Both the position numbers and the translations under genes were made by a program. This document shows, in pieces, positions 1-64,000 of a stretch of DNA of 64,000 nt; the stretch's first letter is position 1; each line of letters opens with the position of its first letter. The DNA is taken from the NCBI GenBank assembly GCA_033875315.1, contig JANRJG010000038.1:62001-126000 (forward strand). The letters are read 5' to 3'. The notes beneath the pieces were generated by a model. It saw only the letters and a program-made list of their open reading frames with translations. It had not been told where the DNA came from and made no database searches. This DNA comes from Candidatus Methylacidiphilales bacterium (GTDB lineage Bacteria; Verrucomicrobiota; Verrucomicrobiia; Methylacidiphilales; CAZTYG01).

Positions 1-1446
1 GTTACGAACGGCATGAAGCGCTCCTGAAGCCGGGCCCAGATAACCCTCACGAAGATACTCGTCAACCAGCGGCAGTAGTTCGTAACGCAGGCGGTCTCGT
101 AGCACTACATCATCGCTTGCAATGAAATAAGAGTGCCCTGGCATCAGCGCAAGTGCATCGTCGGGGGCAAACTCGAGAAACACATCGCACAATGCCTCAA
201 ACAGTTTCAGACCCATGTCGGTGCTAGTGGACTTTACGACCTCGCGATCGGGCATCATCGTGATGAAAGCGAACCTTCTGCGAATGGCGAGGTCCATGCG
301 TGCGACACTGCGATCCGCAGTGTTCATTGTGGCGAGGACAAACAGATTATTAGGTAGGCCGAATTCGTGCGCGCCGTCGATTTCATGGGGCAATCTTACC
401 ACCCGGGCCTCTTCCTGATGTCCGGCTTCAAAGAGATAGATTGCCTCACCGAGAACACGCCCGAGATCTGCGCGGTTGATCTCGTCGATTACAAGGAGAG
501 CGTCGCTTTCACCTGCTTTTTTCGCAGCCTCCATTAAGTGGCCAGCGCGCGTTTGGAATCGCAATGCTGCGTTGGCAACGTCGGGAGACAAGCCGGCGAC
601 AAAATCTTCGTATGTCGTCGAGGGGTGAAATTGGGTAATGACGCCGTTGTCAGCGAAGGCCTCTTTGAGGATCTGTTTCGCGATTCGCGACTTACCAGTT
701 CCAGGCGGGCCTTCAAGAACAACAAAACGACGGGATTTTAGCAGACGAGCAATCTCATCCTTTGACGGAGTCGCCAGCCATGCGCAGTGAAGGCTTGCAA
801 TGAACGATTGATATTCATCTTCAGCTGCCTTCAGAACCTCCCAACCTCGCTCATATGCGTAAAGATCCACGAAGGCCTGCACTACGCGCTTTGCGAGTTC
901 GGGGTTGTCCTTTGGCACCTCCGCCAAGCAGTAGAGCTCATTGCCGTATCTATCGAAAACCGACTTCCAAGCGGGCAACATGTCACTTACGACCTTTGGA
1001 ACGGGCATGCCCATTGTCGCTGGGTCCTGTCGTGCCCACGCGGTAACACCGAGGCTAACCAAGTGCTTCCGAAGACTCTCAATTCGACGGCGATGGCCGG
1101 GGCGTGTCAAAACACCTTCGTCTGGACTAAGGCCCTGCGTTCCTATCCCGAAGTCAATCAAACATCCCTCTGGGCGTGGAAACCAGACCAAACTCGTTCC
1201 TCCGTACGGACCGCTTGGTGGGTTTTCCGGATTTATAAAACCTGCATAGGCCACGTGCTCGGACTCAGCGCCATTTTTACCATACGCATTACGGATGAAT
1301 GGTGGACGTTCTTGGTCAAGATGTGATGCGGAGCGTTTGTGGAAACGAGTACCGAAGAGGCCTTTCATGGCCTCGCCGATGGCTTCGCTTTTTGTGTCTG
1401 AGCCCGCAGCTATCGCGTCTGCAAGGATTTGAAGTTGGTCGCTCAT
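1..1446 (-). CDS. McrB-type AAA+ GTPase, 3' end beyond left edge
   Basis: An uninterrupted minus-strand reading frame begins at an ATG at 1444-1446 and runs off the left edge (482 codons visible). It carries Walker A EGPPGTGKS (residues 245-253), Walker B LLVIDEINRADLG with the acidic pair at 321-322, and the MNTADRS element (374-380) typical of the McrB branch of AAA+ proteins. McrB proteins are the nucleotide-driven motor of modification-dependent (type IV) restriction and pair with an McrC nuclease. McrC would lie outside the window, so the system cannot be confirmed. The N-terminal ~230 residues should hold the target-sensing domain; I do not recognise its family. The next genes downstream in the window are toxin-antitoxin-like modules, which fits a defence or accessory island. 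The family call is firm; specificity is unknown. Confidence 0.85.
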   Translation of the reverse strand, partial: MSDQLQILADAIAAGSDTKSEAIGEAMKGLFGTRFHKRSASHLDQERPPFIRNAYGKNGAESEHVAYAGFINPENPPSGPYGGTSLVWFPRPEGCLIDFGIGTQGLSPDEGVLTRPGHRRRIESLRKHLVSLGVTAWARQDPATMGMPVPKVVSDMLPAWKSVFDRYGNELYCLAEVPKDNPELAKRVVQAFVDLYAYERGWEVLKAAEDEYQSFIASLHCAWLATPSKDEIARLLKSRRFVVLEGPPGTGKSRIAKQILKEAFADNGVITQFHPSTTYEDFVAGLSPDVANAALRFQTRAGHLMEAAKKAGESDALLVIDEINRADLGRVLGEAIYLFEAGHQEEARVVRLPHEIDGAHEFGLPNNLFVLATMNTADRSVARMDLAIRRRFAFITMMPDREVVKSTSTDMGLKLFEALCDVFLEFAPDDALALMPGHSYFIASDDVVLRDRLRYELLPLVDEYLREGYLGPASGALHAVRN

Positions 1447-1586
1447 TTTGATTTCATGTTGGTTAATTCACCAATGATAAACAGGGGTCACCACTTGATT
1501 TATGACATTATTAAACCATTAGTTCATTCCAAAGTTTGATTCCATTGGGTTGGAAATCTCTTCATTTTGGTTCTATCTTACTTTCC

Positions 1587-1991
1587 TCACTTGCCAATCC
1601 AGACAATCTTGACCTGCTTTTCGAGTGCTGCAAATTTTTTGTCGCCTGTCACAAGTCCCGCTTTTTTCTGTTTTGCCAGGGCTGCGGCAAAGGCATCGGC
1701 GAGACTCAGGCGGTTTTCAACTTTGAATGATGCGGCCGTATCGGCCAGGTCCCGTGATGTGGGAATAAACTCGATGGGCAGGGTTTCCAGCGATGCCGCT
1801 ACCTGATCCCAGGCATGCTCCCCGCTTTTCCGCCTAGTGATGTATTGCACTTCGGCATAGTTCACCTCGGACATCATCACGTTGGAACCGCGGCCTCCCG
1901 CTTTTTCCAAAATGGCCTGAACGGTATCCGCTCCTGGTTCGTTACGCAGATAAGCCAAGAGGGCATAGCTATCGAAAACCTGACCAGCCAT
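1587..1991 (-). CDS. vapC: VapC-like PIN-domain toxin
   Basis: This 134-residue protein has the PIN-domain layout: acidic residues at D7 (VFDSYALLAYL), E42 (SEVNYAEV), D99 (LSLADAF) and D117 (VTGDKKF) would form the metal-binding active site of a ribonuclease. VapC toxins cleave specific RNAs, often tRNA, and are silenced by the adjacent VapB. The ATG at 1989-1991 is chosen because it lies one base after the stop of the upstream antitoxin gene, implying translational coupling. Longer in-frame starts run into the antitoxin gene and add non-homologous sequence. Length and gene order (antitoxin first) match type II VapBC pairs. The target RNA cannot be read from the sequence. Confidence 0.88.
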   Translation of the reverse strand: MAGQVFDSYALLAYLRNEPGADTVQAILEKAGGRGSNVMMSEVNYAEVQYITRRKSGEHAWDQVAASLETLPIEFIPTSRDLADTAASFKVENRLSLADAFAAALAKQKKAGLVTGDKKFAALEKQVKIVWIGK

Positions 1992-1992
1992 C

Positions 1993-2259
1993 TTACTTGT
2001 CCTCCAAACGCATTTCTTCGCGTTTGTGTTCGGCCCACTCATCAGCCAGCGACTTCTGCCCCGGTTTACCGGCGATGATACCCCTCGCCTGTCGGATGGT
2101 AGCCGCAGTAATCGGCCGGAGCAGGATGCCATCTTCCGTGGCCGTGATGCTGGCCCGGGTTCCCTCTTCGATTTCAAGCCGGCGCCGAAGGGCCGAAGGA
2201 ATGACGATCTGGCCCTTGGTGGTGAACGTGACCAGATGGGCTTCGGGAACGGGCTTCAT
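1993..2259 (-). CDS. vapB: VapB-like AbrB/SpoVT-type antitoxin
   Basis: The 88-residue product starts with a swapped-hairpin AbrB DNA-binding domain (VTFTTKGQIVIPSALRRRL, residues 10-28), the standard N-terminus of one VapB class. The charged C-terminal tail (about residues 55-88) would wrap around the VapC PIN domain. Such antitoxins bind their own promoter and repress the operon with the toxin as co-repressor. The ATG at 2257-2259 is the only methionine that begins right at the AbrB fold. Its stop is separated by one base from the vapC start. Confidence 0.88.
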   Translation of the reverse strand: MKPVPEAHLVTFTTKGQIVIPSALRRRLEIEEGTRASITATEDGILLRPITAATIRQARGIIAGKPGQKSLADEWAEHKREEMRLEDK

Positions 2260-2582
2260 ATCCGGGTAGCTTACTTGGATGGTTTGTAAGAATCCACAGA
2301 AAAGTAAGACGTTGACGGGTTGGGGGAATTGACGATACGGAGGACGGAAGGAGGATCTTGGATTCAGGAGTGGGGAGCGGAAGGCTGAAACCTGAAATCG
2401 TAGATCCGTCCACCACGGCGGATTTACAACCGTGGCGGACCTGAGACCTAATTTGTAAAGGAGGGAGGAAACGGGGAGCCCGCCTTCGCAGGTAGCTTGG
2501 TCCTTCGCACGGAAGCTTCGTCCACACAAGACGTCGCGGCCTTCGCTTCGCTTCGGGGGGAACGCCGGTTATGCCGGCTGGC
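2260..2582. other. gene-free gap between vapB and the DUF2442 gene
   Basis: No credible gene is seen here on either strand. The right-hand two thirds hold the first copy of the repeat described at 2450-2564, then a short hairpin GCCGGTTATGCCGGC just before the end of the DUF2442 gene. The left part has an inverted pair around CACCACGGCGG / CCGTGGCGG near 2412-2439. The vapBC promoter should lie close to 2260-2330, but no clear -35/-10 pair is visible. Confidence 0.5.
2450..2564. repeat. interspersed repeat, copy 1
   Basis: About 115 bases starting near a GTAAAGGAG stretch and ending in CTTCGGGGGGAACG. The same blocks (AAACGGGGA, CCCGCCTTCG, TTGGTCCTTCGCACGGAAGC, ACAAGACGTCGCGGCC) recur at 3161-3307, and a shortened version recurs at 4021-4080. 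Each copy abuts one toxin-antitoxin-like module. It is rich in short self-complementary stretches. Confidence 0.7.
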
Positions 2583-2852
2583 TCAGGCAGGGGTCAGAGA
2601 TCTGGGGAAACGGCCTGTCACAGCATCGGCCACCCAGATATCCTCGTCCAATTCCTCCCAGCGCAAAGCCTGCCCCTGCACACGGAGTTTTACCGATTCC
2701 AGAAGTTCTTGCGGGGCGTGGGCCAGGAGAGGATACCGGGCCGCGGGAAAACTGACGATCCGTTGGTCTTCCAGTTCTAGGCATACCCGGCGGCCGTCGA
2801 TCCAGCATCGGACCGCTGTCACCTGAGGTTGATCTTGGGAAGAATTACCCAT
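2583..2852 (-). CDS. DUF2442-like small protein, putative antitoxin of the DUF4160 pair
   Basis: This 89-residue protein has the DUF2442 pattern: TAVRCWIDGRRVCLELEDQRIVSFP followed by a short leucine-rich helix and a conserved ELDEDIWVADAV segment near residues 67-78 (the family's EDISVEGL position). DUF2442 proteins are commonly encoded beside DUF4160 proteins, and the pair is predicted to be toxin-antitoxin-like; no biochemical role is established to my knowledge. The gene starts at 2852, overlapping the stop of the upstream DUF4160 gene by 8 bases, which argues for one coupled operon. The family match is by eye. Confidence 0.72.
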   Translation of the reverse strand: MGNSSQDQPQVTAVRCWIDGRRVCLELEDQRIVSFPAARYPLLAHAPQELLESVKLRVQGQALRWEELDEDIWVADAVTGRFPRSLTPA

Positions 2853-3078
2853 GGAATTTATGATAGGCCAGAAGCAGGGTTTCGCAATGTTCTTCCACGA
2901 GACGGGCGATCGCGGTCACTTCGTGGGACGGATAGCCCTGATTGGCAGCCAGAGAAACCGGCTTGAGCCAGAATTTCGCCTCCAGATCGCCCCGGGCCAC
3001 ATGGATGTGCGGGGGCTCGTTGGTTTCTCGGCTGTAAAAATGGAACCGATAGGGACCCACCCGGAGAACCGTTGGCAT
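2845..3078 (-). CDS. DUF4160 family protein
   Basis: The 77-residue product begins MPTVLRVGPYRFHFYSRE and contains NEPPHIHVARGDLEAKFWLKP (about 20-40), the hallmark PPHIHV block of DUF4160. The C-terminus carries a helix ending in a HKFHG tail, where most members have W/F-x-x-FH. It is first in a two-gene operon with the overlapping DUF2442 gene. The pair recurs in accessory regions and is suspected to be a toxin-antitoxin module. Which partner is toxic is not known from the sequence. Confidence 0.75.
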   Translation of the reverse strand: MPTVLRVGPYRFHFYSRETNEPPHIHVARGDLEAKFWLKPVSLAANQGYPSHEVTAIARLVEEHCETLLLAYHKFHG

Positions 3079-3160
3079 GCATCAGCCTAATCCAAAGTCG
3101 CCCCTACGTAAAAGCGGGAAGTGCATGAGGACAGACCTGACACTTGAAAATAGATACCTG

Positions 3161-3307
3161 ATTCGTAAAGGAGTGCGGATTCGGGATTTGGGATCTTGGG
3201 GGAAACGGGGAACCCGCCTTCGTCCGGCAACTGCCGGACTTGGTCCTTCGCACGGAAGCTAGGGCCCCACAAGACGTCGCGGCCTTCGCTTCGCTTCGGG
3301 GGGAACG
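3161..3307. repeat. interspersed repeat, copy 2
   Basis: Second copy of the repeat seen at 2450-2564, here about 147 bases. It includes an extra perfect hairpin GTCCGGCAACTGCCGGAC (3225-3242) followed directly by TTGGTCC, and the shared ACAAGACGTCGCGGCC block. It lies between the DUF4160 start and the DUF2283 gene end. Confidence 0.7.
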
Positions 3308-3369
3308 GTAAGCGAATAGTGGGTTTGGCAAAGAGCCAACAGCTAACGGCTAATAGCCAGAGACCATTT

Positions 3370-3579
3370 TCAGGCAGAGGCCAGGTCGGCTTCCAGGGGC
3401 TTCCCTTTTCTGAATTGGCTTACGCCCATGATGCTGAACCCGACGACGTGGCCCCGGTCATCCACCCGCTCCATCACGGCATCGTGGTTGGTTTCTTTCT
3501 CGTAGCCCGCAACATCGGAAAAACGGACTTCGAGGAAATCCGCCTCAGCGTCGAACCAGACTTTTAACTTTTCGGCCAT
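3370..3579 (-). CDS. DUF2283 family protein
   Basis: The 69-residue protein reads KVWFDAEADFLEVRFSD...NHDAVMERVDDRGHVVGFSIMGVSQF, the conserved D-x-E-x-D-x-L and D-x-x-G-x-V-x-G-x-x-I elements of DUF2283. Members are small beta-rich proteins often encoded downstream of a DUF4258-like or unnamed toxin-like gene. Here the upstream frame, when corrected for a one-base frameshift, overlaps this gene start by 16 bases (3564-3579), the usual coupled arrangement. Function is not established. Confidence 0.75.
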   Translation of the reverse strand: MAEKLKVWFDAEADFLEVRFSDVAGYEKETNHDAVMERVDDRGHVVGFSIMGVSQFRKGKPLEADLASA

Positions 3580-3874
3580 AAGGTTTCTCCAGCTTTGGGT
3601 TTATCGGTCAAATACGCGGTGACGACGAATGCATCATCAGGCAGGTATTTTACAACAACGCACAGCCATTTGCCATCCACAATTGTCCGGGCGTAAAACT
3701 CGTAAAACAAGCGCACGCGGCGTCCGAGCGGGAACGGCGCACGGTCAGGGGCTCGGTCAATACCCGCGCGATCTCCGCGCCCATTTCCTTCATTTCAGGG
3801 TGTTCCAATATGTGGGCCATCCGTTCATCGGTCAGCCTGACGGGTTGACCGAAGCAATCACGGATCGTTTTCAT
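3564..3874 (-). pseudogene. frameshifted partner of the DUF2283 gene
   Basis: From an ATG at 3872-3874 the frame reads MKTIRDCFGQPVRLTDERMAHILEHPEM and continues to about VRRSRSD near 3715. Continuing in that frame gives a short cysteine-rich tail that stops near 3650. Moving to the neighbouring frame at about 3710 restores a conserved-looking continuation, VRLFYEFYARTIVDGKWLC then VVVKYLPDDAFVVTAYLTD, ending at 3564 and overlapping the DUF2283 start. A single base has most likely been lost near 3710-3715. The restored protein of ~103 residues resembles a family often paired with DUF2283, whose name I am not certain of. A sequencing error would give the same picture. Confidence 0.65.
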
Positions 3875-3904
3875 CTTTTCCCCACCTGATGGATATGGAT
3901 GCAA

Positions 3905-4376
3905 AGGCCGGGGCTGAGGGCGGTGAACCTAAGGCCTGCTATGGCATCCATACCTGAATGTTAGCGGGCCTCACATGGAACGGGCAAGGGATGATCTTGC
4001 CATCCACCTACTTCACCCAGCGGATTCCCCGTCTTCGTCCAGACAAGACGGCGCGGCCTTCGCTTCGGGGGGGAACGGGGAAAGGAGGGATGGTTATTTG
4101 TGCTTCTTACTTCCCGTTCATTCTCCCGGCGGGGGCATCGGCTGCGTCCGCACAGGGGTGTCCCCGGCATATCCGCCCGTCGGCCGGGCCCGGGCCATTT
4201 ATGCTTGCCCGCATACGGGAAGCGTCTGTAATATCCTCCGCTCCATTCGTTCCGTAACAGGAGCTGGGTGGGCGTGATTTTCGGGGTAAAATTCTGGCTC
4301 TTGTGTTCTTTGGTGTGGCATGACATCGCAGAATACATCCTCAACCAGTTATCAAGTCCTTGATAATCAAGAGTTT
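3905..4376. other. gene-free stretch upstream of tRNA-Met
   Basis: No believable coding region is seen. It holds the shortened third repeat copy (4021-4080) and, near 4351-4364, a small palindrome ATCAAGTCCTTGAT about 12 bases before the tRNA. The tRNA promoter must lie in the right-hand part but no confident -35/-10 pair stands out. Confidence 0.45.
4021..4080. repeat. interspersed repeat, copy 3 (short)
   Basis: About 60 bases matching the right-hand half of the copies at 2450 and 3161: GTCTTCGTCCAGACAAGACG, then GCGCGGCCTTCGCTTCGGGG and GGAACGGGG. It lies upstream of the frameshifted gene at 3564-3874, so each of the three toxin-antitoxin-like modules has one copy on its 5' side. Confidence 0.6.
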
Positions 4377-4450
4377 GGCAGCGTAGCTCAGTGGTAGAGC
4401 AGGGGACTCATAAGCCCTTGGTCACAGGTTCAAATCCTGTCGCTGCTACC
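4377..4450 (+). tRNA. tRNA-Met (CAT anticodon)
   Basis: A full cloverleaf is visible: acceptor GGCAGCG (4377-4383) with CGCTGCT (4441-4447), D-arm GCTC/GAGC, anticodon loop CTCATAA (4407-4413) with CAT at 4409-4411, and T-arm ACAGG-TTCAAAT-CCTGT. CCA is not encoded; the sequence continues CCCCCC. The anticodon stem has one A-G mismatch next to the loop. CAT could be elongator Met or the Ile tRNA whose C34 is modified to lysidine; the acceptor and stem fit Met better, but this is not certain. The gene is directly followed by a GIY-YIG nuclease gene and by a copy of its own 3' part. Confidence 0.9.
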
Positions 4451-4460
4451 CCCCTTGGTT

Positions 4461-4706
4461 ATGGCTTGGGTTTACATCCTCAAAGGCAACAACGGCCGCC
4501 ATTACATCGGATCGACGGTCGATCTGGAGGCGCGGCTGGAACAACACCTCCGCGGCCATACCCACACCACAAAGCGATTGGGCCCGGAGTTGCAGATCCT
4601 GGCCTCGCGCGAATTTCCCACTTTGCCAGAAGCGCGAAGTTTTGAGCGATTTCTCAAAGCCAAGAAAAATCCCAGGCTAGCGCTACATCACCTGCAAAAC
4701 GGCTAG
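4461..4706 (+). CDS. small GIY-YIG nuclease, tRNA-Met-associated
   Basis: The 81-residue product is a stand-alone GIY-YIG domain: WVYILKGNNGRHYIGSTVDL at the N-terminus holds the paired Y-x-L and Y-I-G strands, followed by the helix arginine region RLEQHL and a C-terminal basic tail (RFLKAKKNPR). GIY-YIG domains cut DNA with one metal ion and occur in homing endonucleases, UvrC and the UPF0213/SLX1-like group. No DNA-binding accessory domain is present. The ATG at 4461 follows the tRNA 3' end by 10 bases, so the gene is probably read from the tRNA promoter. The TAG stop (4704-4706) lies within a copy of the tRNA D-arm. Confidence 0.85.
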   Translation: MAWVYILKGNNGRHYIGSTVDLEARLEQHLRGHTHTTKRLGPELQILASREFPTLPEARSFERFLKAKKNPRLALHHLQNG

Positions 4707-4762
4707 AGCAGCCCCGAAAGCTTTCGGGGTTGGTCACAGGTTCAAATCCTGTCGCTGCTACC
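4701..4762 (+). repeat. partial tRNA-Met copy with a hairpin replacing the anticodon arm
   Basis: The segment starts with a D-arm-like GGCTAGAGCAG, then a perfect hairpin CCCCGAAAG/CTTTCGGGG (4712-4729), then TTGGTCACAGG, the complete T-arm and the 3' acceptor strand identical to tRNA-Met (4419-4450). The anticodon stem-loop of the true tRNA is missing and there is no 5' acceptor strand, so it cannot be a functional tRNA. It ends the first GIY-YIG unit; sequence after it resumes like the sequence after the real tRNA. Confidence 0.85.
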
Positions 4763-4773
4763 CCCCCTTGGTT

Positions 4774-5111
4774 ATGGCTTATACCAAATTGAATTGAGTG
4801 GGCGTAAAAGTGCCTTACGGGAGGGCGAAGCTCCTGGCTCCCCCGTAAGCCTTCGGGGCTGAGCCGCCCTTGGAATAGAGACATCAAACCGGCTCGGCAG
4901 GAGCCTCGCCCTCCCGTTTATTCTGTCGTTCAGTCATTTTAACTTGGTATTAGGTTTACATACTCAAAGGCAGGAACGGCCGCCATTACATTGGCTCAAC
5001 GGTTGATATGAAGGCATGGCTGGAACAACACCTCCGCGGCCATACCCACACCACAAAGCGATTGGGCCCGGAGTTGCAGATCCTGGCCTCGCGCGAATTT
5101 CCCACTTTGCC
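4774..5111 (+). pseudogene. second, truncated GIY-YIG copy split by a MITE
   Basis: Bases 4774-4781 and 4953-5111 repeat 4461-4627, the first two thirds of the upstream GIY-YIG gene, at an offset of 313 bases, with ~90% identity by eye. The copy is split after eight bases by the 168-bp element at 4782-4949, and it breaks off at CCCACTTTGCC, short of the C-terminus. It is the remnant of a tandem second unit next to the leuB end. Confidence 0.85.
4782..4949. mobile_element. MITE-like element, copy 1 (168 bp)
   Basis: The ends are TACCAAATT and AACTTGGTA, with imperfect inverted similarity over ~27 bases. They are flanked by a direct TTA on both sides (4779-4781 and 4950-4952). The interior folds into a long palindrome, GGGAGGGCGAAGCTCCTG near 4819 against GGCAGGAGCCTCGCCCTCCC near 4915. 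There is no coding capacity. A 167-bp copy lies at 58148-58314 and shorter relatives at 15634-15779 and 9285-9399. The 3-bp T-N-A target duplication is known from the IS1031 group of the IS5 family, so that group is a candidate source of the transposase. Confidence 0.85.
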
Positions 5112-5143
5112 GGGAAAACAACTCTTCCCGTTCCGGATAGGCT

Positions 5144-6214
5144 CTAAAGCGCCCCGGCGATCGCCTCGCCCATGGCCTTGGTGCCGACTTTCTGGCAGCC
5201 CTCGGCCCAGATGTCGGCCGTGCGCACCCCGGAGGCGATGACTTTTCTCACCGCCGCCTGGATCGCCGCCGCCGCCTCGTGTTGCTTGAAGGTGTATTCC
5301 AGCATGAGGGCGATGGACAGGATCTGCGCGATGGGGTTGGCGATGCCTTTCCCGGCGATGTCGGGAGCCGTCCCGCCGCTCGGCTCGTAAAGGCCGAAGG
5401 CGCCCTCGGCCAGTGACGCACTGGGCAGCAATCCGAGCGAACCCGTGGCCGCCGCCACCTCGTCGCTCAGGATGTCGCCGAACATGTTCTCGCACAGCAT
5501 GACGTCGAATTGCCGCGGGTTCTTCATCACCTGCATGGCGGCGTTGTCGACATACATGAATTCCAACTGGATGCCGGGATAGTCGGCGGCGATGCGCTTG
5601 ACGGTCTTGCGCCACAGGAGGGAACTCTCCAGCACGTTGGCCTTGTCGATGAGGTGGACTTTCTTGGAACGGGTCCTGGCGGCCTCGAAGGCCACCCGGG
5701 TGGCGCGCTCGATCTCGTAGGTCTCATAAACCAGCGTATCGGTGGCTTTTTCCCCCCGCTCGGTCTTCTCGGTCTTTTTGGGCTGGCCGAAGTAGATCCC
5801 CCCGGTCAGCTCGCGCACGACCAGGATGTCGAATCCGCCGGGCATGAGTTCGTTCTTGATCGGCGAGGCCCCCACCAACTCGGGGTAGCAGATGGCCGGA
5901 CGGAGGTTGGCGTAAAGGCCGAAGATCTTGCGCAAAGGCAGGAGGGCGGCGCGCTCGGGTTGTTCGTTCGGGGGCAGCGACTCCCACTTGGGCCCGCCCA
6001 CCGATCCGAAGAGGATGGCCTCGTTGGCCCGGCACACCTCGACGGTCTTGTCCGGCAGCGCCCGGCCTTCCCGGTCGATGGCGATGCCCCCGACCAGGGC
6101 CTCGGTGAACCGGGGCCGGAGGGAAAACTTGGCCGATACTTTTTCAAAGACGGCCAGGGAGGCTTCCATGACTTCAGGACCAATGCCGTCGCCGCTCAAG
6201 ACTGCGATATTCAT
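5144..6214 (-). CDS. leuB: 3-isopropylmalate dehydrogenase
   Basis: LeuB oxidises and decarboxylates (2R,3S)-3-isopropylmalate with NAD+ to 2-oxoisocaproate, the third step of leucine synthesis in the cytosol. The 356 residues match family length. Visible signatures are the N-terminal IAVLSGDGIGPEVM, the substrate arginine region LRPAICYPEL, the catalytic lysine segment HLIDKANVL (near 190), MYVDNAAMQ, DILSDE, and the cofactor loop YEPSGGTAPDIAGKG (near 278-292). The ATG at 6212-6214 is the natural start. It stands alone here, divergent from the DUF1800 gene with ~110 bases between, and no leuA/C/D is nearby. Its 3' end faces the tRNA-associated GIY-YIG remnant. Confidence 0.96.
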   Translation of the reverse strand: MNIAVLSGDGIGPEVMEASLAVFEKVSAKFSLRPRFTEALVGGIAIDREGRALPDKTVEVCRANEAILFGSVGGPKWESLPPNEQPERAALLPLRKIFGLYANLRPAICYPELVGASPIKNELMPGGFDILVVRELTGGIYFGQPKKTEKTERGEKATDTLVYETYEIERATRVAFEAARTRSKKVHLIDKANVLESSLLWRKTVKRIAADYPGIQLEFMYVDNAAMQVMKNPRQFDVMLCENMFGDILSDEVAAATGSLGLLPSASLAEGAFGLYEPSGGTAPDIAGKGIANPIAQILSIALMLEYTFKQHEAAAAIQAAVRKVIASGVRTADIWAEGCQKVGTKAMGEAIAGAL

Positions 6215-6324
6215 AAGCAGAGATTAAACAGCCAACCCGTCCCGGGAGGCAACGGAAAAGGCGCGCCGGAGCCCCCGTCGCCGGACTTGGCGCAACTTTT
6301 TCCGGCCGGCCGGGTTGAACCCTT

Positions 6325-7878
6325 ATGCTCGCCCCCCTGCCCGCATCGGATTGGAACGAGACCACCGCGGCCCATCTGTTGCTGCGCACCGGTTTCGGGG
6401 CCACGCAGCAGGAGATCCAGGAATGCGCCGCCGCCGGACTGGACGCCAGCGTGGACCGGCTGGTCGACTGGGAAAAAACCCCCGATCCCACCGCCGACCC
6501 GGAATGGGCCAAGCCCGACCCGACCCTGGCCGAACAACGCCGGGCCCTGCGCAACCTGCCGGAAGAGGAACGGCGGATGAAGTTCCAGGAATTCCAACGC
6601 CAACAACGGGAGCAGCTCCATGAGTTGAAGCAGTGGTGGCTCGAGCGCATGCGCAACGGCCCCCGCCCCCTCCAGGAAAAGCTCACCCTCTTCTGGCACG
6701 GCCACTTCGCCACCAGTGCGGAAAAGGTCAAGATCGCCTACTTCATGTGGCGGCAGAACGACATCTTCCGCCGGCTCGGCAACGGTCCCTTCCGCAACCT
6801 GCTGCTGGAAGTCGGCCGCGACCCGGCCATGTTGGTCTGGCTGGACGGGGCCCAGAGCCGCAAGGACGCGCCGAACGAAAACTACGGGCGCGAGCTGCTG
6901 GAACTCTTCACCCTGGGGGAAGGCCATTACACCGAGGACGACATCAAGGCCGCCGCCCGGGCCTTCACCGGGTGGACGGTCAACCGTTTCAACCAAACCG
7001 CCTCTTTCCAGAAATTCAACCACCATGACGGACGCAAAACCTTCCTGGGCGCGTCCGGAAATTTCAACGACGAGGACATCATCGACCAGATCCTGGGGCA
7101 GAACCAGTGCGCGCGCCACCTCTCCAACAGGCTGTGGTCCTTCTTTGCCTATCAAAACCCTCCCGCTGCGCTGGCCGACAGCCTCGGTGACAGCCTCTAC
7201 CGGCTCAACTACGACCTGCGCCCCTTCCTGAAGGCGATGTTCCGCAGCCGCGAATTCTATTCCGCCCGCGCCATCGGGACACAAATCAAGAGCCCGGTGC
7301 AATGGCTCCTGGCCACGGCCAAGTCGGCCGAGATGGCCCGCTTCCCGGGCCGGGCCGCCATCGGCCTCCTGACCCAACTGGGCCAGAACCTGCTCGAACC
7401 CCCCAGTGTCAAGGGCTGGGACGGCGGACGCACCTGGGTCAGCACCACCACCCTCCTCCTGCGGCAGAACGCGGCCAAACTCTTCGTCTACGGCGGCGAC
7501 CCCGGCGGGGTCATGTTCAACCGCGAGGACATGGCCAGGCGGCTCGAGAAACTGCAGGAACTGCGGAAGACCGAGGGCAAGGAGGGCGCCCCCATGGAAG
7601 ACGACCCGATGATGGCGCGGATGGAACGGATGAAGAACCGCAACAACAAGATGCCCGCCATGATCGACCCGCGCAAACTGGCCCCCGCCGGCACCCCGGA
7701 CGACAACGCCGCCCTCATCGAGTCCCTGCTCCGGCGCTTCTACCCCACCGGCGCCCCCGCCGCCGCCGGCAAGGCCTTCGCCGACTACCTCGCCCAGTCG
7801 CCCGACAAGTCCCTGGAAGAAAAAACCAAGGGCCTGGCCTATCTCATGATGGCCCGGCCGGAGTACCAACTGACATGA
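6325..7878 (+). CDS. DUF1800 family protein
   Basis: A 517-residue DUF1800 protein. It opens with TAAHLLLRTGFGATQQEIQ, and continues with the conserved TLFWHGHFATS (near 118) and GRELLELFTLGEGHYTEDD (near 188-206) blocks followed by AFTGW. Near the C-terminus lies VKGWDGGRTWVSTTTLL (around 365). DUF1800 proteins are abundant in Planctomycetes, Verrucomicrobia and some proteobacteria and are almost always followed by a DUF1501 gene. The molecular role is unknown; secretion of the partner suggests an exported pair. The stop overlaps the ATG of the DUF1501 gene (ATGA at 7875-7878), so the two are translationally coupled. No clear signal peptide is seen. Confidence 0.93.
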   Translation: MLAPLPASDWNETTAAHLLLRTGFGATQQEIQECAAAGLDASVDRLVDWEKTPDPTADPEWAKPDPTLAEQRRALRNLPEEERRMKFQEFQRQQREQLHELKQWWLERMRNGPRPLQEKLTLFWHGHFATSAEKVKIAYFMWRQNDIFRRLGNGPFRNLLLEVGRDPAMLVWLDGAQSRKDAPNENYGRELLELFTLGEGHYTEDDIKAAARAFTGWTVNRFNQTASFQKFNHHDGRKTFLGASGNFNDEDIIDQILGQNQCARHLSNRLWSFFAYQNPPAALADSLGDSLYRLNYDLRPFLKAMFRSREFYSARAIGTQIKSPVQWLLATAKSAEMARFPGRAAIGLLTQLGQNLLEPPSVKGWDGGRTWVSTTTLLLRQNAAKLFVYGGDPGGVMFNREDMARRLEKLQELRKTEGKEGAPMEDDPMMARMERMKNRNNKMPAMIDPRKLAPAGTPDDNAALIESLLRRFYPTGAPAAAGKAFADYLAQSPDKSLEEKTKGLAYLMMARPEYQLT

Positions 7879-9191
7879 AAACCCGCCGCCAATTCGTCCA
7901 CAGCAGCATGATGGGGCTCGCCGCCACCTGGACCCTCCCCTCCTTCCTCGACGCCACCATCCTCGGCCTCGATGCCCGGGCCGCCGACAGCGCCATCCAG
8001 ACCGCCACCGGCAAGGACTCCCCCATCCTCGTTGTCCTACAAATGGGTGGCGGCAACGACGGCCTCAGCATGGTCGTGCCGTTCGCCGATGACGCCTATT
8101 ACCGCTCCCGTTCCCAGATCGCCCTGGCCCGCGATTCCGTCCTGCGCCTGGACGACTACGCCGGGCTCCACCCCAACCTGGCCGGGCTCAAGGGCCTGTT
8201 CGACAACGGCGATGCCGCCCTCATCCACGGGGTGGGCTATCCCAATCCCAACCGCTCCCACTTCCGCTCGATGGAAATCTGGCACACCGCCTCGGATGCC
8301 GACAAGAACGAGCACTACGGCTGGATCGGCCGTTACTTCGACTCCGCCTGCCAGGGCCAGCCCCCGACGGCCGGCGTCAACATCGGTTCGATGCCCCCGC
8401 AGGCCTTCCTTTCCGCCAAGCCCATGGGCATCTCCATGGCCAGCCCCAACCGCTACAAGCTCATCGAGCCGGGCGACATCGCCGTGGCCGACGCCCGCGA
8501 CGGCCAGATGGTCCCCATGATGGCCGACGGCGAGAACATCGCCGGGAGCCGGAGTGGTTCCTCCATCGAGAGCCTGGGTGCGGCCAACCCCGCCAACGAC
8601 GGCCTGTCCAATCTGCAATACCTGGAGCGGACCGCCCTCGACGCCGAGGTTTCCTCCCAGGACATCCAACGCATTGTGAGCGCGCACAAGTCCGCCACCC
8701 CCTACCCCTCATCGCGCCTCGGGGAGGATCTCAAGCTCATCGCCCAGTTGATCGCGGGCGGCCTGCCCACCCGCATCTACTACGCCAACCTCGGGGGCTT
8801 CGACACCCACGCCAACCAGAAGCCCGCCCACGACCGCTTGATGAAGGAATTTTCCGAGGCGGTGACGGCCTTCGTGGCCGATCTCAAGGAACAGGGCAAT
8901 TTCAACCGCGTCCTCATGATGACCTTCAGCGAATTCGGCCGCCGCGTCTCGCAGAACGGCTCGGGCGGCACCGACCACGGGGCCGCCGGTCCGATGTTCC
9001 TTTTCGGCGGTGCGGCCAAGGCGGGCCTGCATGGCAAACACCCCAGCCTGACCGACCTCAACAATGGCGACCTCAAACACGGCATCGATTTCCGCAATGT
9101 ATACGCGACGGTGCTGGAAAAGTGGCTCAAGGTCGATTCGACCCCGGTGCTGAAACGCAAGTTCGCCACGATGGACCTGCTCAAGGCCTGA
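7875..9191 (+). CDS. DUF1501 family protein with Tat signal
   Basis: This 438-residue DUF1501 protein belongs to the alkaline-phosphatase/sulfatase-like superfold. The N-terminus MKTRRQFVHSSMMGL has a twin-arginine motif followed by a hydrophobic stretch and an ARA-A cleavage-like site near residue 35, so export by Tat as a folded protein is likely; tatA is at 37.1 kb. Conserved blocks are VVLQMGGGNDGLSMVVP (near 53-69), HFRSMEIWHTA, GGFDTHANQ (near 307) and FSEFGRRVSQNGSGGTDHG (near 354-367), which hold presumptive metal ligands. The start at 7875 overlaps the DUF1800 stop. Substrate is unknown. A short repeat and a MITE-like element lie right after its stop. Confidence 0.93.
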   Translation: MKTRRQFVHSSMMGLAATWTLPSFLDATILGLDARAADSAIQTATGKDSPILVVLQMGGGNDGLSMVVPFADDAYYRSRSQIALARDSVLRLDDYAGLHPNLAGLKGLFDNGDAALIHGVGYPNPNRSHFRSMEIWHTASDADKNEHYGWIGRYFDSACQGQPPTAGVNIGSMPPQAFLSAKPMGISMASPNRYKLIEPGDIAVADARDGQMVPMMADGENIAGSRSGSSIESLGAANPANDGLSNLQYLERTALDAEVSSQDIQRIVSAHKSATPYPSSRLGEDLKLIAQLIAGGLPTRIYYANLGGFDTHANQKPAHDRLMKEFSEAVTAFVADLKEQGNFNRVLMMTFSEFGRRVSQNGSGGTDHGAAGPMFLFGGAAKAGLHGKHPSLTDLNNGDLKHGIDFRNVYATVLEKWLKVDSTPVLKRKFATMDLLKA

Positions 9192-9198
9192 CCGTTTC

Positions 9199-9280
9199 TC
9201 ACCGCTAAAGCGCTTTGCGTTCACTGAGCAGTGGCGTTCAACTCGTTTCTCTTGCTCGCTCTCGTGCTCGTTCTCTCCCA
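9199..9280. repeat. short post-gene repeat, copy A
   Basis: About 80 bases right after the DUF1501 stop, with GCGCTTTGCGTT, GCAGTGG, CAACTCGTTTCTCTTGCTCG and CTCTCGTGCTCGTTCTCTC. The same blocks follow the meaB stop at 58103-58360, where they are interrupted by a MITE-like element. Its position directly after stop codons in both cases suggests a role in the transcript 3' end, or simple insertion preference. Confidence 0.55.
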
Positions 9281-9284
9281 TTCA

Positions 9285-9399
9285 TACCAAATCATCTTTA
9301 ATGAGCCTGTTTCAATCGGAGGGTCGCAGGCCCTGCGACCAAGCCGCACAGCGTGCGGCCCTCCGGGGCGCTTTCGCGCCTAATCAATCGGATTTGGTA
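9285..9399. mobile_element. MITE-like element, copy 3 (115 bp)
   Basis: Perfect 9-base inverted ends TACCAAATC / GATTTGGTA bound a 115-base segment whose interior is a different hairpin set (GGAGGGTCGCAGGCC and GCGTGCGGCCCTCC). Flanks are TCA and TAA, so an exact target duplication is not preserved. It lies between the convergent DUF1501 and tex genes. End sequences tie it to the elements at 4782, 15634 and 58148. Confidence 0.6.
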
Positions 9400-9434
9400 T
9401 AAAAGAACAATCGCCCAAGCAACTAGAGAACGCC

Positions 9435-11750
9435 CTATTGCTTCCGCTGCTGGGCCTGGGTGAGTGCCGCGTCGAAGAGGTTGAATCCCGAAGCGGGCGC
9501 CGGGCGGGACGGAGCGGCGGCCGGGTGGTGCGGCCGGCCGGCGGGGCGCGGCGCCCCGGGGGCGGGACGGGCTCCCTTGGTCGCGGACAAATCCGGATTC
9601 GTTTTCATCGAGAGGGCGATGCGCGCGCGTTCGATGTCCACTTCCATCACCGTGACCTGCACTTTCTGGGCGACTTTGACAAATTCCGAGGGGTCCCGCA
9701 CGAAGGTGTCCGCCAGTTGGCTGATATGGACCAGCCCATCCTGGTGCACCCCGATGTCGACAAAGGCCCCGAAGGCGGTGACGTTGGTGACAATGCCCGG
9801 CAGTTTCATCCCGGGCTTGAGATCGGAGATCTTTTCCACCCCATCGGCGAAGGAGAAGGCCTCGAACTGCCTGCGCGGGTCCCGGCCCGGACGGGCCAGT
9901 TCGGCCAGGATGTCCTTCAGCGTGGGCAGCCCGGTCTTTTCCGTGACGTATTTCTCGGGTTTGATTTTTTGCTGGAGCTCGGGGCGCCGCATCAATTCCT
10001 CCACCGAGACCCCCAGATCGGCCGCCATGGCATCCACCACGGGATAGGATTCCGGATGGACCGCGCTGGCATCCAGCGGGTGTTCGCCCTCGCGCACGCG
10101 CAGGAAGCCGGCCCCCTGCTCGAAGGCCTTCTCGCCGAGGCGCGGCACCTTGAGCAACTGCCTGCGGGAGCGGAAGGGCCCGTTTTCGTCGCGGAACTTG
10201 ACGATGTTCTCGGCCAGCTGCGGCCCGATGCCGGAGACGTAGGTCAGGAGTTGTTTGCTGGCGGTGTTGACCTCCACCCCGACGCCGTTGACGCAGCTCA
10301 TGACCACGCCGTCGAGGCTCTTCTTGAGTTGGATCTGGTCGACGTCGTGCTGGTATTGCCCCACCCCGATGGATTTGGGATCGAGTTTGACCAATTCCGC
10401 CAGGGGGTCCATCAACCGCCGCCCGATGGATACCGCCCCGCGCACCGTGATGTCCTTGTCGGGAAATTCCTCCCGCGCGATGTCCGAGGCGGAGTAGATC
10501 GAGGCGCCACTTTCGTTGACCAGGACGATCGGGATGGCGGCCGGCAGCTTCAAGGCGCGCACGAACGTTTCCGTCTCGCGCCCGGCCGTTCCGTTTCCGA
10601 TCGCCACGGCTTCGACCTTGAAGTGCTTCACAAAGGCCAGGAGGGTGTCGCCCGCCTCTTTGCGCCGCAGGGCCGACTGGTCGGGGAAGACCACGTCGTG
10701 GTGGAGCAACTTGCCCTGGCGGTCGAGGATCACCACCTTGCACCCGGTGCGGAAGCCGGGATCGATGGCCAGCGTGACCTTCTGCCCGAGCGGCGAGGCC
10801 AGCAGCAACTCGCGGATGTTTTCCGAAAAAACACGGATGGCCTCCTCGTCGGCCCGGGCCTTGCAGTCGAGCCTGATCTCGGTCTCCATGGCCGGACCGA
10901 GCAGGCGCCTGACCCCGTCCTGGACGGCCAGACGCACCTGTTCCGCGGCCGGACCCCGGCCCCGGACAAACAGCGGCTCGACCGCCGCCAGCACGGAGGC
11001 CTCGGGGGGCTGTATCCTCATCATCAGGAAGCCCTCCTTCTCGCCCCGGCGGATGGCGAGAATCCGGTGGGAGGGGGCTTTGGCCGCGGGTTCCTGCCAG
11101 TCGAAGTAATCCTTGAACTTGGCCGCTTCCACCTCTTTGCCTGACAAAACTTTGGAGGAAAGAATGCTCTCGGCCCGGTAGACCTCGCGGGCGCGGGCAC
11201 GGGCGGCCGGATCGTCGCTGGCGCGTTCGGCCAGGATGTCGCGGGCCCCGGACAGGGCGGCCTCGGCATGCTCCACCCCCTTGGCGGCATCGACGTAGGC
11301 TCCGGCGGCGGCCAGCGGGTCCGGCACATTCTGTTCCCAGAGGAGATCGGCCAGGGGCTCCAGGCCCGCTTCGCGGGCGATGGTGGCCCGGGTGCGCTTC
11401 TTCGGTTTGTAGGGCTGGTAGATGTCCTCCAAGGCCCCGAGCGTGGACGCCCCCAGCAGGGCCTTCTTCAGGTCGGCGGAGAGCAGGTTCCGCTCCTCGA
11501 GCGATTTCAGGATGGAATCGCGGCGGGCATCGAAATCCCTCAGCTTTTCCATCCGGTCGGCGATGGCGGCGATGGCCACTTCGTCGAGCGAGCCGGTGAC
11601 CTCCTTGCGGTAGCGGGCGATGAAGGGGACCGTGGCCCCCTCCTTGACCAGGAGGGCGGTGGCCAGAACGCTCCGGGCGGGCAGTTTGAGTTCGCGGGTG
11701 ATGGCTTCCAGATGGTGCTCGGGAAGAATTTCGACGGCGGAAGTGACCAT
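9435..11750 (-). CDS. tex: Tex family RNA-binding transcription accessory protein
   Basis: The 771-residue protein matches Tex in length and order: an N-terminal helical region with KEGATVPFIARYRKEVTGSLDE (residues 36-57) and EDIYQPYKPKKRTRA, a YqgF/RNase-H-like domain around 325-450 (TLAIDPGFRTGCKVVILD, AIGNGTAGRETE), helix-hairpin-helix segments around 490-580, and a C-terminal S1 domain around 643-716 (GIVTNVTAFGAFVDIGVHQDGLVHISQL). Tex binds nucleic acid and affects transcription and toxin expression in several bacteria. The ATG at 11748-11750 is chosen because the upstream in-frame extension has no family similarity. It is a single gene, divergent from the lipoprotein gene. Confidence 0.95.
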   Translation of the reverse strand: MVTSAVEILPEHHLEAITRELKLPARSVLATALLVKEGATVPFIARYRKEVTGSLDEVAIAAIADRMEKLRDFDARRDSILKSLEERNLLSADLKKALLGASTLGALEDIYQPYKPKKRTRATIAREAGLEPLADLLWEQNVPDPLAAAGAYVDAAKGVEHAEAALSGARDILAERASDDPAARARAREVYRAESILSSKVLSGKEVEAAKFKDYFDWQEPAAKAPSHRILAIRRGEKEGFLMMRIQPPEASVLAAVEPLFVRGRGPAAEQVRLAVQDGVRRLLGPAMETEIRLDCKARADEEAIRVFSENIRELLLASPLGQKVTLAIDPGFRTGCKVVILDRQGKLLHHDVVFPDQSALRRKEAGDTLLAFVKHFKVEAVAIGNGTAGRETETFVRALKLPAAIPIVLVNESGASIYSASDIAREEFPDKDITVRGAVSIGRRLMDPLAELVKLDPKSIGVGQYQHDVDQIQLKKSLDGVVMSCVNGVGVEVNTASKQLLTYVSGIGPQLAENIVKFRDENGPFRSRRQLLKVPRLGEKAFEQGAGFLRVREGEHPLDASAVHPESYPVVDAMAADLGVSVEELMRRPELQQKIKPEKYVTEKTGLPTLKDILAELARPGRDPRRQFEAFSFADGVEKISDLKPGMKLPGIVTNVTAFGAFVDIGVHQDGLVHISQLADTFVRDPSEFVKVAQKVQVTVMEVDIERARIALSMKTNPDLSATKGARPAPGAPRPAGRPHHPAAAPSRPAPASGFNLFDAALTQAQQRKQ

Positions 11751-11851
11751 GGAATTCCGAGAATGTACATCGACCCAAGGATGGCAAGTGAAGTTTGCCG
11801 CGGGTATTCCCCCGGCTTGACCCAACAGTGCCCTCCCGGATAATCCCCCCC

Positions 11852-12424
11852 ATGAAGCCCCTTCCCGGCCTCGCCGCAGCCGCGCTCCGCGGCCTTTCCC
11901 TTTCCTTTTTATTTTTTCTCGCCCCGGCCCTGGTGGGATGCGGGGGCTTCTCCTTTGAAGTCAAAATCCCCAAGTCCCTCATCATCGACCAGGTGAAGCA
12001 CAAATTTCCGACCGTGCGCTCCAAGGGCCTGATGACCGTGAAACTGGCCAATCCCCAGTTGGATTTCGAGGGATCGCGCAACCGTCTGGGCGTGGTGGCG
12101 GATGCGGAAGTCCGGCTCCTGGGCATGATCCCCCTGCCGGGCAAGGTCGACTGCGACGGCACGCTCGAGTATCGCCCCAAGCACGGGGCCTTTGTGTTCA
12201 CCGATGTGAAAGTCAAAAAATTCACCATCCAGGGGTTGTCCGAAAGCCGGGCCGACGAGGTTTCCGGCATCATCGGCAGCGCGGTGCTCGGCGCCCTGGG
12301 GGGCCTGGAGGTCTACCGGCTCAATCCCAAAGCCACCGAGGAAAAACTGGCCAAGCTGGCCCTGCGCAGCATCCGCGTCACCAACGACGGTGTGGTGGCC
12401 AAGCTCGGCTTGGGCGGAAAGTAA
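11852..12424 (+). CDS. DUF1439-like lipoprotein
   Basis: The 190-residue product starts with a lipoprotein signal: a basic n-region, a hydrophobic core and a lipobox ALVGC (cysteine near residue 31), so it is probably lipid-anchored in the envelope. The mature part, with FEVKIPKSLIIDQVKHKFP and a repeated beta-strand pattern ending DGTLEYRPKHGAFVFTDVKV, resembles the YceB/DUF1439 family of outer-membrane lipoproteins with an LPS- or lipid-cradling fold. Function in this family is unresolved. The start ATG at 11852 sits directly before the signal peptide. Confidence 0.75.
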   Translation: MKPLPGLAAAALRGLSLSFLFFLAPALVGCGGFSFEVKIPKSLIIDQVKHKFPTVRSKGLMTVKLANPQLDFEGSRNRLGVVADAEVRLLGMIPLPGKVDCDGTLEYRPKHGAFVFTDVKVKKFTIQGLSESRADEVSGIIGSAVLGALGGLEVYRLNPKATEEKLAKLALRSIRVTNDGVVAKLGLGGK

Positions 12425-12444
12425 CCCCGCCCTCCCGCCTCCCC

Positions 12445-12831
12445 CTACCTTTTCTCCGGCCGCAGATGCCGCTCACGGAACACCTTGGGCGAACCCCCGA
12501 AGTGTTGGCGGAAGGCGTGGGCGAAGGATGGGGAATCGGCGAACCCGCACTCCACCGCGATGCGCTTGACCGGATCAAGCGACGACAGCAGCCGTTCCCG
12601 GGCCGCCCGCAGTCTCCGCTGCAACAACCATTGGTGCGGGGTGGTCCCCATGGTCTGCCGGAAGACATCATGAAAATGCGCCTCAGAGAGTCCGGCCCTG
12701 GCCGACATGGTGGAGATCTTCCACGGCCGGGCAAAGTCCCTCTCCAGACATTCCAAGACCTGGCGCACCGGCCCGGGCCGGTGGCGGTGCGCATCTGCAG
12801 CGGGATTTCCGGGGTTGATCCCCGGGCGCAT
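12445..12831 (-). CDS. AraC-family HTH protein, DNA-binding domain only
   Basis: Only 128 residues long, this protein is essentially the double helix-turn-helix of AraC/XylS regulators: VRQVLECLERDFARPWKISTM, then ARAGLSEAHFHDVFRQTMGTTPHQWLLQRRL, and the second HTH VKRIAVECGFADSPSFAHAFRQHFGGSP (about residues 88-115). Typical members are 250-300 residues with an N-terminal sensor or dimer domain, which is absent here. The gene is divergent from manA with only 17 bases between starts, so both promoters must lie inside the opposite gene or upstream. It may regulate manA; that is inference from position. Confidence 0.85.
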   Translation of the reverse strand: MRPGINPGNPAADAHRHRPGPVRQVLECLERDFARPWKISTMSARAGLSEAHFHDVFRQTMGTTPHQWLLQRRLRAARERLLSSLDPVKRIAVECGFADSPSFAHAFRQHFGGSPKVFRERHLRPEKR

Positions 12832-12848
12832 TTCGTCACATTACCCCG

Positions 12849-13790
12849 ATGGCCATTTTCACCCTGACCCCCTCCTACCATGACCGCATCTGGGGCGGGA
12901 ACAACCTCCACACCCTGTTCGGTCGGACTTTGCCCGGTGATCGGATCGGGGAATCCTGGGAAGTCTGTGACCGGGCCGAGACCCAGACGCTCCTGGTCGA
13001 AACCGGGCAGACGCTGCACGAACTCTGGACCGGAAAACACCGCGACGATTTTTTCGGCAACCTATCCCCCCAGTCCGAACGCTTTCCCATTCTGATCAAG
13101 CTCCTTGACGCCTGCGACAAGCTATCCCTCCAGGTCCACCCGCCCGAGGCCCTGGCCGCCGCGATGAAGGGCGAACCCAAGACTGAGTTGTGGTATTTCC
13201 TCGAAACCCAACCCGGCGCGGAAATCCTCGTCGGCCTGAAGAAGGGGGTCACCCGCGCCACTTTTGAAAAAGCCCTGGAGGAAAAGAAGCTGATCGAGTG
13301 TTTCCACCACCTGCCCACTTCGCCCGGCGAGGTCATGTTCCTGCCCTCGGGAAGGGTCCACGCCATTGGAGCCGGCAACCTGATCTTGGAAATCCAGCAG
13401 AATTCCGACACCACCTACCGGGTTCATGACTACGACCGCATCGATGCCAAGACCGGCAAGCCCCGCGATCTTCATGTGGCGGAATCGATGAAATGCATCC
13501 GCTTCGACGACATCGAACCCATCTTCACCCAGGTGCAGGGAAACTCGATTTTGGACTGCAAATACTTTGCCATCCACCGGCATCTCTTTTTCGAAAAGGA
13601 GGGCCGGCCGATGGCCACCGATGGCCGCTCGTTCTTGTACATGTTCAGCGCCCTGGGGCGATTCAAGATCGGGGGCCAGGAATACCCCCGCGGCACCAGT
13701 CTGCTGGTGGGTGCGGATACGGGCGAATTCGAGGTGGAGTCGCTTGACGATGAAGGCCACCTCATCACGGTGGGCTGGCCCTCCACCTGA
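12849..13790 (+). CDS. manA: mannose-6-phosphate isomerase, type I (short form)
   Basis: The enzyme interconverts mannose-6-phosphate and fructose-6-phosphate in the cytosol and feeds GDP-mannose and glycan synthesis. The 313-residue length fits the short Bacillus-type ManA. Zinc-site motifs are visible: LSLQVHPPE (near 93-101), KTELWYFLE with the glutamate ligand, GRVHAIGAGNLILEIQQNSDTTYRVHDYDR (near 167-197) with the third histidine. The start ATG at 12849 lies 17 bases from the divergent AraC-type gene. The following gene is convergent. Confidence 0.95.
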   Translation: MAIFTLTPSYHDRIWGGNNLHTLFGRTLPGDRIGESWEVCDRAETQTLLVETGQTLHELWTGKHRDDFFGNLSPQSERFPILIKLLDACDKLSLQVHPPEALAAAMKGEPKTELWYFLETQPGAEILVGLKKGVTRATFEKALEEKKLIECFHHLPTSPGEVMFLPSGRVHAIGAGNLILEIQQNSDTTYRVHDYDRIDAKTGKPRDLHVAESMKCIRFDDIEPIFTQVQGNSILDCKYFAIHRHLFFEKEGRPMATDGRSFLYMFSALGRFKIGGQEYPRGTSLLVGADTGEFEVESLDDEGHLITVGWPST

Positions 13791-13796
13791 CGCGCA

Positions 13797-14609
13797 TCAA
13801 CCACGCAGGACTTCGCAGAAGACCTGCCACCCGAGCAGGGCGGAGCCTTTCCACGTGTAAGCCAGCCGGCCGTCTTTCACGGTGGAAAGCAACCCCGAGC
13901 GGTGGTTGTGCTCGAGGGTGGAACGAAAGAAGGCCTCGAACCGGACCCTGGGATTGGCCTCACCTGTTGGCAAGGGCTCGACCCCGTTCAGCTCCAGGAA
14001 CGCCCGGTGTTGTTCCCACAGTTCGGCCAGGGATTCGGCCTCGGCCAGACGGTGCACCATGGCCTCCGGGGGAAGCTTCATTCCATAGGCCAGCGGGTAA
14101 TTCCAAGTGATCCAAAAGCGGTTCTGCCGGTCGATCGTCAGGAGGATGGCGTAGGAAAGGGTCAGCGGGCCCTGTCGCACCACGGCCAGGGCGGCGTCCG
14201 TGCCCGTTTCGGCGTGATGGAAAAAGCGGTAACCCTGATCGATGGATGAAGGATGCATCCAGAAATCGCCCGTGGATACAAAGCCCTCGCCGCGGAGGTC
14301 ACGGGTCAAGCCATTGACTTCGGGGAATTCCTCAAGTTCGATGGGTCCGTCCACCAGTTTGCGGTCGGGCGAATAGCGCAATCCCCTGGAATAGAGCAGG
14401 GCTTGGATGGCCGGCACGACAAACCACAGGGCCACGCCCCCGACGGCGAGAAGGGCATCGCCGCTCAGGAACCAGAGGGCCAAAGCCACGGTGGTGTAGA
14501 GCATCCACAGGCCCAGACGCCTGGCCCAGAGCCAGGGTGCCTGTAAGCACGTGTAAGCCAACAAGCCCGATCCCAGGCACCACAACAACGACGCGATCCA
14601 GTTCGGCAT
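13797..14609 (-). CDS. hypothetical membrane-anchored protein
   Basis: A 270-residue protein I do not recognise. The first ~70 residues contain two or three hydrophobic segments (around 4-22, 30-48 and 52-68), after which a soluble domain of ~200 residues follows. The soluble part contains GLTRDLRGEGFVSTGDFW (near 98-115), ITWNYPLAYGMKLP, and AFFRSTLEHNHRSGLL. It probably sits in the inner membrane with the C-terminal domain on one face. It is convergent with manA (6 bases between stops). No operon partner. Confidence 0.7.
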   Translation of the reverse strand: MPNWIASLLWCLGSGLLAYTCLQAPWLWARRLGLWMLYTTVALALWFLSGDALLAVGGVALWFVVPAIQALLYSRGLRYSPDRKLVDGPIELEEFPEVNGLTRDLRGEGFVSTGDFWMHPSSIDQGYRFFHHAETGTDAALAVVRQGPLTLSYAILLTIDRQNRFWITWNYPLAYGMKLPPEAMVHRLAEAESLAELWEQHRAFLELNGVEPLPTGEANPRVRFEAFFRSTLEHNHRSGLLSTVKDGRLAYTWKGSALLGWQVFCEVLRG

Positions 14610-14705
14610 GACGGGTCAGGTTACCACAGGACCGGGCAGTCCCCAAAAGATTTCCCCGGGTGACGTTGACAAGGGAAGCGGTTTCTATATATTTGAGCTT
14701 CCTAT

Positions 14706-14782
14706 CGCGGGGTGGAGCAGCCAGGTAGCTCGTCAGGCTCATAACCTGAAGGCCGTAGGTTCAAATCCTACCCCCGCAACCA
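14706..14782 (+). tRNA. initiator tRNA-fMet (CAT)
   Basis: 77 bases with acceptor CGCGGGG pairing to CCCCGC and an unpaired first base (C1 opposite A72), the hallmark of bacterial initiator tRNA. The anticodon stem ends in the G-C pairs typical of initiators, the loop is CTCATAA with CAT, the T-arm is GTAGG-TTCAAAT-CCTAC, and CCA is encoded at 14780-14782. It is followed by a terminator and a GIY-YIG array carrying pieces of its own 3' part. Confidence 0.96.
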
Positions 14783-14787
14783 ATTTC

Positions 14788-14821
14788 AAAACCTTGGAGT
14801 TTATCCCTCCAAGGTTTTTTT
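14788..14821 (+). terminator. rho-independent terminator after tRNA-fMet
   Basis: AAACCTTGGAG pairs with CTCCAAGGTTT across a short loop, followed by a run of T (14815-14821). It begins 6 bases after the tRNA CCA end and would end the tRNA transcript, with read-through into the GIY-YIG gene at 14828. Confidence 0.9.
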
Positions 14822-14827
14822 GTGGGT

Positions 14828-15088
14828 ATGTCATATCGCGTTTATGTCATCCAAAATGCCCAAGGTAAGTTCTACATTGGCTTATCCGACGATGTGCCAC
14901 GCCGCCTGAATGACCACAACACGGGTGTTTCCAAATGGACCAGGGGCAAAGGTCCATGGATTTTAATGTGGACCAGCCAAGCGATGTCCCTCTCGGAAGC
15001 CCGTAAACTTGAAAACCGTCTAAAACGCATGAAGGGCGGCGACGGCTTCTATCAATTCACAGGCTTAAAACGCTCGTCAGGCTCATAA
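14828..15088 (+). CDS. small GIY-YIG nuclease, tRNA-fMet-associated (first)
   Basis: The 86-residue stand-alone GIY-YIG protein shows YRVYVIQNAQGKFYIGLSDD with the paired V-Y-V/Y-I-G strands, RRLNDHNTG as the helix region, and ARKLENRLKRMKGG near the C-terminus. It would be a small single-metal DNA endonuclease without an extra DNA-binding domain. The ATG at 14828 is preferred over an upstream GTG. Its last codons and TAA stop (15074-15088: R-S-S-G-S-stop) are made of a copy of the tRNA-fMet D/anticodon region, CTCGTCAGGCTCATAA. It lies directly after the tRNA terminator. Confidence 0.85.
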   Translation: MSYRVYVIQNAQGKFYIGLSDDVPRRLNDHNTGVSKWTRGKGPWILMWTSQAMSLSEARKLENRLKRMKGGDGFYQFTGLKRSSGS

Positions 15089-15132
15089 TCCCGCCGTTGG
15101 CGGGACCGTAGGTTCAAATCCTACCCCCGCAA
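15072..15132 (+). repeat. partial tRNA-fMet copy with hairpin insert
   Basis: The segment copies CTCGTCAGGCTCATAA of tRNA-fMet, then has a perfect hairpin TCCCGCC-GTT-GGCGGGA (15089-15105) in place of the 3' side of the anticodon arm, then CCGTAGG, the T-arm and the 3' acceptor strand CCCCCGCAA. No 5' acceptor half is present. A second, decayed copy of the same unit is at 15619-15826, split by a MITE-like element. Confidence 0.85.
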
Positions 15133-15274
15133 TTCGCCTTCGCTTTTCTAGCTTCGGCGTAACTGCCTGCGCAGCCAGCCAGCTCCGTCCACGCGTTTGG
15201 GGCTTGTTCACACAGTGAGAAGGCGATCACGCCGAAGCCTTGGCGTAGGCGGACTTCCTTGCTACCTATTCCTG

Positions 15275-15514
15275 ATGGACTACGTCTATCTCCTTCAAAG
15301 TGAGACTTTTCCCGAAAGATACTACTGCGGACTTACTGGAGACTTGAAAGCCCGCCTGAAGCTTCACAACGCAGGTCAATCGATCCATACCGCAAAGTTC
15401 CGTCCTTGGAAGATTTCAAGCTATTTTGCATTTTCTGATCGAAAGAAGGCCGTTGCTTTTGAGTTATACCTTAAAACGGCCTCCGGTCGTGCCTTTGCCA
15501 AAAAACGCCTTTGA
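15275..15514 (+). CDS. small GIY-YIG nuclease, tRNA-fMet-associated (second)
   Basis: The 79-residue product MDYVYLLQSETFPERYYCGLTGDLKARLKLHN has the GIY-YIG strands with Y-C-G in place of Y-I-G, the helix arginine, and FRPWKISSYFAFSDRKKAVAFELYLKTASGRAFAKKRL at the C-terminus, typical of the UPF0213/YhbQ-like subgroup. It is clearly different from the first GIY-YIG protein of this array, so it is a separate arrival rather than a duplicate. It begins ~140 bases after the partial tRNA copy. Immediately after its stop a partial second copy of the first nuclease unit starts. Confidence 0.85.
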   Translation: MDYVYLLQSETFPERYYCGLTGDLKARLKLHNAGQSIHTAKFRPWKISSYFAFSDRKKAVAFELYLKTASGRAFAKKRL

Positions 15515-15516
15515 AC

Positions 15517-15947
15517 ACCAGCCAAGCGATATCCCTCTCGGAAGGCCGTAAACTTGAAAACCGTCTAAAACGCATGAAGGGCGGCGACGGCTTCTATCAA
15601 TTCACAGGCTTAAAACACTCGTCAGGCTTTTAATACCCAATCACATGGACTGAGCGACAGCTTCTTCGGGAGGGCGAGGCTCCCGCCGAGCCGGATTAAG
15701 GTCAGCACGCCAAACACGGCTCAGCAGGAGCTTCGCCCTCCCAAAAGGCCTTTTGTCGCCTACTTCACCTGATTGGGTATAATCCCGCCGTTGTCGGGAC
15801 CGTAGTTTCAAATCCTACCCCCGCAATTAACCTTCGCCTTTCAGGCTACGGCGTAACTGCCTGCGCAGCCAGCCAGCTCCGTCCACGCGTTTGGGGCTTG
15901 TTCACACAGTGAGAAGGCGATCACGCCGAAGCCTTGGCGTAGGCGGA
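15517..15947 (+). repeat. second copy of the GIY-YIG end / tRNA fragment / spacer unit, MITE-split
   Basis: Bases 15517-15633 repeat 14972-15088 (3' third of the first GIY-YIG gene plus tRNA start) at offset 545. Bases 15780-15947 repeat 15086-15253 (hairpin, T-arm, acceptor strand and a 120-base spacer) at offset 694. The difference of 149 equals the 146-bp element plus a 3-bp target duplication. The copy is non-coding and its T-arm has diverged. The unit boundary falls where the second nuclease gene begins in the first copy. Confidence 0.88.
15634..15779. mobile_element. MITE-like element, copy 2 (146 bp)
   Basis: Perfect 10-base inverted ends TACCCAATCA / TGATTGGGTA, with weaker similarity out to ~27 bases (both sides reach GCGACA). 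A direct TAA flanks both ends (15631-15633 and 15780-15782). The interior is the GGGAGGGCGAGGCTCCCGCC palindrome. The insertion site is exactly the TAA inside the copied tRNA anticodon loop. Confidence 0.88.
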
Positions 15948-16044
15948 TATTCCGCAGAGCGGCCGCAGGGTAGCGTTCCGCAAGGCGCGGTCACGGCACA
16001 GTCCCTTGCTGCCGGTGCCGCTGATGGTGCAGGACACTGCCGCC

Positions 16045-16872
16045 CTACAAGCGATCCGGTTTAAGTGACACCCTTGCAGCGGGGTTTCGCCCGAACCCGA
16101 TCCGGCGCCAGTCCCTGCGGTCGGATGGATGATCCCAGCAGCCTTCGGCCTGTCTCCAACCGGCCCGATAGGGTTTGGCTTGTGAACCCCAGAGGATTTC
16201 ATTCATTCCTTTGGCCGGTCGAATGACCCCGGTATGGGCGAAGAGATGGCGGAATGCTTGGCGCGCCTGGCGGCGAACCCGGCCATGGCCGGGGCCGATG
16301 ACGAGATTCAGGGCCACCAAGCCCTGCGGACGGCACAAGGTAGCCAGATGGCGCACCCACGCGATGTCGGGAAGGATCGGGCGGAAGACGTCCTCGGCTC
16401 CGGAGGCGTACACATCATCCAACACCAAGTCGAAACGACCGGGCGTTGCTTGTTTGACCCATTCGCCGGCATCGGCCTGGCGAATGTCCATCCGACGCCG
16501 ATGGGTCTTGAGGGCTTTGCGGGCCAGGTGGATCATGCGGGCATCCAAATCCACCGCGGTCATACAGGACCGGGGGAACAGGTGGAAGATCTGCCGGACC
16601 GCTGTTCCGGCACCCAGACCCAGCAACAAGGTCGATTCCACGCGGCCCAAGGGGTGGATTGAGGCCGCCGCAGTCAAGCCATCCCATGCGTAGCCAGTCA
16701 GCAGTCTGTCGGACGGCAGAAAACTCATGCTGGCACCCGCGACTAGGATCTCTTGGCTCACGTGTTCGGTAAAAGGGTTTGCTTCCAACTTGGGGGATGG
16801 GGCCCATGAATAGCGCCGAGCCCTTGACTGTCGAGCGTTCCGCAGGAAATCAGACGATGGCGACAAATCCAA
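16045..16872 (-). CDS. spermidine synthase-like methyltransferase-fold protein
   Basis: The product (~275 residues from a TTG at 16870-16872; start uncertain) has the SpeE/Rossmann methyltransferase core: STLLLGLGAGTAVRQIFHLFP (glycine-rich loop, near 80-100), MTAVDLDARMIHLAR (acidic loop residue), QADAGEWV, and FDLVLDDVYASG (near 149-160), where polyamine synthases have D-D/D-A-F. The active-site aspartate motif is only partly kept, so transfer of an aminopropyl group is unproven. Many genomes carry such SpeE-like proteins of unknown substrate. It is alone, convergent with the GIY-YIG array, and upstream of nothing in an operon. Confidence 0.75.
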   Translation of the reverse strand: MDLSPSSDFLRNARQSRARRYSWAPSPKLEANPFTEHVSQEILVAGASMSFLPSDRLLTGYAWDGLTAAASIHPLGRVESTLLLGLGAGTAVRQIFHLFPRSCMTAVDLDARMIHLARKALKTHRRRMDIRQADAGEWVKQATPGRFDLVLDDVYASGAEDVFRPILPDIAWVRHLATLCRPQGLVALNLVIGPGHGRVRRQARQAFRHLFAHTGVIRPAKGMNEILWGSQAKPYRAGWRQAEGCWDHPSDRRDWRRIGFGRNPAARVSLKPDRL

Positions 16873-16915
16873 CAGACGGAGAAGACGTCTGCCTAACTGG
16901 CGCTTGCATTAAAGC

Positions 16916-17950
16916 TTATCCAGGCAGGCCCTTGAGGACGGACACTTCTTTTTCCAAATCACGCAGGCGCTTGACCAATTCCGGCAGGCGATGCGTCAGG
17001 GCCTCGATCTCCATCGACTCCCGCATGGGCTTGGCCGGCCCGCCGCGGTAGACCCCGGGTTCGGTGATGTCTTTGGTCACGGCGGTCCAGGCGGTGATGG
17101 TCACTTTGTCGGTTGTCTTGACATGCCCGACCAAGGCGGATTGCCCGGCCACGGTGTTGTAGGCGCCCAGGCTGGAACTGCCTGAAATCCCGACCTGGGC
17201 CACGATGATGCTGTGTTTGCCGATGACCACGTTGTGGGCGATCATGACCAGATTGTCGATTTTGCAGCCTTCCTGGATCCAGGTTTTGTCGAATCGTCCG
17301 CGGTCGATGGTGGTGTTGGCACCGATCTCACAATCATCGTCGATCTGAACGTAGCCCACCTGGGGAATTTTGACGTATTTGCCGCCATGGAATTCGTAGC
17401 CAAAACCGTCGGAACCGATGACGGCTCCGGCGTGCAGGATGACCCGCTTGCCGAGGACACAACGTTCGCGCACCACGGATGAGGCATGGAGAAACGAGTC
17501 ATCGCCAATACGGGCTTCATGACCCACGTATACGCCGGGTCCCAAGTGGACGCGGTCGCCGATCCGACAGCCAGCCTCCAGGGTGACATGCGGGCCGATG
17601 TAAAGGTCGGATCCCAACTGGACACCAGGGCCAATCACCGCGGTCGGATGGATACCGGGCGACCAAGTGACTTCGGGTGGGGCAAAGAGGGCGATGACGG
17701 CGGCAAAGGCCGCGGTCGGATTGTCGACACGAATGGTCGCACAAGGCAGGGACTGGTTGAAGTCGCGCGGAACGAGCACGGCAGCGGCCTGGGTGGCCAA
17801 AGCCGCCTTGGTGTAGCGTGAATTACCGAGGAAGGAAACCTGGGTGCCGGAGGCACGGCCCAGATCGTTGATGCCCGTGCAGGTGATGGAGCCGTCGCCC
17901 ACCAGCTCCCCTCCTACGAGGGCGGCGATATCTGCCAGGGAACGACTCAC
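16916..17950 (-). CDS. lpxD: UDP-3-O-acyl-glucosamine N-acyltransferase
   Basis: LpxD adds the N-linked acyl chain in the third step of lipid A synthesis, so the organism makes lipopolysaccharide. The 344 residues include the N-terminal uridine-binding domain (to ~105, [30 protein letters not shown]), a left-handed beta-helix of hexapeptide repeats (~105-300, [22 protein letters not shown] onward) with the catalytic-histidine region [12 protein letters not shown], and a C-terminal helix. The start is a GTG at 17948-17950. It is third in the order bamA, ompH, lpxD, the conserved outer-membrane assembly cluster, 13 bases after ompH. Confidence 0.96.
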
Positions 17951-17963
17951 CCCGCAAAGCCTG

Positions 17964-18560
17964 TTACTTCGCGGCAGGTTTGGCTGAACCCGCGGGCTTG
18001 TCTTTGTTGAGCTGCTTGACGATTTCGTCGGTGATGTCGGTCAAACCTTCGGTGTAAACCAGGCCGGAAGTGCCATTGAGAGTCATGCCGGATTTGTCGA
18101 TGACGATGTTGTATTTGCCTTTGGCGAAGGTTTCGACGACTTTGTTGATCTCGTCGACGATGGACTTGCGTTGGCGGACTTGGAGGTCCTGGAGAAGCTT
18201 GGAAGAAGTGCCGCGGAACTCATTGAGTTCGCGTTCGCGGGTTTGGGCTTCCTGGATCTTTTCCTTGAGTTTGTCCTCGCGCTCCTTGCGGGCGGCTTCG
18301 CTGGCGGAGGCATCCTTGGCCCCTTCGCGGAGGCTGTTGATCTGGTCGACAAGCTTCTTGTAATCTTCCATCCGGTCGTTGAATTCCTTCTGGTAGCCGG
18401 AACCCTGTTCATTGATGCGGGTTTTGGCTTCCTCGGTTTTGTAGTAATCGTTGAAGCATTTCTGCAGGTCGACGAGCGCTACTTTGAGGCTGGTGGTCTG
18501 GGCGGAAGCCGAGGCGGCGGTAAGGAAAAGGGCGGCAAGGATTGCGGCAAGAGGTTTCAT
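17964..18560 (-). CDS. skp: OmpH/Skp-family periplasmic chaperone
   Basis: Skp/OmpH trimers hold unfolded outer-membrane proteins in the periplasm for BamA. The 198-residue product from the ATG at 18558-18560 has a signal peptide ([21 protein letters not shown]) followed by [14 protein letters not shown], the conserved first strand and helix, and a long charged coiled-coil (about 45-140) that would form the tentacle arms. A TTG three codons upstream is possible but the ATG fits the signal peptide. The gene lies 15 bases after bamA and precedes lpxD. C-terminal tail [10 protein letters not shown] is low complexity. Confidence 0.92.
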
Positions 18561-18575
18561 GAGGGGCAAAGGTTA

Positions 18576-20963
18576 TTAGAATTGGTAGCCGACGTCAAAG
18601 TGGAATTCGACTTCGGGCCCGTCAACGAGTTCTTTTTCTTTCACCACCGGGAAGCCGAGGTCCAACCGCAAGGGACCGATGGGCAGGTTGAGCCGGAGGC
18701 CGACCCCGGTGCCGAGGGAGAAGTGTTCGAGCCCGTAGTCGAATGTGTCGGTGTTGTTGATCCCGCCGTCGACAAAAATGGCCCCGCGGACCCGGTCGAT
18801 GATGGGATAGGTGATTTCAGCATTCCCATAGGCCATGGTCTGGCCGCCGACGGGTTCCCCATTGATGTCGACCACATCATTCCCACCAGATTTGGAAAGT
18901 TTGGGCCCGACGTCCCGGTATTTGAAGCCCCGGATGGAGCGCGAACCGCCGAGGAAGAAACGGTCATAAAGCGGGACAGTGTCCCCGCTATCAAATCCAT
19001 CGGCGACGCCGGTGGCCCCGTTGAATCCGAGGATCAAGTCCCAAGGAAGGCTGTAATACTTGCTACCCTCCAGCTGCAGTTTCCAAATTTTGGTGTCGCC
19101 CATGAGCGGGCCTCCCGCGGCTTCCGCGCTGAACTCGACTTTCTCACCCTTGCGGGTCAGGAACAGGTCGTCGCGGTTGTCGTAGGAGATGTTGAAGAGA
19201 ACGGAACTCTTGGTTCGTGCTCCCTCCTCGTTCTGGATCAGGTTCGGCAGGCTCGTGCTGACATCGTAAATGTCGATCACCTCGGCCTGGTAGCGAAGAC
19301 CCACCCTCCAGAAATCATTCAGGGCCTTCCCGAGGCGGATGGCGGCACCATAGCGGCGCTGGTCATAGTCGTTGCTCAGGTACTGGGCATTGTTGTAGAA
19401 GAGGTCGAAGCCGAAGGAGAGCTTCTGGTTCATGAACCAGGGCTCGGTCCAACTGACCAGTGCGTCCTGGCGGCTGAGACCGTATTGCAGGCGGGTGCGG
19501 AACTTCTGGCCGGCGCCGGTGAAGTTGGGCCAGTTGGCGAAGTCGAAATTCCCCTGGCTCAGTTCCACGAATCCCAGCAGGCTGTCCACCGTGCTGAATC
19601 CCGCCCCGAAGGTGACCGAGCCCGTTCGTTGTTCTTCCACGGTCACGACCATGTTCTTGCGGTCTTCCACAGCGGTGTCTTCGGGGCTGATGTCGACCTT
19701 GGAAAAGTAGCCCAGGTTTTCCAGGCGCTTCTTGCTCGCCTCGACGGCCACGGAGTCGTAGACATCCCCGGGGTTGAGGGCCAGTTCGCGCCGCAGGACT
19801 TTGTCTTTGGTGCGGTTGTTGCCCTGGATGACGATTTTTTCCACGTAGGACTGCGGCCCCTCGGAAATGTTGTAAACGATGTCCATGCGCCCGCTTTCCA
19901 CATTGGGTTGGCGCTGGGGTGTGACGTTGGCGTCGATGTAACCGCGCTCGCCGTAGAGGTCGCGGATGGCTTTGACATCGGCATCCAGACCTTGGGGGGA
20001 AAAGGTGCCGCTTTCCTTCATGGCCATACGGCCCTTGATTTGTTCCTGGGTGAACAACTGGTTGCCGGCCAGATTGAGGGCACCGACCTTGTAGGGGATG
20101 CCTTCAAAAATGATGATCTTGATGTTGATGCGGTCCGCTTCCGGATAGGAGCGGCGGACATCCTTGACCTGCATGTCGATGTATCCCTTCGACTGGTAGT
20201 GTTCGCGGAGCTTTTTGAGGTCCTCCTTGAACTGGTCCTCGATATAAAGGCCGGATTTGTTGAAAATGGACAGGAGGTTCTTCTTGCGGGTTTTGAAGAG
20301 TTTGCGCAGTTCGGTGCTTTCGAGTGCCTTGTTTCCCTCGAATTCAACCAAGTCCACAAAGGCCTTGGCTTCTTCCTTGATGGTGTAGGTGACCACGGCG
20401 CGGCCAACCTGCTCGTTGATGTCGATCTTGTATTCGACCTGGGCATTGGCGAAGCCCTTGGTGTTGTAATAGGAGAGGATGGCCCGCGAGTCGGTGGCCA
20501 CGTTCTGTTCACTCAGGGGATCGCCCGGCTTGCTGGTGATTTTCTTACGGACGGCCTTTTCGGAAATCTTGTCGTTGCCGACCACCACCACCTGCTTGAC
20601 GATCGGCTTGGGCTGGACGACGACCACCACCTTGACCCCCTCACCCAGGGGTTCGTCATAGATGCGGAGGTTGACGAAAAGACCGGTGGCATAGAGGTTG
20701 CGGACATCTTCCTCGACCGAGGCGAGGGAGTAGGGCTGGCCCACGGTGGAACGCATGTTGGAAAGAATGACACTGCGATCGACCGAGCGCGGGCCGGCGA
20801 ACTGGATTTCCACTTCTTTGATGGTAGGGCCGGTTTTTTTGCTGCTTTCGTCCGCAGCAGAAGGCGGACGGACCACCGTCTTGTTTTCCGTCGCGGTGGG
20901 CGCGGCGGTTGCCAACATCGCCGAACTGCCCAGGCAAAGAAGGAGGCCCAGGAGGCCCCGCAT
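18576..20963 (-). CDS. bamA: outer-membrane protein assembly factor BamA
   Basis: BamA is the beta-barrel that inserts other outer-membrane proteins. The product (~795 residues) has a signal peptide (MRGLLGLLLCLGSSAMLATAAP), five POTRA repeats (to ~residue 410; e.g. IVKQVVVVGNDKISEKAVRK, VEKIVIQGNNRTKDKVL), and a C-terminal 16-strand barrel with the VTFGAGFSTVDS start, FFLGGSRSIRGFKYRDVGP (lid-lock RGF motif) and a terminal aromatic, GYQF. The ATG at 20961-20963 fits the signal peptide; a TTG at 21033-21035 would add 24 residues. First gene of the bamA-ompH-lpxD group. Confidence 0.95.
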   Translation of the reverse strand: MRGLLGLLLCLGSSAMLATAAPTATENKTVVRPPSAADESSKKTGPTIKEVEIQFAGPRSVDRSVILSNMRSTVGQPYSLASVEEDVRNLYATGLFVNLRIYDEPLGEGVKVVVVVQPKPIVKQVVVVGNDKISEKAVRKKITSKPGDPLSEQNVATDSRAILSYYNTKGFANAQVEYKIDINEQVGRAVVTYTIKEEAKAFVDLVEFEGNKALESTELRKLFKTRKKNLLSIFNKSGLYIEDQFKEDLKKLREHYQSKGYIDMQVKDVRRSYPEADRINIKIIIFEGIPYKVGALNLAGNQLFTQEQIKGRMAMKESGTFSPQGLDADVKAIRDLYGERGYIDANVTPQRQPNVESGRMDIVYNISEGPQSYVEKIVIQGNNRTKDKVLRRELALNPGDVYDSVAVEASKKRLENLGYFSKVDISPEDTAVEDRKNMVVTVEEQRTGSVTFGAGFSTVDSLLGFVELSQGNFDFANWPNFTGAGQKFRTRLQYGLSRQDALVSWTEPWFMNQKLSFGFDLFYNNAQYLSNDYDQRRYGAAIRLGKALNDFWRVGLRYQAEVIDIYDVSTSLPNLIQNEEGARTKSSVLFNISYDNRDDLFLTRKGEKVEFSAEAAGGPLMGDTKIWKLQLEGSKYYSLPWDLILGFNGATGVADGFDSGDTVPLYDRFFLGGSRSIRGFKYRDVGPKLSKSGGNDVVDINGEPVGGQTMAYGNAEITYPIIDRVRGAIFVDGGINNTDTFDYGLEHFSLGTGVGLRLNLPIGPLRLDLGFPVVKEKELVDGPEVEFHFDVGYQF

Positions 20964-21179
20964 GAAGCCGGGAAACAGCACTTCTAATTTGTCTAAAATT
21001 CTCAAGCGTAAACCTTTAGAGCGTCTATTGTTCAAGTAAGTTCTTATGCTTTTTTACGTCAAAAGTCTGATTTCACTGTAGAACCTGTGCGATGGTCCTG
21101 AGATCGTCAAGGACATTATGGCGTCTGATTTCCGCCGGTAGGCAGGGGGGAAAAAGCCGGCAAAAGACTCCCCAAGCGC

Positions 21180-21207
21180 AAAAAAAGCCCCCGAATCGGG
21201 GGCTTTT
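21180..21207 (-). terminator. rho-independent terminator after rplI
   Basis: AAAAGCCCCCGATTCGGGGGCTTTTTTT on the minus strand would be a strong GC hairpin (GCCCCCG/CGGGGGC) with a T run. It lies ~45 bases after the rplI stop and ends the bL25-pth-bS6-ssb-bL9 transcript. (Described by halves: arm GCCCCCGA, arm TCGGGGGC.). Confidence 0.9.
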
Positions 21208-21248
21208 GATGAAACAGCGTGAACCGCTGTTGGAAAGGGCGTCGGGGG

Positions 21249-21770
21249 TTACTCCGACTTTTCCGCTTTGGCCTTGAGCGGGCGTTTCTTCTTGGCCGGG
21301 GCTTCTTCTTCAACCGCGGCGGGGCGGTTGACTTGGACCACCACTTTGAGGCGGGCTTGGACACCGTGTCCGAAGGAAACTTGCACTTCATGTTCGCCCT
21401 CTTCTTTGAGGGGCTTGGTGGCGATCTTCTTCTTGTCGATGGTGTGGCCGAGGGTGGCCAGACGCTCGGAAATATCCTGGGAGGTGACGGCACCGAAGAC
21501 TTTGCCGGACTCATTGGCTTCCATCGGGAAGGTCAGTGTGAGCTTGTTGAGAGCGGTGGCGATTTCCTGCGCTTCGTTGAGTTCGCGGGCCTCGCGTTCG
21601 GCACGCTGGCGTTTGAGACCTTCGACGACTTTCTTGGAAGCGTCGGAGGCGGTGACAGCCAAGCCGCGGGGGATGAGGAAATTGCGGGCGTAGCCGGGTT
21701 TGACTTTGACCAGATCGGCTTCGGCACCAAGGCCGTAGACGGGTTTTTTGAGGATGACTTCGAGTGCCAT
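21249..21770 (-). CDS. rplI: ribosomal protein bL9
   Basis: bL9 spans the base of the L1 stalk. The 173-residue protein has the N-terminal RNA-binding domain (MALEVILKKPVYGLGAEADLVKVKPGYARNFLIPRGLA, residues 1-38), a long linking helix (about 40-75), the C-terminal domain with KVFGAVTSQDI, and an extra ~25-residue charged tail (AKKKRPLKAKAEKSE) beyond the usual ~150. It is last in an operon ordered rplY, pth, rpsF, ssb, rplI and is followed by a terminator. No rpsR lies between rpsF and rplI, unlike in many bacteria. Confidence 0.96.
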   Translation of the reverse strand: MALEVILKKPVYGLGAEADLVKVKPGYARNFLIPRGLAVTASDASKKVVEGLKRQRAEREARELNEAQEIATALNKLTLTFPMEANESGKVFGAVTSQDISERLATLGHTIDKKKIATKPLKEEGEHEVQVSFGHGVQARLKVVVQVNRPAAVEEEAPAKKKRPLKAKAEKSE

Positions 21771-21856
21771 GGGTGTTTCTCCGGGAGGGGGTGATGTTTA
21801 AAGTTGGAAAGATGGAAAAGGATCTGTGCTTCGCTCTTGTTCTAAATCGGGCCGGT

Positions 21857-22327
21857 TCAGAAGGGAATTTCGTCGTCCGCGGCATGGGTGTCGGGGAAGT
21901 CTTCCGGCTCACGGCCTCGTGCGGGGGGCGCATCATCGTGGCGGGGGGAAGCGGTTTCGCGATCGCCGCTGGTGCGGGAGGCTCCGCCGGAACCCGAGCC
22001 GCGGCCGAGGAACTGGATGCGTTCGGCGCGGACGCGGAGGCGGCTCCGCTTTTCGCCCTGATTGCTCTCCCATTGGTCAAGCTGGAGCCTACCCTCGACA
22101 AAGATGGGAGAACCCTTCGAAAGGTAGTCTTTGCAGATTTCGGCCTGGCGTCCCCAGACAACGATGTCGACGTAGCAGACTTCCTCTTTTTCCGCGCCCT
22201 CGGCGGTGCGGTAGGACATGTTGATGGCCATGGCGAGGTCGCCGACAGCCGTGCCCTTGGGCGTGTGCCGGATTTCCGGATCGCGCGTCAGGTTGCCGAT
22301 GAGGAAGACTCGGTTGAGGGAGGCCAT
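21857..22327 (-). CDS. ssb: single-stranded DNA-binding protein
   Basis: SSB coats single-stranded DNA during replication and repair. The 156 residues hold an OB fold in the first ~110 (MASLNRVFLIGNLTRDPEIR, YVDIVVWGRQAEICKDYLSKG, VEGRLQLDQWE) and a disordered glycine/acid-rich tail ending in DDEIPF, the standard tip that docks partner proteins. The ATG at 22325-22327 begins the OB fold. Located between rpsF and rplI. Confidence 0.96.
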   Translation of the reverse strand: MASLNRVFLIGNLTRDPEIRHTPKGTAVGDLAMAINMSYRTAEGAEKEEVCYVDIVVWGRQAEICKDYLSKGSPIFVEGRLQLDQWESNQGEKRSRLRVRAERIQFLGRGSGSGGASRTSGDRETASPRHDDAPPARGREPEDFPDTHAADDEIPF

Positions 22328-22370
22328 GGGGAAATCTTGGTGAATCCGGGAAAAGGAAAATGAGAACCGG

Positions 22371-22679
22371 TCAGGCGGCGGCCGCTTCTTTGCGGGTCTT
22401 GACCAGATAATGCTGGCGGTAGACGCGCTCATCGAATTGGAATTTGGCCCGGAGTTCGTCGAGCTTGAGGGGTTCGAGTTCGAAGGTGACGCCGAGGTAG
22501 TAACCCCCGTCGAGCTTGCCGGCCTGGCGCTCGAATTTACGGCGGTCCATGCGCTGGGTGCCCTCGAATTTTCCGCCGAGTTTCTCAATAGCGGACTTGA
22601 TGTCGGCAATGGCGTGGTCGACGCCATCTTCCTTGCCTTGGAGGTCCAGGATATACGTGCTTTCGTAACTCTTTTTCAT
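22371..22679 (-). CDS. rpsF: ribosomal protein bS6
   Basis: bS6 is a small-subunit platform protein that normally pairs with bS18. The 102-residue product reads MKKSYESTYILDLQGKE, then MDRRKFERQAGKLDGGYYLGV and RQHYLVKTRKEAAAA, the ferredoxin-like fold of S6. Its ATG (22677-22679) overlaps the pth stop, indicating coupling in the rplY-pth-rpsF-ssb-rplI operon. The ~40-base gap to ssb has no rpsR. Confidence 0.94.
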   Translation of the reverse strand: MKKSYESTYILDLQGKEDGVDHAIADIKSAIEKLGGKFEGTQRMDRRKFERQAGKLDGGYYLGVTFELEPLKLDELRAKFQFDERVYRQHYLVKTRKEAAAA

Positions 22680-23248
22680 ACCGTTCCGTTCAATTCGTTC
22701 ATCACCGCTTCGAGCCCGACGGACTGGGCCCTGCCCAATCCATCGACCGCCCGCGCGATCATTTTTTCCACTGTTTCTTGTTCGTCACGCCTGAAGTGGC
22801 CCAGGACGTGATCCTTCAAATCTTTGGAGGGATCGGCCGAGCCGACCCCGCAGCGGAGCCGCGGGTAGGCTTGGGTGCCGGTGGCCGAGGCCACCGAGCG
22901 GAGACCGTTGTGTCCTCCTTCACTGCCGGAGACCCTTAAGCGCAGTCGACCGACGGGGAGGTGGACATCGTCGACCACCACGATCATTTGCCCCGGCAGC
23001 AACTTGAACCATCGCAGCATCCGGACAACTTCCGGACCCGAACAATTCATGTAACTCTGGGGCTTGGCCAACCAGATGCCCTCCGGCACTTGGGCGACCA
23101 AGGCGTCGGCGAAGCGGCAAGTCTTCCAGGCCGCCCCGTGTTTGTCCGCCCAACGATCCAGGGCGGCAAACCCGACATTGTGCCGGGTGTTCCGGTAAGC
23201 GGCACCAGGATTTCCCAGTCCCACCACCAAAGGAAACAGCCCGGCCAA
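22676..23248 (-). CDS. pth: peptidyl-tRNA hydrolase
   Basis: Pth recycles tRNA by cutting peptides from peptidyl-tRNA released by stalled ribosomes. The 190-residue protein shows LVVGLGNPGAAYRNTRHNVGF (residues 7-27, with the catalytic H near 23), AKPQSYMNCSG, VVVDDVHLPVGRLRLRVSGSEGGHNGLRS (near 89-117) and RLRCGVG. The start is a TTG, four bases from the rplY stop region, suggesting coupled translation. The rplY-pth pairing is common in bacteria. Confidence 0.96.
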   Translation of the reverse strand: MAGLFPLVVGLGNPGAAYRNTRHNVGFAALDRWADKHGAAWKTCRFADALVAQVPEGIWLAKPQSYMNCSGPEVVRMLRWFKLLPGQMIVVVDDVHLPVGRLRLRVSGSEGGHNGLRSVASATGTQAYPRLRCGVGSADPSKDLKDHVLGHFRRDEQETVEKMIARAVDGLGRAQSVGLEAVMNELNGTV

Positions 23249-23251
23249 AAA

Positions 23252-23923
23252 TTATTTCTCCTTCTTGGCCGCCTCCGCGGGCTCTTCCTTCTTCTGTTTG
23301 ATCACTTCGGGTTGGACCGGGGCGGCGGCAGCGGCACCAGGGGCCGGTTCGGCTTCCACCTTCGGAGCGTGGACCATGAACACCGGCAGCGAAGCATCAT
23401 TGGTGAAAACCACACCTTCGGGAGCGGCAATTTCGCCGACATGGACGGCGCCACCGATGTCGAGGGAAGTGACATCGATGCGGATTTCCGAGGGAAGATG
23501 CTGGGGGAGACATTCCACACGGAGGTGGCGGATGAGGTGGTCCAGAATGCCGCCGTTTTTGACCCCGATGCATTCACCGATCTCGACCACGTTGACTTCG
23601 GCGTGGATCTTCTGGTTGGGGTCGATTTCGTTCAGGTCGACATGCAGCACCTTGTCCTTGAGGGGGTGCTGCTGGATTTCCTTGATGAGGGCGAGGTGTT
23701 TGCGGGCTCCCGCTTCACCGGCGATCTCGAGATCGACCAGGACGTTGCTGGAGTGGGCCGCGTTGAGGGCGCGGACCAGCTCAACGCCGGAAAGTTCGAG
23801 GGCTTGGGGTTCGCCACGTCCGTAAAGCACGGCGGGGATGCGCCCGGCTCTGCGGGATTTTTTGACCGCCAGGGTGCCTGTCCGCGTGCGGCGTTCGGCT
23901 TTGAGTTGGATTCGCTGTGCCAT
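23252..23923 (-). CDS. rplY: ribosomal protein bL25, Ctc long form
   Basis: bL25 binds 5S rRNA; the long Ctc form is linked with general stress in some bacteria. The 223 residues contain the 5S-binding domain (~1-90: AERRTRTGTLAVKKSRRAGRIPAVLYG, LHVDLNEID) and the TL5/Ctc C-terminal domain (~95-185: ECLPQHLPSEIRIDVTSLDIG, FTNDASLPVFMV), then an acidic/lysine tail. The ATG at 23921-23923 begins MAQRIQLKAE; an upstream in-frame start adds 11 non-conserved residues. First gene in the rplY-pth-rpsF-ssb-rplI operon. Confidence 0.95.
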   Translation of the reverse strand: MAQRIQLKAERRTRTGTLAVKKSRRAGRIPAVLYGRGEPQALELSGVELVRALNAAHSSNVLVDLEIAGEAGARKHLALIKEIQQHPLKDKVLHVDLNEIDPNQKIHAEVNVVEIGECIGVKNGGILDHLIRHLRVECLPQHLPSEIRIDVTSLDIGGAVHVGEIAAPEGVVFTNDASLPVFMVHAPKVEAEPAPGAAAAAPVQPEVIKQKKEEPAEAAKKEK

Positions 23924-24095
23924 GTTTGATCTTTTTTGAAATGGATAGAACGGCAAAGGAAACAGGAATTAAGCGGGGAGGTCAAATCTAATTTTGAGAG
24001 ATGAAGAGGTGCCGATTCCGCCCGCAGCACCTGCCGGGCCGATGGTTCAAGCACCGGAGGCCCCCCAAGCGGGCTTATGCTCCGCCGACCGGGGC

Positions 24096-24869
24096 TTAAT
24101 GTTCCAAGCTCAGCCGGCCTTCGGGCATCCGGTCCTGTCCGGCCAAGAACGCCACCCGTAATTGGGCCGTGGAGGCTTCGTGAACGGGGGTGAAGAGGGG
24201 TTCAGGACGGGAACGCAGCACCAGCCAGGCCAGTTGGAGGGCGGTCCGCCAGTCGGGACCGAGCGGCTGATGGGCCTCCAGGGGATGGGGGAAAAAAGGC
24301 ACGGGCACGGTTTGCAGAACACTTCCCTGCCTGACCGCTTGGGCGGCGAATTCCCAGAGTGCTTCCCTCCCGGCAAGGGTGAACCCCACCCGCTGGAGCA
24401 AAGCCCGCCGGAAGACCCAAACCCCGGCATTCCGACAATCCGTCGGCAATCGCAGCAGGTTCCGGAAGATCCATGCGGAAATAAGATCCCACGCCGGACG
24501 CGGACCCTTGCGCCGGTAGCCGGCCACCAAATCCGACACTTCCAAGTCGCCAACCCAACGGATCATATCCGCCAACACCCAACCACCCGGCCGGTCCATG
24601 ACCACCAGAAACTCTCCTCGGGCATGCAGCAATCCACTCCGCAGGGCCTCCCCGTATCCCTTCATACGGCATTGGTAAACCAGATTCAGCCGGGGTTCGT
24701 GGTGGCGCAAGCGTTCGAGAATCTCCGGCGTCCGGTCCCTGCTGCCGCGATCCACGATGACCAGTTCCCAATCCGGATGGCACTGGGATGCAGCCTGGGC
24801 CAGGGCCCAGATCTCTTCGGTGATCGTCGCTTCACGATCGTGCACCGGCACCACCAGGGAGAGGCACAT
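24096..24869 (-). CDS. family 2 glycosyltransferase, DPM1-like, atypical DXD
   Basis: The 257-residue product starts MCLSLVVPVHDREATITEEI and has the GT-A features of dolichol-phosphate-mannose-synthase-like GT2 enzymes: WELVIVDRGSRDRTPEIL (near 41-58), GYGEALRSGLLHARGEFLVVMD, and a late NAGVWVFRRALL block matching the usual D-x-x-x-G-F-R-x-x-R position. The metal-binding D-x-D after VVM reads D-R-P-G, so nucleotide-sugar binding may be altered or lost. No C-terminal membrane segments. It is followed on the same strand by nothing, and preceded by the acyl-CoA ligase gene ~50 bases upstream. Confidence 0.78.
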   Translation of the reverse strand: MCLSLVVPVHDREATITEEIWALAQAASQCHPDWELVIVDRGSRDRTPEILERLRHHEPRLNLVYQCRMKGYGEALRSGLLHARGEFLVVMDRPGGWVLADMIRWVGDLEVSDLVAGYRRKGPRPAWDLISAWIFRNLLRLPTDCRNAGVWVFRRALLQRVGFTLAGREALWEFAAQAVRQGSVLQTVPVPFFPHPLEAHQPLGPDWRTALQLAWLVLRSRPEPLFTPVHEASTAQLRVAFLAGQDRMPEGRLSLEH

Positions 24870-24922
24870 GCGGTTATCGTAACAGGATTGCCATGGTACA
24901 ACAATCCCAAAGCTTGTCGTTG

Positions 24923-26314
24923 CTACCAACGGCGGATTTTGCCCGTGGGAGTACGGGCGATGGTCTCCACCACGCGCACCTCGACCGGGATCATATGGGG
25001 CGGAAGGCTGCCTCCCAAAAAACGGGCCAAATCGGCGGAAGAAAAAGGGGCCGCGCCGGATCCCAGTTCCACTTCCACCACCGGAACCTCGCCCAAGATA
25101 TCATCGGGCCGGGCCAACACCCGGCAGGCGGCCACAGATGGATGTTTCTCCACCGCCTGCTCAACCTCCTCACAGAAAAACTTCATCCCGCCCGTCAGGA
25201 TGCGGTTGTGCCGCCGTCCCACCACAAAAAGATCCCCGTCCTGGTCGAAGTATCCATTGTCACCCGTCGCAAATGCGCCCGGTGGTGCGGGCCGCCAAGG
25301 GTCCATGTAGGCGGCATACAACCCGGGTCCCTCAACAAGGATTTCTCCAACGTGATCGGGTCCCAGCCCAGTGATTGTGTCCCCATCGCTCCCCCGCAGG
25401 TGGATGCGGTAATCCGGCAAAGGCCGACCAACGCTCAGGGGTTTGTCGGCGGCATGCGCCAGATTCATCGCCGGCAATCCCACCTCGATCATCCCCAAGG
25501 CCTGCACCAGGGTAAAACCCAACCGTTCGCCAACCCGTTCCGCCAATTTCGGGGTCAATCCCGAAGCCGTGGACACCGCCAGACGAGGCTGGAGGGCCAT
25601 GCGGCCCGGGGAAACATCCGCCAAGGCGGCAAAGTCCTGCGGGGCCGCATAGAAGACCGTGGCCCCCTGCCGTTCCGCCAGAGCCCGTGCCGCCACGGTC
25701 CCTCCGCGGGGCACCAACACGGTCGCCCCATGGGCCAGATAGAGCAGGATGGACACCACCCAATGGTGGGCCATCGGCAACAGCCACAACACCCGGTCGT
25801 CCGGCCCGATGCCGAGGCCGCGATTAGCGGCATCAATGCGTTGGGTGACGGCGAGGTGTCCGAGGATGACCCCCTTGTTGGTGTGGGTGGTGCCGGAGGT
25901 GAACCGGATGAAGGCCGGTTCCAGGGCCCGGAACGCCCGGTCGTCCGCCCCGTCGACATCCCCCGGATCGGGCCGCGCGCTCCATTCCCCATTCACCACC
26001 AAGTGGTGCAGTTTGACCCTTTGCACCAGAAGATCCAAAGTCGCCCCGGAAATCCGGTCGGAGATCGGAAAGAGGCACCCGCCGGCCGCCATGACTTCCA
26101 ATCCCTGCAGGATGAAGTCCGCCCCTTGGGGGGCCACCATGCCACAACGATCCCCAAGTAAGACGCTCCTCCGCGCCCGTCCCCGGGCAATCGCCCCGGC
26201 CACCGCCGCATAATCCACCGTCCGCTCCACCACGCCCCCCGCCCCGCCTTCCACCACCGCGGCATGGGCCGGACGAACATCCGCCTGGGCAAGGATTTGG
26301 TCGATGATGGTCAT
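24923..26314 (-). CDS. AMP-dependent acyl-CoA synthetase/ligase family
   Basis: The 463-residue enzyme is an ANL-family adenylating protein: FIRFTSGTTHTNKGVILGH (P-loop, near 138-156), LPMAHHWVVSILLYLAHGATVL, STASGLTPKLAERVGERLGF, ATGDNGYFDQDGDLFVVGRRHNRILTGGMKFFCEEVE (hinge and A8 region, near 360-398) and RTPTGKIRRW at the C-terminus with the catalytic lysine. It would activate a carboxylic acid with ATP and pass it to CoA or a carrier protein. It is shorter than most (500-560), mainly in the N-terminal part. Substrate is unknown. It shares direction with the GT2 gene downstream; the prs gene is divergent. Confidence 0.85.
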   Translation of the reverse strand: MTIIDQILAQADVRPAHAAVVEGGAGGVVERTVDYAAVAGAIARGRARRSVLLGDRCGMVAPQGADFILQGLEVMAAGGCLFPISDRISGATLDLLVQRVKLHHLVVNGEWSARPDPGDVDGADDRAFRALEPAFIRFTSGTTHTNKGVILGHLAVTQRIDAANRGLGIGPDDRVLWLLPMAHHWVVSILLYLAHGATVLVPRGGTVAARALAERQGATVFYAAPQDFAALADVSPGRMALQPRLAVSTASGLTPKLAERVGERLGFTLVQALGMIEVGLPAMNLAHAADKPLSVGRPLPDYRIHLRGSDGDTITGLGPDHVGEILVEGPGLYAAYMDPWRPAPPGAFATGDNGYFDQDGDLFVVGRRHNRILTGGMKFFCEEVEQAVEKHPSVAACRVLARPDDILGEVPVVEVELGSGAAPFSSADLARFLGGSLPPHMIPVEVRVVETIARTPTGKIRRW

Positions 26315-26435
26315 GGGCGCACCAACTTAATCCGGAACGGCCAAAGCTCACGCCCGAACTTTTGCCCGCTACCGGTGATTCGCCGCCGCGATATGGCTTG
26401 TCGGGCCACGTCATCCCCGCCATTGTCACAAATCG

Positions 26436-27410
26436 ATGGCCGCATCCTTCTGGAAAAACCTGCAAATCTTCACCGGTTCAGCCAATCGTGATTTGGCCGA
26501 GAAAATCGCCCACTACATCGGGGTCCGGGTCGGCGATGCCACCGTGACCGCCTTTCCCGACGGTGAGAGTTTTGTCAAATTCGAGGAAAACGTCCGGGGC
26601 AACGATGTCTTCATCATCCAGCCCACCTGCCCCCCGACCAATCACCACCTGATGGAGTTGTTCATCATGCTGGACGCCGCCCGGCGGGCCAGCGCCGGTC
26701 GCATCACCGCCGTCATGCCCTTCTACGGTTACGCCCGCCAGGACCGCAAGGACCAGCCCCGCGTCCCCATCACGGCCAAACTCATCGCCAACCTCCTCAC
26801 CGCCGCCGGGGCCGAACGGGTCCTCACCATGGACCTCCACGCCCAACAGATCCAGGGCTTCTTCGACATCCCCGTCGACCACCTCTACGCCGCCCCCGTC
26901 TTCTACCAACACCTCAAACACAAACACCTGGAAAACCTCGTCGTGGTATCCCCGGATGTGGGCGGCATGAAAATGGCCGCGGCCTACTCCCAAACCCTCG
27001 GCGCCGGACTGGCCATCGTGGCCAAACGCCGCATCAACGCCACCGAGACCAAGGCCCTTTACGTGGTGGGCGAAGTCAAGGATCGCGATGTCCTCCTGGT
27101 CGACGACATGACCGAGACCGCCGGCACCCTCAGTTCGGCGGCCCATACCCTCCGGGATGCGGGCGCACGCGACATCTACGCCTGCGTCTCCCACGCCATC
27201 CTGAATGAAAAGGGCCTGGAACGGCTCAAATCATCCGGGATCAAAGAACTCATCACCACCGACAGCACCCCGCAGCCGGTCAACCCCAACCTCCCCCTGA
27301 CCACACTGTCTGTCAGCGAGCTATTGGGCGAGGCCATCAAGCGCATCCATTACGGCGAGTCCGTCTCCTCACTTTTCGATGTCGGCAACGGCCGCAAGCT
27401 TACTTTGTAA
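26436..27410 (+). CDS. prs: ribose-phosphate pyrophosphokinase
   Basis: Prs makes PRPP from ribose-5-phosphate and ATP for purine, pyrimidine, histidine and NAD synthesis. The 324 residues show the standard order: IFTGSANRDLAEKIAHYIGV (10-29), FPDGESFVKFEENVRGNDVFIIQP, MPFYGYARQDRKDQPRVPITAK (catalytic flexible loop and ATP site, near 94-115), TMDLHAQQIQGFFDIPVDHL, and the PRPP loop VLLVDDMTETAGTL (near 218-231). Start ATG at 26436. Followed 24 bases later by the YdeI-like gene. Confidence 0.97.
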   Translation: MAASFWKNLQIFTGSANRDLAEKIAHYIGVRVGDATVTAFPDGESFVKFEENVRGNDVFIIQPTCPPTNHHLMELFIMLDAARRASAGRITAVMPFYGYARQDRKDQPRVPITAKLIANLLTAAGAERVLTMDLHAQQIQGFFDIPVDHLYAAPVFYQHLKHKHLENLVVVSPDVGGMKMAAAYSQTLGAGLAIVAKRRINATETKALYVVGEVKDRDVLLVDDMTETAGTLSSAAHTLRDAGARDIYACVSHAILNEKGLERLKSSGIKELITTDSTPQPVNPNLPLTTLSVSELLGEAIKRIHYGESVSSLFDVGNGRKLTL

Positions 27411-27434
27411 GCGATACCCGAGGAGCATCGCGTG

Positions 27435-27986
27435 ATGCCTTTCCCCAGCCGGAGCCATTGGCGACAATGGCTCCAGAAAAACCACCGCAGTGCCGACAGC
27501 GTATGGCTGCTTTATTACAAAAAGGACAGCGGCCAACCGAGTGTGACCTACAACGAGGCGGTCGAGGAAGCCCTCTGCTTCGGATGGATTGACAGCACGG
27601 TCCGGCCCGTTGATGCGGATCGTTGGTCGCAACGCTTCACCCCGCGGAAGCCGAAGAGCGTCTGGTCCAAATGGAACAAATCCCGGGTGGAAAAAATGAC
27701 CGCCGCCGGCCTGATGACAGAAGCCGGGATGGCGGCGGTGGCCACGGCCAGGACCAACGGAGCCTGGACCTCCATCGATGCCAGTGAAAATGGCGTCATG
27801 CCGCCCGATTTGAAAAAAGCCCTGGCCTCCAGACCCACAGCAAAAAAACACTTCATGGCCTTCCCGCCTTCTGCCCGGAAATACATCTTCGAATGGATCT
27901 ACGCCGCCAAGCGCCCGGAAACCCGCACCCGCCGCATCGAACAAACGGTATCCCAGGCCGCGCTCAACCTCCGCGCCCGGGGCTGA
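27435..27986 (+). CDS. YdeI/OmpD-associated family protein
   Basis: The 183-residue protein has the family pattern: an N-terminal RSHWRQWLQKNHRSADSVWLLYYKK, then EAVEEALCFGWIDSTVRPVDADRWSQRFTPRKPKSVWSKWN (near 40-80) and a C-terminal OmdA region PPDLKKALASRPTAKKHFMAFPPSARKYIFEWIYAAKRPETRTRRI (near 125-170). Members are widespread small proteins of unknown function, some upregulated in stress. The ATG at 27435 follows a GTG one codon earlier. It lies directly after prs and is convergent with the DHS-like gene. Confidence 0.88.
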   Translation: MPFPSRSHWRQWLQKNHRSADSVWLLYYKKDSGQPSVTYNEAVEEALCFGWIDSTVRPVDADRWSQRFTPRKPKSVWSKWNKSRVEKMTAAGLMTEAGMAAVATARTNGAWTSIDASENGVMPPDLKKALASRPTAKKHFMAFPPSARKYIFEWIYAAKRPETRTRRIEQTVSQAALNLRARG

Positions 27987-27998
27987 CCCTTCCGGTGC

Positions 27999-28973
27999 TC
28001 ACCAGCCCAAAATGTAGGCAAAAATCAACGGGGCCACGATGGTCGCATCGGATTCGACGATGAATTTCGGCGTGTCGATCCCCAGTTTGCCCCAGGTGAT
28101 TTTTTCATTCGGCACCGCCCCGGAATACGAACCGTAGCTGGTGGTGGAATCGCTCACCTGACAGAAGTACCCCCAGAACGGCACGTCATGCCATTCCAGA
28201 TCCTGATACATCATCGGAACCACGCAGATCGGGAAGTCCCCCGCGATGCCCCCGCCCAATTGGAAGAAGCCCACGCCTTTGCCGCCGGAATTTTTACGAT
28301 ACCAATCGGAGAGCCAGACCATGTATTCGATCCCGCTTTTCATCGTGGTGGCCTTGACCTCGTTCTTGATCACGTAGGAGGCAAAGATGTTGCCCATGGT
28401 GGAGTCTTCCCAGCCGCCGACCACGATGGGGAGATTCCTCTCCGCGGCGGCCACCATCCAGGAATCTTTGGGATCAATCTCGTAGTATTGCTCCAGCACG
28501 CCGCTTTGGATCATTTGGAACATGAATTCGTGGGGGAAACAGCGCTCCCCTTTGGCATCGGCGGCCTTCCACAGTTCCACGATGTGTTTCTGCAGGCGGC
28601 GGAAGGCCTCTTCCTCGGGAATGCAGGTATCCGTGACCCGGTTCAATCCGTCTTCCAAAAGCTTCCATTCATCCTGCGGGGTGAGGTCGCGGTAACCCGG
28701 AATGCGCTTGTAGTGCGAGTGGGCAACCAGATTCATCAGGTCTTCTTCCAGGTTGGCCCCGGTGCAGGAAATGATGTCGACCTTGCCCTGGCGGATCATT
28801 TCGGCGAGGGAGACCCCCAGTTCGGCGGTACTCATGGCCCCGGCCAGCGTGATCATCATCTTTCCACCAGCGGTCAGGTGGGCTTCATACCCTTTGGCGG
28901 CGTCCACCAGGGCCGCGGCGTTGAAGTGGCGGTAGTGATGGGTGATAAACTGGCTGATCGGTCCTTTATTCAT
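27999..28973 (-). CDS. deoxyhypusine synthase-like protein
   Basis: The 324-residue protein clearly belongs to the deoxyhypusine synthase family: MMITLAGAMSTAELGVSLAEMIRQGKVDIISCTGANLEEDL (near 37-77), VGGWEDSTMGNIFASYVI, GGGIAGDFPICVVPMM (NAD-binding), and EKITWGKLG (near 293-301), where the W-G-K lysine corresponds to the catalytic lysine of eukaryotic DHS. In eukaryotes and archaea DHS modifies eIF5A/aIF5A; bacteria have no hypusine, and bacterial homologues are thought to act on polyamines (homospermidine synthase type) or other targets. Start ATG 28971-28973. Divergent from the DUF547 gene. Confidence 0.9.
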   Translation of the reverse strand: MNKGPISQFITHHYRHFNAAALVDAAKGYEAHLTAGGKMMITLAGAMSTAELGVSLAEMIRQGKVDIISCTGANLEEDLMNLVAHSHYKRIPGYRDLTPQDEWKLLEDGLNRVTDTCIPEEEAFRRLQKHIVELWKAADAKGERCFPHEFMFQMIQSGVLEQYYEIDPKDSWMVAAAERNLPIVVGGWEDSTMGNIFASYVIKNEVKATTMKSGIEYMVWLSDWYRKNSGGKGVGFFQLGGGIAGDFPICVVPMMYQDLEWHDVPFWGYFCQVSDSTTSYGSYSGAVPNEKITWGKLGIDTPKFIVESDATIVAPLIFAYILGW

Positions 28974-29043
28974 CCGACCATCATGAACCACGCTGCGCGC
29001 CGGGATCAAAAACAATCTTGCGGAATTTTTTCCCGGCCTTGAG

Positions 29044-29874
29044 ATGCAGGGAATCATGCGGCTGATCGGGCTCTTTCTCTTCCTTGTCTCCATCGTGCCC
29101 GCCCCCTCCCCGGCGGCAGAGGGCCCCTGGCTGCGCATCGCCCGCGGGGTGTCGCACGCCCCTTTCGCCCGCCTTCTGGCCGCGCATCGCGGTCCCGATG
29201 GACGAGTGGACTACGCGGCCTGGCGCCGCGACCCCGCCGCAGTCGGAGAACTCGACCGCTACCTCAGCACTTTCGCTTGCCATGATGGGCCACCCGCCGA
29301 TGGACGTGAACAAATGGCAGGATGGATCAACCTCTACCACGCCTCCCTGGCCCGCCAGATCCTCGACCAACCCCGATTGGCCAGCCCGAAGGGCGATAGA
29401 GGCTTTTTCCAGGAAAAACGCTTCCTCCTTGGACCCGTTCCCTTTTCCCTGGAGGACTTGTCGGAAGGACACATCACCGCCCTTCTCGGCTGGCGGGCCC
29501 GCGGCATCCTCCACCTCGGCTGCCTGGGCGGTCCGCCCCTGCCCGAAAAACCCCTAGAGACCGAAACCATTGATTCCGCCATCGAAACCAATTGGCGCCG
29601 TTGGCTTGCCTCCCCGGACCATCTCCAGGTCGGCCCCTCGGTCATCCGGCTTTCCCAGATCTTTCTCTGGTATCGAGGCGAATTCGATGCCTTCGGGGGG
29701 TTCCGCCAAACCCTCGGCCGATACTTGCCGCCCGAACAAGCCGCGCTCATCCAACGCAAGGACGTCCGGGTGGAATACCTACCCTTTGATTGGACGCTGG
29801 CGGAATCCGCCCGTCCTGCCCACAGCTACACCCCGGGCATGCTGCTTCGCGATCGTTGGTGGCCTTGGCGTTGA
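29044..29874 (+). CDS. secreted DUF547 protein
   Basis: The 276-residue product has a signal peptide (MRLIGLFLFLVSIVPAPSPAAEG) and a DUF547 domain: DGRVDYAAWRRDPAAVGELDRYLSTF (near 57-82), REQMAGWINLYHASLARQIL (near 91-110), GILHLGCLGGPPLP and SQIFLWYRGEF (near 204-214). DUF547 proteins carry a conserved H/C-x-H-like pair and have a transglutaminase/NlpC-like fold; function is unknown. Either ATG at 29044 or 29056 may be used; both give a signal peptide. It precedes the TolC/RND genes on the same strand by ~50 bases. Confidence 0.85.
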   Translation: MQGIMRLIGLFLFLVSIVPAPSPAAEGPWLRIARGVSHAPFARLLAAHRGPDGRVDYAAWRRDPAAVGELDRYLSTFACHDGPPADGREQMAGWINLYHASLARQILDQPRLASPKGDRGFFQEKRFLLGPVPFSLEDLSEGHITALLGWRARGILHLGCLGGPPLPEKPLETETIDSAIETNWRRWLASPDHLQVGPSVIRLSQIFLWYRGEFDAFGGFRQTLGRYLPPEQAALIQRKDVRVEYLPFDWTLAESARPAHSYTPGMLLRDRWWPWR

Positions 29875-29920
29875 AGTCACAGGTTGCCAGGCCCAAGCAC
29901 CGGGCTAAGGTAAAACCTCT

Positions 29921-31234
29921 ATGCGCCTCGCTGCCCTGATTCTGGCCGGAGCCTGCTTGGCCCATCCGGATACCGGCACCTGCGCGGAGGCGTTGGGCCT
30001 TAACGAAGCCTACACCCTGGCCGAGGCCCGCAGTGAATCACTCGGCATCAACCGCGAGGAAATCAAAACCGCCGAAGCCCGCTACTGGCAGGCACTGAGC
30101 ACGGTTTTCCCCCAAGTCGGATTCACCGGCTCCCAACGCACCCAGAACAACCTGGGCGGCGGGATCGACAGCGGGGCCAATGGCCTCCGGCGCGACAGTT
30201 GGGAAGGCCGGCTGACGGTCAGCCAGAGTCTTTTCAGCGGCTTCCGCGAATGGAACACCGCTGCCGCGATCAAGGCCGATCAACGCGGCCTCAACTCCAC
30301 CCTCGCCCGCAACCGCCAGTTGCTCTACCTCGACGTCAGCGATCTCTACCACCAGATCACCTCGCTGGAACAGGACCAGCAGGCCCTGGTGGAAATCCTC
30401 CGCACCTTGGAAGAACGTCGCAACGAACTGGCCGCGCGCGTCACCCTCGGCCGCTCGCGCAAGGGTGATCTCCTGGCCTCGGAGACAGAATGGGCCGACA
30501 CCCGGGCCACCCTCGAAAGCGTGCGCGGATTCACCGGGGCGGCACGGGAATTGTTCGCCTACCTCATCGGACGCCCCGCGGACAGCTTCACCCTCACCCC
30601 GCCCTCCGGCCTGCCCGCAGCCGACAAGCTGGAAACCTACCTCTGGAAAACCGGCGCCCGGCCCGACCTGGTCGCCGCGGCGGAAAGACAGACCGCCACC
30701 CAACGCCGCTCCGATGCGGTGCGGGGCGAATTCCTCCCCACCATCAAAGGCAACTTCAGCTACCTCGCCCTCGAAGACCCGGAAAGGGAACAGGAATGGA
30801 ACATTGTCGTGACTGTGGATGTCCCGGTCTTCGACGGCGGCCTGCGCGTCGCCCGCCTCAGCGAAGCGAAATCCCTCTACCGCGCCAGTCAGCTCGACTT
30901 CAGCCGCGCCCGCCGCCTGGCCGACAATGAAGTGCGCGTGGCCTACAACAACTTCGTCTCCGCCGCCGGTCAGGCGGTCCAACTCCACGAGGCCGAACGC
31001 GCCGCCCTGGAAAACTACCAGGCCCAGAAAAAAGACTACACCCTCGGCCGGGCCAGCAACCTCGACGTCCTCTCGGCCCTGCTTCGTTGGAAGGAAATCA
31101 TCCGTCGCCGCATCGCCACGGAAAGTCTGGCCCACAGTACCATGATCGCCCTCAAGGTCGCCGCCGGCGAACCACCCCAGGCTGAAAATCTCCCACCCAA
31201 AATCGTCAAATCCCAGGAACCCTCAAAAGAATAA
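29921..31234 (+). CDS. TolC-family outer-membrane efflux protein
   Basis: The 437-residue protein is the outer-membrane channel of a tripartite exporter. A signal peptide (MRLAALILAGACLAHPDTGTCA) is followed by the two OEP repeats typical of TolC: L-x-E-A-Y-T-L-A-E-A-R-S near 26-40, long heptad helices (98-200), the second repeat near 240-400 (RPDLVAAAERQTATQRRSDAVRGEFLPTIKGNFSY), and LDFSRARRLADNEVRVAYNNF. Directly upstream of the RND gene (75 bases), implying an operon. No periplasmic adaptor (HlyD/MFP) gene is present in this pair. Confidence 0.9.
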   Translation: MRLAALILAGACLAHPDTGTCAEALGLNEAYTLAEARSESLGINREEIKTAEARYWQALSTVFPQVGFTGSQRTQNNLGGGIDSGANGLRRDSWEGRLTVSQSLFSGFREWNTAAAIKADQRGLNSTLARNRQLLYLDVSDLYHQITSLEQDQQALVEILRTLEERRNELAARVTLGRSRKGDLLASETEWADTRATLESVRGFTGAARELFAYLIGRPADSFTLTPPSGLPAADKLETYLWKTGARPDLVAAAERQTATQRRSDAVRGEFLPTIKGNFSYLALEDPEREQEWNIVVTVDVPVFDGGLRVARLSEAKSLYRASQLDFSRARRLADNEVRVAYNNFVSAAGQAVQLHEAERAALENYQAQKKDYTLGRASNLDVLSALLRWKEIIRRRIATESLAHSTMIALKVAAGEPPQAENLPPKIVKSQEPSKE

Positions 31235-31308
31235 TCTCACCCCCAAGGCGGCTCCGGCCGCTTTGCTTGAAAATCCGCCCCCCAGTCTCCGTCATCGGTT
31301 TTTTCTAA

Positions 31309-34300
31309 ATGACTCTATCCGATCTATCCATCAAACGCCCGGTCATGGCCTGGATGCTCATGGCCGGGCTGATCGTCTTCGGCGCCATCTCCCTTGGACG
31401 CCTCGGGGTCAGCTACATGCCGGACGTCGATTTCCCCCAACTCGACATCGAGGTCACTTGGGAGGGCGCTGCCCCCGAGATCATGGAGGCCGAACTCGTC
31501 GACCAGATCGAACAGAAAGTCATCGCCGTCGAAGGACTCAAGGAACTCCGCTCGAACATCCGACAGGGAGCGGCCAACATCACCATGGAATTCGTCATCG
31601 GCCGCGACATCGATGCCGCCGTCCAAGAGGTGCAAAGCGCCCTGACCCAGGTCCGTCTTCCCCTCAATGTCGACCCTCCGGTCCTGCGCAAACAAAACCC
31701 CGAGGATGATCCCATCATGTGGATCGGGCTCAGCAGCAGCCGCCCGTTCCGCGACCTCATCGAATACATCGACCTCTACGTCGCAGACCAATTCCAAACC
31801 CTGCCTGGGGTCGGTGAACTGCTGCGTTTCGGGTTCACCGAGCGCAACCTGCGCGTCCACGTCCGCAACCATGACCTCCAACGCCTGCAACTGTCGGTCC
31901 TCGATGTGGTCACCGCCGTCCGCCGGGAGCACTCGGAAATCGCCGCGGGCTACATCGAGAACAGCCAGAACGAAATCAACCTCCGCACCATGGGGGAAGG
32001 GCTGACCGCCGAACAGGTCGGCAACATCCTCATCACCCAACGGGGAGGGCAACCCATCTACGACACCACCATCCGGCTGCGCGACGTGGCCGATGTCGTC
32101 GATGACCTGGCCGACGCCCGCCGCATCCTGCTCATCGACGGCCGCAAAGCCGTCGGCCTCGGCATCAAAAAACAACGCGGCTCCAACGAGGTGGCGGTGG
32201 CCACCGAGGTCATCCGCAAAGTCGAGGAACTCAAGCGCACCCTGCCCGAGGACATCAAGATCCGCATCAACGTCGATTTCACCCGCTTCGTTGTGCAGTC
32301 GATCCACTACACTGAAAAAGAGCTGGTCATTGCCTCACTCCTCACTGCCGTGATCTGCTTCCTCTTCCTGGGCAACTGGTCCTCCTCGGTCAACGTCCTT
32401 CTCTCCATCCCGACCTCGATCCTCGGCACCTTCATTGTCATCTACTTCATGGGGTTCACCCTCAACCTCTTCACCATGCTGGCCCTGACCCTGGTCATCG
32501 GGATCGTGGTCGACGATGCCATCATGGTGCTGGAGAACATCGTCCGGCACTTCCAGATGGGCAAGAGCCGGGTGGGCGCCGCGCGTGACGGCGCGCGTGA
32601 GATCACTTTCGCAGCCGTGGCCGCCTCGGTCGCGGTCATGGCCATCTTCCTCCCCGTGGCCTTCATGGAGGGGGTCATCGGCAAGTTTTTCTTCCAGTTC
32701 GGCGTCACCATCTCCGCCGCCGTGGCCCTCTCCCTGCTCGAAGCGGTCACCCTGACCCCGATGCGTTGCTCCCAATTGATGGTGCGCTCGTCCGACAACA
32801 TCATCACCCGCACCTCCGACCGCATCCTCGGCTTCCTCGGCACCGCCTACGGACGCGGCCTGAGGATCTGCCTCGACCATCGCTGGAAAGTGGTCACGGG
32901 CTCCTTTGTCCTTTTCGCCCTCTCCCTCCTATCCTTCCGGTCGCTCCGCCAGGAATTCGTCCCCACCCAGGACCAGAATTTCTTCCGCATGGCGCTGCAA
33001 ACCCCGGTTGGTTCCTCATTGGAAAACACCTTCCAAAAAGCGGTGGAGGTGGAAAAATACCTCAAGTCCCGCGACGACGTCGCCCGCTACCTCATTTCCG
33101 TCGGCGGCCAGAATGGCCAGTCCAATTCCCTTTTCGTCCCGGTCGTCCTCATCCCCAAGGACCAGCGCAAAAAAACCCAGAGCCAGATCATGGACGAATT
33201 CCGCCGCGACCTGCCGCAAAAGGCCCCGGGCGTGCGCATCCTCGCCCTGACCGACCTCTCCAGCCGTGGACTAGTCTCCCGCAACCAAAGCCCCCCGGTC
33301 GAATTCAACATCCGTGGCACCGAATACAGCGACCTGAAGAAAGCCGCCGCGGAAATCACCCGGCAGATGGAAGCCACCGGCCTGATGGTCGATGTCGACA
33401 CCAACTACCGCGAGGGCCAGCCCGAAGTCCGCATCGTACCCGACCGCGAGGCCGCCGCCCTGCGCGGCGTTTCCATGGACGACCTCGGCCAGACCGTGCT
33501 GGCCGCCATGGGGGGCCTGCGCGAGGGCAAATTCACCAGCGACGCCCGCCGCTACGATGTGCGCATCCGACTGCGCGCCGATGAACGGCTCCAACCCGCC
33601 GACATTGAGAAACTCCAGATCCGGACCTCGTTCGGCGAGCTCATCCCGCTCTCCGACGTGGTGAAGCTGGAGCCGGTCAAGACCGTGCAGTCCATCGCCC
33701 GGGTCGACCGCCAGCGCTCCATCACCATCCGTGCCGCCCTGGCCACCGGGGTCTCACAATCCACTGCGATCGCCGAGTGCGAGCGCATCTCCCGGTCCGT
33801 CCTGCCCGAGGGGTATTCCTTCCACTTGGAGGGCTCGTCCCAAACCTTCCAGGACTCCTTCAAGAGCCTCAACTTCGTCTTCGTGCTCGGCTTGATCGCG
33901 GCCTACATGGTCCTGGCTTCGCAGTTCAACAGCTTCATCCACCCCGTGACCGTGCTTCTGGCCCTGCCCTTCTCGGTCACCGGCGCCTTCCTCATCCTTC
34001 TGGCCACCGGCCAGTCGATCAACCTCTTCTCCATGATCGGCCTCATCCTCCTGGCCGGCATCGTGAAGAAAAATTCCATCCTCTTGGTCGAATTCACCAA
34101 CCAGGTCCGTGAACACGAGCACCTGCCCGTCCGGCCCGCGCTGGAAAAAGCCTGTCCCATCCGCCTGCGCCCGATCCTCATGACCTCGTTTGCCACCATG
34201 GGCGCGGCCATCCCCACCGCCCTCTCCACCGCCCCCGGCTCCGAAGCCCGGGTTCCCATGGCCCTGACCATCATCGGCGGCGTGGCCGTTTCCACCTCCT

Positions 34301-34416
34301 TCACCCTCTTCGTCGTCCCCTGCGCCTACAGCCTCTTCGCCCGTTTTGAACGCCACCACCACGAGGACACCTCGGTGGCGGACGAATTGGAGCAACCCGC
34401 CCAGCGCTACGTGTGA
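31309..34416 (+). CDS. AcrB/MdtB-type RND efflux transporter
   Basis: The 1035 residues match HAE1-type RND pumps, inner-membrane proton antiporters with 12 membrane segments. Evidence: LSIKRPVMAWMLMAGLIVFGAISL as TM1, two large periplasmic loops (about 35-335 and 555-865), the TM4 proton-relay VIGIVVDDAIMVLENIV (near 391-407), the TM10 lysine GIVKKNSILLVEF (near 920-932), and GAAIPTALSTAPGSEARVPMA. Sequence type is closer to MexF/MdtB-like pumps than AcrB itself (inference). It follows a TolC gene; a membrane-fusion protein would be needed from elsewhere. Confidence 0.93.
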   Translation: MTLSDLSIKRPVMAWMLMAGLIVFGAISLGRLGVSYMPDVDFPQLDIEVTWEGAAPEIMEAELVDQIEQKVIAVEGLKELRSNIRQGAANITMEFVIGRDIDAAVQEVQSALTQVRLPLNVDPPVLRKQNPEDDPIMWIGLSSSRPFRDLIEYIDLYVADQFQTLPGVGELLRFGFTERNLRVHVRNHDLQRLQLSVLDVVTAVRREHSEIAAGYIENSQNEINLRTMGEGLTAEQVGNILITQRGGQPIYDTTIRLRDVADVVDDLADARRILLIDGRKAVGLGIKKQRGSNEVAVATEVIRKVEELKRTLPEDIKIRINVDFTRFVVQSIHYTEKELVIASLLTAVICFLFLGNWSSSVNVLLSIPTSILGTFIVIYFMGFTLNLFTMLALTLVIGIVVDDAIMVLENIVRHFQMGKSRVGAARDGAREITFAAVAASVAVMAIFLPVAFMEGVIGKFFFQFGVTISAAVALSLLEAVTLTPMRCSQLMVRSSDNIITRTSDRILGFLGTAYGRGLRICLDHRWKVVTGSFVLFALSLLSFRSLRQEFVPTQDQNFFRMALQTPVGSSLENTFQKAVEVEKYLKSRDDVARYLISVGGQNGQSNSLFVPVVLIPKDQRKKTQSQIMDEFRRDLPQKAPGVRILALTDLSSRGLVSRNQSPPVEFNIRGTEYSDLKKAAAEITRQMEATGLMVDVDTNYREGQPEVRIVPDREAAALRGVSMDDLGQTVLAAMGGLREGKFTSDARRYDVRIRLRADERLQPADIEKLQIRTSFGELIPLSDVVKLEPVKTVQSIARVDRQRSITIRAALATGVSQSTAIAECERISRSVLPEGYSFHLEGSSQTFQDSFKSLNFVFVLGLIAAYMVLASQFNSFIHPVTVLLALPFSVTGAFLILLATGQSINLFSMIGLILLAGIVKKNSILLVEFTNQVREHEHLPVRPALEKACPIRLRPILMTSFATMGAAIPTALSTAPGSEARVPMALTIIGGVAVSTSFTLFVVPCAYSLFARFERHHHEDTSVADELEQPAQRYV

Positions 34417-34426
34417 AGGCAGGGTT

Positions 34427-35227
34427 TCAGCCCTGTTCGATCATGGCATAGGCGGCGTGATTGTGGATCGACTCCATGTTCTCCGCCTCGACCCGGAATC
34501 GGGTGATGCGCGAGTCGGCCCGGCAGCGCTGGGCCACGTTCCGCACCAAGTCCTCGACAAACACGGGATTATCGTACGCTTTTTCCGTGACGGCTTTTTC
34601 ATCCTCGCGCTTGAGCAGTGAGTAGAGTTCACAACTGGCCGAGGCCTCGACCATCTCGATCAATTCTTCGATCCAGACCGTCTCCTGGAATTCCACCGTC
34701 AACGTGACATATCCCCGCTGATTGTGGGCCCCGCGGGCACTGATGGCCTTGCTGCACGGACAGAGCGTGGCCACCGGGACCACGACGGTCAGCCGCATGC
34801 CGTATGTTCCCCCGTCCATGGCCGCATCAAACTTGGCCACATAGTCCATCAGCCCGGCCGCGCCGGTCACAGGGGCTTTTTTCTCGAGGAAGAACGGGAA
34901 CTCCATTTCCAAATGGGCCGAGTCCGCGGCCAGCCTGCGTTGAAGCTCGCGCAGAATGTCCGGAATGTTTTCCACATGGATCAGCCGGCCGTGGGCGTTG
35001 AGCACCTCGACAAACCGGCTCATGTGGGTGCCCTTGAACTGTTGGGGCAGGTCGACCGACAACGCCACCGTGGCCACGGTGCTCTGGCGCTGGTGGGCCT
35101 TGTCGCGGATCTCGATGGGGTGGCGCAGTCCGCGAACCCCCACCTTGTTGATCGGCAACTGACGGTCGTCGGGCGTGTTCTGGGTGTCGTGCAACATGGA
35201 GGGACCTGCCAGGGTGGGGGGATTCAT
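34427..35227 (-). CDS. folE2: GTP cyclohydrolase FolE2
   Basis: FolE2 (GCYH-IB) makes 7,8-dihydroneopterin triphosphate from GTP for folate and queuosine-type pathways and works with Zn, Mn or Fe. The 266-residue product from the ATG at 35225-35227 shows the family order: INKVGVRGLRHPIEI (near 29-43), GTHMSRFVEVLN (near 69-80), VPVATLCPCSKAIS with the catalytic cysteine (near 155-168), GAHNQRGYVTL and NPVFVEDLVRNVA. FolE2 is unrelated in sequence to FolE1. It is convergent with the RND gene and divergent from the LysM gene. Confidence 0.95.
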   Translation of the reverse strand: MNPPTLAGPSMLHDTQNTPDDRQLPINKVGVRGLRHPIEIRDKAHQRQSTVATVALSVDLPQQFKGTHMSRFVEVLNAHGRLIHVENIPDILRELQRRLAADSAHLEMEFPFFLEKKAPVTGAAGLMDYVAKFDAAMDGGTYGMRLTVVVPVATLCPCSKAISARGAHNQRGYVTLTVEFQETVWIEELIEMVEASASCELYSLLKREDEKAVTEKAYDNPVFVEDLVRNVAQRCRADSRITRFRVEAENMESIHNHAAYAMIEQG

Positions 35228-35306
35228 CCTGCCCCATTCTGCCCTGTTTTGGCCAATTGTAAAATTCGCGCTACGCAAAACCACACCATTTGTTACCCTG
35301 CCCGCG

Positions 35307-36473
35307 GTGCGACGTCGTCACTTCATCCAGGGCCTGTGCGCCTGCTGCGGCTCCCTCGGCCTGCCCGGACTTTTGGCCACCCCCCGGGAGGTCCGGAAGG
35401 GCGACACTCTTTACAGCATCAGCCGCCAGTGCGAAGTAAGTGTGGCCGACCTGATGGCGGCCAACCCCGGCATCGACCCCACCAAGCTCAAGCCGGGACA
35501 GGTATTGCAAATCCCGGCGAAAGAACCGCCACCCGCAAAGGCTGGACCACCCCCCTCCCCTCCCGCTGCGGGCAGTCCAGCGGACAAAACCGAAAAAACC
35601 GGAACCGACAAACCGGACCCATCCACAACCACACCCGAGACCGGGGACAAAAAAACCGAAACACCCGTCCCGCCGGAATTCCACATCGTGGCCAAGGGGG
35701 ACACCCTCTACAGCATCAGCCGCACCCGCGGCATCCCCCTGGCCGAATTACGCCAGCTCAACCCCTCCCTCGCCGGCATCATCACCCCCGGACAGCAACT
35801 CCGCATTCGCCCGTCCACCAAGCCCTTCATCGACAGCGGCCCCCCTCCCGAACCCGAAGACAAGCCGCAAAGCCCCGAGGAAAAGACAGAGGACGGGCCA
35901 CCCCCCAAGAAACAAGAAACCGGCAACAAGAAACCGGAACCACCCCCTCCCCCGAAATACGTCTTCGTCGCCGGCAAATCCCGCAACCTCATCGACAAAC
36001 CGAAAATCACCACCCGGGACTGGCGCTACATCGTCACCCACCACAGCGGCACCCGCACCGGCAACGCCAAGATCTTCGATTACTACCACCGCCAGGTCCG
36101 TGGAATGGAAAACGGCCTGGCCTATCACTTCGTCATCGGGAACGGCACGGATTCCGGGGACGGAGAGATCGAGGTCGGCGACCGCTGGTTGAAGCAACTC
36201 CAGGGTGGGCACGTGCGCAGCGACGCCCAGAACGAAATCGCCATCGGTATTTGTTTGGTCGGTGATTTCCAGCGCGACCGCCCGACCCGGCGCCAGATCG
36301 CCGCACTCATCGAGCTCACCGGTTACCTCCAGGACAAGGTCGGCACCCCCCGCCCCCGTTTTTATCTGCACCGGGACATCAACATCATCTCGACCGACTG
36401 CCCCGGACGCCTTTTCCCCGCCGCCGCCCTCTACAGCCTCTTCGGAGGCAAACCTCCCAAACCGAAAGAATAA
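35307..36473 (+). CDS. LysM N-acetylmuramoyl-L-alanine amidase (PGRP type)
   Basis: This envelope enzyme would cut the bond between muramic acid and the stem peptide. From a GTG at 35307 (388 residues): a Tat/Sec-like signal VRRRHFIQGLCACCGS, LysM 1 (EVRKGDTLYSISRQC, ~28-72), a proline/lysine-rich linker, LysM 2 (HIVAKGDTLYSISRTRGIP, ~128-172), a second low-complexity linker, and a C-terminal amidase_2/PGRP domain (~235-385: WRYIVTHHSGTRTGN, GLAYHFVIGNG, IGICLVGDF, STDCPGRLF), which keeps the H, H and C zinc ligands. The longer start overlaps the folE2 gene and is rejected. Confidence 0.9.
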   Translation: MRRRHFIQGLCACCGSLGLPGLLATPREVRKGDTLYSISRQCEVSVADLMAANPGIDPTKLKPGQVLQIPAKEPPPAKAGPPPSPPAAGSPADKTEKTGTDKPDPSTTTPETGDKKTETPVPPEFHIVAKGDTLYSISRTRGIPLAELRQLNPSLAGIITPGQQLRIRPSTKPFIDSGPPPEPEDKPQSPEEKTEDGPPPKKQETGNKKPEPPPPPKYVFVAGKSRNLIDKPKITTRDWRYIVTHHSGTRTGNAKIFDYYHRQVRGMENGLAYHFVIGNGTDSGDGEIEVGDRWLKQLQGGHVRSDAQNEIAIGICLVGDFQRDRPTRRQIAALIELTGYLQDKVGTPRPRFYLHRDINIISTDCPGRLFPAAALYSLFGGKPPKPKE

Positions 36474-36476
36474 CGC

Positions 36477-37076
36477 ATGAAACAACGCCCCTCCGTCCTA
36501 GCCGGCTGGATCTTCGCCGGCCTGTGCACCCTCGGATTTTTCCTCCCCTGGGCCCGCTTCGCCCCCGAATCCGTGGCCACCAACACCCTGGCCATCGCCA
36601 ACACCCTGGTCCAGGGCGAGGAAGACCCGGTCTCCTCCTACCTCTGGATGCGGCGCAGTGAGGCCTCGGCCCTGTTGAAGCGCCCGGCGGACGGCCTCTC
36701 GGCCTATCAAATCATCCTGCTTTCCGAGGAAGACACCCTGTCTTCCAAGGTGGCCAGGGCCTGGCTCTCCATGCTCTGGAGCGGCGACGACACGGCCTTG
36801 CGGGTGAAAGTCATTGTCCTGATTCCCATTCTGGCCTTCCTCGGGGCGGTCTTCCTGACCCCCGGGAAAACATCCCAGCGCCACCTGCTGTTCGTGGGCC
36901 TGCTCCAGGCCGGGGCCTACGTGCTGATGCGTTGGAAAATGAATGCCGCCTACACCGACCGGATGCTTTGGCAGATCGAATTGGGTTGGGGCCTCTGGAT
37001 CTGTCTCTATGCCCTGTTGGGCGCGGCCTGTGTGGCTCTGGTCCGCGGCCTGTTGCCGGCGAAGGTCCGATTTTGA
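36477..37076 (+). CDS. hypothetical four-TM membrane protein
   Basis: A 199-residue protein I do not recognise. It has a hydrophobic N-terminus (LAGWIFAGLCTLGFFLPWARF, ~9-29), further segments around 120-138 (IVLIPILAFLGAVFL), 150-166 and 178-196, and a central soluble part (about 45-105). It starts 4 bases after the amidase gene stop, so the two are probably co-transcribed, which suggests an envelope role. Confidence 0.7.
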   Translation: MKQRPSVLAGWIFAGLCTLGFFLPWARFAPESVATNTLAIANTLVQGEEDPVSSYLWMRRSEASALLKRPADGLSAYQIILLSEEDTLSSKVARAWLSMLWSGDDTALRVKVIVLIPILAFLGAVFLTPGKTSQRHLLFVGLLQAGAYVLMRWKMNAAYTDRMLWQIELGWGLWICLYALLGAACVALVRGLLPAKVRF

Positions 37077-37126
37077 AATCTGCCAGCCTGGCCGTAACGG
37101 CCGGGATAAACCGCCGCTACAAAAAA

Positions 37127-37375
37127 TCAGGTCTTGTCCGAAGGGCCAGATGAGGGTGAAGCGTCCGAGAGCTTTTTCTTTTTCTCTTCTTCGAGATCAT
37201 CCGCCGCACGGTTCAGTTCGCGGTCGAAGTCGTCTTTGGCCTTGCGAAATTCCCCCAGGCTGCGACCGATACCACGGGCCAGTTCGGGCAGTTTTTTGGC
37301 CCCGAACAGGAGAATGATGGCCAGAAAGATAAAGATGATCTCCGGACCACCCAGATTGAGAAAAGCAAGCATCAT
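37127..37375 (-). CDS. tatA: Sec-independent translocase TatA/E
   Basis: TatA oligomers form the variable pore for folded Tat substrates. The 82-residue protein has the single N-terminal membrane helix (GGPEIIFIFLAIILLFGAKKLPELARGIG) with the FGAKKLPELAR hinge, the amphipathic helix SLGEFRKAKDD, and a charged tail with LEEEKKKKLSD. The start could be either of the two adjacent ATG codons at 37375 or 37372. No tatC is adjacent. The Tat-type signals at 7875 and 35307 fit an active system. Confidence 0.92.
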   Translation of the reverse strand: MMLAFLNLGGPEIIFIFLAIILLFGAKKLPELARGIGRSLGEFRKAKDDFDRELNRAADDLEEEKKKKLSDASPSSGPSDKT

Positions 37376-37475
37376 GGAACCAACCTAGCGGCCCCGGCCC
37401 CCTTGGCCAAGTCAAATACGACCCGCCCCGGGGAATGGCGTTGCCCGGAAACGCATTCGGCGCCAAAATACCCGG

Positions 37476-37922
37476 GTGTTCCCTGCCAGCCGCCCCTGCT
37501 TTTTTCTGATAGCTGCCCCGGCCCTCGCATGGTCCGCTGCCGCCGTGTTGGTCTCCTGCGCCCACTCCCCGGAGGAAGGAAGTGCCACCGAAACCGTGGC
37601 AGAAGCCCCCGCCGGTCCGGCCACCGTCGTCTTGCTGGACGATGTCCTCGCCCCGAAGATTCTGGTCCGGCAACAGGCCTCCCACCGCGACCCTGCCTCA
37701 AGCATCATCCTCGCGGAAATCATGGTGGAAAATCGAACCTTCGAGTGGCTCGAGCTGGAATGCCGGACCCTGTTCCGAGACGATCAAGGCAGCACCCTCG
37801 AGACCTCCCCTTGGAAAGCCGTCCGCCTTGATCCCGCCTGCCGGGTCGTCTACGCCGCGCCCACACTCAAGACCGGTACCACCCGCTACATCACCCAGAT
37901 CCGGCTGGCCCCCAAGTCCTGA
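37476..37922 (+). CDS. DUF1425/YcfL-like lipoprotein
   Basis: The 148-residue product (GTG start at 37476) has a lipoprotein signal with lipobox AVLVSC (cysteine near residue 28), then ATVVLLDDVLAPKILVRQQASHRDPAS, SSIILAEIMVENRTFEWLELECRTLFRD and a compact beta-rich end. It resembles the YcfL/DUF1425 envelope lipoprotein family, though the match is by eye. It stands between tatA (divergent) and rpsA. Confidence 0.6.
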   Translation: MFPASRPCFFLIAAPALAWSAAAVLVSCAHSPEEGSATETVAEAPAGPATVVLLDDVLAPKILVRQQASHRDPASSIILAEIMVENRTFEWLELECRTLFRDDQGSTLETSPWKAVRLDPACRVVYAAPTLKTGTTRYITQIRLAPKS

Positions 37923-38178
37923 GTCCAGCCGCCCCGGTTAAGCACAGCCTTTTCGCTTGCCACACCGGTCTGTTTCCTGCATGCTTAACAACCCTGCCAA
38001 GCAGTTCCGTGTGTATCGGGACGGCAGGACAACCTCAACCCTGTCCGCCGAGGTTACGGCGGATGTTTCATTTATAGCTCAGGTTTTCATCGGCCCCCAT
38101 ACCCATCATCCATCGGGTGCGGCCGCCCGGCTTCAGGGTTGAAGCCCGTGACCCCCTCAGCTTGACCCCCAACCCATC

Positions 38179-39861
38179 GTGAAAGATATCTCCGCACTCC
38201 TGGACGCCTCCCTGCAAAACTTCAAGGAAGGCACCATCATCAAGGGCACCATCGTCGACAAACGTGCCAAAGAAATCACCCTCGACATCGGCTACAAGTC
38301 CGAAGGCACCATCGACACCGACGAATTCGAGAACCCCGAGGAACTCGAGGTCGGCCAACAGATCGAAGTCCTCCTCGAAAGACTCGAAGACGACTATGGC
38401 AACGTGGTCCTCTCCCGCCAGAAGGCGGCCCAGAAACAGAACTGGGAAAAAATCGTCAAGATCTTCAACGAAGGCGGCAAAATCACCGGCCGCGTCCGCA
38501 AAATCGTCAAGGGCGGTCTCATGGTCAATGTCGGTGTCGAAGCCTTCATCCCCGCCTCCCAGATCGACATCATCCCGCCGAAAAACCTGCGCGACTTCGA
38601 GGATGCCATGATCGAGTGCAAGATCGTCAAGCTCAACGAGGAACGCAAAAACGTCGTCCTCTCCCGCCGTGAACTCATCGAGGCCGAACGCGCCGAGAAA
38701 CGCACCAAGCTCCTCGGCCAGATCGAGAAGGGCAGCATCGTCAAGGGCGTCATCAAAAACCTCACCGACTTCGGCGCCTTCATCGACCTCGACGGTCTCG
38801 ACGGTCTTCTCCACATCACCGACATTTCCTGGAGCCGCGTCAGCCACCCTTCGGAAATGCTCAAGATCGGCCAGGAGCTCGAAGTCGTCGTTCTCGACAT
38901 CGACCGCGAAAAAGAACGCGTCAGCCTCGGCCTCAAGCAGCGCACCGACAACCCCTGGGAGAAGCTCGTCGACAAGTATCCCCTCAACGGGAAGATCCAC
39001 GGGAAAATCACCAACCTCGTCCCCTACGGCGCGTTCGTCGAACTCGAGCCCGGCATCGAAGGACTCATCCACGTCTCGGAAATTTCCTGGACCAAGCGCA
39101 TCGCCCGCCCGTCGGACGTGCTCGCCATCGGCCAGGAAGTGGACGCCCTCGTCACCGACATCAACAAGGAAGAGCAGAAGCTCTCGCTGTCGCTCCGCCA
39201 ACTCGAAGCCAATCCGTGGGATTCCATCGGGGAGAAATACCCCGAGAAGAGCCGCGTCAAGGGCGTCGTCCGCAACCTTACCGCCTATGGCGCGTTTGTG
39301 GAACTGGAAGAAGGCATCGATGGCATGATCCACGTGTCCGACCTCTCTTGGACCCGCAAGGTCAACCACCCCTCGGAAATGCTCAAGAAGGGCGACGAAG
39401 TCGAGGCCATGGTCCTCGGCATCGACCGCCAGAACCAGCGCATCAGCCTGGGTATCAAACAAATCGAGGACGATCCGTGGACCGCGATCGAGTCGCGCTA
39501 CAAGGTCGGCGAAGTGGTCAAGGGCAAGGTCTCCAAGATCGCGTCCTTCGGCGCCTTCATCGAACTGGCCGACGAAATCGACGGTCTGGTCCACATCTCG
39601 CAGATCAGCGAAGACCGCGTCAACAAGGTCAAGGATGTGCTCAAGATCGGCAACGAAGTCACCGCCCGCGTCATCAAGGTCGACAAGGCGGAACGCCGCA
39701 TCGGCCTCTCGATCAAGGCCGCGGACTACTCCGATGAACAGCTGGCCAAGGAAACGGCCACCTACGAAAACCTGCGCAGCGGCGAACAACTCGGCTCGAT
39801 GGGCGACGCGTTCAGCCGTGCGGAAGAAGAATTCCGCCCCGGCGAAGGTTCGAAGGAATAA
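38179..39861 (+). CDS. rpsA: ribosomal protein bS1
   Basis: bS1 brings mRNA to the 30S subunit. The 560-residue protein from the GTG at 38179 contains six S1 OB-fold repeats: about 18-85 (EGTIIKGTIVDKRAKEITLDIGYKSEG), 100-165, 188-257 (GSIVKGVIKNLTDFGAFIDLDG), 275-343, 358-430 and 448-515, the standard number for proteobacterial-type bS1. Repeats 3-6 carry the canonical G-A-F-V/I-x-L/V core. The tail (520-560) is acidic and disordered. A strong terminator follows 20-60 bases after the stop. Confidence 0.97.
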   Translation: MKDISALLDASLQNFKEGTIIKGTIVDKRAKEITLDIGYKSEGTIDTDEFENPEELEVGQQIEVLLERLEDDYGNVVLSRQKAAQKQNWEKIVKIFNEGGKITGRVRKIVKGGLMVNVGVEAFIPASQIDIIPPKNLRDFEDAMIECKIVKLNEERKNVVLSRRELIEAERAEKRTKLLGQIEKGSIVKGVIKNLTDFGAFIDLDGLDGLLHITDISWSRVSHPSEMLKIGQELEVVVLDIDREKERVSLGLKQRTDNPWEKLVDKYPLNGKIHGKITNLVPYGAFVELEPGIEGLIHVSEISWTKRIARPSDVLAIGQEVDALVTDINKEEQKLSLSLRQLEANPWDSIGEKYPEKSRVKGVVRNLTAYGAFVELEEGIDGMIHVSDLSWTRKVNHPSEMLKKGDEVEAMVLGIDRQNQRISLGIKQIEDDPWTAIESRYKVGEVVKGKVSKIASFGAFIELADEIDGLVHISQISEDRVNKVKDVLKIGNEVTARVIKVDKAERRIGLSIKAADYSDEQLAKETATYENLRSGEQLGSMGDAFSRAEEEFRPGEGSKE

Positions 39862-39885
39862 TCCGACCGGCAACGGTCCAACCTC

Positions 39886-39918
39886 AAAAACCCCGGCCCG
39901 CAACGGCCGGGGTTTTTT
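39886..39918 (+). terminator. rho-independent terminator after rpsA
   Basis: AAAAACCCCGGCC pairs with GGCCGGGGTTTTT across CGCAAC, with a run of seven T. It ends the rpsA transcript ~25 bases after the stop. Confidence 0.93.
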
Positions 39919-39936
39919 TGTGCCTTTTCTGTCTTT

Positions 39937-40003
39937 GGGGAGGACGAGGCTCCTGCCGAGCCGTGATTGGCCCGCCACAGTTCAGCGCAAGCCTCGCCCT
40001 CCA
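39937..40003. repeat. dispersed palindrome related to MITE interiors
   Basis: GGGGAGGACGAGGCTCCTGC near 39937 and GCCTCGCCCTCC near 39990 are arms of the GGGAGGGCGARGCTCC palindrome found inside the MITE-like elements at 4782, 15634 and 58148, but here without TACC-type ends or target duplication. It lies between the rpsA terminator and tyrS. Confidence 0.6.
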
Positions 40004-40068
40004 GTTTACCGTCCCGCCCTCCTGAGACGTTGCAATACTCACGTCTTCCCGGTTAAATCCCAGCTCCC

Positions 40069-41229
40069 ATGACCGCCGAACAACAGCTCGACCTTCTGTG
40101 CCAGGGCGTGGAAACCATCCACTCCAAACCCGAGCTTCTCAAAAAACTCCAGACTGGCCGTCCCCTCCGGGTCAAACTTGGCTTCGACCCCACCTCGCCA
40201 GACCTCCACCTCGGCCATGCCGTGGTGCTCAATAAGATCCGCCAATTCCAGGACCTCGGCCACACCGCCGTCATCCTCGTCGGGGATTACACCGCCCGCA
40301 TCGGCGACCCCACCGGCCGCTCCAAGACCCGCGTGCCCCTCGATCCCGCCCAGATCGACGCCAACGCCCGCACCTACACCGACCAGGTCTTCAAGATCCT
40401 CAACCCCGCCCAAACCGAAGTCCGCCGCAACAGCGAATGGTTCGACAAGTTCACCTACGCCGATGTGCTCAAACTCAACGGCCGCATCACCGTGGCCCAA
40501 CTCCTGGCCCGGGAGGATTTCCGCAAGCGCTTCGAGTCCGACCAGGCCATCAGCCTGACCGAGTTCCAATACCCCCTCATGCAGGGCCACGACTCCGTGG
40601 AAGTGAAGGCCGACGTGGAGCTTGGCGGCAATGACCAGTTGTTCAACAACCTCGTCGGACGCGACCAGCAGAAGGACGCCGGCCAGGAGCCCCAGGTCGT
40701 CATGGTCCTTCCTATTCTCGAAGGAACGGATGGCGTCGAAAAAATGAGCAAATCCCTGGGGAATTACATCGGCATTGCCGAGGCCCCCTCGGAGATGTTC
40801 GGCAAGGCTATGAGCATCAGTGACGAACTCATGGGCCGTTGGTATCCCGTGCTCCTGGGCCACAAACTAGACCCCGCGACCCATCCGATGGAGGCCAAGA
40901 AACACTTGGCCAGTTCCATCGTCACCCGTTACCACGGCGAGGAGGCGGGGAAAGCGGCCCGGGCCGATTTCGAACAGAAGTTTTCCAAGAAGGATCTTTC
41001 CACCGCTGACATGCCGGAGATCACCGTCAGTGCGTCCCCGATCTGGATCGTGAAGCTGCTACAAGAAACGGGAGCGGTCACCAGCGGCGGCGAAGCCCGC
41101 CGACTGATCACCCAAGGCGGCGTGAAGATCAACGGGGAAAAGGTCGCCGACGACAAGGCCCAGGTCACCGTCGAGCCGGGCATGATCCTGCAGAGCGGGA
41201 AAAAGTTCTTTGCGCGACTGAAGGCTTGA
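40069..41229 (+). CDS. tyrS: tyrosyl-tRNA synthetase
   Basis: TyrRS charges tRNA-Tyr in two steps via tyrosyl-AMP. The 386-residue class I enzyme has the HIGH motif as HLGH (PTSPDLHLGHAVVL, near 40-53), the KMSKS loop exactly as KMSKS (near 225-229), a Rossmann core, and a C-terminal S4 domain (near 325-386: GGEARRLITQGGVKINGEKVAD). The length and the FDPTSPDLHLGH type fit the TyrZ-like subgroup. The start ATG at 40069 is natural. tRNA-Pro follows on the other strand. Confidence 0.96.
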   Translation: MTAEQQLDLLCQGVETIHSKPELLKKLQTGRPLRVKLGFDPTSPDLHLGHAVVLNKIRQFQDLGHTAVILVGDYTARIGDPTGRSKTRVPLDPAQIDANARTYTDQVFKILNPAQTEVRRNSEWFDKFTYADVLKLNGRITVAQLLAREDFRKRFESDQAISLTEFQYPLMQGHDSVEVKADVELGGNDQLFNNLVGRDQQKDAGQEPQVVMVLPILEGTDGVEKMSKSLGNYIGIAEAPSEMFGKAMSISDELMGRWYPVLLGHKLDPATHPMEAKKHLASSIVTRYHGEEAGKAARADFEQKFSKKDLSTADMPEITVSASPIWIVKLLQETGAVTSGGEARRLITQGGVKINGEKVADDKAQVTVEPGMILQSGKKFFARLKA

Positions 41230-41284
41230 GCGCCCTGCGGCCGGGGAATCCTTTCCCCGTGGGGCAAATCTGCGGCAGATAACC

Positions 41285-41436
41285 TGCGTTCGCAGGTTGG
41301 TCGGGCTGCCGGGATTTATCCCACCGATGGCGGGATGGTGCGGGATCAGCTTCGCTGGTTAAAAACGGCCACTTCGTGGCTGGCGCTGAACCCAAGGGTT
41401 CAAATACTGGTTACTTGCCTGCTCTCGCAGGCGGAC
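41285..41436. repeat. chain of short hairpins downstream of tRNA-Pro
   Basis: Over ~150 bases, five small stem-loops follow one another: CCTGCGTTCGCAGG (41284-41297), ATCCCACC/GGCGGGAT (41318-41336), CAGCTTCGCTG (41348-41358), GGCCACTTCGTGGC (41368-41381) and GCCTGCTCTCGCAGGC (about 41417-41432). Four have four-base loops, three of them TTCG. Between the first two lies a 21-base copy of the tRNA-Pro 3' end (41297-41317). No gene is seen. Confidence 0.7.
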
Positions 41437-41444
41437 CGACCTTT

Positions 41445-41521
41445 TGGTCGGGCTGCCGGGATTTGAACCCGGGACCTCTTGAACCCCATTCAAGCGCACT
41501 ACCAAGCTGTGCTACAGCCCG
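41445..41521 (-). tRNA. tRNA-Pro (GGG)
   Basis: 77 bases on the minus strand: acceptor CGGGCTG / CAGCCCG, D-arm AGCACAGCTTGGTAGTGC, anticodon stem CTTGA/TCAAG with loop ATGGGGT (anticodon GGG), T-arm CCGGG-TTCAAAT-CCCGG, and an encoded CCA at 41445-41447. Partial copies of the tRNA flank it on both sides (41297-41317 and 41552-41597). Confidence 0.95.
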
Positions 41522-41551
41522 AAACACCAAAAAACCGGCTATTGACTACTT

Positions 41552-41597
41552 GGGACCTGTCGCCGCGGCGACCGCACTACCAAGCTGTGCTACAGCC
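41552..41597 (-). repeat. 5' half of tRNA-Pro with anticodon arm replaced by a hairpin
   Basis: On the minus strand GGCTGTAGCACAGCTTGG-TAGTGCG matches the tRNA-Pro 5' half, then the perfect palindrome GTCGCCGCGGCGAC (41559-41572) stands where the 17-base anticodon arm is in the true tRNA, then AGGTCCC matches the variable region. It then diverges, so the T-arm and 3' acceptor are missing. This is the third tRNA in the window with the same type of replacement. Confidence 0.85.
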
Positions 41598-41663
41598 TGT
41601 CAAAGGAACGGTAAACGTATCGCTTCCGCCTCCCCTTGAAAAGCCTTTTTCAAGGGGCATCTT

Positions 41664-41729
41664 GGGAGGGCGAAGCTCCCGCCGAGCCTTGACCGACCAA
41701 CCTAGGCTCGGCGGGAGCCTCGCCCTCCC
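41664..41729. repeat. dispersed palindrome related to MITE interiors
   Basis: GGGAGGGCGAAGCTCCCGCC and GGCGGGAGCCTCGCCCTCCC are near-perfect inverted arms spanning 66 bases. They match the interior of the MITE-like elements, but TACC-type ends are absent. It lies between tRNA-Pro and the rng end and could also serve as a bidirectional terminator. Confidence 0.65.
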
Positions 41730-41750
41730 GTTGAATCAAATACCCCCTCC

Positions 41751-43319
41751 TCAGCTTAATTCCTGTTCGGTCAGGGCGTTGAGAATCTTGAATTCCTCGT
41801 AATGGAAGGCGGGATCGCTGCGGAAGGCCAGCTTCCCCTGGTGGCGGCGCTCCAACTCGACAAGCAATTGCTCGTCCTCACGCCGCAGGCGGTCCATGAC
41901 GTGGGGATGGACGATGACCCGCAGTTCATGCACGTCGGGATGCTTGGCCATGATGCGGTTGATCTCACGCTGGACTTCCACCGACATCGATTCGGGGCTC
42001 TTGACCGTTCCCCGGCCCTTGCAGTGCGGGCATTCCATGTAAATCGCACGGCTGATGCTTTCCTGGACCCGCTGGCGGGTCATTTCCAACAATCCGAGTT
42101 GCGAGATGGGCAGGACATGGGTCTTGGCCTTGTCGCGTTTGAGGTTGTCCTTGAAGTGCTTCAACACCTGCTGCTGGTCCTTGCGCGACTTCATGTCGAT
42201 GAAGTCGATGATGATGATCCCCCCGATGTTGCGCAGGCGGAGCTGGCGCGCGGCTTCCTCGGCGGCTTCCAGGTTGGTGTTGAGGATGGTGTTGTCGGTG
42301 TCGTTCCCGCCCTTGTTCCGGCCGGTGTTGACATCGATGGCCACCAGGGCCTCCGTTTCGTCAATGACCAGATAGGCCCCGGACTTCAACCAGACCTGCC
42401 GGCGGAAGGCGGAGTCGATCTGTTTGCCGACGTTGTATTTTTCAAACACCGGCACGGGATCGCTGTGCCAGGTGATGAGCTTCTCGGATCGTTTGGAAAT
42501 CTCGCGCACCAGGGCCTTGACGCGGTCACAGGTCTCCAGGTCGTCGATGACCACGCGGTCGATTTCGTCCGTGAGGAAGTCGCGCACGGTACGTTCAACC
42601 AGATCGGGTTCTTCGAGAAGTATCCTGGGCGCGGCGCCCTTGTTCATCTCGGACTCGATGGACTCCCACTGTTTCAATAGGATGGCCAGATCGCGGACGA
42701 AGTAGCGGGCCTTCATGCCCTCACCCGCGGTGCGCATGATGACCCCCATGCCGTCGGGAACGTCGAGTTCATTGAGGATCTTGCGCAGGCGCTGGCGTTC
42801 CTTGGGGTCCTCGATTTTGCGCGAGATCCCGAAAGTGTCCGTGAACGGGGTGAGGACGAGGAACCGCCCGGCGAGACTGACGTTGGTGGTGATGCGGGCC
42901 CCCTTGGTGCCGATGGGTCCCTTGGTCACCTGGACGATGATGTCCGAGCCGGGGGGGTAAAGGCGGGGGATGTCGTTCTGGGTGATCTTCTTGGCTTTCT
43001 TTTTGCCACCGCGCTCAATCTGCTCGACCCCGTTGTCCAGGGCCGCCGGCATGGCGTCCCAATAGTGCAGGAAGGCATTCTTCTCGACGCCGATGTCGAT
43101 GAAGAGGGCCTTGAGGGCGGGCTCGATGTTGTGCACCCGGCCCTTGTAAATATTGCCGGAGATGTTGCGGTCGCTGTCCCGCTCGATGGAGAACTCCTCG
43201 AGAACGCCGCCTTCGAGCAGGGCGACGCGGTCCTCGAGGGGCTCGACGTTGATGATGATTTCTTTGGCGTCGCCTTTGCGGGCGATGCCGAGGAATTCCT
43301 TTATTTTTTGGATGAACAT
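41751..43319 (-). CDS. rng: Rne/Rng family ribonuclease
   Basis: The 522-residue enzyme is RNase G-sized. It has an N-terminal S1 domain (about 38-125: NISGNIYKGRVHNIEPALKALFIDIG), the 5'-sensor/RNase-H-like region, the catalytic aspartate segments VAIDVNTGRNKGG (near 303-315) and IIIIDFIDMKSRKDQ (near 345-359), and the zinc-link CPHCKGRG (near 418-425). It cuts single-stranded RNA 5' of AU-rich sites and matures 16S rRNA. The ATG at 43317-43319 begins MFIQKIKEF; longer starts overlap a repeat. It is the last gene after the mreBCD-mrdA-rodA cluster, a placement also seen in proteobacteria. Confidence 0.93.
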   Translation of the reverse strand: MFIQKIKEFLGIARKGDAKEIIINVEPLEDRVALLEGGVLEEFSIERDSDRNISGNIYKGRVHNIEPALKALFIDIGVEKNAFLHYWDAMPAALDNGVEQIERGGKKKAKKITQNDIPRLYPPGSDIIVQVTKGPIGTKGARITTNVSLAGRFLVLTPFTDTFGISRKIEDPKERQRLRKILNELDVPDGMGVIMRTAGEGMKARYFVRDLAILLKQWESIESEMNKGAAPRILLEEPDLVERTVRDFLTDEIDRVVIDDLETCDRVKALVREISKRSEKLITWHSDPVPVFEKYNVGKQIDSAFRRQVWLKSGAYLVIDETEALVAIDVNTGRNKGGNDTDNTILNTNLEAAEEAARQLRLRNIGGIIIIDFIDMKSRKDQQQVLKHFKDNLKRDKAKTHVLPISQLGLLEMTRQRVQESISRAIYMECPHCKGRGTVKSPESMSVEVQREINRIMAKHPDVHELRVIVHPHVMDRLRREDEQLLVELERRHQGKLAFRSDPAFHYEEFKILNALTEQELS

Positions 43320-43325
43320 AAAGAC

Positions 43326-43425
43326 TTTCTTGGACCACGAAGAGCGCGAAGCACGCCAGGGGATTCGTGGTGGAGGGTGGAGGGGTTGTTTTGCTTCGCG
43401 CTCATCGCGCCCCTGGCGGTGGAAA
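43326..43425. repeat. inverted-repeat spacer with CACGAAGAGCGCGAAG motif
   Basis: ACCACGAAGAGCGCGAAGCA near 43337 and TTGCTTCGCGCTCATCGCGCC near 43390 are inverted arms in the rodA-rng gap. The same left arm, ACCACGAAGAGCGCGGAGGA, occurs at 57025 between mutB and meaB with a right arm TTCTTCGCGCCCTTCGCGGT. Both lie between genes in the same direction. Confidence 0.5.
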
Positions 43426-43428
43426 GGT

Positions 43429-44736
43429 TCAAAAATCCCTCCGGTGGATCCAGACACTCTGGACGATGCCGAGGCCGGCCATGCAGGCGACCAGGAAGGT
43501 GCCGCCATAGCTGGTCAAGGGGAGGGGAATGCCGGTGATCGGCACAACTTTGATGGTCATGCCGATGTTGATGAAAAAGTGGACAAACCAAAGTCCGGCC
43601 AGGCCGGCACAAAAAAGCGCCCCGGCCAGATCGCGGGAACGGCCCCCGACACGCAGCAGGCAGATGATGACCAGGCCGTGGCAAACGATCAGGATGGCGC
43701 CCCCGGCGAAACCGAATTCCTCGGCGATGACGGAAAAGATGAAATCGTTGTAGGCGATGTTCTTGGGCAGGAAGCCGTAGATATTCTGGTCGCCGTGGAG
43801 GTAGCCCTTGCCTTTCAAGCCGCCGGAACCCACGGCGATGAGGGATTGGCGGATGGTCCAGCCGGCACCCAGGGGGTCGAGGTCGGGCTTGAAGAAGGTG
43901 CGAATGCGGTTGAGCTGATAGGTTTTGAGGACCACCTTGGAAGCGGTTTCCCCTTCGGCGGGCGGGGGCTGCGGGACGGCAGGGCGGGGCTTGGGAGCGG
44001 GGGCGGAGCCGATGACTGAGGGAGTTTCCTCGGGTTGCCCTTTGAGCATCACCGCCATGAGCACGCCCTCCTGTGTCGCGCGGGGGATATCCTGAAGCGT
44101 GCCCTTCCAATCCGCACGGTAGATGATCCAGTAGGAACCGAACACTCCGGCCACGGCGCAGAACACCGGGATCATCAGGAAGCGGCGCTTGGCCCCGGAA
44201 GCCCAGAGCATGAAAAAGGTGATCGGGAGGAAAACGGCGGCGGAGCCGAAGTCGGGCTGGCCGAGAATGAGGGCCATCGGAACGAGGGCCAGTCCTCCGA
44301 CCGCCAGAATGAACCAAAATTTGCGCACATGATCCGACTGGCGCACCATGAACCAGGCCAGGCCGCACATGAACGCCACCTTGCAGAATTCCGCCGGCTG
44401 GATGCCGAAGCTGCCAAAACGAATCCAACTTTTGGCGCCGTTGACTTCTTTGCCAAAGACCAGCACCAAGATGAGCAGAAAAATCATTCCGAGGTAGATC
44501 AACCAGCCGTAACGCACCAGGTTTTCATAGTGCGTCAGGGCCAGAAACAGGAAAACACCCGACCCCAGGGCCAGCCAGGTGATCTGCTGGTAAGCGGCCC
44601 GTTGCAACTCGGGATTGTCACTGGTGTGGGTGGCGCTGAAGACAAAAAACACGCTGGCGACGGCCATGCCCATCATCAGGGTGAGGAGAAGCCAGTGGAA
44701 GCGCCCGATTTTCTGCCAAATCGACAGCGGTCTCAT
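43429..44736 (-). CDS. rodA: rod shape-determining protein RodA (SEDS glycosyltransferase)
   Basis: RodA polymerises lipid II for side-wall peptidoglycan together with PBP2. The 435-residue integral membrane protein has ~10 segments, GKEVNGAKSWIRFGSFGIQPAEFCKV (near 95-120), LGQPDFGSAAVFLPI (with the catalytic-aspartate D-F-G-S region, near 160-174), AYNDFIFSVIAEEFGFAG (near 335-352) and ITGIPLPLTSYGGT (near 398-411). It has an unusual ~45-residue proline/alanine insert around 240-285 before KTYQLNRIRTFF. Its start overlaps the mrdA stop by four bases (ATGA). Confidence 0.95.
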   Translation of the reverse strand: MRPLSIWQKIGRFHWLLLTLMMGMAVASVFFVFSATHTSDNPELQRAAYQQITWLALGSGVFLFLALTHYENLVRYGWLIYLGMIFLLILVLVFGKEVNGAKSWIRFGSFGIQPAEFCKVAFMCGLAWFMVRQSDHVRKFWFILAVGGLALVPMALILGQPDFGSAAVFLPITFFMLWASGAKRRFLMIPVFCAVAGVFGSYWIIYRADWKGTLQDIPRATQEGVLMAVMLKGQPEETPSVIGSAPAPKPRPAVPQPPPAEGETASKVVLKTYQLNRIRTFFKPDLDPLGAGWTIRQSLIAVGSGGLKGKGYLHGDQNIYGFLPKNIAYNDFIFSVIAEEFGFAGGAILIVCHGLVIICLLRVGGRSRDLAGALFCAGLAGLWFVHFFINIGMTIKVVPITGIPLPLTSYGGTFLVACMAGLGIVQSVWIHRRDF

Positions 44737-46928
44737 CGTCTCCTCCGGTTGAGCATTTCCTGCACCTGGCGGCTGGCCCCCGAGGGCTCGGCCATTTCAT
44801 CGATGGCTTCCGCGGGAGCGCTGAAATCCACCGGTGGTGGCACATCGACCGGGGTTGCGCTGGCAGGATTGGAATCGGCCGCCGACTCGGCAGGTGGAAC
44901 GTAGGCGGGACCGGTGACCCCGGCGTAGTGCCCGATGGCCGGGGTCAGGTAAACGAGGTCATAGCTTTCCCCATTTTCCATGGCATGGATGCGGTGGAAG
45001 ATCTCACTGACGATCGGGCCGGCGGTGCCGCCGCCGCTGGTGCCGCCCTCGACCACGATGGCGATGGCGTAACGGGGGCTTTCGAAGGGGACAAAGCCGG
45101 TGAACCAGGCGCGGTTGTCCTTGACCACCCGGCCACCGATGCTGGTGGTGAACTGGGCCGTGCCGGTTTTTCCGCCCACTTGGAAGTCAGGCCCGACGTT
45201 GGCCTTTTTGCCGGTGCCGGACTGCGCGCAGGCCAGCAAGCCCTCTTTCATTCCGGTCAGCTTGGCCGTGGGCACTCCCAGTTCGGAACGGACCCGCACG
45301 GGGTATTCTTTGACCAATTCCACCCCGTCGGAGTGGTTGCGCGTCACCGCCCGGACCAGACGGGGCTGGTAGACTTTGCCGCCGTTGGCCACGGCGGCGA
45401 TCATGGTGGCCATCTGCAGAGGCGTGGCCTCGACGAAGCCCTGGCCGATCGACATGTTGAGGGTGTGGCCATCGCTCCACTTCTCCCGCCAAGTGCGCGG
45501 CACTTTGAATGTTGGATCTTTCTTTTTGCGTTCCTTCCAGGCGGCGATCTGGCGTTCCTCCCGTGCGTCCATCCATTCGGGACTGGGAACCACCCCGGGG
45601 CTTTCACCGGAAATCAGGGCCTCCCCTTTTTCATCCACCAGGAGGCGTTCCCCCAGACCGGCCGTCCGGGCCATGTCGGCGATCGACTCCGCCTTGGTGC
45701 GCAGGGCCAGTTGGTAGAAAAAGGTGTTGGTCGACCACTGGAGCGCGGTCTTGATGTTGATCGCACCTTCCCCGGGATTGCCCGGCCAATCCGGCCACCA
45801 GCGGTTGACCCACCAGAAGGCCGCCCCGCAGTTGATGACGGTGTTCGGGGTGAACTGGATTTTCTCGTTCTTGAGGGCGGCCATGCCGACAATGGTTTTG
45901 AAGGTTGAGCCGGCGGCGTATCCACTCAGCGCCCGGTTGAGCATGGGGCGGGTCGAGTCCCGCGTGAGTTTTTTCCAATCATCCGCGCTGACCTTGGGCA
46001 CAAAGACATTGGGGTCGTAATTGGGCACCGAAACCATGGCCAGGATGTCCCCATTGTTGGGGTCAAGGATGACGCAGGCCCCGCGCCCGACCCGGCGCAT
46101 GGCCTGCTCGGCGATGTGCTGCACCCTGACATCGATCGAGAGGTAAACATTGGCGCCAATCGTGGGTTGTTGTATGGCTTCTACGCCGAGGATGTAGCCC
46201 AGGTTGTTTTTGCGCAGGATTTTGCCGCCCGGTTTGCCTTGGAGGAACTCGTCGAGGGTTTTTTCCACGCCCTCCTTGCCCACGGACTCGGGAACAAAGT
46301 CCTCTTCGGTGGCTTCCTCGACCTGGCCGAGGTAACCCAGGATGTGCGGGGCCAGGGCGCCGAAATTGTAAGTGCGGACCGGACGGGCGGTTTCCTGGAT
46401 GCCGGGAACATTGACGCTGTGTTCGGCAAAGCGGGCGAGCGCGGCGTAATCAAGCCCGCTGGCCAGGCGGAAGGGGATGTTGGGCTGCTGGTCGAAATGG
46501 CGAAGGATATCGCGGCGGGTGAACTGGGGAGTCAACCCGATGCTCTGGAGGACATCGTCGGTGCTGGCCCGGAGGATCAGGTCCACGTCGGCCACATAAC
46601 GCTTGTTCCAGGGGAGCTGGGTTTTGGGGACATGGCCTTTGTTGGCCCGCAGGTAGTTCCCAACCAATTCCCGCAGGTATACGTCAATATCGTAGCTGGC
46701 CCGGTTTTCCGCCAAGCCCACACCATTGCGGTCGAGGATGCTGCCCCGTGCCGGGGAAAGCACCACCGGGACCGTCGTTTGATTGCGCAACTCGTCCGCA
46801 TAGCGCCGCCCCTCCTTGACCTGGACCTGGTGGAGTTGGAAAATCAGGACCGCGACGGCACAGACCACCCCCAGACCAAGGGTCTGCAAACGGCTGCCGG
46901 GACGGACGTTGGAGGTGGTGAGAAGCAT
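44733..46928 (-). CDS. mrdA: penicillin-binding protein 2, elongasome transpeptidase
   Basis: PBP2 crosslinks side-wall peptidoglycan with RodA. The 731-residue protein has an N-terminal membrane segment (~17-38), a pedestal domain with RGSILDRNGVGLAENRASYDID (near 59-80), and the transpeptidase domain with S-x-x-K AAGSTFKTIVG (near 335), S-x-N QWSTNTFFY (near 396) and KTG GGKTGTAQF (near 583). A low-complexity C-terminal tail of ~90 residues (AESAADSNPASATPVDVPPP) is extra. Fourth gene after mreB, mreC and mreD and coupled to rodA. Confidence 0.96.
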   Translation of the reverse strand: MLLTTSNVRPGSRLQTLGLGVVCAVAVLIFQLHQVQVKEGRRYADELRNQTTVPVVLSPARGSILDRNGVGLAENRASYDIDVYLRELVGNYLRANKGHVPKTQLPWNKRYVADVDLILRASTDDVLQSIGLTPQFTRRDILRHFDQQPNIPFRLASGLDYAALARFAEHSVNVPGIQETARPVRTYNFGALAPHILGYLGQVEEATEEDFVPESVGKEGVEKTLDEFLQGKPGGKILRKNNLGYILGVEAIQQPTIGANVYLSIDVRVQHIAEQAMRRVGRGACVILDPNNGDILAMVSVPNYDPNVFVPKVSADDWKKLTRDSTRPMLNRALSGYAAGSTFKTIVGMAALKNEKIQFTPNTVINCGAAFWWVNRWWPDWPGNPGEGAINIKTALQWSTNTFFYQLALRTKAESIADMARTAGLGERLLVDEKGEALISGESPGVVPSPEWMDAREERQIAAWKERKKKDPTFKVPRTWREKWSDGHTLNMSIGQGFVEATPLQMATMIAAVANGGKVYQPRLVRAVTRNHSDGVELVKEYPVRVRSELGVPTAKLTGMKEGLLACAQSGTGKKANVGPDFQVGGKTGTAQFTTSIGGRVVKDNRAWFTGFVPFESPRYAIAIVVEGGTSGGGTAGPIVSEIFHRIHAMENGESYDLVYLTPAIGHYAGVTGPAYVPPAESAADSNPASATPVDVPPPVDFSAPAEAIDEMAEPSGASRQVQEMLNRRRR

Positions 46929-46931
46929 GGT

Positions 46932-47456
46932 TCAGCGGCGTGCCCGGCGCACCGTTCCGGCAGGTTGTCTGAGGGCCTCGGCCCTCAGGATGAAATCAAA
47001 CAGCCGGAATACCATCGGACTGGCCAAGGCATTGAAGGCGGAGATGATCATAAGGCTGGAAGACAATTCGAAGGTCCAAGCCCAAAGGCCATTGTAAACC
47101 AGGAAGAAGACCCGGTCCATGGCCAGATAGAAAAAAGCCCCGGCAAAGGTCACGACCATGGCCGAAGACCAGTGGGCGTTGCGCAGCCAATCCCGCTGGC
47201 TGCGCACCAGAAGCACGGTCAACAACCAGAGCAACGGGCCCATGCCGATATAATGCAGCAGGATCAGGTCATGAAGGGCCCCACCAGCCAGGACAAAAAG
47301 CAACAGGGAAAAGTCCCCCGCCCTTAACGCCCCATAAACCAACAACAAAGGGGAAAGTCCGATCAACCAGGTCGTCTGACCCATCAGCGCCGGCGCCAAA
47401 GGCTGCAGGATGACCATCGCCCCGTAGAGGAGCACCAGGACCAGGGCGTAGTGCAT
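46932..47456 (-). CDS. mreD: MreD-like membrane protein
   Basis: A 174-residue protein with five to six hydrophobic segments and little else, in the expected MreD position between mreC and mrdA. It carries LLVYGALRAGDFSLLLFVLAGGALHDLILLHYIGMGPLLWLL, which holds the G-x-x-x-D region found in MreD. It ends with a basic cytoplasmic tail (GTVRRARR). MreD links MreC and the MreB filament in the elongasome. Name assigned mostly from context and topology. Confidence 0.88.
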   Translation of the reverse strand: MHYALVLVLLYGAMVILQPLAPALMGQTTWLIGLSPLLLVYGALRAGDFSLLLFVLAGGALHDLILLHYIGMGPLLWLLTVLLVRSQRDWLRNAHWSSAMVVTFAGAFFYLAMDRVFFLVYNGLWAWTFELSSSLMIISAFNALASPMVFRLFDFILRAEALRQPAGTVRRARR

Positions 47457-47459
47457 GGC

Positions 47460-48293
47460 TTACTTCAATCCCAGGATGACAAACACTTCCTGGAGATCGT
47501 TCAAGTCCGCGGTGGGCTGGACAACGCCATCGCGGTAGAGTCCGAAGTTGCGATCCGTGGACAACGGCGGGGCTTCCGCCACGGTCCCGACAAGCAAGTT
47601 GGCCGGGAATGCGCCCCCCAGGCCGGTGGTGAACACTCGTTCACCGACAGAAAGCTCGGATTCGCGGGAAATAAAGGTGAAGCGACACTGCGGCTTGCCC
47701 CCGTTGATTGCGGTCGATCCCTGCACGATCCCGCGTGAACGGGAGGATTCGCTGACCGCTGATATCTTGCAGTTTTCATCCACCAAAAGGATGACTCGGG
47801 TGCTGTAACGCCCGACGGTCACAGTCTTGCCCACCACCCCGCGCGGACTGACCACCGGCTGGTCACCGGCCATGAGGGCGGGCTCGTCTTCGTAGCCCCG
47901 GTCGATGATGACGGCGTTCCACCAGTTGGAAGGGTCGCGCTCGATGACTCTTGCCGCTAGGAGTTTGTAATTGGATTCCTGGCGGAATGCCATCATCTCC
48001 CGCAGGCGGGCGATTTCCTCCTTCTGCCCGCGGAACAGGCCGTTCTCGGCCGAGAGACGTGCGTGGTCGGCGCGCAACTGCTGTAGTTCTTTCAGGGTTT
48101 CCTCGTCCGAACGCAAACGGTCCCGCAAGGCGGCACTCTGGTATTTGCCCCAACCCACCACCCGGAAGACCGGAGATAGCAGGTCGTGGGATGCCTGATG
48201 CACCCGGGTCCGGAGGCCTTCGCTGAGGAAAAAGCCCCCCAGCGCCAGCAACACCGCCGCAAGCACGCCTAGATATAGGGCTGGCCCTCTCAT
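47460..48293 (-). CDS. mreC: rod shape-determining protein MreC
   Basis: MreC is a periplasmic scaffold that activates PBP2/RodA. The 277 residues comprise an N-terminal membrane anchor (~7-25), a coiled-coil (~55-105: LRSDEETLKELQQLRADHARLSAENG) and a double beta-barrel domain (ARVIERDPSNWWNAVIIDRGYED, near 115-137; VVGKTVTVGRYSTRVILLVDENCKISA, near 152-178; VGERVFTTGLGGAFPANLLVGTV). Start ATG 48291-48293. It follows mreB and precedes mreD by three bases. Confidence 0.95.
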   Translation of the reverse strand: MRGPALYLGVLAAVLLALGGFFLSEGLRTRVHQASHDLLSPVFRVVGWGKYQSAALRDRLRSDEETLKELQQLRADHARLSAENGLFRGQKEEIARLREMMAFRQESNYKLLAARVIERDPSNWWNAVIIDRGYEDEPALMAGDQPVVSPRGVVGKTVTVGRYSTRVILLVDENCKISAVSESSRSRGIVQGSTAINGGKPQCRFTFISRESELSVGERVFTTGLGGAFPANLLVGTVAEAPPLSTDRNFGLYRDGVVQPTADLNDLQEVFVILGLK

Positions 48294-48317
48294 GGAAACC
48301 GATCCGCCAGCCGCCGG

Positions 48318-49358
48318 CTAGCTCCGGAGGTCACTGGACGTCAGTTTGGTGAGAAATTCCAGTTCCTGCAGGACCTTGCCCGTCCCCTCGGCAACCGCAC
48401 TGAGGGGGTCTTCGGCCACGTACACCGGCAGGCCGGTTTCCTCGGCCACCAACCGGTCCAGGCCACGAAGCAGCGCTCCGCCACCCGCCAGGACAATGCC
48501 ACGCTCCACCAAGTCGGCCGACAGTTCGGGGGGGCAGCGCTCCAACGTGATGCGGATGGACTCGACGATCGTCGAAACCGGATCCAGGAGTGCCTCGCGC
48601 ACTTCCTGGGACGTCACGTTGAGGGTCTTGGGCAGGCCGGCCACCAGGTCACGCCCCTTGACCTCGATGCTGGTTTCTTTTTCCAGGGGATAGGCGGAAC
48701 CGATCTTGATTTTGATCTCCTCCGCGGTGCGCTCCCCGATGACCAGATTGTACGCCCGCTTCATGTAATTGATCACGGCTTCGTCCAACTCGTCGCCGGC
48801 CACCCGGATGCTGCGGCTGAAGACAATACCGGCCAGGGAGATGATGGCCACTTCGGTGGTCCCGCCGCCGATGTCGACGATCATATTGCCCGCGGCCTCC
48901 TGCACGGGCAGTCCGACACCGATGGCCGCCGCCATCGGCTCCTCGATCAGGGTAACAAGGCGAGCTCCGGCATGATAGGCCGATTCGCGCACCGCGCGTT
49001 TTTCGACCTCGGTGATGCCCGAGGGGACGGCAATGACCACCCGAGGGCGTGGTGTTAGGAAACTGCGCCCTTTGTGGACCTTCCTGATGAATTGCTTGAG
49101 CATCTCCTCGGTGACCTCGAAGTCGGAGATCACCCCGTCTTTGAGCGGGCGAACAGCGATGATGTTGCCGGGGGTGCGTCCAAGCATGCGCTTGGCCTCG
49201 TCCCCGACCGCCAGCACTTTCCGGGTATCCGTCTGCATGGCGACGACGGAAGGCTCGCGGAGAACGATTCCGCGGTCCTTGACATACACCAAGGTGTTGG
49301 CTGTCCCGAGGTCGATTCCGATGTCGTTGGAAAAAAGTCCTAAAAATCTATTAATCAT
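48318..49358 (-). CDS. mreB: rod shape-determining actin-like protein MreB
   Basis: MreB filaments orient side-wall synthesis. The 346-residue actin fold shows phosphate-1 [19 protein letters not shown] (near 13-31), phosphate-2 [19 protein letters not shown] (near 160-178), the adenosine motif [15 protein letters not shown] (near 287-301), and [13 protein letters not shown]. The ATG at 49356-49358 matches family start. It heads the operon mreB-mreC-mreD-mrdA-rodA-rng; its promoter must lie in the ~120-base gap before the divergent gene at 49482. Confidence 0.97.
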
Positions 49359-49481
49359 GGTGTTATAGAATATTTGGTCTAGGCCGGGCCCACCGGTGCG
49401 TCAACCCAAAACCCCCCTTTTTCAGGACCAGTCTTTAAAAAGGGTCGATTGCATGTCTTCTGGAGCGCGATATGTTGGAGC

Positions 49482-50084
49482 ATGGAATTGCCAGAAGAGG
49501 TGGGCATCATGGTATTGCCTGACCTGGTTTTTTTTCCGCACAACCTGGCCCCCCTGCACATCTTCGAGCCGCGCTACCGCGAGATGCTGGCCAACGCTTT
49601 GGCCACCAATCGCATGTTCGCCCTCAGCCAGGCCCGGACCGATAGCAACAAACCCGAGCCGATGGAAATCGGCGGCGTCGGCCTGATCCGCGCCTGTGTC
49701 CAAAACGATGACGGCACCGCCAACCTGATTCTCCAAGGCATCGCCCGGGTCCGTTTTGTCAATTTCACCCAGACCGACCCCTATTTCATCGGCATCCCGG
49801 TGCCCCTGGAAAGCCCCTGCAGTGCTCCCACCGTGGAGGAAGAAACATTGGCGGCCAAAATTGTCGAGATCGCCTGCCTCCTCCCCTGTAGCGGGGGACA
49901 AACCCGCCAAGATGTGGCGAAGTTTCTCAATGAATTACATGATTACAACATGTTGGTGGACATCGTGGCGGGGAACTTTCTCCGATGCCCCGAGCGCAAA
50001 CAGCGCATCCTCGAAACCGAGGAACGCCGCCAAAGACTGCAGCTCCTGGCCCTTTGTCTCCACGAACAGGTTTGCCAAGACTGA
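49482..50084 (+). CDS. Lon N-terminal-domain (LON substrate-binding) protein
   Basis: The 200-residue product is a stand-alone PUA-like LON domain: LPDLVFFPHNLAPLHIFEPRYREMLANALATNRMFALSQAR (near 12-52), GGVGLIRACVQNDDGTANLILQGIARVRF, and a C-terminal helical part (VAKFLNELHDYNMLVDIVAGNFLRC). There is no AAA+ or protease domain. The family's role is unknown. The ATG at 49482 is chosen for the GGAG right before it. Divergent from mreB. Confidence 0.88.
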   Translation: MELPEEVGIMVLPDLVFFPHNLAPLHIFEPRYREMLANALATNRMFALSQARTDSNKPEPMEIGGVGLIRACVQNDDGTANLILQGIARVRFVNFTQTDPYFIGIPVPLESPCSAPTVEEETLAAKIVEIACLLPCSGGQTRQDVAKFLNELHDYNMLVDIVAGNFLRCPERKQRILETEERRQRLQLLALCLHEQVCQD

Positions 50085-50146
50085 TCGTCTTTAATTCTAA
50101 ATGATGGTTGCAGCACAAAGGGCTGTCTCCTATATTTGTTCTATAT

Positions 50147-50848
50147 ATGTCCAGAGCCAAAGATATCCCTTGGCGCAAACCCTGTTTGCGTGTCGGCACG
50201 ATTTCCACCCTCAGTGGTCTGAAAAAGATCAACAAACCCATCCCCGGGGCCGACCTCTTGGAAATCCGCTACGACGTCCTCCGCATCGCCGGGGTTGACG
50301 CAGAAGAGCTCCGCTCCCATCTGGCCAAGCGCAAAAACCCCGTCCTGCTCACCCTCCGCACCACCCGTGAAGGGGGGGCCTATCCGTGGAAATCTCGTGA
50401 ACGCGTTCTTTTGTTTGAAAGCCTCTTGGACGACGTCGATGCCATCGATTTGGAACTCCTCAACATCCCCCTGGTCCGCGATGTCCTGACCACTGCCCGC
50501 AAGAAAAAGCGGGGCATCATCCTCTCGACACACTCCCTGGGACGGAAATTGACCTATGGCAAGGGTGTGCGATGGCTGGAACAGTTCCGCCACCATCGTG
50601 CCCACGTTTACAAACTCGCCTCCCTTGCCCGCAACCGCAAGGATCTCGGTGTGCTGGTGCGGCTCCTCCTCGACCACCCCCAACTCCGACTGGCCGTCAT
50701 GGCCATCGGTCCGATGGGTCCGGTTTCCCGGCAGATCCTGCCCGCCCTGGGTTCCCGCTTGGTTTACGGCTATGTCGATGAGCCGGCCGCCAAAGGCCAG
50801 CCCTCGCTCGATGAGGTCAACGCACTCCTGCCTGATAAGCTGAAGTAA
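50147..50848 (+). CDS. aroD: type I 3-dehydroquinate dehydratase
   Basis: AroD removes water from 3-dehydroquinate in the shikimate pathway through a lysine Schiff base. The 233-residue protein shows GADLLEIRYDVLR (near 33-45), PVLLTLRTTREGG (near 64-76), IILSTHSLG (H of the catalytic pair, near 124-132), VYKLAS (Schiff-base lysine, near 149-154) and MAIGPMGPVSRQI (near 183-195). The ATG at 50147 is chosen; an upstream TTG adds 13 residues that are not family-like. Standing alone. Confidence 0.92.
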   Translation: MSRAKDIPWRKPCLRVGTISTLSGLKKINKPIPGADLLEIRYDVLRIAGVDAEELRSHLAKRKNPVLLTLRTTREGGAYPWKSRERVLLFESLLDDVDAIDLELLNIPLVRDVLTTARKKKRGIILSTHSLGRKLTYGKGVRWLEQFRHHRAHVYKLASLARNRKDLGVLVRLLLDHPQLRLAVMAIGPMGPVSRQILPALGSRLVYGYVDEPAAKGQPSLDEVNALLPDKLK

Positions 50849-51162
50849 TCCCGCCCAGGCGGATTGCCCAGTTAACCAGCCATCTTGCTTCCTGTCTGCC
50901 AAGGGGAGCTTTGCACGTTTTCAGAGCCCAAGACAGCTCTCGAAAGCTTTGCTGATAACGGCCCTGCCTCTATCCATTGGACCGGCTTCTCGACGCAAAA
51001 CCTCGCGGAGCGGACCCACCTGCCCCCGTCTCCACTCCCAAGAATCCTCCGTCTTGGCAGACATGGTAATCAGATGATTAGAAGCAATTATAATATACGT
51101 TGCTATCGTAAATAATCTTGTATTAGTTTTACTGATCCTTAAGGTCTTTCCATACCCCTCTT
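50849..51162. other. gene-free stretch before the propionate cluster
   Basis: No coding region is seen. The first ~200 bases are GC-rich with no repeat found elsewhere in the window. The last ~90 bases are distinctly AT-rich and include TATAAT at 51089-51094, ~68 bases before the carboxyltransferase start, a plausible -10 box with only a weak -35 candidate. No cobalamin riboswitch pattern was recognised although the genes downstream use B12. Confidence 0.45.
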
Positions 51163-52650
51163 ATGAATCCCGTTCAATTCAACAACACCGTCCTACGTGA
51201 CGGCCACCAATCCCTGGCCGCCACACGGATGACGACCACACAAATGACCCCCGTAGCCCCGTTGCTCGACCGAGCTGGCTTCGGTGCCTTGGAAACCTGG
51301 GGCGGCGCCACCATCGACAGCGGCCTCCGCTTCCTCGGTGAGGACCCCTTCCAACGCCTCGACACGCTGAAAAAACTCGCCCCCAAAACCCCGCACATGA
51401 TGCTCCTGCGTGGCCAGAACCTTGTCGGCTACGTCCATTACCCTGACGATGTCGTGGAGGCCTTTGTTCGTTGTGCGGCCCGCCATGGCATGGACATATT
51501 CCGGATTTTCGACGCCCTCAATGACCCCCGCAACATGGAAACCTCCATCCGCGCGGTCAAGAAAGAGGGCAAACAGGCCCACGGCACGCTCTGCTACACC
51601 ACCAGTCCGGTCCACCAGGTCGAATCCTTCGTCAACCTCGGCATTCGTCTCGAAACTCTGGGCTGCGACGCCATCGTCATCAAAGACATGGCCGGCCTCA
51701 TCCCCCCTGTCGCCGCCGCCCGCATCATCTCCGGCCTTAAAGCCAAGATCCGCATCCCGGTCTGGCTCCACACCCACGACACCGCGGGCCTCGGAGCCGC
51801 CACCTATCTGGCCGCCATCGATGCCGGGGTCGATGCCATCGACGTCTCGGTCGCCCCCTTTGCCAACGGCACCGCCCAGCCCGACACCATCCGCATGCTC
51901 GCCCTTCTCGACCAACACCCGCGCAAGCCGCACTTCACACCCGAAGCCCTCACCCTGCTCGGGGAAATCCGCCGCCACTTGGAGAAATCCTATGCCGAGC
52001 TGTCGGCGTTCACCTCCCATGCCAACGAGGTCGTCGACTCCGACACCCTGCTCTACCAGGTCCCCGGCGGCATGCTCAGCAACTTCCGCACCCAGCTCAA
52101 GGAACAAAAAATGGAAGACCGCTTCGACGAAGTCTTCCGGGAAATCCCCGTCGTCCGGGAAGCCCTTGGCTGGATTCCTCTGGTCACCCCGACCTCGCAG
52201 ATCGTCGGCGTTCAAGCCATGCTCAACGTCAAGTTCGGCCGCTGGAAGAATTTCTCCCCCCAGGCCGCCGACATCGCCCTCGGCTACTACGGCAGCACCC
52301 CGGCCCCGGTCAACCCGGAGGTCCAGAAACTGGCCGCCGCCAACAACAAGAAAGAACCCATCACCTGCCGCCCGGCGGAACTGCAAAAGCCCGGCCTCCA
52401 ATCCCTCTTGGACCAACTCAAGGAAAAGGGACTCCCCGCCACCGAGGAAAACGCCGTCCTCTACGCCATGTTCCCCGCCCAGGTCGAAGCCCTCCACAAA
52501 CCCAAAGCCGCCGCTTCACCGGCCGCCCCCGCCCCCGCCTCTCCGCCATCAAGATCCACAAGCCCAGCCGCACCCAGACCCGGCGCCCAGCGGCTCGCCA
52601 TCACCATCGGTGGCGTCCGCACCGAAGCCACGGTCGAAACCCTTTCTTGA
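51163..52650 (+). CDS. biotin-dependent carboxyltransferase (transcarboxylase 5S / OadA type), no biotinyl domain
   Basis: This family moves a carboxyl group between biotin and pyruvate/oxaloacetate. The 495 residues show the HMGL-like barrel: VLRDGHQSLAATRM (metal-binding D, near 10-23), ETWGGATID, IVIKDMAGLIPP (carbamylated lysine, near 170-181), LHTHDTAG (metal H-x-H, near 206-213), then the conserved C-terminal carboxylase domain to about 445. A ~30-residue Ala/Pro linker follows and the protein ends GGVRTEATVETLS, without the MKM biotin site. Given mutA/mutB/meaB downstream it probably acts as the 5S subunit of methylmalonyl-CoA carboxytransferase or as pyruvate carboxylase subunit B; the carrier must be elsewhere. 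Confidence 0.88.
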   Translation: MNPVQFNNTVLRDGHQSLAATRMTTTQMTPVAPLLDRAGFGALETWGGATIDSGLRFLGEDPFQRLDTLKKLAPKTPHMMLLRGQNLVGYVHYPDDVVEAFVRCAARHGMDIFRIFDALNDPRNMETSIRAVKKEGKQAHGTLCYTTSPVHQVESFVNLGIRLETLGCDAIVIKDMAGLIPPVAAARIISGLKAKIRIPVWLHTHDTAGLGAATYLAAIDAGVDAIDVSVAPFANGTAQPDTIRMLALLDQHPRKPHFTPEALTLLGEIRRHLEKSYAELSAFTSHANEVVDSDTLLYQVPGGMLSNFRTQLKEQKMEDRFDEVFREIPVVREALGWIPLVTPTSQIVGVQAMLNVKFGRWKNFSPQAADIALGYYGSTPAPVNPEVQKLAAANNKKEPITCRPAELQKPGLQSLLDQLKEKGLPATEENAVLYAMFPAQVEALHKPKAAASPAAPAPASPPSRSTSPAAPRPGAQRLAITIGGVRTEATVETLS

Positions 52651-52701
52651 TACCTAACGCTTGATACCCTTCAACACACCCGGCACCCTTACAAACGCCA
52701 C

Positions 52702-54836
52702 ATGAAACCTGACACTCTCCTCTCCGAATTTCCCAGCACCACCCCCGAGGCCTGGCGCCGGGAGGTCGAAACCCAGCTCAAAGGGGCTTCCTTCGACCAG
52801 AAGATGAAAACCTCCACCTGGGAAGGCCTCACCCTCGACCCCCTTTATCATGAGGCCCACACCGCCTCCCTTCCCCACCTTGGTTCGCTGCCCGGCCACG
52901 CCCCCTTCGTGCGCGGCCGCGACGCCTCCGGCTACCTCGGCCGTCCTTGGTCCGTTTCGCAGGAAATCGCCTTGCGCGACCCGCTCGATTTCAACCTAGC
53001 CGCCCGCTACGATCTGGCCCGCGGCCTCGACAGCCTGAACATCGTCCTCGACCGCGCCACCCGCAACGGGCACGACCCCGATTGGGCCGATCTCGGCGAG
53101 GTCGGCATCGGCGGCCTCTCCATTTCCTCCCTGGACGACCTGGCCCGGGCCCTCGAATCCATCGATCTCTCGCGTACCCCGCTCTTCGTCCGCTCCGGTG
53201 CTTCGGGCATGCCCTTCGCCGCCCTGCTCGTGGCCCTTTGCCGCAGGCAGAAACGTCCCCTCGACCAATTGGAAGGATGCATCGAAACCGACCCCCTCGG
53301 CGTCATGGCCCATGAGGCCTCGCTGCCCCAATCCCTTCCCGGAGCCTACCGGGAAATGGCCGAACTCACCCGCTGGGCCGCGACCCACGCCCCCAAGCTG
53401 CAGACGGTCTGCGTCCACACCCGCTCCTGGCATGAAGGCGGCGGCCACGCCATCCAGGAACTCGGCTTCGGACTGGCCACCGCCGCCGAATACCTCCGCG
53501 CCATGCACCAACAGGGACTCGACGTCGACACCGTAGCCCCCCGCCTGCGCTTCGCCATCACCGTCGGCTCCGACTTCTTCACCGAAATCGCCAAGCTCCG
53601 CGCTGTCCGCATCATCTGGAGCCAGCTCATCGCCGCCCTCGGCGGTTCGGAAAAGTCACAAGGCCTCACCCTTCACGTCCGCACCGCCACTTACAACAAG
53701 ACCGTCTACGATCCCTACGTCAACATGCTCCGAACCACCGTCGAGGCCTTCGCCGCCGTCCTTGGTGGCACCAATTCCCTGCAAGTCGGGCCCTTTGACG
53801 AAGTCCTGCGCACCCCCGACGACTTCTCCCGCCGCATCGCCCGCAACACCCAGCTCATCCTCCAGAAAGAATGCCAACTCGACCGCCTCATCGACCCCGC
53901 GGGCGGTTCTTGGTATGTCGAATGGCTGACCGACCAACTGGCCCGCGGGGCCTGGGATCTGTTCCGCAAGGTTGAAGGCATGGGCGGGATGGAGGCGGCC
54001 CTTCGCACCGGCTTCCCTCAACAAGCCGTCGCCGATACCGCCACCCAACGCCTCCAGGCCGTGGCCAGACGGCGCAGTTCGGTCATCGGCACCAACCAAT
54101 ACGCCAACGCCGCCGAATCCCAACTCCCCGGCGACCCCGTCGGGGACCACTCCGGCTACCAGAAGCGCCGCGCGTCCCAGGTCCGTTCCGCCCGCACCGC
54201 CGCCTACAATGCCGACAACATCCGGGTCATCTCCCACTTGGGGAAAATCGCCGAAAGCCCGGGCCCCGGATTCTTCGACGACTGCGTGTCCGCCATCGAG
54301 GCCGGCGCCACCCTCGGGGAAATCACCCGCGCCATCCGTATCAAGGACAAACCCGGCGACGCCATCACTCCGGTCTGCCTCCACCGCGTGGCCTCCTCAT
54401 TTGAACGGCTGCGCCAAATGGTCGAACACTGGACCCAAACGCACGGCGCACGGCCCAAGGTCTTCCTCGCCACTTTCGGACCGCTCAAACAACACAAGGC
54501 CCGTGCCGACTTCGCCACCGGATTCCTCCAGATCGCCGGCACCGACGTCGTCCAAGCCACCCCCGCCACCCAACCCGCGGAAGCCGTTCAGGCCGCGCTG
54601 GCATCCGGGGCCCACATCGTGGTCCTCTGCTCCACCGACGACACCTACCCGGAAATCGTCCCGGCCTTTTTGCCCGCTCTCAAACAGGCCATTCCGGGCG
54701 TGGTCACCGTCCTCGCGGGCTACCCCACCGACCAGCTCGAAGCCCACCGGAAGTCAGGCATCGATCATTTCATCCACATCCGGGCCAACGCCCTCGAAAC
54801 CCTCACCGCCATCCTTGAACAAGCAGGAGTCCTCCC

Positions 54837-54840
<4 letters not shown>
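52702..54840 (+). CDS. mutA: methylmalonyl-CoA mutase small (non-catalytic) subunit
   Basis: MutA partners with MutB to interconvert methylmalonyl-CoA and succinyl-CoA. The 712-residue protein resembles MutB over the substrate barrel ([12 protein letters not shown]... [40 protein letters not shown], near 242-266; [15 protein letters not shown], near 355-369; [18 protein letters not shown]) but lacks the adenosylcobalamin D-x-H-x-x-G in its C-terminal flavodoxin-like domain ([19 protein letters not shown], near 590). Its stop overlaps the GTG of mutB. It follows the carboxyltransferase gene by ~50 bases, probably one operon. Confidence 0.95.
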
Positions 54841-57017
<2,177 letters not shown>

Positions 57018-57022
57018 TTTTC

Positions 57023-57105
57023 ACCACGAAGAGCGCGGAGGACGCGAAGTATTTTCCGTTGTTTTATATTCAAATACACTTGGCGTTCTTCGCGCCCTTC
57101 GCGGT
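57023..57105. repeat. inverted-repeat spacer between mutB and meaB
   Basis: CACCACGAAGAGCGCGGAGG near 57024 and TTCTTCGCGCCCTTCGCGGT near 57085 form inverted arms separated by an AT-rich spacer. The left arm shares ACCACGAAGAGCGCG with the spacer at 43326-43425. Confidence 0.5.
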
Positions 57106-57117
57106 TAATCTCTCTCC

Positions 57118-58101
57118 ATGTTTCCCGCTCAACAATTGGCTGAGGGCATCCTGGCCGGCAACCGTACTTTGCTGGCCCGGGCGATCACGCTGGTCGAATC
57201 CAACGCCCCCAAGCACGAAGCCCCCGCGCGGGAACTGGTCGCCCGCCTTCTCCCCCACACCGGTCGCGCCAAACGCATCGGCATCTCCGGTGTCCCCGGC
57301 GTGGGCAAGTCCACCTTCATCGAGACCCTCGGCCTCCACCTCACGCGATCAGGAAAAAAAATCGCCGTCTTGGCCGTCGACCCCTCCTCCACCCGCACCG
57401 GCGGCAGCATCCTGGGCGACAAAACCCGCATGGAGCAATTGTCCGTCGACCCCAACGCCTTCATCCGCCCATCCCCCTCCGGCGGCACGCTTGGCGGGGT
57501 GACGCGCAAGACCCGGGAAACCCTCCTTCTGTGCGAGGCCTTCGGCTTCGATCCGGTCCTCATCGAAACGGTCGGCACCGGGCAAAGCGAAACCACCGTG
57601 CGCTCGATGACCGATTTCTTCCTCCTCCTGCTCGCGCCGCACACCGGCGACGAACTCCAGGGGATCAAGAAGGGCATTGTGGAAATGGCCGACGCCGTGG
57701 TGGTCAACAAAGCCGACGGCGAAAGCCGCCATGCCGCCGAACGCACCCAGGCCGAATACCATTCGGCACTGCATTATCTCCACAGCGCCACCCCCGGCTG
57801 GAAACCCCCGTGCCTTCTTGCCAGTGCCCTGCAAAACGAGGGCATCGCCGACTTCTGGAAAACGGTTGAAACATTCTACCAACTTCTGGAACCACGCGGG
57901 GTGTTGCGCACCCGCCGGGAACAACAATCCGTCGAGTGGATGCTTGCCCAGGTGCGCGAACAGTTGGAACTGGATTTCCAAAGACACCCCTCGGTCCAGC
58001 CCCTGCTGTCGAAGCTGGGCGAGCAGGTCCGCTCGGGGCTCGTCACCCCCACCGAAGCTGCCCAACAACTTCTTCGCGCCTATCGCACGACGCCCATTTA
58101 G
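57118..58101 (+). CDS. meaB: MeaB/ArgK-type G3E GTPase, mutase chaperone
   Basis: MeaB protects and reloads methylmalonyl-CoA mutase with adenosylcobalamin. The 327-residue GTPase shows Walker A GVPGVGKSTFIETLG (near 60-74), the switch region LAVDPSSTRTGGSILGDKTRM (near 84-104), HPR-like FIRPSPSGGTLGGVTRKTRE, VLIETVGTGQSE (Walker B and switch III, near 144-155) and VVNKADGE (base-recognition N-K-x-D, near 197-204). The helical C-terminal arm ends at ~320. Start ATG 57118. Downstream of mutB by 100 bases. Confidence 0.96.
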   Translation: MFPAQQLAEGILAGNRTLLARAITLVESNAPKHEAPARELVARLLPHTGRAKRIGISGVPGVGKSTFIETLGLHLTRSGKKIAVLAVDPSSTRTGGSILGDKTRMEQLSVDPNAFIRPSPSGGTLGGVTRKTRETLLLCEAFGFDPVLIETVGTGQSETTVRSMTDFFLLLLAPHTGDELQGIKKGIVEMADAVVVNKADGESRHAAERTQAEYHSALHYLHSATPGWKPPCLLASALQNEGIADFWKTVETFYQLLEPRGVLRTRREQQSVEWMLAQVREQLELDFQRHPSVQPLLSKLGEQVRSGLVTPTEAAQQLLRAYRTTPI

Positions 58102-58102
58102 A

Positions 58103-58360
58103 GCGCATTGCGTTTAATTGGCAGTGGTTTCCACTCGTTTCTCTTATACCAAATTGAATTGAGCGGGTGAAAAAGTGCCTTATGGGAGGGCGAAGCTCCT
58201 GGCTCCCCCGTAAGCCTTCGGGGCTGAGCCGACCTTGGAATAGAGACATCAAACCGGCTCGGCAGGAGCCTCGCCCTCCCGTTTATTCTGCCGCTCAGTC
58301 ATTTTAATCTGGTATTACTCGCTCTCGTGCTCTTTCTCTCGGTCCTGAGAACAGGAGAGA
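58103..58360. repeat. short post-gene repeat, copy B, split by a MITE
   Basis: GAGCGCATTGCGTTTAATTGG, GCAGTGG and CACTCGTTTCTCTT before the element, and CTCGCTCTCGTGCTCTTTCT after it, match the blocks at 9199-9280. It begins just after the meaB stop, as copy A begins just after the DUF1501 stop. Confidence 0.55.
58148..58314. mobile_element. MITE-like element, copy 4 (167 bp)
   Basis: About 95% identical by eye to the 168-bp element at 4782-4949. Ends TACCAAATT and AATCTGGTA; direct TTA repeats at 58145-58147 and 58315-58317; interior palindrome GGGAGGGCGAAGCTCCTGG / GGCAGGAGCCTCGCCCTCCC. It lies after meaB inside the short post-gene repeat. Confidence 0.88.
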
Positions 58361-58399
58361 GGGAACGTGAACGAGCGGGCAGATTAGGCAAAAAGCGTT

Positions 58400-59299
58400 C
58401 TAAAGTGCCCCGCTGGGAAAGAGCAGATGCATCGGGACCTCTTCGGCCCAGAGCATCCCGGTCAATTGCTGGTAATCCGCAGCCGGTTGCCAGATCAATC
58501 GTTTGGGTTCGAATAGTGTGTTCCAACACGGCCATTCCACCCGCTGGCTCAGGAAGGCGGTCCACTCCACAATCTCCATCTCACCAGCCCCCAGATCAGG
58601 AAATCGTGCATAAGCCGCGGAATGACCGATCAGCAGGTCGATGTGGCGGATCACCCCGCCTTCGAGCGTGATCTTGGCGATGGCGGTCGCGTGACTGGTG
58701 CCCGGCTTCGGCTCGGAACGCAGATAAAGCAATCCGTTCATCCCCAGGGGTGGGTCCTCGGGTTTCCCGGGCCACTCTTCCATCACTTCCAACAAACAAC
58801 CGCTAGGGGCCTGTCCTCCCTGCCCCGGCATGAAGATCACGGCCGCCAACCGGCCCTCCCCATCCCAGAACAAAGCCGGTTCATGGGCGTAATACCATTC
58901 CCCGGGTTCGTCAGCCACCACCAAGCGGTGGCAATCCAACCCTTCCCGCCGGACCAGTTGCCAAGCCATGCCGCCGGGAAAGGCCTTCACCGATTGGAAT
59001 TCCCACCCCTCGGCGTATTGCCCCGGCTCGGGTTCCTCGTCGGTCGGCTGCAGCACCTTGCCTAACACCAGGAGACGGTCCAAATCCGGGTTCAGGGAGG
59101 GCAGAACCAGGTAGCGCTCCCCGGCAATCCGGCGGTCAAGATAAAGGGGCAAAGCGGGCGATCCCCACGGGCCAACTCCTCCGGGATCTCGCAGCCGGGC
59201 ACGGACACCCCCCGCATCTTCCCGTTCCAAGCTGACACCCCTGGAATAAAGCATGAGCGGAAACAGTGCACCTTGGCCCTCAGACATCCGGGGGATCAT
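58400..59299 (-). CDS. hypothetical protein
   Basis: A protein of ~300 residues (ATG at 59299 or 59287) that I do not recognise. It is soluble, acidic and tryptophan-rich, with GSPALPLYLDRRIAGERYLVLPSLNP (near 47-72), EPEPGQYAEGWEFQSVKAFPGG, WYYAHEPALFWDGEGRLAAVIFMPG, LYLRSEPKPGTSHATAIAKI, and ADYQQLTGMLWAEEVPMHLL near the C-terminus. No signal peptide or membrane segment. Codon use is like its neighbours. It is divergent from the DUF1802 gene with ~70 bases between. Confidence 0.75.
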   Translation of the reverse strand: MIPRMSEGQGALFPLMLYSRGVSLEREDAGGVRARLRDPGGVGPWGSPALPLYLDRRIAGERYLVLPSLNPDLDRLLVLGKVLQPTDEEPEPGQYAEGWEFQSVKAFPGGMAWQLVRREGLDCHRLVVADEPGEWYYAHEPALFWDGEGRLAAVIFMPGQGGQAPSGCLLEVMEEWPGKPEDPPLGMNGLLYLRSEPKPGTSHATAIAKITLEGGVIRHIDLLIGHSAAYARFPDLGAGEMEIVEWTAFLSQRVEWPCWNTLFEPKRLIWQPAADYQQLTGMLWAEEVPMHLLFPSGAL

Positions 59300-59367
59300 G
59301 CAACCCCCGCCCAAAGCCCTCAAGCGGAACCTTGAGCCCAGACCAGCCCCGGTTTAGGGTGTCCTCC

Positions 59368-59934
59368 ATGTCCACCCCAGGCCAACATGCCTACAAGGAA
59401 TGGTCCCCCATCGTCTCCGCCCTCGGGTCCGGCTCCCAGATCCTCCTCCTGCGCAAGGGCGGCATCGCCGAGGGGCCCGGCGGCTTCCGGCCTGAACATC
59501 CCGCCTTCTGGCTTTACCCCACCCTCTTCCACCCCGAATCCGACAAACTGAAGACAGTCCCACCGCATTTACCCTTGCCCTTGGACACCCCATCCATTCC
59601 CATCCAATTCCATGCCCTGGTCTCGGACGTCTTCCGTCTGCACAACCCCGCCAGTCTGTCCGCACTCGATGCCTTTCACCTCTGGGCACCCGAAGAAATC
59701 ACCCGTCGCTGGCACTACGGCTCGACCCCCGGCCTTTTTGCCATGATCGTGCGTGTCTCCACCCTGCCCTCCCCCTTCCCCCTCGCACCCTCCCCTGCCT
59801 ACGCCGGCTGCAAATCCTGGATCGCCCTGGAACAATCCCCCCCGACGTCCGACCTCCGGCCCGTCCAAGACGACCCCACCTTTGAAGCCGAGCGCCAGAA
59901 GATCCTTCAGATCCTTGCTAATCCATCTTCTTAA
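59368..59934 (+). CDS. DUF1802 family protein
   Basis: The 188-residue product opens with YKEWSPIVSALGSGSQILLLRKGGIAEGPGGF (near 7-38), the conserved DUF1802 start, and continues PAFWLYPTLFHPESDKL and LWAPEEITRRWHYG. These proteins are widespread in Cyanobacteria, Verrucomicrobia and Firmicutes, and no function is known. The ATG at 59368 matches the family start; an upstream in-frame extension overlaps the divergent gene. Probably transcribed with the rhodanese gene 47 bases later. Confidence 0.85.
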   Translation: MSTPGQHAYKEWSPIVSALGSGSQILLLRKGGIAEGPGGFRPEHPAFWLYPTLFHPESDKLKTVPPHLPLPLDTPSIPIQFHALVSDVFRLHNPASLSALDAFHLWAPEEITRRWHYGSTPGLFAMIVRVSTLPSPFPLAPSPAYAGCKSWIALEQSPPTSDLRPVQDDPTFEAERQKILQILANPSS

Positions 59935-59981
59935 CTTAAAACTTAATGCTTAATGCTTAAGACTTAAAACTAGACACCCCC

Positions 59982-60350
59982 ATGACCCACTCCCCCGGAT
60001 TCCAAGCCCTCTGCGAAGACGCCCGCCGCCAGATCACCGAAATCTCGCCCGAGGAAACGCTCACCGCCCTCCAAGCAGGCACCACCCTGGTGATCGATGT
60101 GCGTGAAGACCGGGAAGCCGCCCAAGGAATCATCCAGGGGGCCACCCATCTGGGGCGCGGGGTCCTCGAACGCGACATCGAGGTGGCCGTGCCTGACAAG
60201 TCCCGGCCCATCATCCTTTATTGCGGCGGCGGCTACCGCTCCACCCTTGCGGCACTCAATCTCCAGAAAATGGGCTACACCCAGGTGAAGTCCATGGCCG
60301 GCGGCTGGCGGGCATGGAACGCATGCAACTACCCGATCAGCGCAGGTTGA
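59982..60350 (+). CDS. rhodanese-like sulfurtransferase
   Basis: The 122-residue single-domain rhodanese has LQAGTTLVIDVREDREAAQGIIQGATHLGRG (near 29-59) and the active loop IILYCGGGYRSTLAA (near 76-90) with C-G-G-G-Y-R-S around the catalytic cysteine, then GYTQVKSMAGGWRAWNACNYP. It would carry a persulfide in the cytosol. No signal peptide. Its small size and the GYRS loop are typical of GlpE-like enzymes. Target unknown. Confidence 0.92.
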   Translation: MTHSPGFQALCEDARRQITEISPEETLTALQAGTTLVIDVREDREAAQGIIQGATHLGRGVLERDIEVAVPDKSRPIILYCGGGYRSTLAALNLQKMGYTQVKSMAGGWRAWNACNYPISAG

Positions 60351-60415
60351 GCTTCCCTGAGGCCGGGGAAGGGATTACCCGGCTACAGGGGGCATCCATT
60401 CAAAGGTTTATTCTT

Positions 60416-62185
60416 TCAAAGACTCTTCTCGAACGCTTCCTCAATCGTCGCGGCTGACTGGGCCCGGCAGAGGCGGGCGTAGAGGCCGTCCAAGGCGAGC
60501 AATTCCTCGTGCGTCCCGCGCTCGGTGATTCGGCCCTGTTGCAGGACGCAGATCAAATCCGCCCGGCGCACGGTCGACAGGCGGTGGGCGATGACAAACG
60601 ATGTCCGCTCCGCCAACAGCCGGTCCAAGGCCTGTTGGATCAGGCGCTCGGTCTCGGTGTCCACGCTGGCCGTGGCCTCGTCGAGGATGAGGATGGGCGG
60701 ATTCATGGGCAGGGCACGGGCGATGGAGACGCGCTGCTTTTCCCCCTGGCTCAACTTAACTCCCCGCTCACCCACCACGGTGTCCAGCCCTTCGGGCAGG
60801 GCCCTCACGAAGGGTTCGGCGTTGGCCGCCGTCAGGGCCTTCCACAGGGCGGCCTCATCCGCCTCGGGACGGCCGAACAACAGGTTCTCGCGCACGGTGG
60901 CATTGAAGAGAAAGGGCTCCTGGGAAACGATGCCCACCTGGGAGCGCAGTTCTTTCAGTGTCAGTCGGTCGTGGGGGACACCGTCGATGAGGACCCGTCC
61001 GCTTTTCAAGGGATAAAACCTCGGGAGCAGCTTGACCAGCGAGGTCTTGCCCGCGCCGGTCGGACCGACCAAGGCCACGGTCATCCCCGGACGCGCCCGC
61101 AAATCGATGTGGTGCAGCACCTGCCGGTCTTTCTGGTATTCGAAGCAGACATCTTCCAGGACCACGTCGCGCGCCGTGCCGCGGGGTGGAGGGAGGGTGG
61201 ACAAGGAGGTGGAATCGGGTTCGGATTCGCCGGGCGCGTCAAGGATGCCGTAGACCCGCTCGGCCGCGGCCCGGCCGGATTGGAACAATTGGTTGAGGCC
61301 GTGCAGGCGGTTGATCGGCTCGTAGAACATCCCGATGTAGAGCAGGAAGCCGGTGAGTTGGCCGAGGGTGAACTGTCCGCCCCCGCGCAGCACGTCCTGT
61401 CCACCAAACCAAAGGACGATGCCGATGCCGGTGAAAGAGAGGAAGTTCATCGCCGGGTTGTAACGGGCCCAGGCACCCATGACCACCAACGTCGCCTGGC
61501 GGAGGGCGTCGGCTTTGTCGCGAAAGTGGCCGAACTCGCGGTCCTCCCTTCCGAACGACTTGATCTGGAACATGCCCTGCAAGTGGTCGAGGAGGAGGGC
61601 GTTGAGGGCGGAGGTGGCCTTGCGGGTCAACCGGTAGCGGTGGTGGGCGGTGGTGGTGTACCACCAGGCCCCGGCCAACATGGGCGGGATGGGGAGGAGG
61701 GCCCAGAGGGTCAGTCCGGGATTGATCCAGAACATGATCGCCCCCACCCCGAGGATCTGCAGGACCGCCACCACCCCCTGCTCGATTCCATCCACCAGCA
61801 CCCGTTCCATGTTGGTCACATCCTCGGTGACGTGGGTCAGGATATCGCCGGAGGAACGGTTGTCATACCAGCCGAGCGGGAGGCGTTGCAGGCGCTCATA
61901 AAGCGCCAGACGCAGATCCAGGATGACATTTTGCTCGAACGTATTGTTAAGCACGATGCGGAGGGCGTTGAGGCCGTCGCGCAGGGCGAACGCCGCCACC
62001 ACCCCCAGCACCATCCAGCCCAGGGTCGGGAGATCCCCGCCCGCCTGGAGATGGTCGACGATCCAGGAAGTCAGTTTGGGATAAGCCATCGCCGCCAGGG
62101 TGGAAACCACCGCACAGGCCAGGGTGCCGAGGGCGAAACCACGGTAGGAACGGACATGGGAAAATACCCGGAGGAGGGGCGACAT
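60416..62185 (-). CDS. ABC exporter, MsbA/MdlB type (half-transporter)
   Basis: The 589-residue protein has an N-terminal six-helix membrane domain (to ~310) and a nucleotide-binding domain: Walker [12 protein letters not shown] (near 365-375), Q-loop [19 protein letters not shown], signature [20 protein letters not shown] (near 470-489), Walker [13 protein letters not shown] (near 490-501) and H-loop [12 protein letters not shown]. It would work as a homodimer exporting a lipid, peptide or drug. MsbA-like lipid A export is possible but not shown. Alone on the minus strand; convergent with the rhodanese gene. Confidence 0.94.
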
Positions 62186-62567
62186 AGGGAATGAAGCTTA
62201 CGACAAAGATGCCGGAGGCAAAGGGCGCAGTTGCAGCTGATCCCCATCCGGCGAGCAAAAACTAAATGACATCCGTGTGGGTGAACTCGGCGGCCTTCCA
62301 CCCCAGCCGGATCAACCAACTTCATACTCACGCCGGAGAAGAAGTCCCACTTGATTGGGCGTGACCCCCCTGACCGCCCGACCTCGTTTGGTTTCAAGTA
62401 TTTGTGCATGCCCAACTCCCGTGCGGAAGGCCGGCGCATCGGCAGGCAAATCCGTGAATACCATTGCATGGTTGATTTATTGGGAGTGAACCAAGAGACT
62501 GGAAGGGGTATGTTGGCGGCCCAGCCCTTTCCGGGTAGCGTCATCCAGGCCCTTTTTCCCACTGAAC
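62186..62567. other. gene-free stretch between divergent genes
   Basis: A plus-strand open stretch near 62351-62578 has phrases such as RQIREYHCMVDLLGV but no recognisable family and no clear start signal, so it is not called. No repeat copy or strong hairpin is seen. Promoters for the ABC gene (minus) and the partial membrane protein (plus) must be here. Confidence 0.4.
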
Positions 62568-64000
62568 ATGAATCCTGAAAATCACCCCAAAAACCCGGGA
62601 ATAACGAATCAGATCGGACGACGGGTTCCATTATTGTTTGGTATCATTCTGGCTCTGGCGGCGGTTTTTGTTATTCCCTGGCATGTCCCGCTCCCCATGC
62701 CGATATGTGGTGAATCCTACAGCTTTGGATTTTCCAACCGGGCGGCCGTCGTTGGACTCTGCCTGGCCATGGCGCTGATGTTTGTCGTTCTATGGAGAAG
62801 GCAATCATCCGGGCAAAGCCTCGATTGGCTGGAGCGCAAACCCTTGTTTTGGCCACGCTACCGTGAAGCCCGGGGTGAGTACATCGTCCTCATGGTGTTC
62901 AGCCTGCTCATGGCCGGGGTCATTCTGGCTTGGAACGCCTTCTTGGTGGCCCCCTACTGGGGGGAATCGCGTTATTTCTTGACGCGCATAGATTTGATAT
63001 ACCTGGGAATGAAACCCTACGCGGATTTTCAGTTCAATTACGGACCGGCCCTGATCTACTCACCCCTTCTGCTGGACTGGCTATCCAAGGGACTACTCGG
63101 CATCGAAAACGCCTACGCTTGGTGCCTGGCATTGGGTTACATCAGTGGTTTTGCCTGCCTTTTCCTTTTTCTGCGGGCCATACGACTGCCCGATACAAGT
63201 CGCCCCTGGGTATTGGCTGTGTTGATGCTCAACTGGTGTGTCCTAACGATGGCGATGCAATATATACCCATCCGGCACACCCTTCTCCCTGCCCTCTTGG
63301 TGATGGCAGGCTACCTGGTGCATGGGGCGGAACGGCAGCCCGGAAAGATGTTTTTTTCTGCCCTGGTCATTTTTGGGGGTGGCATTGGCTGCTTTTTGAT
63401 TTCTCCGGAAATGGGCATTGCCTACTGGGCGGGCATGCTGGCCGTGGTGGTGGTGATGCTCATTTCCAGGAAATTCATCACCGCCTCGCTCATCGTATGC
63501 TCACTAGCGGCCTCCGCCGGAAGCGTCCATACGCTGACATCGGGATACTTCCATGCGCTGATCTCTTTTGGGTCGGGAGCGTGGAATTTCCCAATCTACC
63601 CAAACTTACAGAACCTGTTTTTCATAGGCGCATGCCTGTCCGTCCTGCCCCTGCTCGGTTGCGCGGTCCTGCAGAACGCGACCGACGCACGGGCCCCCGC
63701 CGCTGCGGCTTGCGGAGGCGCGGCGGTGGTGCTTTTACCGGCCGCCCTCGGACGCTGCGATCCCGGGCATGTGCTCATCAACGGGCTGATCATTCTTGTT
63801 CTGGGCTTTGCCTTCTTGTTCTCCCTGAGCCTGCGCCACTTCAAATTGGGCATTTGGGCCTTTTCTCTCATATTCGGCCTGTTTGGACAGTTTTCTTACT
63901 GGAAAATGTATCGCCATCAATACGTTAATGCCGTGGAACAAGCCCGTTACCATGCGAGTCATCGGACAGAATTCGAACATTGGAAAGAGCAATGGCACCA
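62568..64000 (+). CDS. multi-pass membrane protein, GT-C-like, 3' end beyond right edge
   Basis: An open plus-strand frame from the ATG at 62568-62570 runs to the right edge (477 codons visible). It contains ~10 hydrophobic segments (first LLFGIILALAAVFVIPW at ~23-39). The luminal-loop phrase GESRYFLTRIDLIYLGMKPYADFQFNYGPALIYSPLL (near 128-164) is similar in style to the D-F-x-F-N-Y-G-P loop of dolichyl-phosphate-sugar-type (GT-C) mannosyltransferases, where an aspartate in the first loop is catalytic; assignment to that superfamily is inference. The C-terminal part is missing. Confidence 0.7.
   Translation, partial: MNPENHPKNPGITNQIGRRVPLLFGIILALAAVFVIPWHVPLPMPICGESYSFGFSNRAAVVGLCLAMALMFVVLWRRQSSGQSLDWLERKPLFWPRYREARGEYIVLMVFSLLMAGVILAWNAFLVAPYWGESRYFLTRIDLIYLGMKPYADFQFNYGPALIYSPLLLDWLSKGLLGIENAYAWCLALGYISGFACLFLFLRAIRLPDTSRPWVLAVLMLNWCVLTMAMQYIPIRHTLLPALLVMAGYLVHGAERQPGKMFFSALVIFGGGIGCFLISPEMGIAYWAGMLAVVVVMLISRKFITASLIVCSLAASAGSVHTLTSGYFHALISFGSGAWNFPIYPNLQNLFFIGACLSVLPLLGCAVLQNATDARAPAAAACGGAAVVLLPAALGRCDPGHVLINGLIILVLGFAFLFSLSLRHFKLGIWAFSLIFGLFGQFSYWKMYRHQYVNAVEQARYHASHRTEFEHWKEQWH

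Follow-up and report, generated by a model that had tools for sequence, protein, structure and literature searches.

The window analyzed here, a stretch of 64,000 nucleotides from a Candidatus Methylacidiphilales bacterium, carries an intact tRNA-Met gene followed by a short unit (unit 1) and by a truncated second unit. The features of this Met locus are listed below.

4376..4451, + strand: intact tRNA-Met(CAT), host gene of unit 1 (ARAGORN; Rfam tRNA, 69.4 bits)
4461..4706, + strand: GIY-YIG nuclease gene of unit 1, encoding 81 aa (Pfam PF01541, E=2.4e-13)
4704..4710, + strand: TAGAGCA, copy of the tRNA D-stem 3′ strand (sequence)
4711..4729, + strand: element hairpin GCCCCGAAAGCTTTCGGGG in place of the anticodon arm (inverted repeat, sequence)
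4730..4766, + strand: right tRNA copy, beginning at tRNA position 43 and extending slightly beyond the 3′ end (same sequence as 4418-4454)
4762..4780, + strand: leader of the second, older unit, offset 313 (19-base leader repeat)
4783..4948, no strand assigned: MITE-like repeat inside the second unit (166 bp, 56 matches in the genome)
4950 to about 5113, + strand: truncated second GIY-YIG gene copy, offset 484 (repeat analysis)

The ATG of the unit 1 GIY-YIG gene lies 10 bases past the end of tRNA-Met, and its stop codon is the TAG of TAGAGCA, i.e., it is located inside the copied D-stem strand. In the partial tRNA-Met copy, the anticodon arm was exchanged for a foreign hairpin, CCCCGAAAGCTTTCGGGG; GCCCCGAAAGCTTTCGGGG, a strong hairpin, lies between TAGAGCA and tRNA position 43, at the place of the anticodon arm. 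The right copy constitutes a 37-base exact repeat (4418-4454 and 4730-4766) with an offset of 312. The second GIY-YIG gene copy was 93% identical to the first over 4950-5111, and its body was found at an offset of 484 because the 166-bp repeat sits at 4783-4948. This MITE-like repeat has ACCAA/TTGGT ends and GC-rich inner inverted repeats.

Alignment of the unit 1 GIY-YIG protein revealed conserved Tyr, Arg, His, and Glu residues, and a model predicted from the single sequence had a GIY-YIG-like topology (pLDDT 74.5). The protein scarcely exceeds the catalytic domain and has no separate DNA-binding domain. An earlier note, made from the sequence alone, had described an intact tRNA-Met with a GIY-YIG gene starting 10 bases further on, and this was confirmed by ARAGORN, Rfam, and Pfam. 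Its description of the downstream segment as a copy of the D-arm edge, T-arm, and 3′ acceptor strand held in part; the hairpin occupying the place of the anticodon arm had been missed. The claimed repetition of leader and gene at an offset of exactly 313 held for the leader only, the offsets being 312 for the tRNA copy and 484 for the gene body.

The same window contains a second, independent unit at the tRNA-fMet locus (14706-15132), followed by further related sequences, as listed below.

14706..14782, + strand: intact tRNA-fMet(CAT), host gene of the second locus (ARAGORN; Rfam)
14828..15088, + strand: GIY-YIG nuclease gene, fMet type (Pfam)
15089..15105, + strand: element hairpin TCCCGCCGTTGGCGGGA (sequence)
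15106..15132, + strand: right tRNA-fMet copy, covering positions 48-74 (same sequence as 14753-14779)
15275..15514, + strand: third GIY-YIG gene, related to the SGSG subfamily (Pfam, sequence)
15516..15826, + strand: remnant of an older fMet-type unit (3′ part of the gene, hairpin at 15783-15799, tRNA copy to 15826)

The last codons of the fMet-type gene, TCA-GGC-TCA-TAA, are formed by the copied anticodon region (15072-15088), and TCCCGCCGTTGGCGGGA stands in place of the 3′ side of the anticodon stem and the first part of the variable loop. The fMet-type and Met-locus GIY-YIG proteins were 28% identical. A weak Rfam match to mir-4891 on the minus strand (15653-15751; 35 bits against a gathering score of 100) was taken as spurious; it covers a palindromic repeat related to the MITE-like repeat.

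The exchange of one tRNA arm for an unrelated hairpin, with the tRNA sequence resuming beyond it, characterized the pseudo-copies. The anticodon arm was swapped at tRNA-Met (L031), Arg (L046), Thr (L045), Pro (L052), and Ala (L087) loci and partly swapped at fMet (L030), Asn (L090), and Tyr (L120) loci; the T-loop was swapped at Cys (L108), Gly (L139), and Ser (L113) loci, and the D-loop at a second Pro locus (L118). The hairpin was always located at the break in the tRNA copy in the loci inspected. The fMet-type hairpin, TCC[C/G]GC-loop-GC[C/G]GGA, was nearly invariant across phyla, and 50 of the 52 distinct sequences formed 6 bp or more. The copied tRNA segment, on the other hand, was locus-specific: many different T-stems were found, and the left and right copies were identical in 33 of 54 units. 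Grouping the units by protein motif proved too coarse for comparison with the swapped arm, 50 of 88 units falling into the group "other", and the correspondence between subfamily and arm therefore rests on the reading of single loci. A role of the hairpin as a terminator or in mRNA stability was considered and is unlikely, because the hairpin is kept in non-coding units and is not trailed by a T run. Right copies at L033/L156, L195, L198, and L199 contain a second TCCCGC..GCGGGA hairpin in the T-loop, as if swapped twice. A GIY-YIG subfamily whose genes end in LKSGSG.AF (L003, L006, and L061) has long palindromic leaders that are repeated on both sides, and the tRNA copies of L006 and L061 begin in the T-loop.

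In this genome, eight GIY-YIG matches were obtained at E<=1e-8, and all six loci found with the window protein had a tRNA (Met, Met, Gly, Ser, Met, and Ser). Among the 146 GIY-YIG matches in 118 loci sampled from the order and the phylum, 105 had a tRNA on the same strand within 900 bp upstream and 51 had one within 100 bp upstream, the crude background for the latter being 0.6%. A copy of the 3′ part of the upstream tRNA then followed in 58 of the 146, compared with 1 in shuffled controls, which excludes chance. Some of the 118 loci overlap, and the search profile was built from tRNA-adjacent members, so that the tRNA-linked fraction is biased upward. An internal control was provided by UPF0213-like genes from the same searches: 89 of 113 distinct GIY-YIG matches were near a tRNA versus 1 of 7 UPF0213-like genes. 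When named genomes were scanned with the fMet-type profile, 79 loci were obtained, mostly in Verrucomicrobiota, with others in Lentisphaerota, Planctomycetota, Armatimonadota (Zipacnadia), and Patescibacteria; the downstream tRNA copy was present in 56 of 97 matches (control, 0). After removal of duplicates from all samples, 96 distinct 3′-type copies remained, covering 11 tRNA isotypes, and the layout was present in about 100 analyzed loci of Verrucomicrobiota, Patescibacteria, Planctomycetota, Armatimonadota, and Lentisphaerota. When 62 genomes of the order were searched by exact matching for pairs of T-loop boxes with a spacing of about 280 bases, only five places in four genomes were returned, all of which fall in these units. 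The window protein had no match in the plasmid collection or the phage collection. Of 240 Patescibacteria genomes, 166 carried these GIY-YIG genes. Genomes no larger than about 1 Mb contained as many as 13, which is a considerable burden given their reduced size.

A mirror layout, consisting of a tRNA 5′ part with one swapped arm, a GIY-YIG gene, and an intact tRNA, was usual in Patescibacteria and was also found in Verrucomicrobiota (L024, L085, L086, and L138). Among 19 genes with a tRNA start within 300 bp downstream, 11 were preceded by a 5′ copy, compared with 0 in the control; in one of these cases (L312), the apparent copy is an adjoining tRNA-Ile gene and not a swapped copy. Units with the same ends lacking the gene were also identified, namely two of 99 bp in L237 and five of 94 bp in L007. 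These non-coding units keep the hairpin, which therefore belongs to what spreads and not only to the mRNA. In L007, tandem units of about 94 bp on the reverse strand (893-1400) consist of a tRNA-Met 5′ half and a CCCCGAAAGCATTCGGGG hairpin without a nuclease gene, and they stand upstream of the intact tRNA. Tandem arrays of units were found in L010, L045, and L046. In L064 and L068, about 250-320 and 555-640 bases past the tRNA 3′ end, the element hairpin is fused to an inverted tRNA-fMet 5′ half, behind which lies a second fMet promoter region; this arrangement suggests that an inversion took place between two fMet loci by way of the units.

Orthologous fMet loci with and without the unit were found in one genus (g4): G057 is empty and G058 filled at one site, and G022 is empty and G034 filled at the other. 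The filled alleles contained a clean insertion of 302 bp, delimited by the tRNA 3′ end on one side and by the end of the copy on the other, with flanks 72-79% identical over 400 bp upstream and 81-82% identical over 630-700 bp downstream. The tRNA was identical in empty and filled alleles, and the pseudo-copy lacks one arm. Bases past the tRNA end were duplicated locally (CGATTTTT at site A and CGTTTTT at site B). The g4 nuclease had dN/dS values of 0.08-0.31, indicating purifying selection. A tree of 44 fMet-type GIY-YIG proteins had too few columns to prove horizontal transfer.

These results show that a unit of about 300 bp, comprising a GIY-YIG gene, an element hairpin, and a partial tRNA copy that represents one side of the gene, inserts at tRNA genes and that the tRNA stays intact. 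They also show that the units stack in tandem, that non-coding versions occur, and that the nuclease and the hairpin are conserved. The element is thus very likely a mobile, tRNA-targeting unit. The proposal of the earlier note that the unit keeps the tRNA whole is supported, because the layout is common in relatives (58 of 146 matches in the phylum sample and 56 of 97 in named genomes), the 302-bp unit is what distinguishes filled from empty orthologous loci, and the family is mostly near tRNAs; cutting by the nuclease is still an inference. The note had held that the proposal would be refuted if the GIY-YIG family lay mostly away from tRNAs, and the comparison with the UPF0213-like genes showed the opposite. 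The arm-swap hairpin, the mirror layout, the non-coding units, the taxonomic breadth, the fMet unit, and the host-matching tRNA 3′ parts were absent from that note.

In the mechanism that we propose, the nuclease would recognize and cut tRNA-gene DNA within a single arm (the anticodon, T, or D arm, according to the subfamily), and the cut arm would be the one swapped in the pseudo-copy. The break would be repaired against an occupied copy, the tRNA sequences flanking the arm providing the homology, and the unit would thereby be inserted with the tRNA kept whole. The hairpin-for-arm swap would leave the spare copy uncuttable, so that later events would strike the intact tRNA again and build arrays. 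The nuclease gene may be expressed from the tRNA promoter. We lean toward this mechanism as a whole (cutting, repair, and protection by the arm swap), with cutting being inferred. The balance is tipped modestly in its favor by the controls, the empty and filled loci, the arrays, the gene-less units, the catalytic residues, the dN/dS values, the hairpin, and the precedent of SegB. Several points stand against it. There are no cleavage data, and the protein is a nearly bare catalytic domain without a separate DNA-binding domain. If the tRNA alone is the target, a filled allele would still be cuttable, because its tRNA does not differ from that of an empty allele. The host-matching 3′ parts are not predicted by plain donor-templated homing after long-range transfer.

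Because both tRNA 3′ parts are usually of the host type, the unit may duplicate its target and not import a replacement half. In the pairs L171/L151 and L157/L150, the genes are 77-81% identical and the T-stems differ, and the left and right copies are the same in each. Mismatches between the left and right copies, where present, are concentrated next to the hairpin (17 of 252 versus 21 of 720 sites; p=0.013, post hoc), possibly as if that part were element-borne. L147 and L201 each have two different, fully paired T-stems, the odd T-stem of L201 being borne by the far copy and being of either donor or former host origin, and the right copy of L187 may represent a foreign 5′ strand joined in the T-loop to a host 3′ strand. 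Target duplication, by offset nicks or repair synthesis, is one possible origin, favored by the mostly host-type copies and the locally duplicated bases; a donor-borne part with later conversion is another, favored by the hairpin-side differences, L187, L147, and L201.

The best-surviving rival explanation, which remains possible, is transposon-like insertion and not homing: two offset nicks made by the nuclease, at an arm and at the tRNA end, would be followed by insertion of the unit and by gap filling that duplicates 20-37 target bases, and the hairpin would be the end of the element, recognized by the nuclease. This is supported by the identity of left and right copies in 33 of 54 units with many different, locus-specific T-stems, by the two pairs of similar genes with different T-stems, by the local duplication past the tRNA end, and by the near-invariance of the hairpin. 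It is opposed by the clustering of copy differences beside the hairpin and by L147 and L201, and to our knowledge no GIY-YIG enzyme transposes DNA.

A system acting at the RNA level, in which the nuclease would cleave a tRNA arm and the arm-swapped copy would be a resistant decoy, as in a toxin-antitoxin pair, is very unlikely. The breaks do lie in tRNA arms and loops, where tRNA ribonucleases cut, and the swap would resist cleavage; however, the copy amounts to only half a tRNA, gene-less units occur, the sequence relatives are DNA nucleases (SLX1, I-TevI, and UvrC), and the empty alleles and tandem arrays indicate DNA mobility. We likewise give little credence to host-useful amplification, in which the nuclease would be retained for raising tRNA gene dosage like SegB in phage T6: this precedent and the tandem arrays favor it, but the arrays multiply arm-swapped half copies and contain a single intact tRNA each. 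Finally, a tRNA gene might simply have undergone local duplication and decay next to a nuclease gene that is there by chance, and segmental duplications are known at tRNA genes; this explanation is all but excluded by the repeated occurrence of the layout, including the hairpin at the break, in about 100 loci covering 11 isotypes and several phyla.

Among known systems, the closest experimental support comes from SegB, a free-standing GIY-YIG nuclease of T-even phages. It cleaves tRNA genes internally at RAWTSGAAC and promotes the amplification of tRNA-segB in tandem (PMC13096335); by our reading, this motif is the reverse complement of the T-loop box GTTCSAWTY. SegB resembles the present units in that the GIY-YIG gene adjoins tRNA genes of many isotypes and tandem tRNA-nuclease repeats are formed. 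SegB differs in being phage-borne; the window protein had no match in the phage collection, and the half-tRNA copy, arm-swapped hairpin, and gene-less units are unreported in the relevant sections of PMC13096335. Fungal mitochondrial mORFs bring a replacement gene end, as in Allomyces atp6 and Glomus atp6, atp9, cox2, and nad3; the nuclease gene, of the GIY-YIG type in atp9, is located behind a complete host gene, the native 3′ end having been pushed downstream as a non-functional copy (PMC3630166). The present units share the nuclease gene with a duplicated host-gene end and the downstream displacement of the native end. In contrast, mORFs are located at mitochondrial protein genes, the end that they insert is foreign in sequence, and neither an arm swap nor a hairpin is described; in the present units, the left and right copies mostly match the host and were identical in 33 of 54, whereas L147 and L201 are exceptions to this rule.

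Integrative elements that target tRNAs, such as islands and prophages, likewise insert at tRNA genes, where a second copy of the tRNA end is left behind; they are large and integrase-driven, whereas these units are about 300 bp with a nuclease only. An integrase island was rejected on this ground, as the units contain the GIY-YIG gene alone and no integrase or recombinase. A group I intron was also rejected: the tRNA is uninterrupted, and Rfam gave two tRNAs and two matches far below the gathering scores. UPF0213 (YhbQ-like) proteins include the nearest solved structures by sequence (1zg2 and 1ywl); their genes differ in not being tRNA-associated in our sample. Traits of free-standing GIY-YIG homing endonucleases were met as regards the catalytic domain with conserved active-site residues and the empty and filled alleles at one locus; site-specific cleavage and biased inheritance, which are further traits of such genes, are at most inferred. 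The earlier note knew of no described element with this layout, and no description was found in the literature searched, a scope that excludes bioRxiv and most subscription journals.

A bolder reading is that these units represent a distinct class of minimal, nuclease-driven mobile elements of bacteria in several phyla that insert at tRNA genes, duplicate one side of the tRNA, guard the spare copy by the arm-for-hairpin swap, and include nuclease-less derivatives moved in trans; taking all these clauses jointly, we regard it as falling slightly short of an even chance. tRNA genes are among the commonest landing sites of mobile DNA in bacteria, and the known users are large and integrase-bearing. 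If the reading is true, a unit of about 300 bp whose only protein is an 80-residue nuclease would rank with the smallest autonomous mobile elements, and it would show a selfish gene living at essential genes without breaking them. It would also account for many genes annotated as "GIY-YIG nuclease family" and for half-tRNA pseudogenes. The arm swap would offer a direct test of the DNA recognized by each nuclease, and the family may provide a set of small tRNA-specific nucleases.
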